Source: Methylotenera sp.
Lineage (GTDB): Bacteria > Pseudomonadota > Gammaproteobacteria > Burkholderiales > Methylophilaceae
Direction of reading: 5' to 3'
Length of the DNA: 39,544 bases
Assembly: GCA_025359405.1 (NCBI GenBank)
Contig: JANYGD010000084.1
Span: forward strand, 1 to 39,544
The notes beneath the pieces were generated by a model that did no database searches, was not told where the DNA came from, and was given only the letters and a program-made list of their open reading frames with translations. Position 1 is the stretch's first letter; every line of letters begins with the position of its first letter. Below are positions 1-39,544 of the stretch, in pieces. A program made the position numbers and the translations under genes.

Positions 1-79
1 GTTGACCTGACTTCACCAACCGAATTGCTTCTTGCTTGAATTCTATTGTGTACTGCGCTTTTAATTGTTTCGCCTTCAT
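1..79 (-). CDS. IS3-family transposase OrfA, N-terminal fragment (runs off window)
   Basis: Reading from the ATG at base 79 gives MKAKQLKAQYTIEFKQEAIR and then LVKSGQ before the window edge. This matches the start of IS3/IS911-type OrfA proteins, which begin with a short basic stretch and the 'Y..EFK.EA..L' helix of a helix-turn-helix DNA-binding domain. An AGGAG Shine-Dalgarno sequence lies just upstream. Only 26 codons are visible, so whether the full transposase is intact, or is made by OrfA/OrfB frameshifting, cannot be judged here. Confidence 0.7.
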   Translation of the reverse strand, partial: MKAKQLKAQYTIEFKQEAIRLVKSGQ

Positions 80-141
80 TTACTGCTCCTTTAGCTAATT
101 TTATCATTAGCTATGGACTCCAGTTTTTGAGGGCAAGGTCA
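1..141 (-). mobile_element. IS3-type insertion sequence, terminal part
   Basis: The minus strand reads TGACCTTGCCCTCAAAAACT from base 141, which has the TG start and C-rich form of an IS3-family terminal inverted repeat. It is followed by an 8-base inverted repeat (TAGCTAAT / ATTAGCTA), then a Shine-Dalgarno sequence and the start of an OrfA-like transposase. The rest of the element lies beyond the left window edge, so the other terminal repeat, the target duplication and the exact subgroup cannot be seen. Calling base 141 the end is an inference from the repeat form. Confidence 0.7.
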
Positions 142-353
142 TGGCTACTTGGAAAGAAAGCAGCCATTCAACTTAGGTTTTGGTGGCAAGTATCGGTCAA
201 AAACCGTCATTCGATTTAATCGTAAACTGCTCAAAATATCCAACAATTATTGATTTTAAATTAGAATGAAATCTATGAAAAACATTAACAGGATTGTCAT
301 CGGATTATAGTTTCATACGTTAACTAGCAACAATCAACAATAGGAGATTCTAC

Positions 354-890
354 TTGAAACACTTTCTAATTGCTGCTGCTGTAGCAGCAGCCACCGTAAC
401 CACTCCGGCACTGGCTGCCGATGTTGGCGTGTCTGTTACTATTGGACAACCAGGCTTCTATGGCAGAATTGATATTGGCGATTACCCTTACCCTCAGCCA
501 CGTGTAATCTATCGTCAACCAAGAGTGGTTGAGCACGTATATGTTGAGCAAGAACCAATTTATTTGCACGTACCTCCCGGCCATGCTAGAAACTGGCCTA
601 AATTCTGCCATAGATATGATGCTTGTGGCGAACCTGTCTACTTTGTGCAGGATAGCTGGTATGAACAAGAGTACGCTCCGCGCTACCGGGAACAACATGG
701 TGATCACCGTGACGAGCGCTGGGAAGATCGCCGTGAACACGAAGATGAACATCATGAGCGCGGAGATGGCCGTCGTGACGAGCGGAGGGATGATTATCAT
801 GGGGACCGTGGGGATGAGGGCCCGGGCAACAGTCAAGACCACAGTAACAATGGCCACGGCAAGCATAAAGGTCATGGCAAAAACCACTAG
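354..890 (+). CDS. secreted protein of unknown function with His/Asp/Arg-rich tail
   Basis: The 178-residue product starts with a clear signal peptide (MKHFLIAAAVAAATVTTPALA, cleavage about residue 21), so it is exported. The middle (about 60-105) contains 'PPGHARNW', 'CHRYDACGEPVYFV' and 'WYEQEYAP', which I recognise as a conserved core in uncharacterised betaproteobacterial exported proteins. Two cysteines there may form a disulfide. From about residue 110 the protein is a low-complexity tail rich in Asp, Glu, Arg, His and Gly, which could bind metal or be disordered. The start codon is TTG, chosen because TAGGAG lies eight bases upstream and no ATG precedes the signal peptide. No function is assigned. 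It converges on the pterin dehydratase gene. Confidence 0.75.
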   Translation: MKHFLIAAAVAAATVTTPALAADVGVSVTIGQPGFYGRIDIGDYPYPQPRVIYRQPRVVEHVYVEQEPIYLHVPPGHARNWPKFCHRYDACGEPVYFVQDSWYEQEYAPRYREQHGDHRDERWEDRREHEDEHHERGDGRRDERRDDYHGDRGDEGPGNSQDHSNNGHGKHKGHGKNH

Positions 891-943
891 GATATCCGTT
901 GTATACAGAATGCTGAGCGTCCGCTTAGGGTCGAAACTAGACA

Positions 944-1312
944 TCAGTCATACTTAATATACTTAAACCGCACGTCGTCATTGGGCGTGCCGGTGAGCGC
1001 GCCGCCTTCATTGGCAGGTTGCCAGCCAATCACTTGCTCAATTTTGGCGGCTAATTCAAAATCTTTATCGGTGATGCCTTTGGCGTCGTGCGTGCACAAT
1101 TTCACAATCACAAACGCGTAAGAAACCGTTAAATCAGGATGATGCCAGGCAGCTTCGGCCAAATGCCCAACCGTGTTGACGACCATCAGCGTCGCTTTCC
1201 AGCCGCTGGTTTTGTACTTGCGGCGTATCCAGCCATCCTCCAAAAACCAATGTGGAAGCTCGTTTTCGAGCCTTTGCTTGGTTTCGCTTTCTGAATAAAC
1301 TTTGCCAGTCAT
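944..1312 (-). CDS. pcd: pterin-4a-carbinolamine dehydratase family protein
   Basis: The 122-residue protein has the usual length and signature of this family: 'AAWHHPDLTVSYAFVIVKL' (active-site His-His-Pro), then 'THDAKGITDKDFELA'. The family dehydrates 4a-hydroxytetrahydropterins and is cytoplasmic. In methylotrophs a member is commonly found in H4MPT gene clusters, where it probably acts on an H4MPT-type pterin instead of supporting phenylalanine hydroxylase; that substrate is inferred from context. It is the last gene of the run that starts with the MfnD-like ligase. Its ATG directly abuts the stop of the upstream kinase gene, so the two are probably translationally coupled. Confidence 0.85.
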   Translation of the reverse strand: MTGKVYSESETKQRLENELPHWFLEDGWIRRKYKTSGWKATLMVVNTVGHLAEAAWHHPDLTVSYAFVIVKLCTHDAKGITDKDFELAAKIEQVIGWQPANEGGALTGTPNDDVRFKYIKYD

Positions 1313-1927
1313 TTAGTGAATCGAAGAGCCGATTTTGCCCAACTTTTGCTCATCAACGCCCTCTTCAAAATGAACAAAGTCGGTCTTTTTAATAATCCAA
1401 GATGAAAATGCTTTATCCATCGCAAAGTCACCAAACACTTGGTCAACAAGCCCAGTCTCAGTAATGGTTTTAAGCTTTAGCTTGCCCTCGTTTGGCTTAT
1501 CCGATTTAACTAAAACAAGATGTTGTGCGTCTAATTTCTCTGCCAACCAAGCGGCTAAACTATCAGAAGTAACGTCCCAGTTTTTTGGAATATTATAGTC
1601 TGCCAGCACCATTTTACTGGGCAGCCAGACAATACCGCGATGCTGCCAAGTGCCTTCAGCGATCTCAAATTCACTGGTTGCCGTCATTAATGCTGGGTTT
1701 AAATTGGCCAACATCAAACCAAATTGATCCATCGCCAGCATTGCTAACCTGTGCGCGCAAGCGTCACTTATTTTAGATAATTTTTGCGCTTCACGTACGG
1801 CATCGGCAAACAAACCACCACCTGGCACAATGATTATTTTGCCATCGCTATGCTTTGCAACTACTTCTAACCAACGCTCTAACTCTGGTGAGCCTAATAA
1901 GCTGCCACCAATTTTTACCACCCACAT
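1313..1927 (-). CDS. mfnE: amino-acid-kinase-family protein, MfnE-like furan phosphate kinase
   Basis: The N-terminus 'WVVKIGGSLLGSPELERWL' is the phosphate-binding opening of the amino acid kinase fold. 'KIIIVPGGGLFADAVREA' follows at about 35-50, and 'DVTSDSLAAWLAEKL' later marks the nucleotide-binding half. Length (about 204 residues) fits archaeal MfnE, which phosphorylates 5-(aminomethyl)-3-furanmethanol phosphate to the diphosphate in methanofuran synthesis. That function is inferred from family resemblance and from nearby MfnD and MfnF homologues. The track starts eight codons earlier at 1951. I prefer 1927 because AAGGA lies seven bases upstream and the kinase motif normally sits at the very N-terminus, but both starts have ribosome-binding sequences. 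Confidence 0.7.
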   Translation of the reverse strand: MWVVKIGGSLLGSPELERWLEVVAKHSDGKIIIVPGGGLFADAVREAQKLSKISDACAHRLAMLAMDQFGLMLANLNPALMTATSEFEIAEGTWQHRGIVWLPSKMVLADYNIPKNWDVTSDSLAAWLAEKLDAQHLVLVKSDKPNEGKLKLKTITETGLVDQVFGDFAMDKAFSSWIIKKTDFVHFEEGVDEQKLGKIGSSIH

Positions 1928-2069
1928 GGATTTTTCCTTATCTCTTTCCATTTCGGCCTACCTTTCTTTTCTACTCAACTTGTTGAATACGAAATTTTGG
2001 TAATATTGTTGTTAATATCCTCAAAAATGGTATGGGTTGTTATTATTTTTTCATCATTAAGAAGCTTAA

Positions 2070-3503
2070 TCAAAGCCTCATAAAAAATTTCATTACAGTT
2101 ATAAAACTAGACGCTTTGTCTAGGGTTTCATTATATTCTTTTCTTTCATCCGAGTCTGCAACTATGCCGCCGCCCGCATAAAAACTCAGTTCATTTTGGT
2201 TCACTAGCGCTGTGCGAATCGCTATACTGGTATCCATATCGCCATCAAAGCCGATATAGCCAATTGCGCCACAATACAAACCACGTCGATGCGGCTCCAG
2301 TTCATCAATAATCTGCATGGCGCGCAACTTAGGTGCGCCAGTAATCGATCCGCCGGGAAAGCAATCTCGAAGCACATCCACAGACGTTTTGCTGGGCTTT
2401 AATTTGCCCACAATAATGCTGACCAGATGATGTACGTTAGCAAAACTTTGCAGCTGAAAAAGCTTATTCACTTTAACGCTACCTAGTGCACAGCTTTTGC
2501 TCAAATCGTTTCGCAGCAAATCCACTATCATCAAATTCTCCGCCTTATCCTTAGCGCTCGTCAATAGCTCCTTTGAGTAGGCTAAGTCTTGTTCTACATC
2601 ATTCGAACGTGGTCGTGTGCCTTTAATGGGGCGGGTTTCGACGTGATTGCCATTGGTTTGAATAAAGCGCTCGGGCGAGTTTGAAAGCACTTGAAAACTT
2701 TCATTCTCGTTCAAAGGCAAATTCATATACGCCATAAACGGTGCCGGGCTAATCTCGCGCAATTTTCTGTAAACCAGCCAACTATTGCCGACCACTTCAG
2801 CCGAAAAACGCTGCGCCAGATTCACTTGGTAACAGTCACCCGCCTCAATGTAAGCTTTAATTTTGACAAACGCTAGGCTGTATTGCGGTTCGGGCAAGTT
2901 GGAAGTCACTGGCGTTTTAACTTCAAATTTTCTTATATTATTTTCTTTTAATGATGCCCCGCAAGTCCCATCGAATAAGGCTTGTAGCCTAAGCCAATTT
3001 TTTTGTGTTTCTGCATTTAAACCATGCGAAACTAATACACTTTTCTTTTCGCGATGATCCACCACCAGCGCCCAATCGTAAATACCTATCATCATTTCGG
3101 GCATTTTCACTGTTGGCAGCGCATTTGTCGGCAATTTTTCGATGCGCCGCGCCAAATCGTAGGCAAAATAACCCAACGCACCACCCGCAAAAGGCGCATC
3201 CAGAATTCGTTCTAGCTTAAGTGCGGGGTATTTACTGAGTATTTTTTTAAGCAACAAAAATGGATCTTCTTGCGAAGTTTTAGTCTGCCCATTTTGCGCA
3301 ATGGTGGTGGTTTCGCCGCGCGTCACCAACGTAATAAACGGCTCGGCAACGAGAATGTCATAACGCCCATATTGGCTGCCAAGCATACCAGTTAAAGGAT
3401 TGAGCATCTGTCCGCTATCGAGCAGTATCGCCCACGGTTGCTCGGCGATGCGCTCAAATAGCTGCGCGCTATCGTGGTGATATTGAATTTCGTGTTTAAG
3501 CAT
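2070..3503 (-). CDS. pabB: aminodeoxychorismate synthase component I
   Basis: The 477-residue protein carries the chorismate-utilising enzyme signatures in its C-terminal half: 'ETRPIKGTRPRS', 'NLMIVDLLRNDLSKSC', 'FPGGSITGAPKLRAM' and 'YAGGGIVADSDERKEYNET'. It converts chorismate to 4-amino-4-deoxychorismate, with PabA supplying ammonia. The PIKGTRP form (Lys where anthranilate synthases have Ala) favours PabB over TrpE. No fused lyase domain is present, so PabC must be elsewhere. p-Aminobenzoate is the direct substrate of MptG, encoded in this same window, so the gene's place inside the cofactor cluster makes sense. One base separates it from the upstream MfnF-like gene; AAGGT precedes the ATG. 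Confidence 0.92.
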   Translation of the reverse strand: MLKHEIQYHHDSAQLFERIAEQPWAILLDSGQMLNPLTGMLGSQYGRYDILVAEPFITLVTRGETTTIAQNGQTKTSQEDPFLLLKKILSKYPALKLERILDAPFAGGALGYFAYDLARRIEKLPTNALPTVKMPEMMIGIYDWALVVDHREKKSVLVSHGLNAETQKNWLRLQALFDGTCGASLKENNIRKFEVKTPVTSNLPEPQYSLAFVKIKAYIEAGDCYQVNLAQRFSAEVVGNSWLVYRKLREISPAPFMAYMNLPLNENESFQVLSNSPERFIQTNGNHVETRPIKGTRPRSNDVEQDLAYSKELLTSAKDKAENLMIVDLLRNDLSKSCALGSVKVNKLFQLQSFANVHHLVSIIVGKLKPSKTSVDVLRDCFPGGSITGAPKLRAMQIIDELEPHRRGLYCGAIGYIGFDGDMDTSIAIRTALVNQNELSFYAGGGIVADSDERKEYNETLDKASSFITVMKFFMRL

Positions 3504-3504
3504 A

Positions 3505-4542
3505 TTACCTTGCCAGCTGTTTTTTTACTAAAAGCGCCACCGCGCAAGCTGGAAAACAAACTTCTAAATCAGCATGCCCTGCAAAGCTCATGGATATTGG
3601 TTCATAGGCGCATCCAAAATCATGAGCAAGTGCTTTTACTAAAAAACTGCCCGCCCCAGCACCGATGATAGTCACACTAGGATTGAGATGCTTTAATACC
3701 GCCGCTTTAATTTGATTCATCTGCAAAGATCTGCAAGTATTCGCCAAAATTTTCCAAGTATTCATTGGTCTGTCTTCCACATCATGTCCAACCATTCTAG
3801 CGAGCCTACGTGCGCTTTCCGTGGCAGTTTTGCCTTTGCCGTCGGCGGTTTCTGCCATGTCATGTTCTGGCAAAAGTTCACCCGTTAATCGGTAAACATC
3901 CGCCATCGTTGCAAAATATTCTGCAGCCACATTAATTTCAACACTTTCAAATGGCAACTTTTGTGCCAATGCCATCACTGGTGTGCGCACCACGCCCGTG
4001 TAAACCAGACTGTCATCCTGCATGCGGTTCGCATCAGACAAACCATTCGTCACCACGTTTCCATTGCTAATCGCAATAATATCCGTCGTAGTGCTGCCAA
4101 TATCCACCAATAATACGTCTTGCACGTGAATTGCAAGCGCGCTGGCGCTCGCATGCCAGTTGGTTGAGGCAATGGGGCTTGTATTTTCTGAAACGCGTTC
4201 TAGCGTCACAAAACCGCTATTTGCAGCATAAAAAAATGTGTCTTTTGCTAGCAATTTTGCAACTAAGGTTGAAATTTCAATCACACCTTCATGCCGATTT
4301 GCAAATAAATCCACCAATTCACCTGTCATAGTCACTGCATGTAATGCCTCGGAAGGCTCTATTTTAAAGGCTTGCATGGCATTGCCTATTGCGATTTCTA
4401 GTTGATCTAAACCACACCAAAGCGGACAAGGCAGCTGCAACACTTGCATCACTTCTCCATTTTCATTCAACAGCACAGCTTTTAGGTGCGCGCCGCCAAT
4501 ATCCCAACCAATAATGGGTTTAGATATGAAAAGTTCAGACAT
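3505..4542 (-). CDS. mfnF: H4MPT-linked C1 pathway protein, MfnF-like (hydantoinase/oxoprolinase-type ASKHA fold)
   Basis: The protein (345 residues) has an ASKHA phosphate-binding start 'GWDIGGAHLKAVLL' and a second phosphate motif 'LLVDIGSTTTDIIAI' at about 137-151. A Gly-rich 'VTIIGAGAGSFLVKALA' lies near the C-terminus. This is the pattern of the 'H4MPT-linked C1 transfer pathway protein' family. As I recall, the archaeal member MfnF joins the aminomethylfuran diphosphate to gamma-glutamyltyramine, forming the ether bond of methanofuran. The bacterial reaction is inferred by homology. The gene overlaps the upstream ATP-grasp gene by eight bases and is followed after one base by pabB, so all three are probably one transcript. 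Confidence 0.78.
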   Translation of the reverse strand: MSELFISKPIIGWDIGGAHLKAVLLNENGEVMQVLQLPCPLWCGLDQLEIAIGNAMQAFKIEPSEALHAVTMTGELVDLFANRHEGVIEISTLVAKLLAKDTFFYAANSGFVTLERVSENTSPIASTNWHASASALAIHVQDVLLVDIGSTTTDIIAISNGNVVTNGLSDANRMQDDSLVYTGVVRTPVMALAQKLPFESVEINVAAEYFATMADVYRLTGELLPEHDMAETADGKGKTATESARRLARMVGHDVEDRPMNTWKILANTCRSLQMNQIKAAVLKHLNPSVTIIGAGAGSFLVKALAHDFGCAYEPISMSFAGHADLEVCFPACAVALLVKKQLAR

Positions 4543-5560
4543 GAATGTTCACAACATTTTGTTGCAATTTTGGCCATTTAAAGCGCGGCTTCGTAAGTGT
4601 GTTGATAATCAGCTCAGCTGGATTCTTCCCAATAGCCTCGCGCAAACCCGCATAGCTAGTGGTTAAACGCGGATTTATTTCTACCACGATTATTTCGTCA
4701 TTATCCACAATGACATCAATGCCCACATAACCCGCCAAATCTGGAAACGTTTTTGCAATTTGATTTGCGACCAATTCAAATTGTGGCCAATGTTCGCGCA
4801 TGCCATTTATTACGCTTCCTTTGTAGCTAAGCCTATGATTATTAATCTCAATTAGCTGTGTATTACAACTTAATACATGCGCTTTGCCTTTTTTTATTAT
4901 GCATGAAATGCTGGCGGACTCGCCAGGTTGATAAGCTTGAATCACATGCGTGAGTTGCTTATCATTTTGCTCAATCCAATCTTGCAAATCGTCCGCATTA
5001 TTGAAGCACACGCTGTCGCTGCAACCCGCACCATCATTGGGTTTTGCCAGCCAAATCCAATGGCTTTTTGGCCAATTATCGTAAGTGTAAGTGGCTATCG
5101 TTGCAATGCCCGCCTCTTCTAAAGCCAAACAGGTCGCCATTTTTTCGCTGGTAATTTTAATGGAGGAAAGCCCACAACCCAATACCAGTTTGTCTTGCAG
5201 GACAGTGATTTGCGTTAAATAATGTAAGGTGCCATCTGTTTCTGGCGCGATTAAAAAAACCGCGTCGGCGCTTTTTATCTGCTCTTGCCAAATCTGCCAA
5301 ACATCGTCATTGGCTTGCACTGTTATGCACTCGTCACATAGTATTGGCGCGCTTAAACGCACATCCACCGTGGTGCTAACACTATAATTTAAACTAGATA
5401 AATCACGTAGCAAAGCATCGCGCATCAACGCGCCTTCGCTTGTCAATGATTCAGGTAGTAACTCCGCACACAAGCCACCACCAGTGATAAACTCACACAC
5501 AAATATTTTATTAAGTTTGATGATGCAAATAATCCCTGTGATTGATTTATTAGATGGCAC
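4535..5560 (-). CDS. mfnD: ATP-grasp ligase, MfnD-like (tyramine/tyrosine-glutamate ligase candidate)
   Basis: The sequence 'KIFVCEFITGGGLCAELLP' followed by 'EGALMRDALLRDL' is the usual start of MfnD-type ATP-grasp proteins. The C-terminal half has 'WLAKPNDGAGCSDSV' (nucleotide-binding loop) and 'IIVVEINPRLTTSYAGL' (metal-binding Glu/Asn). Archaeal MfnD ligates glutamate to tyramine during methanofuran synthesis. In Methylorubrum the furan cofactor is reported to carry tyrosine instead of tyramine, so the substrate here may be tyrosine. The start is uncertain: the only in-frame candidates are GTG at 5560, or a GTG inside the conserved motif. Neither has a clear Shine-Dalgarno sequence. The 5560 start overlaps the divergent HisA-like gene by about 40 bases. 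Confidence 0.72.
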   Translation of the reverse strand: MPSNKSITGIICIIKLNKIFVCEFITGGGLCAELLPESLTSEGALMRDALLRDLSSLNYSVSTTVDVRLSAPILCDECITVQANDDVWQIWQEQIKSADAVFLIAPETDGTLHYLTQITVLQDKLVLGCGLSSIKITSEKMATCLALEEAGIATIATYTYDNWPKSHWIWLAKPNDGAGCSDSVCFNNADDLQDWIEQNDKQLTHVIQAYQPGESASISCIIKKGKAHVLSCNTQLIEINNHRLSYKGSVINGMREHWPQFELVANQIAKTFPDLAGYVGIDVIVDNDEIIVVEINPRLTTSYAGLREAIGKNPAELIINTLTKPRFKWPKLQQNVVNIHV

Positions 5561-6233
5561 AGTCGTACACGCAAAAAAAGGCGAGCGACAGCATTATCAG
5601 CCAATAAAATCTTTACTTACTCCATCCAGCAAGCCACTGGATATTGTGGCGGCTTTGCTTGATTTATACCCATTTTCGCAGCTTTATGTTGCCGATTTAA
5701 ACGCTATACAAAAGCTTGGCGATAACTTTAACGTCATTCACGCTATTTCTCAAAAATTTCCGCAGCTTAAACTATGGCTTGATGCGGGCATCAGCAACAA
5801 TCCTGAGCGTAATATTGTGCATTCTAACGTGATTTTGGGCAGCGAAAATTTTTCTATGCCTGAAAATAGGTCAAATCTAGAAAATTTTTTAACACTAAAA
5901 CATCAGCTGAAAAACGATTTCGTATTATCCTTAGACTTTATGCCAAGCGGCTACCAAGGCCCTGCAGATTTGTTGCAAACTAGCGCCCACTGGCCACAAA
6001 ACGTGATTGTGATGTTGCTGGCAAACGTAGGAGCCAACCAAGGGTTAAACACTGATTTAATCAATGAAATCATGGCACTCGCGAAAGGCCATAATGTCTA
6101 CGTAGCAGGCGGGATAAGGCATGTAAAGGATTTGGCTATGTTAAAAAAAATGGGCGTACATGGCGCTTTAATCGCTACTGCTTTGCATCAAAAGCAGCTG
6201 ACTTTCCGGCAGCTAAAAGACTTTTGCCAATAA
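5520..6233 (+). CDS. HisA/HisF-family protein of the C1 cofactor cluster, function unknown
   Basis: The product 'MMQIIPVIDLLDGTVVHAKKG' starts like HisA, and 'LYVADLNAIQK', 'LWLDAGISN' and 'NVYVAGGIRHVKDLAML' mark the beta strands and C-terminal phosphate site of a HisA-type barrel. It is more divergent than true HisA and matches the HisA/HisF-related family found in methanogens and methylotrophs, so a histidine role is unlikely. It presumably acts in H4MPT or methylofuran synthesis, but the reaction is not known to me. The track start (GTG, 5484) adds an unconserved leader; I use ATG 5520 (5523 is equally possible). No Shine-Dalgarno sequence is seen. It is divergent from, and overlaps, the MfnD-like gene. 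Confidence 0.7.
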   Translation: MMQIIPVIDLLDGTVVHAKKGERQHYQPIKSLLTPSSKPLDIVAALLDLYPFSQLYVADLNAIQKLGDNFNVIHAISQKFPQLKLWLDAGISNNPERNIVHSNVILGSENFSMPENRSNLENFLTLKHQLKNDFVLSLDFMPSGYQGPADLLQTSAHWPQNVIVMLLANVGANQGLNTDLINEIMALAKGHNVYVAGGIRHVKDLAMLKKMGVHGALIATALHQKQLTFRQLKDFCQ

Positions 6234-6234
6234 A

Positions 6235-6256
6235 AAACCCGAGCAAGCTCGGGTTT
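6235..6256 (-). terminator. rho-independent terminator after 6-phospho-3-hexuloisomerase gene
   Basis: A perfect 10-bp stem (AAACCCGAGC / GCTCGGGTTT) with a two-base loop is followed on the minus strand by a run of T (TTTTTTATT overlapping the stem end). It lies between the convergent HisA-like and hexuloisomerase genes. On the plus strand the tail is only TTTAAATT, so it probably stops minus-strand transcripts best but may work both ways. Confidence 0.85.
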
Positions 6257-6274
6257 AAATTCACTACAAATTTC

Positions 6275-6811
6275 TTACTCAAGATTAGCATGAAGCCCGC
6301 GCATGCTTTCTTCGGTCAAGCCTTTAGCAAAAATGATTTCAGAAATAACCGCTTCTAAGTAAATCAAAGTTGAAAGCTCAAATTGTGAGCCCATTGGCAT
6401 GCCTTTGGTGAGTGGGAAGCTATTATCGTTGCCAACTTGGATAGTTAAATCCGCCACATCCGCCATGGCTGACGTTGCCTTCATCGAAACCACTGCTAAT
6501 TTGGCGCCGACTGATTTGGCTTTTTTCACCAATGGCAACAAGGTTTCTGTGCCGCCTGAGCCTGAAATAATCACTAACAAATCGCCGGCTTTAATGGCGG
6601 GGGTAACGATTTCACCGATCATATTCACCTGGTAGCCGCTGTGCGTTAAGCGCATAGCAAAAAAGCGTGAAACCAAGCCAGAACGGCCTGCACCGCCAAC
6701 AAATATGCGGCCTGCACCATCTACAAGTTTGATTAGTTTTGCAGCGCTGCTGGCGTTTGTCTCAGATAAAATGGTAGTAAGTCTACCTAAAATTAATTTT
6801 TGATGATCCAT
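6275..6811 (-). CDS. hxlB: 6-phospho-3-hexuloisomerase (PHI)
   Basis: The 178-residue protein is a single SIS-domain isomerase of the right length. Motifs include 'GRIFVGGAGRSGLVSRFFAM' at about 34-53 and 'LLVIISGSGGTETLLPL' at about 77-93, which are the sugar-phosphate-binding loops, and a C-terminal 'LTEESMRGLHANLE'. It isomerises D-arabino-3-hexulose 6-phosphate to fructose 6-phosphate, the second step of RuMP formaldehyde fixation. The hexulose phosphate synthase gene is directly upstream, which secures the call. TAGGA precedes the ATG. A hairpin in the 110-base gap to the synthase gene suggests the two are not made in equal amounts. Confidence 0.93.
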   Translation of the reverse strand: MDHQKLILGRLTTILSETNASSAAKLIKLVDGAGRIFVGGAGRSGLVSRFFAMRLTHSGYQVNMIGEIVTPAIKAGDLLVIISGSGGTETLLPLVKKAKSVGAKLAVVSMKATSAMADVADLTIQVGNDNSFPLTKGMPMGSQFELSTLIYLEAVISEIIFAKGLTEESMRGLHANLE

Positions 6812-6840
6812 CTTAAATTCCTAACTAATTAAAATTATAA

Positions 6841-6872
6841 AAAATCCCGACGCATTGCTGGGTCGGGATTTT
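6841..6872 (-). terminator. hairpin terminator/attenuator between hexulose phosphate synthase and isomerase genes
   Basis: A perfect 11-bp stem (AAAATCCCGAC / GTCGGGATTTT) encloses a 10-base loop and is followed on the minus strand by TTATAATTTT. It looks like an intrinsic terminator placed between two genes of one pathway. It may stop most transcripts after hxlA while letting some continue into hxlB, or protect the upstream mRNA's 3' end. Confidence 0.75.
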
Positions 6873-6921
6873 ATTTGCTCGCATCAATAATTGCTTATTG
6901 CAATAATTACTGATTAATCGC

Positions 6922-7557
6922 TTATTTACCGTGAGCGATTTTTGTGATTTCAGCAGCAGAAGCAGCTGGATCAGCAGCGCCGTAGATAGCAGCACCAGCA
7001 ACAATGATTGAAGCGCCAGCATCACGTACTTGGCCAGCTGTAGCCGCTTTTACGCCACCAGCAACTGAGATATCAACGCCTAATTTTAAACCAGCAACCA
7101 TTGCCAAATCGCTAAATGGTGTTTGACCTGCTGCTTGTTGATCTAAACCTGTGTGCACGCCAATGATGTGCGCGCCCAATTTAGCCACTTCACGCGTACG
7201 CGCTTCTTTATCAGCCACGTTGATTAAGTCAACTTGTGCTTTTTTGCCGTATTTGTTTGCAACATCGATAATGCCTTTGATTGTACCAATATCAGCACAG
7301 CCTAACACTGTACAAATATCTGCACCGGCTTTGTAGAATGGCTCAGCTTCATAGTAGCCAGCGTCCATTGTTTTTAAATCAACTAAAATTTTGTTATTTG
7401 GGAATTTTGCACGTAATGTTTCAAGCATTTTGATACCGTTATGCTTAATGCATGGTGTACCAATTTCCAAGATATCTACGTGTGGTGCAACTGCAGTTGC
7501 TAATGCAACGGTTGCGTCAAAATCTAATGAATCTAATGCCATTTGGGTCATTGCCAT
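6922..7557 (-). CDS. hxlA: 3-hexulose-6-phosphate synthase (HPS)
   Basis: The 211-residue protein is a TIM-barrel of the orotidine-monophosphate-decarboxylase suprafamily. It has the D-x-K-x-x-D active-site motif in 'ILVDLKTMDAGYYEAEPFY' (D60, K62, D65), 'EIGTPCIKHNG' near residue 31, and 'DISVAGGVKAATAGQV' at the phosphate site. It condenses formaldehyde with ribulose 5-phosphate, the entry reaction of the RuMP cycle, in the cytoplasm. GGAG lies upstream of the ATG at 7557. A candidate promoter lies about 85 bases upstream of the start and a terminator-like hairpin follows the gene, fitting a strongly expressed gene with its own transcript. Hexuloisomerase is next downstream. Confidence 0.95.
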   Translation of the reverse strand: MAMTQMALDSLDFDATVALATAVAPHVDILEIGTPCIKHNGIKMLETLRAKFPNNKILVDLKTMDAGYYEAEPFYKAGADICTVLGCADIGTIKGIIDVANKYGKKAQVDLINVADKEARTREVAKLGAHIIGVHTGLDQQAAGQTPFSDLAMVAGLKLGVDISVAGGVKAATAGQVRDAGASIIVAGAAIYGAADPAASAAEITKIAHGK

Positions 7558-7642
7558 GGTGTACTCTCCGATTAAAAATTTTATTAAACTTAATACTCAA
7601 AGCTAAAATACTTAAAGTAATTAATTAATTATTGATTGTAAC

Positions 7643-7670
7643 TATATAATTTAGCTACAAAATTTTACAA
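7643..7670 (-). promoter_or_regulatory. candidate sigma-70 promoter for hexulose phosphate synthase
   Basis: On the minus strand TTGTAA (7670-7665) and TATATA (7648-7643) are separated by 16 bases, upstream of hxlA in a strongly AT-rich 278-base gap. Transcription would begin near 7636, giving a leader of about 80 bases. Match is by eye; chance matches are common in AT-rich DNA. Confidence 0.4.
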
Positions 7671-7835
7671 CTAAATCGTTTTGTTAATTGCCCTAGAAGC
7701 TAAGTTCTAATTGGCGTTTAACGAATTTGAAGCTGGACCCTCAATCTTAAGTGCCCAGCTTATTGTTGTCAATGTTAAACCGCAAATATTACAACTTAGT
7801 TACGGTTTAATGCAATTTTCTATATGACTAGAAAT

Positions 7836-8786
7836 TTACAGTCTTGCGGCTAAAGCCACTTCTAGCTTGATTTGGTCAGCTACAAAACCGCGAATACCTT
7901 CGGCCAATTTTTCGGTCGCCATTGCGTCTTGGTTCAATTCAAAGCGGAACTCTTCTTCTGTCATTCTGGCTGGTGGTGCAGATTTTGCGCCGCCATCCTT
8001 CAACACACGAACCAAAGTACCTTCCGTCGCGGCTAAATCTTGCAACAAGTTGGGTGATACGGTTAAGCGATCGCAACCAGCAAGCGCTATCAACTCGCCC
8101 GTGTTACGAAATGATGCGCCCATAACCACGGTTTTAAAGCCATGCTCTTTATAGAATGCATAAATGTTGCGCACTGAAACTACGCCCGGGTCAGTTTCTT
8201 GTGTGTAAGTTTCGCCCGTTTTAGCTTTGTACCAATCTAAAATACGGCCAACAAAAGGTGAAATCAAAAATACGCCAGCTTCAGCACAGGCGCGGGCTTG
8301 GCCAAAACCGAATAGCAATGTGAGGTTACAATTGATGCCTTCTTTTTCTAAAATTTCGCCGGCCTTAACGCCTTCCCAAGTTGAGGCTAGTTTAATCAAC
8401 ACGCGATCTTTACCCACGCCAGAATCTTGATATAGCTTGATTAATTTACGACCTTTTGCCACCATTTTTTCCACGTTAAATGACAAGCGCGCGTCTACTT
8501 CGGTCGAAATACGGCCTGGCACTACTTTAGTGATTTCTAAACCAATCAGCACGGCTAATTTGTCGGCTGCGTTTTCAATTTGTGCTTCTTTGCTACCGCC
8601 CAATTTTTTGGCGTGCGCAATAGAGTCATCAATCAAATGCGCGTATTGCAGCAATGTGCTGGCTTTAAGTAATAATGATGGATTAGTTGTCGCATCCACG
8701 GGTTTAACGGTTTTAATCGCTTCTACGTCGCCTGTGTCGGCCACGATTGTGGTCATGCTTTTGAGCTGATCTAATAAATTTGCCAT
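7836..8786 (-). CDS. tal: transaldolase
   Basis: The 316-residue protein is a TalB-type transaldolase: '[15 protein letters not shown]' near residue 29, and '[16 protein letters not shown]', in which the Schiff-base lysine is K132 as in E. coli TalB. '[18 protein letters not shown]', '[12 protein letters not shown]' and '[11 protein letters not shown]' follow, all in the usual order and spacing. It moves dihydroxyacetone units between sugar phosphates and here most likely regenerates ribulose 5-phosphate for the RuMP cycle. A strong AGGAGG Shine-Dalgarno sequence lies six to seven bases before the ATG. It sits upstream of hxlA on the same strand, 278 bases away, and probably has its own promoter. 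Confidence 0.95.
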
Positions 8787-8837
8787 TGCATCCTCCTAAA
8801 TAATTTAACAAAATTCTTATTGAAATTCAGACCGAGT

Positions 8838-8864
8838 ATTGTATCCCAAAATTTTTATTTTCAA
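8838..8864 (-). promoter_or_regulatory. candidate promoter for transaldolase
   Basis: On the minus strand TTGAAA (8864-8859) and TACAAT (8843-8838) are separated by 15 bases, a little short of the ideal 16-18, in the 88-base gap between the CitG-like gene and tal. The AT-rich spacer and good -10 box make it plausible. Confidence 0.35.
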
Positions 8865-8874
8865 TACGTCTTGC

Positions 8875-9702
8875 TTACATTAGCGCATGTAAAAGCAAAG
8901 TCGCCACGGTTAAATCAGCGCTGGTACCGGGGTTAAGGCCACGTTTTTTAAGTGCACTATCAAACCCTAATAAAGCGGTTTGATAATTTTTTGGATTGTA
9001 AGCCTTTAAAAATTCTTCTTCGTGCGCAATGGCTTCGTTCTGCACCAAACCAGCAATCGTGTCGCCGTATTTGCGAGTAATATGACTATCCTTAAATTTC
9101 GCCATATAATGCAAATGCGCCGCCGTTGTAGCCCAAGCGGGGCGCTGCCATAGTGCAAATGCATGCTGATAACACGCCAAACCATCCAAAACATCAGAAA
9201 AATTGTTGGTATATTGCTGCGCAATCATATCTCTGGAAGCCGCTTCCTGCATGGCTTGCAGCAAGGTGCAATTGGCGGGTTGATGCACGTCGTATTTGCT
9301 GCTACCCAAGCCAGCTGGGTTCGCCAAAGCGATCGCCTTAAAGGTATCGTCCGCGTCTTTTTGTGTAGTATTGGCCAATACGCCAAAAAGCTTGGTCAAA
9401 TAATAAGTTTTGTCACCCACTATCAAAGCCGCGTGGATCAAGGGCGCACACAATAAAATGATGCCCAAATTTGTGTTCAAACCCACCAAGTCTTGTGTGG
9501 CTTGCACGCTCGCAAAAATACGCTCCCCCAAACCCAAATTGGGTTGAGTAATAACTTCCGAAACGACTTCTGCACTTTTAATTAAATCTTGCACCGTCAT
9601 ACCGTGACCATCGGCAAAAATGTGCACATTACCGGGCTTGAGTGCCTCAAGCTCTGCCATACAAGCGGCTTTGAAGGTTGCTGCTAGTTGTTGAGAATTC
9701 AT
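8875..9702 (-). CDS. CitG/MdcB-like triphosphoribosyl-transferase family protein of the H4MPT cluster
   Basis: The 275-residue protein opens with 'CMAELEALKPGNVHIFADGHGM', the CitG-family signature in which a KPGNVH loop is followed by an Asp-rich site. It continues with 'LGLGERIFASVQATQDLVGLNTNLGIILLCAPL', also typical. Classical CitG makes the ribosylated precursor of citrate lyase's prosthetic group from ATP and dephospho-CoA. No citrate or malonate lyase genes are near. It is the last gene of the mptG-mtdB-ATP-grasp-mch-RimK run and overlaps the RimK-like gene by four bases, so a role in H4MPT synthesis is likely. Because the family forms an alpha-ribosyl bond, it is a candidate for adding the alpha-ribofuranosyl phosphate of H4MPT. 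That is inference. Confidence 0.75.
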   Translation of the reverse strand: MNSQQLAATFKAACMAELEALKPGNVHIFADGHGMTVQDLIKSAEVVSEVITQPNLGLGERIFASVQATQDLVGLNTNLGIILLCAPLIHAALIVGDKTYYLTKLFGVLANTTQKDADDTFKAIALANPAGLGSSKYDVHQPANCTLLQAMQEAASRDMIAQQYTNNFSDVLDGLACYQHAFALWQRPAWATTAAHLHYMAKFKDSHITRKYGDTIAGLVQNEAIAHEEEFLKAYNPKNYQTALLGFDSALKKRGLNPGTSADLTVATLLLHALM

Positions 9703-10550
9703 ATTTTGCTTAAAAAATCATCTGTTAAAGTTTGCGCAATATTCACTGAAGTAACGCTCTGCAGGCCGCGCCAGGCTGGGATGCTATTCACTTCTAACAC
9801 CCACAATTTTCCATCTTTACCGCGAATCACATCCACACCGCAATAAGTAATGTCTAGCGCTGATGAGGCTTGCAGGGCGATTGTAAATACGTCTGCTTCC
9901 AGTGTCTTTTCGCATTTTGCGCCTTGCGCCACATTGTGCAACCAAGTTTCGCCAGTGCGCCGCATGGCTGCAACTACTTGATTATTCACTACAAACACAC
10001 GGTAATCGTACGGTGCTTCTATAAACCGCTGCAAGTAAAACACACCATCCACAAACACATCCATTGGCACTGGTGGTTTAAGTTTATCCACTAGCCGCAC
10101 GCCCGTGCCCTGCGAGCCAAATAGAGGCTTAATCACCAGCTGACCTTGTGTTCGAGTAATGTCATGAGCTTTTTGCCTTGATTCGCACACCCAAGTGCGT
10201 GGCGTTTCGATGCCATTTTGCTGCAACAAAAAACTGGTCATGGCCTTATCAACAGTGCGCTCAATCACTCTGCCATCGTTATAAATAAATACTCCTAGCG
10301 CTTTCAGCATGTGCAAAATATTCAAGCGCGTAGTAATTTGTTGTAGCGTTCCGCCAGCAATGCCGCGCACAAAAGCGGCTTTTGGAAGTGCACCAAAATG
10401 TGGGATTTTTATATGAGGTTTATCGTTAGAAAGGTCAATTACACAATCTTTCAAAGACACAAAAACCGCTTCTACACCTCGCACTGCAAAAGCTTGTTTT
10501 AGTTGCTCGCCATGCCAGCCCGCGTCATCTGTAAAAATTGGAATTTGCAT
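9699..10550 (-). CDS. RimK-like ATP-grasp ligase of the H4MPT cluster (MptN-like)
   Basis: The 283-residue protein resembles RimK-type alpha-L-glutamate ligases. It has an N-terminal domain to about 90, then 'RVIERTVDKAMTSFLLQ' and 'LVIKPLFGSQGTGVRLV' (ATP-binding loop, about 138-154). 'YDYRVFVVNNQVVAAMRR' and 'LWVLEVNSIPAWRGLQ' supply the metal-binding residues. In some methanogens MptN adds glutamate to H4MPT, while others form poly-glutamate chains on related cofactors. The bacterial enzyme may add glutamate to the pterin or to methylofuran; the sequence does not decide. Its ATG overlaps the mch stop by one base (TAATG) and its end overlaps the CitG-like gene by four, so it is embedded in the operon. 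Confidence 0.78.
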   Translation of the reverse strand: MQIPIFTDDAGWHGEQLKQAFAVRGVEAVFVSLKDCVIDLSNDKPHIKIPHFGALPKAAFVRGIAGGTLQQITTRLNILHMLKALGVFIYNDGRVIERTVDKAMTSFLLQQNGIETPRTWVCESRQKAHDITRTQGQLVIKPLFGSQGTGVRLVDKLKPPVPMDVFVDGVFYLQRFIEAPYDYRVFVVNNQVVAAMRRTGETWLHNVAQGAKCEKTLEADVFTIALQASSALDITYCGVDVIRGKDGKLWVLEVNSIPAWRGLQSVTSVNIAQTLTDDFLSKI

Positions 10551-11521
10551 TAGTTGTTAAAAGATTTTTCAATCAAATCTTGGCTAAACTCGCCGCCGGC
10601 AAAGCTATTATTCGTCTCAAGGTTAGTAATCAGTACTTTCGCTGGTGAAAATAATAGTGGGTCGATTTGATAAAAATCCATATTGTAAGATTTGAATACT
10701 TCCGCAAAGGTTTTTCCGTAATCTTTTGAAGCGCAGCTTGGCAATTCTCGTGCTAATTTCTTGGCTTCATCGTCGCTGCAATTTACGTTTAACGCGACAA
10801 ATCCGCCAAATAAAATCGCGTCGTTGCTACGCCCCATTGCTGTCATAAAATCTTTAGAAACGGGTGGTAATAATGCTTCACCGCTTCCACTCACTATTTG
10901 CGTTAATGGAAAATGCAGCGTATGCGCCTTATGCAGCGCTACTTCTAGCACGCGCGCCACAATTTGCACTAGGCCTGAAACAGAGGTGGTTGGGGTTAAA
11001 ATAAAAGTAAGGTTTACAGCAGCAACACCAGTATCGCGCGCGACTTTTTCAATAATTTCCACAGGCGGGATTTTGTCTGTCTCTAGCACCAACACGGTTT
11101 TTTGCGTGTTGTCTTTATAGTTGAGTTCTTTAAATAATTCTTCGCGCTGGGCGATTGCTCTGGCTGGTCCGCTACCGAGCGAAAAAAACTTTTCATGGCT
11201 TAGCGCCCAGCCCGCATATTGGCTGCCAAGGCAGGCCAATACTGGGTTTTTAGCCTGCACGTTAATACTTAATGGCCAATCTTTAAAATTCGAATTGTTA
11301 TTAAGCTCTATTTTTCCTAAACCGCCCATGCAAATTTCCGCAATCAGGCGTCCCGCCTCAGCGCTGCCTTTATGTTGAATGCCTGCGTCAACAATAGTCG
11401 CGCCCGTTGCATGCTTCGAAACGCCAATATTTAGGCTATTTGCTTGCGAAATAAGTGTTTCGACTAATGGCTGGGTAAGCGCATTAATACTAGGCCATAG
11501 GCAAGTGTCTAGTTTTATCAT
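10550..11521 (-). CDS. mch: methenyltetrahydromethanopterin cyclohydrolase
   Basis: The 323-residue protein has the length and motifs of bacterial Mch: 'GATIVDAGIQHKGSAEAGRL' at about 40-59, 'ACLGSQYAGWALS' at about 97-109, 'SGPARAIAQREELF' at about 117-130, and 'ILFGGFVALNVNCSD'. It hydrolyses methenyl-H4MPT to N5-formyl-H4MPT in the cytoplasmic formaldehyde-oxidation pathway, acting after MtdB, whose gene lies two genes upstream. The formyl group would then pass to the Fhc complex, not encoded here. The mch start lies inside the end of the upstream ATP-grasp gene (32-base overlap in another frame), which suggests translational coupling. Confidence 0.95.
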   Translation of the reverse strand: MIKLDTCLWPSINALTQPLVETLISQANSLNIGVSKHATGATIVDAGIQHKGSAEAGRLIAEICMGGLGKIELNNNSNFKDWPLSINVQAKNPVLACLGSQYAGWALSHEKFFSLGSGPARAIAQREELFKELNYKDNTQKTVLVLETDKIPPVEIIEKVARDTGVAAVNLTFILTPTTSVSGLVQIVARVLEVALHKAHTLHFPLTQIVSGSGEALLPPVSKDFMTAMGRSNDAILFGGFVALNVNCSDDEAKKLARELPSCASKDYGKTFAEVFKSYNMDFYQIDPLLFSPAKVLITNLETNNSFAGGEFSQDLIEKSFNN

Positions 11522-12605
11522 TCAGCATTTCTCTTAATTTTTTTGCGCGTTGTTGCACCAAAACATGTGCCGCTTCTGCATTTTCTGCCTGCGCTAGCAC
11601 ACTACAGATAGGTGTATTTTGAGAGATTTTAACACTAGATGCTTCGCCTTCCGCGCTTGGGATATCTGTCACCCAATCTGGCCAAGTGAAGTCTGCTGCA
11701 CTTCCTAAGTCATCGTCCGCGTACAAAATAAGTTGTGCATTTGATGTGTTCGCTTGCGGCTTAAAATCTATCAACTTGCCCGCGCAGCCTTCTAAATGTA
11801 AGTGAAGCAGGTTTTCGTACAAGTGAAATGTCGCGCTTAATCTTGGGTTGAGCTCCAAAATCCACAATGTTTCGCCGTCCAAAATGGCATCCAAATTATT
11901 GAGCCCACGCAAATTTAAGGCGCTCGTGAGTTGTTGCGCAGCATGCTTAAAGGTCGCACAAATATTGGGCTGCAGAGCAATAGCGCCAACCGCGCCCGCA
12001 AATCGATACGGCATTTCATTTGTAGGAGCAACCAATTGCTGATTAAAGTCAATTGTTTGCGCAGATTTTCCATCCGCCACAAACAGCATAGATATTGACG
12101 TTCCAGCAACTTTACGCTGAAAATAATTCCCTATTTTTGCCTGTTCAGCAGGCCGAATATGCATACCTCCCGAACCGCCAATTTTCTTTGCAAGCCAGTT
12201 ACTAGGAGCTTCTGGCAGCGCTAAACGTACTTCAGGATGCGTAATTTTTAAGTCATCCAGTAACTTAAAAAAATTAATATCTTTCGCTCTTTTCAGCACT
12301 TCTGGTGCATTACCCAAAAGCGGAACGCGTTCTGCCACCCAAGCTAGCAAATCCGATGCATTATCAAACAAACTGCCGTACAAAAAACCGTCAACATCCA
12401 CTAAATTAATGCTGGAAAAAATGCGCTTAAAATCATTTTCATCGACACCGTTTTCATGCATTTTTAGCTTGAAAGTTTGTATAGTTACGCGCTGTGTATC
12501 CTCATCTGCAAAGGCATCCAGCGCAATCACCTCGTAACCGCATGCCACTGCGGCTCGCGCATATCCACGCGCAGAAGGTGCCGCAATAATGAATTTTTTG
12601 CTCAC
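11490..12605 (-). CDS. ATP-grasp protein of the H4MPT cluster, function unproven
   Basis: The 371-residue protein begins 'KKFIIAAPSARGYARAAVACGYEVIALDAFADEDT', a Rossmann-like start typical of a family of predicted ATP-grasp enzymes found in methylotroph C1 clusters and archaea. 'NWLAKKIGGSGGMHI' (about 145-160) is the nucleotide-binding loop and 'TLWILELNPRLSATFHLYE' (about 248-266) the metal-binding region. About 100 extra residues follow the core. The substrate is unknown; ligation of an amino acid to the pterin or to methylofuran is possible. It lies five bases after mtdB and overlaps mch by 32 bases, so it is co-transcribed with the two main H4MPT enzymes. Confidence 0.75.
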   Translation of the reverse strand: MSKKFIIAAPSARGYARAAVACGYEVIALDAFADEDTQRVTIQTFKLKMHENGVDENDFKRIFSSINLVDVDGFLYGSLFDNASDLLAWVAERVPLLGNAPEVLKRAKDINFFKLLDDLKITHPEVRLALPEAPSNWLAKKIGGSGGMHIRPAEQAKIGNYFQRKVAGTSISMLFVADGKSAQTIDFNQQLVAPTNEMPYRFAGAVGAIALQPNICATFKHAAQQLTSALNLRGLNNLDAILDGETLWILELNPRLSATFHLYENLLHLHLEGCAGKLIDFKPQANTSNAQLILYADDDLGSAADFTWPDWVTDIPSAEGEASSVKISQNTPICSVLAQAENAEAAHVLVQQRAKKLREMLNDKTRHLPMA

Positions 12606-12610
12606 AAAAC

Positions 12611-13516
12611 TTAAACCAAACTACGCGCCATTTCAAATGCAGCCATAAACTCCAAATACAGCGGTTTATCCCTAGTTTTTTCGGGCACCAACATTTGTTT
12701 TAGTAGATTGTGTTGCGTCGTGTATTTCAAATTGCCAATCGCCAGCGCGCCAATGCCAAGCACGTGGCAACCCGAAATTTCGATGCCATCCATCATCACC
12801 TCCACACCCTCCGCGCCAGAAGGCGCTACCGCATTCACATCTACTATAATTTTTAAGGTTTTAGAATGCGCAATTTGCGCTGTCGAAATCACGCGCACAC
12901 CAGCTGCAGCCGCACACAATACAACATCCGCGCCATCGAGAGTCGCTTGTTTTGCGGCTTCTGTCATGCCGCCCACAAAGCCGATATTAGTACCGTAGCG
13001 CAGGTTGTAATCGCTAGCCTTATCACGCGCACTTTCAAGGCTTCTATGTGCCACCAATTGCACCTGTGCGCCTTGCCTAGCGGCAATTATCGCCGCGCAG
13101 CCTCCCACTGGGCCAGTTGCCCCAAAAATAGCGATTTTCTTGTCTTTTAGGTTGGTTTTAAAATGTCGACTCAGGTGAAAATCCACCTTGGCCAGCATCG
13201 CCGCGGCAGTAGTGAATGCACCAGAAGGATCTGTAAAGATAGAAACTTGAAATGGCGGAAACGTGGCTTTTTTAGCGGCTTCAAACATATCCATCGCCAA
13301 ATCGATATCGCGTCCGCCAATAAAAATGGCTTGGCGCTTTTGCCCGTTGGCACTGCGAGAAAAAATTGCATCTTGCACCAAACCTGTCACTTCGCCCAAG
13401 TTGACATTTACATACGGCATAATCTTGTCAAAACCCCCGTCATACGCCATGTTTACGTCAAACGGACTAGCGTTTTTGGTGGAAGTAAATAAATGTAAAA
13501 TTGAGACTTTTTCCAT
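12611..13516 (-). CDS. mtdB: NAD(P)-dependent methylene-tetrahydromethanopterin dehydrogenase
   Basis: The 301-residue protein has the bacterial Mtd start 'SPFDVNMAYDGGFDKIMPY' (family 'YDGG' motif). A Rossmann loop 'KKIAIFGATGPVGGCAA' lies at about 126-142, and 'VDVNAVAPSGAEGVEV' and 'HVLGIGALAIGNLKYTTQ' are near the C-terminus. It oxidises methylene-H4MPT to methenyl-H4MPT with NAD(P)+. Its position between mptG and the ATP-grasp/mch genes makes MtdB, the H4MPT-specific enzyme, more likely than MtdA, but cofactor choice cannot be proven by eye. Nine bases separate it from mptG, and five from the next gene. Confidence 0.9.
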   Translation of the reverse strand: MEKVSILHLFTSTKNASPFDVNMAYDGGFDKIMPYVNVNLGEVTGLVQDAIFSRSANGQKRQAIFIGGRDIDLAMDMFEAAKKATFPPFQVSIFTDPSGAFTTAAAMLAKVDFHLSRHFKTNLKDKKIAIFGATGPVGGCAAIIAARQGAQVQLVAHRSLESARDKASDYNLRYGTNIGFVGGMTEAAKQATLDGADVVLCAAAAGVRVISTAQIAHSKTLKIIVDVNAVAPSGAEGVEVMMDGIEISGCHVLGIGALAIGNLKYTTQHNLLKQMLVPEKTRDKPLYLEFMAAFEMARSLV

Positions 13517-13525
13517 TAAAATGGT

Positions 13526-14476
13526 CTACTTTCTTTCAATACGCGCGCCGTGATTATTACCTCGGCAAACATTAAAACTTAAATTTGATTTTCCCGCAAA
13601 CGCTTGCTGAACGTTAGTTCTCAGGCGGCTTGCCTTCGCTTCATTTTCTAAAATCGCAAATCCAGTCGGTCCCCAAGAGCTTTGTCCCACGCACGCCACA
13701 CCATTTTGCTGCAAATAATGCAAGACGCTAGCAACATCTTGGCTAGCGTAGCGCCCGCCTTGAATTGGCGCAAAATAATCGCCATTATAAGCCTGCAAAT
13801 CTGCCATACATGCACCAAATACCAATAAATCTGCGCGCTGCAACGCTGGCAACATGTACAGCATGACTAAATCGCGCAATTGATGTTGGGCAGGTTGCAG
13901 CCTAGTAAAAACCTGAGCCTCAGCCGCGCCATGCACACCCACATGCGCACTATCTTGCACTAATAATACACTCCAAGTCTCAGGGAAAATTTCGCGCGCG
14001 ATAAGTTTGGGTACTCCGTCCGCCTCAGCGCGCCCATTATCCACTAGGGCGCCGCCTTGCTCAAAGGCTGCAATACCAATACCAGAACGACTTCCGCGCT
14101 GTGCATGCATAGCGATTTGCGGAATCGTTAAGCTTAGTTCAAATAACGTATTTAACCCCGCGCCTATCGCCAATGCCATTTGCGTACCCGAACCCAAGCC
14201 TGCATGTTCGGGTATTGATTGCAAGATTTTGAGTGAAAAATTTTCTTCTATTTTAAGTGATTTAGCTATATTTTCGACGATTTTAGCTATATTTTCTCTA
14301 CAGTTAGCATCAATTAGTGTTTTTTCGCTTTTTGAAATTTCTATTTGCGTGCAGGGTGCGTCTATGCTTGCCCCCAGACTGCCAAACATACGCCCTGCAC
14401 TGCCATTCAAGTCAAAAAACCCCATGTGCAATCTGGCGGTGGTCGTTACCAATACTTTATCGCCGTTAATATTCAT
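13526..14476 (-). CDS. mptG: beta-ribofuranosylaminobenzene 5'-phosphate synthase
   Basis: The protein belongs to the GHMP-kinase-like fold. 'VTTTARLHMGFFDLNGSAG' marks the N-terminus, and 'PEHAGLGSGTQMALAIGAG' (about 85-105) is the Gly-rich loop. 'RGSRSGIGIAAFEQGGALVD' and 'VGQSSWGPTGFAI' follow, all typical of RFAP synthase. It condenses p-aminobenzoate with phosphoribosyl pyrophosphate, releasing CO2 and pyrophosphate, the first committed step of H4MPT synthesis. PabB is encoded about 10 kb away in the same window. The track adds 29 residues (start 14563) that run into the ppsA promoter region and are not family-like; I take ATG 14476, although it lacks a clear Shine-Dalgarno sequence. It heads the operon and is divergent from ppsA. 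Confidence 0.9.
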   Translation of the reverse strand: MNINGDKVLVTTTARLHMGFFDLNGSAGRMFGSLGASIDAPCTQIEISKSEKTLIDANCRENIAKIVENIAKSLKIEENFSLKILQSIPEHAGLGSGTQMALAIGAGLNTLFELSLTIPQIAMHAQRGSRSGIGIAAFEQGGALVDNGRAEADGVPKLIAREIFPETWSVLLVQDSAHVGVHGAAEAQVFTRLQPAQHQLRDLVMLYMLPALQRADLLVFGACMADLQAYNGDYFAPIQGGRYASQDVASVLHYLQQNGVACVGQSSWGPTGFAILENEAKASRLRTNVQQAFAGKSNLSFNVCRGNNHGARIERK

Positions 14477-14529
14477 ATTGATAGCTATTTTAACGCAAAC
14501 GCTCAGATTGGCGTGGCCATTAATGTAAC

Positions 14530-14558
14530 GTGACAAAAGCACGCTATTTTGGCAAAAT
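14530..14558 (+). promoter_or_regulatory. candidate promoter for ppsA
   Basis: GTGACA and CAAAAT are separated by 17 bases in the 123-base gap between divergent mptG and ppsA. The -10 box is only a fair match, so this is a tentative call. Confidence 0.3.
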
Positions 14559-14599
14559 GGCATATTAATTGGTGCACGGCAACATTTAAGGGATAAAGA

Positions 14600-16969
14600 A
14601 TGTCAGCATACGCAATTCCATTTGAACGACTTCGCAACACTGATGTAGGCTCTGTTGGCGGCAAAAATGCCTCCTTAGGCGAAATGATTTCGCAACTCTC
14701 TGCCAAAGGAGTGCGCGTGCCTACTGGCTTTGCGACCACTGCGCACGCTTATCGTGAATTTTTAGCACAAGGTGGCTTAGATAAAAAAATTAATGATTTG
14801 TTGGATAAATTAGACGCAGATGACACGCAAGCATTAGCAATTTGTGGCAAACAAATTCGCGCTTGGATTATGGATGCCCCCTTCCCTGCAGCTTTAAATG
14901 CTGCGATTGCAGAAAATTACGCGCGATTAACCGACAACTCAGCCGCTGGCACCACGTTTGCTGTGCGTTCCTCCGCAACAGCCGAAGATTTGCCCGATGC
15001 CTCGTTTGCAGGACAGCAAGAAAGTTTTTTAAACATTCACGGCTTGGATAATATTAATCACGCCATTAAAGAAGTGTTCGCCTCGCTTTATAACGACCGC
15101 GCCATTTCGTACCGTGGGCACAAAGGTTTTGTTCATGCCGACGTAGCTTTGTCTGCTGGCATTCAACAAATGGTGCGCTCTGACATTGGCTGCGCTGGCG
15201 TCATGTTTACTATTGATACCGAATCTGGCTTCAAAGATGTGGCGTTTATTACATCAAGTTATGGCTTGGGCGAGACTGTGGTACAAGGTGCAGTGAACCC
15301 TGATGAATTTTATGTGCACAAACCATTGTTGGCGCTTGGCAAACCAGCCATCGTACGTCGGACCATGGGCTCTAAGCTCATCAAAATGGTGTTTAGCGAT
15401 GCCACACAAGCTGGGAAAAGTACCAATACGGTTGATGTGAATCAAGCAGAATCTGAGCGTTATTCGCTAACCGACGCAGACATCTTAGAACTTGCCACTT
15501 ACGCCATGACCATTGAGGCGCACTATGGTTGTGCTATGGATATTGAATGGGGTAAAAACGGCTTGGATGGCAAGTTATATATCTTGCAAGCACGGCCTGA
15601 GACGGTGAAATCGCAAGAATCATTAAGCAATGTAACTGAATCTTATAAACTGCAAAAGCATTCTGCCAAGCCATTAGTTGCTGGTCGCGCCGTCACGCAA
15701 AAAGTGGGCGTTGGGCCGGTTAGAATCGTACTAGACCCAGCTGACATGCACTTAGTGCAGCCTGGCGATATTTTGGTAGCCGATATGACCGACCCGAACT
15801 GGGAGCCCGTAATGAAGCGCGCTTCTGCGCTTGTCACCAATCGTGGCGGCCGCACTTGTCATGCGGCGATTATCGCGCGCGAGCTGGGCATTCCGGCCAT
15901 TGTAGGCTCAGTCAACGCGACTGATTTGCTGCGTGAAGGCGAAATTGTTACCGTATCTTGTGCCGAAGGCGAAACCGGCTTTGTATACCACGGCGCGCTA
16001 GATTTTGAAGTGAGTAGCCAAGCAAACAGCAAATTACCGACACCGCCCTGCAAAATCATGATGAACGTGGGCAACCCCGATATGGCGTTTAGCTTTGCGC
16101 AAATTCCCAATGACGGCGTGGGTTTGGCACGGCTTGAATTTGTGATCAACAATATGGTTGGCATTCACCCCAAAGCCATATTAAACGCAGATGCCATGCC
16201 ATCTGCGATTCAAGCAATTATAAAGAGCCGCGCTAGGGGTTACGCAAATCCTAAACAATTTTACATTGATAAAGTGGCTGAAGGCGTGGCGACCATTGCT
16301 GCGGCGTTTTACCCAAAGCCAGTCATCGTGCGCACTTCTGATTTCAAATCGAACGAGTACAAGAAGTTGGTCGGTGGCGACATTTATGAGCCAGATGAAG
16401 AAAACCCGATGATTGGTTTCCGCGGCGCAGCGCGCTATATGGCGGAAGACTTTCAGGAATGTTTTGCTATGGAATTAACTGCCATGAAAAAGGTGCGCAA
16501 CGAAATGGGCTTAACCAATGTGGAGTTAATGTTGCCGTTTGTGCGCACGCTGGATGAAGCCAAAACGGTAACTGAAATTATGGCGCAACATGGTTTAAAA
16601 CGTGGCGAAAATGGTTTGCGATTGATTATGATGTGCGAAATTCCATCCAATGCGCTGTTAGCTGAGCAGTTTTTGGAATATTTCGATGGTTTTTCAATCG
16701 GTTCAAACGACCTTACTCAGCTTACGTTGGGCATGGATAGAGACTCTGGCATCTTGGCTGATGGCTTTGATGAGCGTAATGACGCGGTGAAAGTGTTGCT
16801 AAAAATGGCGATAAACACTTGCAACCGCTTAGGCAAATACGTCGGCATCTGCGGCCAGGGGCCGTCCGATCATCCCGACTTTGCCGAATGGCTAGTGGCA
16901 GAAGGCATACAATCTGTCTCGCTCAACCCTGATACCGTGATTGCCACTTGGCAGCGTTTGACTAAATAG
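14600..16969 (+). CDS. ppsA: phosphoenolpyruvate synthase
   Basis: The 789-residue length is right for PpsA. The N-terminal ATP-grasp domain has '[16 protein letters not shown]' and '[20 protein letters not shown]'. The swivelling domain has '[19 protein letters not shown]' with the phosphorylated histidine at codon 421. The C-terminal barrel has '[19 protein letters not shown]' and the catalytic cysteine in '[13 protein letters not shown]' at codon 751. Both residue numbers equal those of E. coli. It makes PEP from pyruvate and ATP, releasing AMP and phosphate, for gluconeogenesis from C3 products of C1 assimilation. AAGGGAT precedes the ATG. Its stop overlaps the start of the regulator gene ppsR by one base. 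Confidence 0.97.
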
Positions 16970-17781
16970 TGCAGATACAGCGCACGGTATTCTTTATCTC
17001 TGACGGCACGGGCATTACTGCGGGTGCACTTGGGCAACTGCTCGCGCATTTTCCGCAAACACATTTTGCGCAAATTAGATTGCCATTTACCGATTCAAAC
17101 CAAAAAATTGATGACGCCAAACAGCGCATTCTCATTGCCAAAGCGGCCGATGGCATGCGTCCCGTGGTGATTATGTCGCTAGGTAATATTGAGCATCGCG
17201 CGCTGCTTAAAGAGGCTGATGCCTATTTTATTGACTTATTTAACACGTTTATCGACCCACTAGGGCTGGAACTAGCACAGGAACCGCTGACAGGCAAAGG
17301 CATTGCGCACAGTGTGATGGGTAACAGCTACCACGAGCGCATGGAAGCAATTAATTTTACGCTACACCACGACGACGGCATGACGCATTCTGGGCTTGAG
17401 GAAGCGCAAGTGATTTTGATTGGTGTTTCGCGTTGCGGCAAAACGCCCACTAGCATTTTTCTTGCTATGCAATTTGGCATAAAAGCGGCCAACTATCCGC
17501 TTATTCCAGAAGATTTTGAGCGCGGTGCATTACCAAGTGAGCTATCAAAATATACCGATAAGCTATTTGGTTTAACCATTAAAGCTGAGCGTTTACACTC
17601 TGTACGCAGCGAACGACGGCCAGATAGCGTCTACGCCTCACTTGAAAACTGTCGCAAAGAAATCGCCACCGCAGAAAATTTAATGAAAAAAGCCGGCGTG
17701 CCTTGTGCCGATTCAACTAGCCGTTCGATTGAAGAATTATCCGCAATTATTCTGCAAAAAATACGTAATCACGTTGAATAA
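16969..17781 (+). CDS. ppsR: PEP synthase regulatory protein (kinase/pyrophosphorylase, DUF299)
   Basis: The 270-residue protein starts 'RTVFFISDGTGITAGALGQLL', typical of DUF299, and has a P-loop 'GVSRCGKT' at 152-159 followed by 'NYPLIPEDFERGALP'. Such proteins inactivate PEP synthase by ADP-dependent threonine phosphorylation and reactivate it by phosphate-dependent dephosphorylation. The start is GTG, overlapping the last base of the ppsA stop (TAGTG), so translation is coupled to its target enzyme. No separate Shine-Dalgarno sequence is needed in that arrangement. It converges on chrA with only eight bases between stops. Confidence 0.95.
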   Translation: MQIQRTVFFISDGTGITAGALGQLLAHFPQTHFAQIRLPFTDSNQKIDDAKQRILIAKAADGMRPVVIMSLGNIEHRALLKEADAYFIDLFNTFIDPLGLELAQEPLTGKGIAHSVMGNSYHERMEAINFTLHHDDGMTHSGLEEAQVILIGVSRCGKTPTSIFLAMQFGIKAANYPLIPEDFERGALPSELSKYTDKLFGLTIKAERLHSVRSERRPDSVYASLENCRKEIATAENLMKKAGVPCADSTSRSIEELSAIILQKIRNHVE

Positions 17782-17789
17782 TTACAAAG

Positions 17790-19124
17790 TTACATCAAAA
17801 TATGATGTAGCAATCCAAATAGCGCGAATGCGCCAATTAATTTAATCATATTTAGCTTAAATTTAAACAAAGCAAACCCCGCCACCAGCGTTGCCCCCAG
17901 GGCGACCCAATCAATACTTGCCTGCAAACCACTTGGCCAAAAAATATGCATGGCGAAAAACACCGCTAAGCTTGCAATTACACCCACTACGGCGGCGGTA
18001 ATAGCTGTCAGCGGCGCGGTAAGCTTGAGATTATTTTGTGTAGATTCAATAAATGGCGCGCCGACAAATATAAAAATAAATGAAGGCAAAAACGTAAAAA
18101 ACGTGACTATACAAGCCGCCATAATGGCCGCTACTAGCGGGTCAGCAATGGGCGCTTGGCTCCAGCCACCCACAAAACCCACAAACGCCACCACCATAAT
18201 CAATGGGCCTGGTGTAGTTTCGCCTAACGCTAAGCCGTCCATCATTTGTGTAGATGTTAGCCAGTTGTAGTGTGTCACCGCGCCTTGATACACATAAGGC
18301 AGCACCGCATACGCGCCGCCAAATGTCAGCAATGCCGCTTTGGTAAAAAACCAACCCATTTGCGTAAATGTGGCATCCCAACCATAGCGCAACACCAATA
18401 GCAGCATGGCTGATAGCCAAATTGCTACGCCAATTGCTAAGAACTTAAACAATCCACGCATGCTAAACATTGCGTGCGCAGGTGTCGGCGAATCGTCATC
18501 AATGACAGCTTTGCCAAAGTGTTTATCGGCCGCTTTGTGACCACTGCCGCCAGCAAATAAATTAGGCACAAAGCGATTACCCAAATAACCTAGCGCAGCA
18601 GCAGTCAATACTATTAACGGAAACGGTATTTTAAACGCTGTAATCGCTACAAATGAAGCTGCAGCAATGCCCCAGAGAGCAATATTCTTAAGGACTCTGG
18701 AACCTATTCTATACGCTGCAAATAACACAATCGCCACTACCGCAGGTTTAATGCCATACAGCACGCCCGCCACGCTGGGCAGGTTGCCAAATCGCATATA
18801 AATGTAGCTGAGCAGCATTAAAATGAGCAACGATGGCAATACAAACAAACCGCCAGCAATGATTCCGCCGCGCGTTTTGTGCATCAACCAACCGATGTAA
18901 GTTGCCAATTGCTGCGCCTCTGGCCCAGGTAACACCATACAATAATTCAGTGCATGCAAAAAACGCTTTTCAGAAATCCAGCGTTTATTCTCTACCAAAT
19001 CGTGATGCATAATCGCAATCTGCCCAGCAGGCCCGCCAAAGCTGATAAAACCCAGCTTTAACCAATACCAAAAAGCTTCTTTTAAGGTTGGCTTTGGTGG
19101 AGTTTCCGTTATTAAATATTTCAT
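17790..19124 (-). CDS. chrA: chromate transporter, two-domain ChrA type
   Basis: The protein (about 444 residues) is a hydrophobic membrane protein with two CHR domains. The first has 'FWYWLKLGFISFGGPAGQIA' and 'MVLPGPEAQQLATYIGWLMH'. The second has 'FFTKAALLTFGGAYAVLPYV' and 'LALGETTPGPLIMVVAFVGF'. The family exports chromate from the cytoplasm, though many members are named by homology alone. The halves are joined by a polar linker near residue 200. The track starts at GTG 19133; I prefer ATG 19124 because the conserved region begins soon after, but neither has a good ribosome-binding site. No chrB-type regulator is adjacent. Confidence 0.88.
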   Translation of the reverse strand: MKYLITETPPKPTLKEAFWYWLKLGFISFGGPAGQIAIMHHDLVENKRWISEKRFLHALNYCMVLPGPEAQQLATYIGWLMHKTRGGIIAGGLFVLPSLLILMLLSYIYMRFGNLPSVAGVLYGIKPAVVAIVLFAAYRIGSRVLKNIALWGIAAASFVAITAFKIPFPLIVLTAAALGYLGNRFVPNLFAGGSGHKAADKHFGKAVIDDDSPTPAHAMFSMRGLFKFLAIGVAIWLSAMLLLVLRYGWDATFTQMGWFFTKAALLTFGGAYAVLPYVYQGAVTHYNWLTSTQMMDGLALGETTPGPLIMVVAFVGFVGGWSQAPIADPLVAAIMAACIVTFFTFLPSFIFIFVGAPFIESTQNNLKLTAPLTAITAAVVGVIASLAVFFAMHIFWPSGLQASIDWVALGATLVAGFALFKFKLNMIKLIGAFALFGLLHHILM

Positions 19125-19200
19125 AAAAATCACTAAATAATAATCACAATTTGATTGTATCTATTAATTTGCGCAATAACAAAAAACTCTAATAATCCAT

Positions 19201-19216
19201 TGGCACGCAAAATGCT
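19201..19216 (+). promoter_or_regulatory. sigma-54 (RpoN) promoter for the 57-residue small protein
   Basis: TGGCACGCAAAATGCT matches the -24/-12 consensus TGGCACG-N4-TTGCW with one mismatch, and exactly ten bases separate the GG and GC pairs, as RpoN requires. Transcription would start near 19227, giving a leader of about 48 bases before the ATG at 19275. The leader contains two copies of TTACTAG (19226-19232 and 19237-19243). An enhancer-binding activator would be expected; none is encoded nearby. Confidence 0.6.
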
Positions 19217-19274
19217 TAATCCTAATTACTAGCAATTTACTAGTGTTTAAAGATACAGAAAGGTTAGGTTTAAT

Positions 19275-19448
19275 ATGTCTAGTACAACAAAAACAAGTTT
19301 AGATAAAATTAAAATGTTAGATCAAATGCTTGAAGATTTAGCAGGTGAAGAGTTTGAAGAAGGCGATGAGTCTGAAAGAGGCATCAGTGCTGGCGTTAAG
19401 CGTCACGATATCACTGAAGACTTAGATGTTATTGATCTCTTGCACTAA
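19275..19448 (+). CDS. small acidic protein of unknown function, 57 residues
   Basis: An ATG-started frame too short for the ORF track reads MSSTTKTSLDKIKMLDQMLE and on to 'ISAGVKRHDITEDLDVIDLLH'. It is rich in Asp and Glu, has no signal peptide or membrane segment, and its first half should form an amphipathic helix. AAAGG lies about ten bases upstream, and a well-formed sigma-54 promoter lies about 60 bases upstream, which together make it a real gene. I do not recognise the family. It lies between divergent chrA and the convergent tRNA-Ser gene. A small regulatory or adaptor protein is possible, but nothing in the sequence shows this. Confidence 0.65.
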   Translation: MSSTTKTSLDKIKMLDQMLEDLAGEEFEEGDESERGISAGVKRHDITEDLDVIDLLH

Positions 19449-19484
19449 TTTGTGTTCGAGGCTAACAGCAATTAAACATGCACT

Positions 19485-19574
19485 TGGCGGAGAGAGAGGG
19501 ATTCGAACCCTCGACAGAGTTGCCTCTGTGCCACCTTTCCAGGGTGGTGACTTAAACCGCTCATCCATCTCTCC
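19485..19574 (-). tRNA. tRNA-Ser (anticodon GGA)
   Basis: The minus strand from 19574 reads GGAGAGATGGATGAGCGGTT, and its 3' end is TCTCTCC-G-CCA, pairing with the 5' acceptor stem. The anticodon stem CCACC/GGTGG encloses CTGGAAA, giving anticodon GGA. The long variable arm (CACAGAGGCAACTCTGT) is the class II serine type, and GGTTCGAATCC is the T loop. CCA is encoded in the genome. Confidence 0.97.
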
Positions 19575-19684
19575 ACAATCACAGTTGCAGCTGCGGATTA
19601 TAGTCGATGTGCATCGCTAGACCAATATGAAGCACATTCAAAAGTGTTGAAAATTCGACAAAATTGATTTAATTTTAAGCAGCG

Positions 19685-20926
19685 CTAGCTTTTGAGTACG
19701 TAAGTATTCACCTCGCCTTTACCCTTTATTTCAATCAATCCACGAGATTCTAACTTGTGATTAGCCTTTAAAAGCTGATAGGTAAATTCACTCACTTGAA
19801 TGGTGCCGGGCAAACTGGTTTTTTCCATGCGGCTAGCCATATTCACAGGGTCGCCCCAAATATCGTAAGCAAATTTACTGGTGCCTATCACACCCGCTAC
19901 CACTGGCCCGCTACTGATGCCAATACGTATCTGTAATTTTTTCCCCGTTTGCTCGTTAAATACGGCCAATTCCTGCTGCATTTCAAGCGCCAATTGTGCA
20001 ATCACCGTGGCATGGTCATCACGGCCAACTGGCGCCCCGCCGACCACCATATAGCCATCGCCAATGGTTTTAATTTTTTCTAAGCCGTGCTGATCAGCCA
20101 ATCTATCAAAGCGCGAAAATAGCTGGCTTAATAAATCCACCAGCTCTGCAGGCGGCATCGAGGCTGTCATTTTGGTAAATCCCACAATATCAGCAAACAA
20201 AATCGTCACTTCTTCGTGGCTATCCGCAATACGCATATCGTTATCTTTTAGTCTATTCGCAATGGATTTTGGCAGAATGTTCAACAACAGTTTTTCCGAT
20301 CTTGCTTGTTCCAAACTCAACTCAAACAACGTGCGCTCTTTTTGGTTTTGAAAGTAACGCATTACGGCATATAAGATGCAGGTAGTGCCAATAATATTCA
20401 TTAGGAAAAAGGTATCTTTAATATGCGCAGGAATGGGTAGCGAATTACCAACGAATATGTAATTGAGCTTCCAAGAAACCCCTGCAAGCGCTAAAAATAA
20501 AACAAACCAAGGCGTGGATTGGCGCGTGCCCAAAATCATCAGCGCACCTATTGGCGACAAAATTGCCCAAATGGCAATGCCGCTAGAAGCCTCGTAACCA
20601 CCAATCGCCCATTGCATAAAAAAAGGCATCACTAACAACATCACTAATTGGGTGAAAGTAAAATATTCGAATTTTTTACTACGGTAAAATATGAGTAAAC
20701 TTGCATAAGAAACAATGATATACACATAAGGCACAGCCGCCATCATAGCGTAGCCTTCGCCTAAGCCTGAGAGCGTAAATATCCAAAAAATGCATACCAA
20801 GCTCTCGGCAAATACCAAAATAGTGAGAATGGCCTTGCCTAAAGTAGAATCGGTTGGATGGCTGATATTATGCCAAAATTCTCTCGTGGCAATACCAAAA
20901 GCTGTAACTGAATCGGTCATAAGCAA
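19685..20926 (-). CDS. membrane-bound class III adenylate cyclase
   Basis: The protein (413 residues) has about six membrane segments in residues 30-195, then a cyclase domain at about 235-400. 'TILFADIVGFTKM' (metal Asp 246) and 'IKTIGDGYMVVGG' (metal Asp 290, with Lys before it) are intact. 'FAYDIWGDPVNMASRME' supplies the adenine-selecting Asp and the transition-state Asn and Arg. ATP is therefore the likely substrate and cAMP the product. No HAMP domain is evident; a short coiled stretch (about 195-220) links membrane and catalytic parts. The start is TTG 20926, with AGGA seven bases upstream, or ATG 20920, which is a better codon with a longer gap. It stands alone, divergent from the aldehyde dehydrogenase gene. 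Confidence 0.88.
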   Translation of the reverse strand: MLMTDSVTAFGIATREFWHNISHPTDSTLGKAILTILVFAESLVCIFWIFTLSGLGEGYAMMAAVPYVYIIVSYASLLIFYRSKKFEYFTFTQLVMLLVMPFFMQWAIGGYEASSGIAIWAILSPIGALMILGTRQSTPWFVLFLALAGVSWKLNYIFVGNSLPIPAHIKDTFFLMNIIGTTCILYAVMRYFQNQKERTLFELSLEQARSEKLLLNILPKSIANRLKDNDMRIADSHEEVTILFADIVGFTKMTASMPPAELVDLLSQLFSRFDRLADQHGLEKIKTIGDGYMVVGGAPVGRDDHATVIAQLALEMQQELAVFNEQTGKKLQIRIGISSGPVVAGVIGTSKFAYDIWGDPVNMASRMEKTSLPGTIQVSEFTYQLLKANHKLESRGLIEIKGKGEVNTYVLKS

Positions 20927-21070
20927 GCTTGTTTCCTAGTGAAAATGGTATTTATTTTATTTACTGCGCAAACTATATCGCATGCGACAAATGTTCGCCA
21001 CATTCGCGCAATAAAAATTCGGTAAAATAACGTTTTCACTTGATTTGCTCGCCACTAAGGTTTATTGTTT

Positions 21071-21127
21071 AGGTTGAGCTTATTTCTGAAATCCTTTTAC
21101 TGTCAAGGAGATACAGAAGGTTGAGCT
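21071..21127 (+). repeat. direct repeat AGGTTGAGCT in aldehyde dehydrogenase leader
   Basis: AGGTTGAGCT occurs at 21071-21080 and again at 21118-21127, 47 bases apart start to start, upstream of the aldehyde dehydrogenase gene. Each copy is followed within about ten bases by T-rich sequence ending in TGAA. It may be a paired regulator site. The 292-base gap between the cyclase and dehydrogenase genes holds no other gene that I see. Confidence 0.35.
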
Positions 21128-21218
21128 GGCATTTGAATCAATTAAAAAATTTAACAACATAATGCGGGTTAGCAGGTAGAAATACTACATTTACAACAGA
21201 AAAACTAAAGGAGTTAGC

Positions 21219-22769
21219 ATGGATAGCGATAATAAAGTAAGTAGCGCAAGTTTGGATACACTAAAAGACCTTGGCGTAAAACACCCTTACAAAGCCAAAT
21301 ATGATAATTACATCGGTGGCAAATGGGTTAAGCCGGTCGATGGTGCCTATTTTGACAATGTAAGCCCTGTGACTGGCAAAAATTTCTGCCAAATTGCACG
21401 CTCAAGCGAAAAAGATGTGAATTTGGCGCTAGACGCTGCACACGCAGCTAAAGACGCTTGGGGCAAAACCTCATACGCTGCGCGTGCGGTAATTTTAAAC
21501 AAAATCGCCGATACGATGGAAGCAAACTTAGAAGCCATCGCCATTGCTGAAACCATTGATAACGGTAAACCATTGCGTGAAACCACTTATGTAGATATTC
21601 CATTGGCGATTGATCACTTCCGCTATTTTGCTGGCTGCATTCGTGCGCAAGAAGGTTCAGTATGTGAAGTAGACGAAACCACCGTTGCATATCACTTCCA
21701 CGAGCCACTAGGTGTGGTTGGCCAAATTATTCCTTGGAACTTCCCAATTTTAATGGCAGTTTGGAAACTAGCACCGGCCTTGGCTGCAGGCAACTGCATC
21801 GTGCTAAAACCAGCAGAACAAACGCCTGCTTCTATCATGGTGTTGTTAGAGTTTATTGCTCACTTGTTGCCAGCTGGCGTGCTAAACGTGGTGAACGGCT
21901 TTGGTTTAGAAGCAGGCAAACCGCTTGCAAGCTCAAAACGTATTGCAAAAATTGCATTTACAGGCGAGACTTCTACTGGCCGCTTAATCATGCAATACGC
22001 ATCACAAAACTTAATTCCAGTCACTTTGGAATTAGGCGGCAAATCACCTAACATCTTCTTTGAAGATATCATGGATGCTGACGATGCTTACTTCGACAAA
22101 GCTATTGAAGGTTTGGTGCTGTTCTTGGTGAACCAAGGTGAAGTATGTACTTGCCCATCACGCGCATTGATTCAAGAATCTATCTACGAAAAATTCATGG
22201 CACGTGTCATGGTACGCGTAAAAGCGGTTACCCAAGGTAGCCCATTAGATATGAACACTATGGTTGGCGCTCAAGCTTCGCAAGAGCAAGTAGAAAAAAT
22301 CATGAGTTACATGAAAATCGGTAAAGATGAAGGCGCTGAGTTGCTCATTGGTGGCGCACGCAAGGTGCAAGATAACCCTGCAATTAAAGATGGCTTTTAT
22401 ATTCAGCCAACCATCTTTAAAGGCCACAACAAAATGCGTATTTTCCAAGAAGAAATTTTTGGCCCAGTATTGTCAGTAACCACATTTAAAGACGAAGCGG
22501 AAGCTTTGGCAATCGCTAATGACACGCTTTATGGCTTGGGCGCTGGCGTTTGGTCACGTAATGGCAACCGCGCATACCGCATGGGTAAAGCCATTCAAGC
22601 GGGTCGCGTGTGGACGAACTGTTATCATCTGTACCCTGCGCACGCAGCGTTTGGTGGCTACAAACAATCTGGCATTGGCCGCGAAAATCACAAAATGATG
22701 CTCGATCATTACCAACAAACCAAAAACTTGCTGGTAAGCTACAGTGAAAACAAACTAGGCTTCTTTTAA
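21219..22769 (+). CDS. NAD-dependent aldehyde dehydrogenase (acetaldehyde dehydrogenase, AcoD/ExaC type)
   Basis: The 516-residue protein is a complete ALDH: '[20 protein letters not shown]' (Asn and cofactor-binding region), '[15 protein letters not shown]', '[16 protein letters not shown]' (general-base Glu), '[13 protein letters not shown]' (catalytic Cys 310), and '[13 protein letters not shown]'. The closest recognisable subgroup is that of ExaC/AcoD acetaldehyde dehydrogenases, which oxidise small aldehydes to acids with NAD+. The DUF779 partner gene downstream supports this. In a methylotroph the physiological aldehyde could differ. AAGGAG lies seven bases before the ATG. A terminator-like hairpin follows, so expression of the partner may be lower. 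Confidence 0.93.
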
Positions 22770-22790
22770 TTTAGAAGCTTAGTTTATTTA

Positions 22791-22815
22791 AAGGGCGGGG
22801 TTAATCCTCGCCCTT
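22791..22815 (+). terminator. hairpin after aldehyde dehydrogenase gene
   Basis: A 7-bp stem (AAGGGCG / CGCCCTT), extended by GG/CC pairing towards the loop, is followed by GTTGTTTCT. The U tail is weak, so it may act as a partial terminator between the dehydrogenase gene and the DUF779 gene. Confidence 0.6.
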
Positions 22816-22866
22816 GTTGTTTCTGGCGTTAGTTTTGAGGTAAACTGAGTTTTTAGGAGTAACGAA

Positions 22867-23265
22867 ATGGACGATGTTCAAACAGCACAAGTCACTCGGG
22901 TAGATAGCACAGAAGCTGCGAATCAATTAATAGACATGCTGCGTGCTAAATATGGCGAGCTGATGATTCACCAATCTGGTGGCTGCTGTGATGGCAGCAC
23001 GCCCATGTGCTTTGGCAAAGGTGAGTTTCTATTAGGCGCTTCCGATGTGCAGTTGGGCGAAGTGCACGGTGTAGGCTTTTACATGTCTGAATCTCAATTT
23101 GCCTATTGGGAACACACGCATTTAACGCTAGATGCCATTCCCGGCATGGGTGGCCAGTTCTCGTACGACAACGGTACTGGTATGCGCTTTCACATTCGCT
23201 CACGGCTTTATTCTGACGAAGAATGGGCTGTCTTAGAAAAAACCCCGGTCAAGCACTGCAGTTAA
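22867..23265 (+). CDS. DUF779 family protein, aldehyde dehydrogenase partner
   Basis: The 132-residue protein has the DUF779 core 'LMIHQSGGCCDGSTPMCF' at about 37-54, followed by 'DVQLGEVHGVGFYMSESQF' and a C-terminal 'GMRFHIRSRLYSDEEW'. Genes of this family are found next to acetaldehyde dehydrogenase genes in many proteobacteria. The Cys-Cys pair and third Cys could bind metal, but the function is not established. AGGAG lies eight bases before the ATG. It lies about 100 bases downstream of the dehydrogenase gene on the same strand, with a hairpin between. Confidence 0.88.
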   Translation: MDDVQTAQVTRVDSTEAANQLIDMLRAKYGELMIHQSGGCCDGSTPMCFGKGEFLLGASDVQLGEVHGVGFYMSESQFAYWEHTHLTLDAIPGMGGQFSYDNGTGMRFHIRSRLYSDEEWAVLEKTPVKHCS

Positions 23266-23324
23266 TAACACCAAAATTAACTAGCCATAACGTGTGAGTT
23301 TCATCCTTGTTTAAAACGCCCTAA

Positions 23325-26300
23325 CTAAACCCTCATGGGTGAGTTTGTATTGATAGTATTTCGCTTCAGCGCCGCATTAAACTGATTAATGGGTACCGGC
23401 TTTCCAAACAAATATCCTTGGTAGTGCTTACAACCATTGCTCAAAAGCAGTTCTCGCTGCTCTTCTGTTTCTACACCTTCTGCAATAACATCCAAGCTTA
23501 GACTTTGCGCCATTACAATAATGGTGCGCACAATGGATTTATCGTAGTTATCGGTAACAATATCGCGCACAAATGTTTGGTCAATCTTGAGCTGATATAG
23601 CGGCAATCTTTTGAGATATTGCAAAGATGAATAGCCAGTACCAAAATCATCTAGTGAAAACTGCACACCAATTTCACCTAATTCAGCCATGGAGACGATA
23701 GTGTCTTCAATATTTTCCAACAAAAGGCTTTCTGTCAGCTCTAGCTTAAGTTGTAGTGGATTGATATTATGGCGCTTTATAGCAGCTTGTACTTGATGCA
23801 CAAAATCAGCTTGACGGAACTGCTTCGCGCTCACGTTGATTGACAGCGTAAGATGGCGAGTGTGCGCATTTTTTTGCCAGGTCTTGATTTGAGTACAAGC
23901 TACATCTAACAACCAACTTCCAATTGGTATGATGAGCCCAGTTTCTTCCGCCAACGGAATAAACTGTGCGGGAGACACTAAGCCGCGTTCTGGCTGTAGC
24001 CAGCGAATTAAGGCTTCTGCACCTATAGGGTTACCCAAATTATCCACCTGAATTTGGTAATATAGCTGAAACTCCTGATTATCGAGTGCCTTGTGCAATT
24101 CGCGCTCAAGCAACATACGAGCAGTGATGCTCGCCTGCATCTGAGGGTTGAAAAAGCGCATGGTGTTTCGACCCGCTTTTTTAGCCTGATACATAGCGAT
24201 GTCAGCTTGTTTTAACAACTCCTCAGTAGTAACTTGGTGATTGTTAAATACAACAATCCCAATACTAGAGGTAATATGGTATTTATGCTTATTAAGCTGA
24301 TAAGGTTGATTAAGGGCTTCCAGAATTTTATTGGCAATAGTCTCAGTCTGCGCTGCTGCTTCTAGATCTTGTTCACTCAGGTCTTCCAGTAGCATCACAT
24401 ATTCATCTCCACCCAAACGCGCGACCGTATCGCCCTCGCGTACACACGTTGTCAGGCGCTCAGCGACCTGTTGTAATAGCAAGTCGCCTATATCGTGTCC
24501 TAGCGAATCATTTAAATCCTTGAAATGGTCAAGATCTAAAAACAACACTGCCCCTTGGCGACCACTACGCGTACTGGTGGCCAATGCATGTTTGAGTCGA
24601 TCCAAAAGTAGCCGCCGGTTAGGCAACATAGTTAGCGAATCAAAAAATGCTAATTGCTGAATCTCCTCTGCCGCTGCTTTAATCTCACTAATATCAGTAA
24701 CTGTACCCACATAATGAGTAACGACATCACCTTCAGTTTTGACAGCTGTGATAGTGAGATTCTCAGGGAACACGTCGCCATTCTTGCGCCGATTCCAAAT
24801 TTCTCCTGACCATCGCCCAGTACTTTTGATGCTATGCCACATGGCTGCATAAAAAGCCGCATCATGTCGTCCTGAACTGAACATATTAGGGTTTTTACCA
24901 ATCACTTCGTCATCGGTGTAGCCAGTGGTTCTAGTAAAAGCCTTATTCACTCTCAAGATTTTGTTTTCAGCATCAGTAATCATCAAGCCTTCCTGCGATT
25001 CAAAAGCAGTGGCAGCAATACGCAACTCAGCTTCAGATTTTTTAACCGTAGTAATATCTTCAAGCGTGATACGCAACATTGATTGTTCGTCCTCATCATC
25101 CATGCGTACGCAATTAAGATTTGCATAAAAAGTCACGTCGTTTTTAAGAGTAAACTTCAGATCAAAACTGAGCTCTTCGCCTTTATTTAGCGCCTCCATA
25201 GTCAAAAACATACGAGACCAGCGACTTTTGTCATCTTCAGCAATAAATTGCGTAAAGCGCTCATTTAGAATGCTTTTATGATCCATACCGAACATCGCCG
25301 ATGCCCGCATATTAAGCTGAGTAATCAAACCATGTTTGCTGATAGTAAGGTAACCGATAGGGGCATACTCATAGAGATCTTTGTAGCGTGTATGCGATTC
25401 CTCCAACGCTATCTGCGCCTTTTGCAAGACTAGGTGTGTAGTTTTTTGCATGGTAATGTCAGTTTGCGTGCCAATCATGCGCAAGGGCTTACCATCGCTG
25501 TCGCGATCGACGATGATGCCTCGGCTAAGCATCCATTTGTACTGCCCGTCTTTACACTGCACGCGGTATTCAACCACATATAAATCAGACCTGCCTTCAA
25601 GATATGCTTGCCCAGATGATAATACATTTGCCATATCATCTGCATGGATGCGCGATATCCAATCCTGGCGATTAGTCATTACGTCATATTCAGAAAACCC
25701 CAACATCTCTTTCCAGCGTTTAGAATAATTAGCTTCTTGTGTCTGAACATTCACATCCCATACCCCGTCACCAGAGCCTTCAATAGCAAATTTCCAGCGA
25801 TATTCGCTCTCTTTTAGTTCTTGCTCAATCTGTTTATGTTCAGTGATGTCGGTGATAAAACCATGCCAAAGCACGTCGCCTTCACCCGCATGCTCTGGAG
25901 CTGAGTTACCTAAGATCCAACGCTCAGTACCATCTTCAAATTTCACCCGAAACTCTTCGTGCCATGGAGTTAGGTCTTTTGCAGAAACCTGGATAGAAGT
26001 AATAAGGTCATCGTAGTCATTAGGATGAATAAGCGCAAATGCTTTGGATGCATCCTCGCGCACCTCCTCCGGACTTAGATGAAATATTTGATTGATGGCT
26101 TCGCTAGCATAAGAAAAACAAGAACTGCCGTCAGGCCGCATGCGAAATTGATAAACAAACCCAGGTAATCGACTGGCAATTTTCAACAGCCGATTTTGCG
26201 CCTCATACCGTATCTCTTCAATCCGCTTGAGCTCGGTAATATCGCGTAGAAAAAACACAAACTGTCCACCTTCTGCGGGGTTATACTGCGCACTGGCTTC

Positions 26301-27185
26301 GACATGGAAACTGCTTCCATCCTTGCGGCGATGCGTGGTTTCGAAGCGGTCCTCGCCGTTTTCTATAATCTTTTCTATATGCTCTGCAATTTCAGCGGCT
26401 GATTTAGTGCTGATATCGCTAATCTGCATAGCTAAAAGTTCCTGCTTGCTATAGCCGCTCATTTGGCAATAGGTATCATTAACCTGTAATAGCCTCAACT
26501 GCATGTTCACTAGCCAATAGCCACTCATAGCTCCGTCAAGAATAGCCAGATGTTGCTCAGCACTTGCGCTGATGATTTTCTCACGTTCGTTAGCTTCAAA
26601 TAACAGCGCTAAGTTCTCAAGTATTCTTCTATTATTTTGAAATAAGCTAAAGACTATAAAACCAACATAGAAAAATCCGGCTACCGCCATCACTACAGAA
26701 ATGCCATCATCATCAACAAACAAGCGGATAATGATTGGTGAGGTAACAGTTACAACAAACGTAATCGCACTTACAAGATCAGCTGAATATGAAATCACTA
26801 CAGCAGTCGCCATGCCTATCAATATAAAAACTAAAAATATCTGATGTACAGGGTCGCCAGTAAGATACATTAAAACGCCAGCCGAACCCCATACTGAACC
26901 TGCTGCCAAAATGCCTAAACGGAATTTTTTTAATCTAGCTTGAAGGGTGGGATAATCATTTACGGGTACGCGTTGATATTTTCTAATTATTGCTAATCGA
27001 ACCAGTGTAACCAATGCCAAAACGACTAGCCAAGAAAAAATCAAAGTGAGTGTGACTTTGCCACTCATTGTGTAGGTTAACATAATCGCGAGCAACGTAG
27101 CAGTAAAAATTGCACCCTTACTATTGGCACATAAATATGCCAACTGCGCGGATAGTATTGCCATTTTTTTATTCTGACTATCCAT
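23325..27185 (-). CDS. multi-PAS GGDEF/EAL membrane sensor (cyclic di-GMP turnover)
   Basis: The 1286-residue protein has an N-terminal membrane region (about 15-190, around six helices), roughly five PAS-type domains with several PAC motifs (about 205-845), a GGDEF domain (about 850-1015) and an EAL domain (about 1025-1275). The cyclase site reads GGDEY (924-928) instead of GGDEF, with an RxxD inhibitory site ('REGD') five residues before it. The EAL domain keeps 'EALIRW', 'LELTES', 'DDFGTGYSSL', 'KIDQTFV', 'EGVET' and 'QGYLFGKP', so phosphodiesterase activity is likely. Whether the GGDEY site makes cyclic di-GMP is unclear. It stands alone, convergent with the DUF779 gene. Confidence 0.92.
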   Translation of the reverse strand: MDSQNKKMAILSAQLAYLCANSKGAIFTATLLAIMLTYTMSGKVTLTLIFSWLVVLALVTLVRLAIIRKYQRVPVNDYPTLQARLKKFRLGILAAGSVWGSAGVLMYLTGDPVHQIFLVFILIGMATAVVISYSADLVSAITFVVTVTSPIIIRLFVDDDGISVVMAVAGFFYVGFIVFSLFQNNRRILENLALLFEANEREKIISASAEQHLAILDGAMSGYWLVNMQLRLLQVNDTYCQMSGYSKQELLAMQISDISTKSAAEIAEHIEKIIENGEDRFETTHRRKDGSSFHVEASAQYNPAEGGQFVFFLRDITELKRIEEIRYEAQNRLLKIASRLPGFVYQFRMRPDGSSCFSYASEAINQIFHLSPEEVREDASKAFALIHPNDYDDLITSIQVSAKDLTPWHEEFRVKFEDGTERWILGNSAPEHAGEGDVLWHGFITDITEHKQIEQELKESEYRWKFAIEGSGDGVWDVNVQTQEANYSKRWKEMLGFSEYDVMTNRQDWISRIHADDMANVLSSGQAYLEGRSDLYVVEYRVQCKDGQYKWMLSRGIIVDRDSDGKPLRMIGTQTDITMQKTTHLVLQKAQIALEESHTRYKDLYEYAPIGYLTISKHGLITQLNMRASAMFGMDHKSILNERFTQFIAEDDKSRWSRMFLTMEALNKGEELSFDLKFTLKNDVTFYANLNCVRMDDEDEQSMLRITLEDITTVKKSEAELRIAATAFESQEGLMITDAENKILRVNKAFTRTTGYTDDEVIGKNPNMFSSGRHDAAFYAAMWHSIKSTGRWSGEIWNRRKNGDVFPENLTITAVKTEGDVVTHYVGTVTDISEIKAAAEEIQQLAFFDSLTMLPNRRLLLDRLKHALATSTRSGRQGAVLFLDLDHFKDLNDSLGHDIGDLLLQQVAERLTTCVREGDTVARLGGDEYVMLLEDLSEQDLEAAAQTETIANKILEALNQPYQLNKHKYHITSSIGIVVFNNHQVTTEELLKQADIAMYQAKKAGRNTMRFFNPQMQASITARMLLERELHKALDNQEFQLYYQIQVDNLGNPIGAEALIRWLQPERGLVSPAQFIPLAEETGLIIPIGSWLLDVACTQIKTWQKNAHTRHLTLSINVSAKQFRQADFVHQVQAAIKRHNINPLQLKLELTESLLLENIEDTIVSMAELGEIGVQFSLDDFGTGYSSLQYLKRLPLYQLKIDQTFVRDIVTDNYDKSIVRTIIVMAQSLSLDVIAEGVETEEQRELLLSNGCKHYQGYLFGKPVPINQFNAALKRNTINTNSPMRV

Positions 27186-27604
27186 TACTCGCCACCTATA
27201 TCCTAAAGTATGCAGCTTGTTATTTTGCTTAACAAATAACTTACCAAACGCATGTAAACGGAATGTGTAGTACGATTTATAATGAGAATTTTTAAATCCA
27301 TTGTTAATAAACCCAAGCTTAAGCGTAATTATGAATTGTCGTAACGATGTAAGTACGACAATTGTTAGCTTAATTTAGCTAGGGTTGTTGACAATATTGA
27401 AATCAGCAAAAAGTCTTCTGCCAATTTTCATATCTCTGTAACAATAAACTTCTTTTTATTCTTATTGCATCGCTGCTGATTCTGCATACAATTACTCGAG
27501 AAGTCAATATGACATGTGTTTTAAGAAAACAGCAGCAAAAAAAGATGTTTTAGCAAAATTCTGTTTTTACTGAAGCTAATTTTGTAAATTAAGGTAAAAT
27601 TACG
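27186..27604. other. gene-free stretch between PAS/GGDEF/EAL gene and 4.5S RNA
   Basis: I see no convincing gene in these 419 AT-rich bases. They should hold the divergent promoters of the large sensor gene and the 4.5S RNA. An imperfect inverted repeat lies at 27334-27363, and TAAAAT just before the RNA (27595-27600) could be its -10 box, though no good -35 box is seen. Confidence 0.5.
27334..27363. repeat. inverted repeat in intergenic region
   Basis: AATTGTCGTA and its exact complement TACGACAATT are separated by ten bases. Outer sequences TTAAGC (left) and GCTTAA (right) could extend the pairing after small internal loops. It could be a regulator site or an RNA hairpin; there is no T tail to support a terminator. 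Confidence 0.5.
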
Positions 27605-27705
27605 GTTGGCGGGCCTCCCCGCATTGTAAAGTAGCCAACCTGGTCAGATGCGGAAGCAAGCAGCCACAACTATTAAGCAAGTGCCGGGGGCAAGGCTCGC
27701 CTCCT
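27605..27705 (+). ncRNA. ffs: signal recognition particle 4.5S RNA
   Basis: The conserved Ffh-binding core is present: ACCTGGTCAGATGCGGAAGC followed by AAGCAGCC, then GTGCCGGGGG on the return strand. The ends pair as a hairpin: GGCGGGCCT (27608-27616) with AGGCTCGCC (27693-27701), one G-U pair. Size (about 100 bases) fits the short bacterial form. It pairs with Ffh to target membrane proteins. It lies just upstream of dnaX. Exact ends are approximate. Confidence 0.93.
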
Positions 27706-27826
27706 CCCTAAACCTACTGCGTGACTCATCTGCTTCGTTACGCGGTACTCGCAACTTCGCTGTACAACCACGTACTATCTTAGTTTCTGCGCGCCGTGCG
27801 CCTTGCAGCTGTGCCGCTCGTTACAG
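27706..27826 (+). repeat. candidate dispersed intergenic repeat between 4.5S RNA and dnaX
   Basis: This block contains phrases such as TCTGCTTCGTTACGCGGTAC, then TCGCAACTTCGCTGTACAAC, and later TGCGCCTTGCAG, with TCGTTAC occurring twice (around 27735 and 27816). The style resembles short repeats scattered between genes in betaproteobacteria, and it differs from the AT-rich flanks. Only one copy is visible here, so repetition in the genome is an inference. Confidence 0.35.
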
Positions 27827-27833
27827 TTTTTTT
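27807..27833 (+). terminator. candidate terminator downstream of 4.5S RNA
   Basis: AGCTGT (27807-27812) can pair with ACAGTT (27823-27828), with one G-U pair, and seven T follow from 27827. The stem is short, so termination may be partial, with read-through into dnaX. Confidence 0.4.
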
Positions 27834-27892
27834 GCAATTTAGCAATAATTTAGTCTTAGATGAATTGCTAATTTTCAGCTAAAATTTAACCT

Positions 27893-29536
27893 ATGTCATA
27901 TCAAGTCCTCGCGCGAAAATACCGCCCAAAATCATTCGAAACTTTAGTTGGGCAAGACCACGTCGTACGTGCGCTTACCAATGCGCTTGAGCAGCAGCGC
28001 TTGCACCACGCCTACTTGTTCACCGGCACACGCGGCGTCGGCAAAACCACCCTTGCGCGCATTTTGGCCAAGTCGCTCAATTGCGAAACTGGCATCACCG
28101 CCAGACCTTGCGGCGTGTGCAGCGCCTGCACCGAGATTGATCGTGGCCGCTTTGTTGATTTATTAGAAGTAGATGCCGCCAGCAACACGCAAGTGGATGC
28201 CATGCGCGATTTACTAGATAACGCCCAATACGCGCCGACTGTGGGTCGTTTTAAGGTGTACATCATTGATGAAGTGCACATGCTATCGAAAAGCGCGTTT
28301 AATGCCATGCTAAAAACGCTAGAAGAGCCACCAGCGCACGTTAAATTTATATTAGCCACTACTGACCCACAAAAAGTGCCAGTGACCGTGCTAAGCCGCT
28401 GTTTGCAGTTTAATTTACGGCAATTGGCCAGCCCAACTATTTCAGAACATCTGCAAAACGTACTCAACCAAGAAAATATCACATTTGAACCTGCGGCGAT
28501 TAGCCTGATTGCACGCGCTGCTGCTGGCAGTATGCGCGATGCGTTGTCGCTGACGGATCAAGCGATTGCCTACGGCAATCAACGCGTGAATGAAGCGAAA
28601 GTGCGCAGCATGTTGGGCGCGATTGATCAAAGTTATTTATATGAAATCTTACATGCTCTACAAGCCAATAACGGTGGAGAGTTGGTTGAAAAAGCCAAGC
28701 AGATGGAAGCACGCAGCCTTTCGTTCGAGGCCGCACTCAACGATTTAGCCAATTTGCTGCACCAAATCGCCATCGCGCAAAGCGTGCCACAAAGCATTGC
28801 TGACGATTTGCCAGAGCGTGGGCAATTGTTGGATTTGGCACAAAAACTATCGCCTGAAACCTTGCAGCTTTATTATCAAATCACCCTGCTTGGCCGCCGC
28901 GATATTGGCTTAGCGCCCGATGAGTACGCAGGCTTTACCATGACTTTGTTGCGTATGCTAGCGTTTGCACCAACTGAAAAAGTGGCAGATAATAAAACAG
29001 AAAAAACAGCTGTAAAATCGACAGAAAACACACAAACTCAAGCGCCAGCCAAACAAGCAGAACCTAAACCATTTAAACCAATTGAAAAAGATGCCCCTAG
29101 ATTCGAGCATTCTATGGCAAGCCTGGGAGGCAATATGCATGCGGATCCCAGCTCGATTGTTTTCGATGGCAATTGGCGTAAATTAGTCGAGCAAAACCTT
29201 AAACTTGGCTTGGCGCGTGCATTAGCGCAAAATTGCGAACTTGTGAGTTACGATGAAAATAGCTTTACTTTGCGCGTTTCTGAGAGTCAAAAACACTTGG
29301 TCAGCGCGAATTATCAAGACAAGTTATCTGCGTCTATCAATGAATATTTTGGCAAAAAAATCCGCTTAAACTTTGAAATTAATGCTGAGGCTAATACGCC
29401 TGCAAAACAGAATGCCAGCCAAAAGGCAGTTGTACAATCTGGGGTGGAAGCGTCGATTATGCAAGACAGCTTTGTGCAGGCGCTGATGCAGCAGCTTGAT
29501 GCGACCATAATTCCGAATTCCATCAAACCAAATTAG
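27893..29536 (+). CDS. dnaX: DNA polymerase III subunits gamma and tau
   Basis: The 547-residue protein begins 'SYQVLARKYRPKSFETLVGQ'. A Walker A loop 'GTRGVGKTTLARIL' lies at about 44-57, four zinc-binding Cys in 'LNCETGITARPCGVCSAC', Walker B 'VYIIDEVHMLSKSAFNAML' at about 120-138, and an SRC sensor region 'VLSRCLQFNLR'. It loads the sliding clamp and joins polymerase cores. A charged linker (about 365-410) leads to a tau-type C-terminal domain. No in-frame A-AAA-AAG slippery site was found for making gamma by frameshift. No clear Shine-Dalgarno sequence precedes the ATG. It leads the dnaX-ybaB-recR set. Confidence 0.96.
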   Translation: MSYQVLARKYRPKSFETLVGQDHVVRALTNALEQQRLHHAYLFTGTRGVGKTTLARILAKSLNCETGITARPCGVCSACTEIDRGRFVDLLEVDAASNTQVDAMRDLLDNAQYAPTVGRFKVYIIDEVHMLSKSAFNAMLKTLEEPPAHVKFILATTDPQKVPVTVLSRCLQFNLRQLASPTISEHLQNVLNQENITFEPAAISLIARAAAGSMRDALSLTDQAIAYGNQRVNEAKVRSMLGAIDQSYLYEILHALQANNGGELVEKAKQMEARSLSFEAALNDLANLLHQIAIAQSVPQSIADDLPERGQLLDLAQKLSPETLQLYYQITLLGRRDIGLAPDEYAGFTMTLLRMLAFAPTEKVADNKTEKTAVKSTENTQTQAPAKQAEPKPFKPIEKDAPRFEHSMASLGGNMHADPSSIVFDGNWRKLVEQNLKLGLARALAQNCELVSYDENSFTLRVSESQKHLVSANYQDKLSASINEYFGKKIRLNFEINAEANTPAKQNASQKAVVQSGVEASIMQDSFVQALMQQLDATIIPNSIKPN

Positions 29537-29545
29537 GAGAAAAAT

Positions 29546-29854
29546 ATGATGAAAGGTGGCATGGGCAATATGATGAAACAAGCCCAATTGATGCAAGCGA
29601 ACATGCAAAAAGCGCAAGCTGAGCTCGCAGTGACCGAAGTAGAAGGCGTCGCCAGCAACGGTATGGTGAAAGTGACGATGACTTGCAACAACACTATGAA
29701 ACGCGTAGTAATTGACGATGCAGCCATGGACGACAGGGAGACGCTGGAAGATTTGATATTAATCGCGCTCAATGACGCAAGAGCCAAAGCCGAAGCGACC
29801 TCGAACGCACGCATGAGTGGTATCATGCCGGCAGGTATGAAGTTGCCATTCTAA
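29546..29854 (+). CDS. ybaB: YbaB/EbfC nucleoid-associated protein
   Basis: The 102-residue protein has the family pattern: a Met- and Gln-rich first helix ('GNMMKQAQLMQANMQKAQAE'), 'VEGVASNGMVKVTMTCNNTM', and a C-terminal helix 'LEDLILIALNDARAKAEAT'. It binds DNA as a dimer and is nearly always encoded between dnaX and recR, as here. GGAG lies upstream of the ATG, nine bases after the dnaX stop. A second ATG follows directly and could serve as start. Confidence 0.95.
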   Translation: MMKGGMGNMMKQAQLMQANMQKAQAELAVTEVEGVASNGMVKVTMTCNNTMKRVVIDDAAMDDRETLEDLILIALNDARAKAEATSNARMSGIMPAGMKLPF

Positions 29855-29863
29855 CTTTCATTT

Positions 29864-30460
29864 GTGAAAAATCCACCTGCTTTAGAGCAACTCATCGATT
29901 CTCTGCGCTGCCTGCCTGGCGTTGGTCCGAAATCCGCACTACGCATGGCGTATTACCTGCTGCAGCGCGATAGAAAAGGTGCAAATGGCCTCGCGTTATC
30001 GCTTGAAAATGCCTTACAAGTGCTTAGTCACTGCACGCTCTGCAATAATTTTTCTGAAACGCCAATTTGCCCGTTATGCGATTCCGAAAAACGCAAGGCT
30101 TCAATGCTGTGCGTAGTAGAAATGCCCACCGATTTAATGATGATGGAACAAACGCAATCTTACAACGGAATGTATTTTGTATTAATGGGCAGATTATCGC
30201 CGCTTGACGGCATTGGCCCGAAAGAAATTAATCTCGATAAACTCATTAAGCGCGCGCAGGATGGCATAGTGAAAGAAGTAATTTTAGCCACCAATTACAC
30301 GGTAGAAGGCGAAGCAACCGCGCACTATATCAGCGAACTACTTAAAACGCGCAACATCGCTGTAAGTCGCATCGCACGTGGTTTGCCGATGGGTGGCGAA
30401 ATAGAATATGTGGATAGCGGGACGCTCGCTCAGGCCATCTTAGAGCGCAGAGGTATTTAA
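29864..30460 (+). CDS. recR: recombination protein RecR
   Basis: The 198-residue protein has the helix-hairpin-helix '[17 protein letters not shown]' near the N-terminus and a C4 zinc finger ('[16 protein letters not shown]'). A Toprim domain starts at '[16 protein letters not shown]', and the C-terminal '[17 protein letters not shown]' is intact. With RecO and RecF it helps load RecA in gap repair. The start is GTG (29864), nine bases after ybaB. Its stop codon overlaps the stop of the convergent gph gene (TTTAA shared), leaving no room for a terminator. Confidence 0.96.
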
Positions 30461-31116
30461 GCAGAAATATTTAGTAAGCCCAACAAATCCTTCGGCGTTT
30501 CTATCAGTGCATCCGCACCCCACTCGCTTGGCTTATCGCTCACATCAATATAGCCAAATAACGCCACCACAGTTTTCATCCTAGCCGCTTTACCTGCTTG
30601 GATATCACGCTCGGCATCGCCCACATACACGCACTGTTGCGGCTTAACCCCTAGTTGTTTGCAAGCCAGCAATAGAGTTTCTGGTGATGGTTTTGGTTTT
30701 GATGCATCATCCCCACTCACCACACAAGCTGTGCGCTGATGCAAGCCCATACTTTCGATTAAGCGCAGTGTAAAACGACCTGGTTTATTGGTGACAATTC
30801 CCCATTTTAAATCTTTATTTTCAATAGCTTGCAATAATTCCGCAATGCCATCAAACAACACCGGGCTGCGCGTAAACACGGTATCGTAAATCGCTAAATA
30901 TTCATCGCGCATAGCGATAAAATTGTCGTCACTTGGTGTGATACCAAAGCCTAGACCGATTAATCCACGCGAACCGTGCGACGCGAACGGGCGAATCATC
31001 GCATCGCTTAAGATGGACTTTCCATGTCGTTTTAGCTGAATATTAAGCGCATAGCCTAGATCAGGCGCGGTGTCGACGAGTGTTCCGTCAAGATCGAAAA
31101 GTATCGTGCTTATCAA
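30457..31116 (-). CDS. gph: phosphoglycolate phosphatase, HAD family
   Basis: The 219-residue protein has all HAD motifs: '[16 protein letters not shown]' (nucleophile and acid Asp), 'WGIVTNKP' (motif II), '[13 protein letters not shown]' (motif III Lys) and '[17 protein letters not shown]' (motif IV). It resembles Gph, which removes phosphate from 2-phosphoglycolate formed in DNA repair. Other small substrates are possible, since HAD specificity is hard to read. It lies seven bases after ubiG, as in many proteobacteria, and its stop overlaps that of recR. Confidence 0.88.
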
Positions 31117-31123
31117 ATCTTGC

Positions 31124-31834
31124 CTAACCTTTAATCGTGTGCATCATGTAGTTGACTGAAACATCATCACCCAACCAATAATGCTGCGTGATGGGGTTAT
31201 AACTCATGCCAATTTGATTGATTAACGATAAGTCTGCAACCCGCGCCCAGCTTGCCAACTCAGAGGGTTTAATAAATTTTTCATACTCGTGCGTGCCGCG
31301 CGGCAACATGTTTAGAATGTATTCTGCACCTATCACGGCAAATAAATAAGATTTAGGATTACGATTTAATGTAGAAAAGAAAACATGCCCACTCGGCTTA
31401 ACCAAAGCTGCACAGGCGCGCACCACGCTGGATGGATCTGGTACGTGTTCCAGCATTTCCAAGCAAGTCACTACATCAAAACTAGCAGGTTGTTCTTCAG
31501 CCAATTTTTCGACTGCAACTAAGCGATAAACCACTTCAACGCCGCTCTCTAAACTATGTAACTGTGCTACTTTCAGGGCTTTTTCGCCTAAATCGATGCC
31601 AGTCACTTTTGCACCTTTTTCTGCCATCGATTCACTCAAAATGCCGCCGCCACAACCTACATCCAGTACCGTTTTGCCCGAAAGGGAGACCGCTTTATCG
31701 ATGTAATTAAGTCGCAAAGGATTAATATCGTGCAACGGTTTAAATTCGCTAGTTTTATCCCACCATTTATGCGCTAACTCACTGAATTTATTGAGTTCTG
31801 CTTGATCTAAATTAACATAGTCCAAATTACTCAT
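31124..31834 (-). CDS. ubiG: ubiquinone biosynthesis O-methyltransferase
   Basis: The 236-residue protein has the SAM-binding motif '[19 protein letters not shown]' at about 57-75. '[21 protein letters not shown]' near the N-terminus is diagnostic of UbiG, and '[20 protein letters not shown]' follows. It methylates two hydroxyl groups during ubiquinone synthesis. It overlaps mtaD by four bases (ATGA) and is followed by gph, a common order in beta- and gammaproteobacteria. Confidence 0.96.
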
Positions 31835-33216
31835 ACTGTTGACTCACTAGACTTAAATTGTGCAACCTTGAATTGCTCAACTTTACTCTGCCATTTATTG
31901 ATAATGTCGCTGAATTGTTGCGGCTCTACATTGCTATAGACACCATTGCCGCCATTCGGTTTGTGATATTTCAAATCGCCATTCACCCAAACATGACTTA
32001 CTTGCTCGCGCCCAGCCACATAGACCAAATGCGAAGCTACATCAAAGCATGGCTGCATGTTCATATCACTCATTTTAACAGCGGTTAAATCGGCCAACTT
32101 ACCAATTTCTATGGAACCTATTTTATCATCCAATCCCAAAGCTTTAGCACCATTAATCGTGGCCATTTCCAACGCTTGGTGTGCAGAAATTGCGGTGGCA
32201 TCGCCACTTTGCCCTTTTGCCAGCAATGCAGCTAATCGCATCTCTGTAAACAAATCTAAGCGATTATTGCTAGCCGCGCCATCAGTCCCTAAGCCAATAT
32301 TGATGCCATGTTTGGCGTATTCAGCAATCGTTGCGGTGCCAGAGGCCAACTTCAAATTAGAACTTGGGCAGTGCACGATGCTGCAACCATGTTCAGCCAG
32401 CAATTTAATTTCGGTATCATCCAAATATACACAATGCGCCAAGGTTAAATTGGGCCCTAATAAACCCAAATTCGCTAATCGACTCAACGGCCGCAAGCCA
32501 TAAGTTTGTTCGCTTTCGCCAATTTCATGTTGCGTCTCATGCATGTGCGTATGCACACCAATATTGACTTGCTCAGCTAACGTCATGATGCGCTCAAACG
32601 CTGCATCTGACACCGTATAAGGCGCGTGTGGTGCGAAACTAAAGCTAACCAAAGCTTCGTCACGCAGTGCGTCGCGCGCCTCTAAGCCTTTGTTGATATA
32701 GCTTTCCGCATCATTAGCGTAGTTGGTCGCAAACTCTAACACCACTAGTCCTAAATTAACACGCATGCCTATTTGTGCACTCGCCTCCGCAGCCGCTAGC
32801 GGATAAAAGTACATATCATTAAAGGTGGTAATACCGCCACTTAACATTTCCGCACAAGCTAGCAGCGTACCATCACGCACAAAGCTGGGCGACACCAATT
32901 GTGCTTCAGCGGGCCAAATATGTTTTTCTAGCCATAGCATGAGTGGTAAATCATCGGCCAAGCCACGCATTAGACTCATGGCGGCATGTGTGTGCAAGTT
33001 AATTAACCCCGGCATTAAAACTTGATCATTCAGCTGAATCACCTCAGTTGCTTGATAATTTTCTTGGGCAGATGAAATTGCACAAATATCAATAATGGTA
33101 CCCGATTGAACAACAACGGCCTGACGCTCTAGCAATGTAATGTGGGGAACAATAGGCAGCAGCCAACGGGCTTCAATGATTAAATCTACTTTTAATAAAT
33201 CAAGCTGTGTTTTCAT
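31831..33216 (-). CDS. mtaD: 5-methylthioadenosine/S-adenosylhomocysteine deaminase family amidohydrolase
   Basis: The 461-residue protein is a TRZ/ATZ-type metal-dependent hydrolase. '[20 protein letters not shown]' carries the HxH metal motif (near 75), '[12 protein letters not shown]' and '[11 protein letters not shown]' supply further ligands, and '[15 protein letters not shown]' has the catalytic Asp. Characterised members deaminate S-adenosylhomocysteine or methylthioadenosine. Lying just upstream of the SAM-dependent methyltransferase gene ubiG with a four-base overlap, it may help clear the S-adenosylhomocysteine made by methylation. The substrate is not proven by sequence. Confidence 0.85.
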
Positions 33217-33268
33217 ATGGCTATTATAACGATTTAAACCATCTCATTTGAAAACGTAGACAATAAAA

Positions 33269-33290
33269 AACCCCGCTTGCGCGGGGTTTG
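33269..33290 (-). terminator. rho-independent terminator after ompA-like gene
   Basis: A perfect 9-bp stem (AAACCCCGC / GCGGGGTTT) with a four-base loop is followed on the minus strand by TTTTTTATTGT. The plus-strand side also has GTTTTT, so the structure may work in both directions. It separates the OmpA-like gene from mtaD. Confidence 0.9.
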
Positions 33291-33306
33291 TTTTTACCAA
33301 TCCGAC

Positions 33307-34431
33307 TTAATTACAGCCAGATTCTTTAGTACCTTCGGCACGAATTTCAACACGACGGTTTGGTTGTAAGCAAGCAATCAATTTCTTCGTTGCTTTGTTA
33401 CCTTTACATTGCACTACAGGCTCAGATTCACCCTTACCAGTTGATGTAATGATGCCTGAATCTACACCTTGCGCAACCAAGTAATCTGCAACCATCTTAG
33501 CACGACGCTCAGAAAGCTTTTGATTGTAAGCATCAGAACCAATGCGGTCCGTGTGACCAGTCACTATAACAGCCTTGATTTCTGGATTAGCTTTAATTTT
33601 TCCAGCAGCTTCATCTAACGCCGCTTTACCTTCTGCTTTTAATGCAGTTTTATCAAAGGCAAATAGTTTTTCTGCACTCACTGTAATGGTATCCACTTGT
33701 GGAGTACATTTTACTGGTTCTGGTGCCGGTGCTGGCTCAGGCTCAGGAGCTGGGGCCGGTTCTGGCATTGGCTCTGGTTCTACTGCAGCAATTGGAGCTG
33801 GTTCTGGTGCTGGCTCAGCCACAACTGGTGCTGGTGCGCCAAAACGGATAAGACCGCCTAAATTAAGCAATGTGTTAGCAACTGTACTAGTATTATTAGC
33901 AGCGCCCAATGCCGTTGTGCCAAGGGGAGCACGGCTCCATTGTTCACGCAAGTCAGCTTGAAGACCAATATTATCACTGAATAAATATTGCGCACCTAAG
34001 CCAACATTGCCTAACCATGATGTTTTGCTTGTATTGCCTGCAACACCAGGATATGAATAATCTAATTTATTGCGTGCAACACCTAAGCCTGCAAGCAAGA
34101 AAGGACGAAAGTTGCTACGGCTAAACATGTATAAAGCATCTAAACCTAGTGATGTTTGTTTATAACGACCAGATGCACCCGCGATACCTGTATCTTGGCG
34201 CGCTGTATCGTAACCTAAGCCACCTTGGACATCCCAGCTTTGGCTTAACTCTTTACCCAATTTCAAAAATACGCCCGGGCCATTTTTTGCATTCAAGTCG
34301 CTATCTGTATTCACATAGCTCACACCTGGTACTGCGTACCATGCACCACGAAACATATCTTCAGCTGAAGCTGTAAAGACCGTAAGGCTAAGCGTTGCTA
34401 CAACAGCAAGACCGACTAATTTCTTATTCAT
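33307..34431 (-). CDS. OmpA-family outer membrane protein
   Basis: The 374-residue protein has a signal peptide (MNKKLVGLAVVATLSLTVFT, then ASA, cleavage about residue 23) and a beta-barrel domain (about 24-195) with alternating residues and Tyr/Leu-rich strands. A Pro/Ala/Glu linker (about 203-240) follows, then a peptidoglycan-binding OmpA domain with 'VTGHTDRIGSDAYNQKLSER' (about 293-312). It anchors the outer membrane to the cell wall. Two C-terminal Cys pairs may form disulfides. GGAG lies upstream of the ATG. A strong terminator follows, and a palindrome lies upstream, so it is probably its own transcription unit. Confidence 0.93.
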   Translation of the reverse strand: MNKKLVGLAVVATLSLTVFTASAEDMFRGAWYAVPGVSYVNTDSDLNAKNGPGVFLKLGKELSQSWDVQGGLGYDTARQDTGIAGASGRYKQTSLGLDALYMFSRSNFRPFLLAGLGVARNKLDYSYPGVAGNTSKTSWLGNVGLGAQYLFSDNIGLQADLREQWSRAPLGTTALGAANNTSTVANTLLNLGGLIRFGAPAPVVAEPAPEPAPIAAVEPEPMPEPAPAPEPEPAPAPEPVKCTPQVDTITVSAEKLFAFDKTALKAEGKAALDEAAGKIKANPEIKAVIVTGHTDRIGSDAYNQKLSERRAKMVADYLVAQGVDSGIITSTGKGESEPVVQCKGNKATKKLIACLQPNRRVEIRAEGTKESGCN

Positions 34432-34460
34432 TGTAAAAACTCCTTGTTAACAAACATCAA

Positions 34461-34476
34461 ACATTTAATTAAATGT
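34461..34476. repeat. perfect 16-bp palindrome upstream of ompA-like gene
   Basis: ACATTTAATTAAATGT reads the same on both strands and lies 30 bases upstream of the OmpA-like start, in the 72-base gap after mfnB. It could be an operator. Its AT-rich content means chance is a real alternative. Confidence 0.4.
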
Positions 34477-34503
34477 CTACTCTAGAACTATACTTAATCT
34501 AAT

Positions 34504-35232
34504 TTAACTATGCAACGCTAGACCCAGGCTTTTTTGGGCTATTCCGTTAAATATGTTGTGCTCACGCAACATATTTTTAGTCTCAATAATTTTAGTGCTA
34601 CTTAAATCACTTATACGCATTAAATTGTCGCATACGCCACCTCGAAATCCAATGTATGTTGGATTCATTTCTGTCAAAAAAGCTATATGTTGTGGTCGTA
34701 ACGATCCCGCTAAACCTGATTGTAAGTGATATTGGTGACAAATTTGTGTAAAGTTTTGTAAGTCGTCTTTTGTTTGCACTTGCAGTAAATTTTGCTGCTT
34801 GTTTTTTGTGTCTAACATGGCACCAAAAAAAACAGCCTGTTTTAATTTAGGTAATAAATTTAAATCGATCCGCTCATCTGCAAAAAAAACTGCCACCATT
34901 TTAATGCCGTTACTGGTTAGCACCTGCATTTTTTGCACAAAATCACTCGCATAAAATAGCGGGGAAACCGCGATTTTAATCATATCCACGCCCATTAGGG
35001 CGCGCGCTTCAATATCATCAAGCAATTCACTTAGCGAAGCCTGTTGCTCGCCTACCGTAGTGCTTAATTGCCCGCGACCATTGATGACCTGCACGATGCG
35101 TCTGGTTTTTTCTAAATCAAGTGCGCCAAGCGCGCCAATGCTAGGATCTTTTAAATCAATAATATCTACACCAAGCTCTAACACCAACAATGCTTCTGCT
35201 GCATTTTTTACACTAATCAGCAGTTGCGTCAT
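34504..35232 (-). CDS. mfnB: (5-formylfuran-3-yl)methyl phosphate synthase
   Basis: The 242-residue protein has the MfnB (DUF556) barrel. 'VDIIDLKDPSIGALGAL' carries Lys 28 and 'ALMGVDMIKIAVSP' carries Lys 86, equivalent to the two catalytic lysines known from the Methanocaldococcus enzyme. 'SGLAGSLRPQHIAFL' and 'YIGFRGGVCDN' are also typical. It condenses two glyceraldehyde 3-phosphates into the furan ring of methanofuran-type cofactors. It is the last gene of the hisZ-purA-dmrB-DHPS-like-DUF447-mfnB run and overlaps DUF447 by four bases. Confidence 0.92.
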   Translation of the reverse strand: MTQLLISVKNAAEALLVLELGVDIIDLKDPSIGALGALDLEKTRRIVQVINGRGQLSTTVGEQQASLSELLDDIEARALMGVDMIKIAVSPLFYASDFVQKMQVLTSNGIKMVAVFFADERIDLNLLPKLKQAVFFGAMLDTKNKQQNLLQVQTKDDLQNFTQICHQYHLQSGLAGSLRPQHIAFLTEMNPTYIGFRGGVCDNLMRISDLSSTKIIETKNMLREHNIFNGIAQKSLGLALHS

Positions 35233-35819
35233 GCTTGATTCTCGCCGATTTGTTCAGCATAAAAATTCTCAATGGTTTCTGTCAGCCAGCCCCAAGCTTG
35301 CTTTTCACGCTCGCCCGCAGTTTTGTCTATGGCGATTTGCAAATATTGCAAATCGGCTTGAATTTTTTCGCGTGGCAATAAATGTAATCGGCTCACAAGT
35401 ACTGCTAGCTCTATCACTGCGGCTTGCGCACGATTAAAACCACTAAACGGTTTGTGGTTTACTTCAGCCACTTTTTTCATGATTAAAGCTGGTCTCGTTG
35501 CGTCATCGCGCACTTCAAGCAACTCCAATTCCACGTGCGCTAAACAATCAGCAAGCCTAAAGCTCCTAATTTGATAGTCCTTGATTTTATTGGCTTGCAC
35601 GAGTTCGCCTATTTTTCGATTGGTCAGCGCGCCAGCAAACACGCGCACGTCGTCGGTCAAATTCATCACAGCGCATTTTGTGGCTAAAATATTATCCAAA
35701 GTGATAGATGGTTTGTAAGGCGAAATGACAATAAAATCGCCTTCGTAACGCACACCAAACGGCGTGATATGCGGATTGCCAGCGGTATCAACACTCGTAA
35801 TTATTGTTTCAAGGATCAT
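35229..35819 (-). CDS. DUF447 family protein of the C1 cofactor operon
   Basis: The 196-residue protein starts 'MILETIITSVDTAGNPHITP' and has 'GDFIVISPYKPSITLDNI', matching the DUF447 family found in methanogens and H4MPT-using methylotrophs. The fold is expected to resemble flavin-reductase-like split barrels, so it may bind flavin, but no reaction is established. It overlaps mfnB by four bases and lies one base after the DHPS-like gene, so it is co-expressed with furan and pterin cofactor genes. It could be a reductase or oxidase step in either pathway. Confidence 0.75.
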   Translation of the reverse strand: MILETIITSVDTAGNPHITPFGVRYEGDFIVISPYKPSITLDNILATKCAVMNLTDDVRVFAGALTNRKIGELVQANKIKDYQIRSFRLADCLAHVELELLEVRDDATRPALIMKKVAEVNHKPFSGFNRAQAAVIELAVLVSRLHLLPREKIQADLQYLQIAIDKTAGEREKQAWGWLTETIENFYAEQIGENQA

Positions 35820-35820
35820 T

Positions 35821-37251
35821 TTATATTGGTTTTTTCTTAGCTTGTTTTTCTTTCAATGAGGCTTCACGATGGCTTTTTCTGTCATCCGTCTTCTGTCCCC
35901 TGTCTTCTGAAACGCCCCATTGCAATTCTTCATCCTGCACATAGCGCTTTTTAAGCTGATATGCAATTTGCGCACGCGCCAGTTCTACGCCCAAATAAAA
36001 CGCATGCGAGGCATCGTTTTCTACTTTTAAATCCGCATAAAATGCAAATGGATCAATAGCTTGCAACAACCCATCGCGGTTATACACATGTACACTATTT
36101 TCACTCACCATAATTCTAAAACTGGTGTCTTTGATTTGCGCTGCAAACTCGGCAATTTCATCTGCATTGTATGAAAACGGCCTCCTATCGTGCAAGCCCA
36201 GCAAGCCATTGCTATAACCGCGTGGCAGTCTGTCATCGCGCTTGGCCGCATGCATCACGCGGCGCGCATTGTCCGCCTCCGCAATCGCATTCACAGCGTG
36301 TGGGCTGACAGAAGTTGCCAATACCGCGTTGATATTCAGCTCGCTAATTAGTCCAAACAAAATGGCATTAATCCCCGTGGTGTCGGCATCGGTGAGCTCG
36401 GTTACGTTGCCAATGCCCATCATAATTTGAATCTGCGGATATTTTTTGCGCAATTTGTGATAACGCACAATCGAATCTGCCAGCCCAAAATGAATCGGAT
36501 CCAAAATCGCATCCGCAATAAATGGTTTGCCTTTTTTTAGGCAAACTTCAATGGCGCGATAAAGTGATGCCATATTACCAGGTCGGCTGGGAATCAATAT
36601 TGGTGAGGCATCCACGGCATCAGCAATCCACAGTGTTTTTTCGGTTAAACTCAGTAAATAATCCGCGCCCGCCTTGCCCGCCAGTAGCAATTCGTCAGCG
36701 TTCATGCTGTCCACACTCACTTTAAAACCAGCAGATTTGAGTTGCTTAATCGCATCAGCCAAATGTTTAAATGGTTTATTTGGCAGGCAACCTAAATCAA
36801 TCACGTTGGCGCCCTGCGCTTGAAAAAACGCGGCTTTAGCCAATATTTTCTCTACTGTTAAATCGGGCACATCCACAATCTCGGCAAAAATTTGCACACT
36901 GTATTGGCTTAAATCGGGCGCAACTCCATTTTGCCCAAAATATTCAGGTAAATCTTTTAAGTCGTCTGGCCCGCGCTCCACTGGAATACCGTATTGGCGG
37001 TGCAATTGACTTAAATCGCCCTGACATAGGCCAGGCAAAATCATCTTATTCGCATTGCCCGTATTTTTTAAGCGTCGCGCGATCATTCCTGGCGTCATCA
37101 AAGCGGCGACGGAAACGCCAATTTGCTTAACGCGGTATTTGAATTTGGGCGTTTTGGGGTTAGCTTGCACTTCTTGTAAGACTTTATTCAAGCTTTTTTC
37201 GGCCAGTTTTCCAGTTAAAAAAAGTAAATTTTCAGTTTTATTTGAATTCAT
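35821..37251 (-). CDS. dihydropteroate-synthase-like protein of the C1 cofactor operon
   Basis: The 476-residue protein belongs to a DHPS-related family shared by methanogens and methylotrophs. The barrel includes 'AQGANVIDLGCLPNKPFKHL', 'GFKVSVDSMNADELL', 'PFIADAILDPIHFGL' and 'IQIMMGIGNVTELTDADTTG'. A 140-residue N-terminal domain precedes it and a C-terminal domain follows. A role in joining the pterin to the ribosylaminobenzene part of H4MPT is a fair hypothesis, parallel to DHPS in folate synthesis. The last 25 or so residues ('SEDRGQKTDDRKS' and a Lys-rich end) are low complexity and look like inserted repeat DNA. The start overlaps the dmrB-like gene by 14 bases. Confidence 0.78.
   Translation of the reverse strand: MNSNKTENLLFLTGKLAEKSLNKVLQEVQANPKTPKFKYRVKQIGVSVAALMTPGMIARRLKNTGNANKMILPGLCQGDLSQLHRQYGIPVERGPDDLKDLPEYFGQNGVAPDLSQYSVQIFAEIVDVPDLTVEKILAKAAFFQAQGANVIDLGCLPNKPFKHLADAIKQLKSAGFKVSVDSMNADELLLAGKAGADYLLSLTEKTLWIADAVDASPILIPSRPGNMASLYRAIEVCLKKGKPFIADAILDPIHFGLADSIVRYHKLRKKYPQIQIMMGIGNVTELTDADTTGINAILFGLISELNINAVLATSVSPHAVNAIAEADNARRVMHAAKRDDRLPRGYSNGLLGLHDRRPFSYNADEIAEFAAQIKDTSFRIMVSENSVHVYNRDGLLQAIDPFAFYADLKVENDASHAFYLGVELARAQIAYQLKKRYVQDEELQWGVSEDRGQKTDDRKSHREASLKEKQAKKKPI
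35880..35910. repeat. TCTGTC-type low-complexity repeat in the end of the DHPS-like gene
   Basis: The plus strand reads TGTCATCCGTCTTCTGTCCC followed by CTGTCTTCTGA, a degenerate tandem of TCTGTC units. Translated on the minus strand it gives 'SEDRGQKTDDRK'. Such strings recur in unrelated intergenic regions and protein ends of some proteobacteria. Here it seems to have entered or extended a coding region. Confidence 0.55.
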
Positions 37252-37786
37252 TTAAGCGCGTATGAACTGCATCAGTCAGCGAGTTAATATCAGCTACAAT
37301 TTTGATTGCCTCAAAACCGGCTAATTTTGTGACATTATCCAGATCAATTTTGCGAGGATAAACATTTACAAAATTATCTCGCGGCGCCTCTGACTCCAAT
37401 TCTGGCGCGGTGTCACACGCGAATATAATACTCGCCACACGCGTTTTACCTGCTTGCGCAAATAAATTAGTAACTAGCGAATCTGAAAATCCATAGGCCA
37501 TTTTTGCGATAGTGTTCGATGTTGCCGGCGCGATGACCAGTGTGTGATATTTGCCTGCATAAAACAACTCCACAGGCACACTACTGGCGGTTTTGTCTTG
37601 GTAAATCTTGTGACCTGCCGCATCCAATTGCGCTTGAAAACCATATTGTTTGATGATTTCAGCCGCGGCAAGACTCAAAAAAATATCCACGTTTTCAAGC
37701 ATTTGCAGAATATTTAGGCATTCACGCAAATAATGACCCGAGCCTGTTATTGCCCACGCTAAACGCTGATTTGGATGATTAGCCAA
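37238..37786 (-). CDS. dmrB: flavoprotein, DmrB-like dihydromethanopterin reductase
   Basis: The 182-residue protein has the flavin-dependent phosphopantothenoylcysteine-decarboxylase-like fold: 'LAWAITGSGHYLRECLNIL' at the N-terminus, 'YHTLVIAPATSNTIAKMAYG' (about 97-116) and 'SLVTNLFAQAGKTRV'. Archaeal-type DmrB proteins, including one studied from Burkholderia xenovorans, reduce dihydromethanopterin to H4MPT using FMN. The location beside DHPS-like and MfnB genes supports this call; the alternative is another flavoprotein step of the same cofactor. It lies two bases after purA and overlaps the DHPS-like gene by 14 bases. Confidence 0.8.
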   Translation of the reverse strand: MANHPNQRLAWAITGSGHYLRECLNILQMLENVDIFLSLAAAEIIKQYGFQAQLDAAGHKIYQDKTASSVPVELFYAGKYHTLVIAPATSNTIAKMAYGFSDSLVTNLFAQAGKTRVASIIFACDTAPELESEAPRDNFVNVYPRKIDLDNVTKLAGFEAIKIVADINSLTDAVHTRLNEFK

Positions 37787-37788
37787 CT

Positions 37789-39111
<1,323 letters not shown>

Positions 39112-39126
39112 TTACTACTTTTTTGA

Positions 39127-39544
39127 TTAAATTTTAAGTGCTTCAATTAGCCATTCGCCATCGCGCAAAACTAGCGCGGTATCACAATTAAGCTCACTGG
39201 CATTGATTAGTGCATTAGGCAAAGCCTGTATCACCACTAAGCCTTCCGCACGTAACGCCTCAATTTTATTTAGTAACGATTTATCGTTTCCATCTGGCGC
39301 TAAAATCGCCTTAGACAAGCTGGCTGGCGCAAGCGCTGAAACCACTCCACGCAAATCTAAACTAAAACCAGTGGCAGGGCGAGCACGACCAAAGGCGATG
39401 CCTACTTCGTCGTAGCGTCCGCCCAGCGCCAGTGGGCCTGCGTAGCCTTGCGCATATGCCGCAAACACAATGCCACTGTGGTAGTGGTAGCCACGTAGCT
39501 CGCACAAATCAAAACCAACTTGCACGTTTAAATCTTGCAATTTA
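39127..39544 (-). CDS. hisZ: ATP phosphoribosyltransferase regulatory subunit, C-terminal part (runs off window)
   Basis: About 139 C-terminal residues are visible, including 'FDLCELRGYHYHSGIVFAAY' and 'GPLALGGRYDEVGIAFGRAR', then 'PATGFSLDL'. These are the class II synthetase-like motifs of HisZ, a HisRS paralogue lacking the anticodon-binding domain. The protein ends soon after the catalytic core, which favours HisZ over HisRS. It regulates HisG, the first enzyme of histidine synthesis. The hisZ-purA order supports the call. The start lies beyond the right window edge. Confidence 0.92.
   Translation of the reverse strand, partial: KLQDLNVQVGFDLCELRGYHYHSGIVFAAYAQGYAGPLALGGRYDEVGIAFGRARPATGFSLDLRGVVSALAPASLSKAILAPDGNDKSLLNKIEALRAEGLVVIQALPNALINASELNCDTALVLRDGEWLIEALKI

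Follow-up and report, generated by a model that had tools for sequence, protein, structure and literature searches.

The closest described systems are sigma-54 (RpoN)-dependent genes and small acidic regulators. The locus analyzed here shares with sigma-54 systems a -24/-12 promoter of the TGGCAYN5WTGCW type with GG-N10-GC spacing, the genome-wide enrichment of this pattern, and a host that contains rpoN and bEBPs. It differs in that an enhancer site was not recognizable at the studied open reading frame (ORF). In addition, all members of the protein family of this ORF (family 1) have an A at position -15, where the common sigma-54 consensus has a T. The sigma-54/NtrC-dependent glnA gene of the same genome has the same promoter type, but it is preceded by an NtrC dyad that the ORF lacks. 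The promoter type is also that of the sigma-54-dependent pilA gene (PilS/PilR) of these genomes, and a block resembling the region upstream of pilA was found in five genomes of the genus g20. However, the ORF encodes a soluble acidic protein and not a pilin, and it lacks a perfect TGACA-N5-TGTCA dyad. SutA and FlgM-like anti-sigma factors are small acidic regulators, and the product of the ORF resembles them in being short, acidic and partly disordered. The family described here is shorter and has an AGDE core of its own, and no library match connects it to these regulators.

Results

The promoter and the leader of the 57-aa ORF

The window is a stretch of 39,544 nucleotides from the genome of a Methylotenera species. 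For its central part, the initial annotation had proposed a small acidic protein that is under sigma-54 control and had been overlooked in ORF calling, preceded by a near-consensus RpoN promoter with ten bases between GG and GC. Such a promoter, TGGCACGCAAAATGCT, with exactly this spacing, is indeed present at positions 19201-19216, and promoter, leader, Shine-Dalgarno motif and ORF follow each other in register as had been described (Table 1). The strict pattern TGGCACGNNNNNTGCW (TGGCACGN5TGCW) matched once in the window, compared with 0.05 expected matches, and the looser pattern TGGCAYN6TGCW matched twice, compared with 1.07 expected. In the whole genome, 18 matches to TGGCAYN6TGCT were found versus 2 for the reversed control, showing that the pattern is enriched. 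Because the loose pattern was near chance level in the window, the case was built on conservation and not on the promoter match by itself.

Table 1. Coordinates of the ORF, its predicted control elements and its neighbors in the window
Feature	Position	Strand	Basis or remark
Sigma-54 (-24/-12) promoter TGGCACGCAAAATGCT	19201-19216	+	Strict pattern match and conservation
Predicted 48-nt mRNA leader with Shine-Dalgarno motif AGAAAGG (19258-19264)	19227-19274	+	Start from the -12 spacing
Small hairpin CTAGC-N5-GCTAG at the 5' end of the predicted transcript	19229-19243	+	Inner pair broken in the window genome
57-aa acidic protein, core DKIKxLDQMLEDxAG[DE]E	19275-19448	+	Homologues, purifying selection, pI
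ChrA-type chromate transporter, divergent upstream neighbor, outside the unit	17790-19133	-	TIGR00937
tRNA-Ser(GGA), convergent neighbor, outside the unit	19485-19574	-	ARAGORN

The element TTGGCA-2-CAAAATGCTT was unchanged across the seven Methylotenera loci, while the remaining upstream region and the flanks varied. TGGCA[CT]-N6-ATGC[T/A] was found 62-98 nt before the start codon in all 30 family 1 homologues, and a sigma-54 promoter also preceded all five members of a divergent sister family (see below), such that it was present in all 35 related genomes with either family. The initial annotation had made its proposal dependent on conservation of the ORF and of the GG-N10-GC element among relatives; both are conserved, and the proposal of an overlooked sigma-54-driven gene is strongly supported.

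With C19215 taken as position -12, the transcript is predicted to start at about 19227. The Shine-Dalgarno motif is kept in the Methylotenera homologues with minor variants. The small hairpin was found in six of the seven Methylotenera homologues, with one pair kept via a double change, and it was absent from the remaining one (L003) and from other genera. In Methylotenera, it perhaps protects the mRNA. The leaders of the larger g20 group (L020-L034) contain a conserved block, ACTGACATGTTTGAG, upstream of the ORF, and in some of these genomes also a three-codon upstream ORF (ATG TTT GAG stop).

The 57-aa protein and its conservation

The ORF extends from the ATG at 19275 to the stop codon at 19446-19448 and encodes MSSTTKTSLDKIKMLDQMLEDLAGEEFEEGDESERGISAGVKRHDITEDLDVIDLLH. 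The pI of the protein is 4.26, and the calculated values ranged over 4.05-4.26. By eye, neither a signal peptide nor a transmembrane segment nor a catalytic motif was seen. AlphaFold predicted, with moderate confidence, a helix at residues 3-24, with a pLDDT of about 83 at residues 11-20 and low confidence elsewhere, as well as a weak C-terminal helix; for the sister family, a single weak helix spanning the core was predicted. The helical moment was 0.33-0.42. Both structure models were poor (pTM 0.31 and 0.16), and one helix was too weak for a fold search. No significant profile match to the protein was retrieved from Pfam, NCBIfam, PHROGs or the PDB, and a profile match (E 0.035) to part of a viral polyprotein in the PDB was judged to be due to chance. 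No report on the protein was found in the literature.

A protein search of 61 relatives revealed the ORF in seven genomes, all of them Methylotenera, the genus of the window, with 54-100% identity. The profile search extended this to 30 of 187 Methylophilaceae genomes, namely 7 of 15 in Methylotenera (g1), 21 of 22 in g20, and 2 of 6 in g10. The start codon, the Shine-Dalgarno motif and the stop codon are conserved, and the changes are mainly synonymous. The dN/dS ratios were 0.015-0.16 in g20, where several pairs were saturated, and 0.04-0.57 in Methylotenera. They were thus well under 1 for most pairs, revealing purifying selection on the protein. A single DNA pattern that combined the promoter, the start codon and AG[DE]E at set distances matched 34 genomes, all of them known carriers, and none of the 152 other genomes; the reversed control gave zero matches. 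The pattern failed to match one carrier (G107), whose leader is longer. Homologues were found neither among the sampled genomes of the order and the class outside Methylophilaceae nor in viral contigs. Outside these genera, weak profile matches to HtpG, to a HAD phosphatase and in g16 frames lacked the core or a promoter and were regarded as chance. Together, these findings make it nearly certain, as judged from the sequences, that the 57-aa ORF is a real conserved gene with a sigma-54 promoter.

The tRNA-Ser(GGA) gene lies within the locus of all seven Methylotenera homologues (ARAGORN). In five g20 genomes (L058, L059, L060, L061 and L062), a gene for a protein of about 80 aa lies directly upstream of the studied gene. 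This protein is probably exported, contains a C-N/K-TVMGGC motif (CNTVMGGC) and has a sigma-54-type promoter of its own; a Methylotenera homologue of it (L076:2844-2972) is present without the promoter.

A divergent sister family

The weak matches of the 26-row family 1 profile (E 0.002-0.03) fell in precisely five Methylotenera genomes, none of which has a family 1 ORF. These matches define family 2, i.e., 63-aa ORFs of the type MxRxxxxExxLxxxMxxLxLRSDDFAGDE..., which share the core [ED]D[FL]AGDE with family 1 and have TTGGCATAACTYYTGCTT upstream of the start codon. In the reciprocal search with a family 2 profile, family 1 members were the next best matches, and hhalign aligned the two cores with an E value of 2.5e-6 and a probability of 89%. 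This similarity is confined to about 25 residues, and homology of the two families is likely, but not proven. No Methylotenera genome has both families: of the 15, seven contain family 1, five family 2, and three neither. Family 2 resides in a different neighborhood (DNA repair, cupin). Its members (L168-L172) end in an invariant YALGI, which recalls the YALAA end of the ssrA tag and is possibly a degradation signal.

Candidate activators

The window genome (91% complete) contains rpoN and three sigma-54 activators, which were named from sequence features and mutual similarity and not by a family scan: NtrC, encoded on the glnA contig, PilR, and a third one (EBP3) beside an ExeA-like ATPase. 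The near-complete carriers G000, G033 and G096 have only NtrC and PilR in common. Neither EBP3 nor an L115-type activator is universal among carriers, and both were rejected as activators tracking the gene. The regulon of the PEP-CTERM system PrsK/PrsR was excluded because PrsR (TIGR02915) is absent from the carriers; it was found in 2 of 187 genomes, neither of them a carrier.

In the window genome, clear NtrC dyads were found upstream of glnA and of a putative sRNA gene, but the dyad TGCAC-N7-GTGCA was not found upstream of the ORF. The pilA-type dyad TGACA-N5-TGTCA was absent upstream of the ORF in Methylotenera, and a degenerate version was found in five g20 genomes only. The process suggested initially (nitrogen response, motility or C1 substrate switching) is therefore unproven, as neither dyad precedes the ORF in the window genome. 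From the sequences, PilR appears to be slightly ahead of NtrC as the candidate activator.

The pilA sigma-54 promoters of three genomes (L047, L224, L253) are preceded, about 145-165 nt upstream, by a perfect TGACA-CTTTT-TGTCA dyad, a promising candidate for the site recognized by PilR in Methylophilaceae. Further sigma-54 promoters were also found. Promoter TTGGCAYRGYTRATGCTTA precedes a candidate small RNA in L055 (G000:C200:7768-7783, minus strand), L237 (G114) and L263 (G006); the RNA, AGCTTCTCCAAAGC...CTCCTCCC followed by a terminator, is conserved in two genera and has only sub-threshold Rfam matches (suhB/mmgR). A second candidate sigma-54 small RNA is located upstream of an IscX-like gene in L043 (G000:C87:494-509, plus strand) and L243 (G114:C1:1761951, plus strand), with NtrC-type dyads upstream and a clear terminator in L043. 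In addition, two more proteins of 70-75 aa without a Pfam family are encoded behind sigma-54-type promoters in the window genome (L038:907-1116 and L039:1219-1443).

Discussion

Our preferred reading, which is tentative and has slightly less than even odds, is that the ORF is a sigma-54-dependent gene that stands on its own and encodes a small, acidic protein of the cytosol, which acts by binding a partner. RpoN-RNA polymerase would wait as a closed complex at 19201-19216 until an activator opens it; by the intersection of gene content, this activator would be NtrC or PilR, which is unproven. Opening would occur in one particular condition and yield a pulse of the soluble protein, which has a mass of roughly 6.4 kDa. 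Docking onto a partner protein is probably the task of the N-terminal amphipathic helix, which ends in [ED]D[FL]AGDE; the tail, acidic and largely disordered, may tune this helix. The protein would thus be an adaptor or inhibitor within a sigma-54-controlled response, and not an enzyme. Counting against this reading, no NtrC or PilR site was recognized upstream in the window genome, the space between chrA and the promoter is only 68 bp, the structure models are poor, and no partner, domain, co-conserved operon or fold match was found.

Several other explanations were weighed. That a chance promoter match precedes a spurious ORF has a negligible probability: the loose pattern is expected about once per window, but this explanation is refuted by the 35 of 35 co-occurrences with a control of 0, the invariance of the promoter and the dN/dS ratios. 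It is very unlikely that the transcript functions mainly as a regulatory RNA, with an incidental ORF or a dual function. The retained 5' hairpin of Methylotenera would fit such a short RNA, and transcription from two further sigma-54 promoters in the window genome seems to yield short, terminator-bearing non-coding RNAs. However, selection acts at the protein level, the translation signals are conserved, the hairpin is missing outside Methylotenera and in L003, and the Rfam matches were restricted to the tRNA and chance matches on its antisense strand. An equally low probability is assigned to membership in a stress or redox cluster, with a functional tie to a linked glutathione peroxidase gene. 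This idea stems from the presence of the latter gene on the opposite strand within about 3 kb at 19 of the 20 other loci of carriers, which represent two different genomic backgrounds. The peroxidase gene is missing from the corresponding position in the window and does not form an operon with the ORF, and the context of the sister family is a different one; shared ancestry of the region is the simplest explanation for the linkage.

The two regulon explanations differ in the activator. If the gene belonged to the PilR/type IV pilus regulon, it would be co-expressed with pilA and modulate pilus synthesis or PilS/PilR. PilR is present in the near-complete carriers, and the block TGTCTAAAATTTGTCA, conserved in five g20 genomes, resembles the perfect pilA dyad. 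Yet no site above the level of shuffled sequences was found in Methylotenera, the larger g20 group, g10 or the sister family; PilR was not found in the carriers G097 and G005 (90% and 75% complete); and G008 and G010 have PilR yet neither small protein. We regard this explanation as unlikely, and a role as an NtrC-controlled nitrogen-starvation protein as still less probable. In its favor, nearly all genomes examined contain NtrC, and a sigma-54 promoter precedes glnA in the window genome. In contrast to glnA and the putative sRNA gene, however, the ORF has no clear dyad, and the best matches lie more than 250 bp away inside the chrA coding sequence and are not conserved in all genomes. A broader proposal, to which we give a rather low probability, is that the two families are lineage-restricted, sigma-54-gated modulators ("AGDE-core"). 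The two divergent versions would replace each other in related species, share only the promoter type and the short docking core, and possibly act back on the machinery of sigma-54 or on the activators themselves.

The protein family is new; the kind of gene is a familiar one, and its regulation is ordinary. The results illustrate that a small unannotated gene can be recognized as real when a short ORF and an uncommon promoter are conserved together, and the same approach also yielded conserved candidates for sigma-54-driven small RNAs. For the abundant freshwater methylotrophs, the gene represents one more predicted sigma-54 target. Its partner, if found, could bring to light that responses under sigma-54 control have a post-transcriptional layer.
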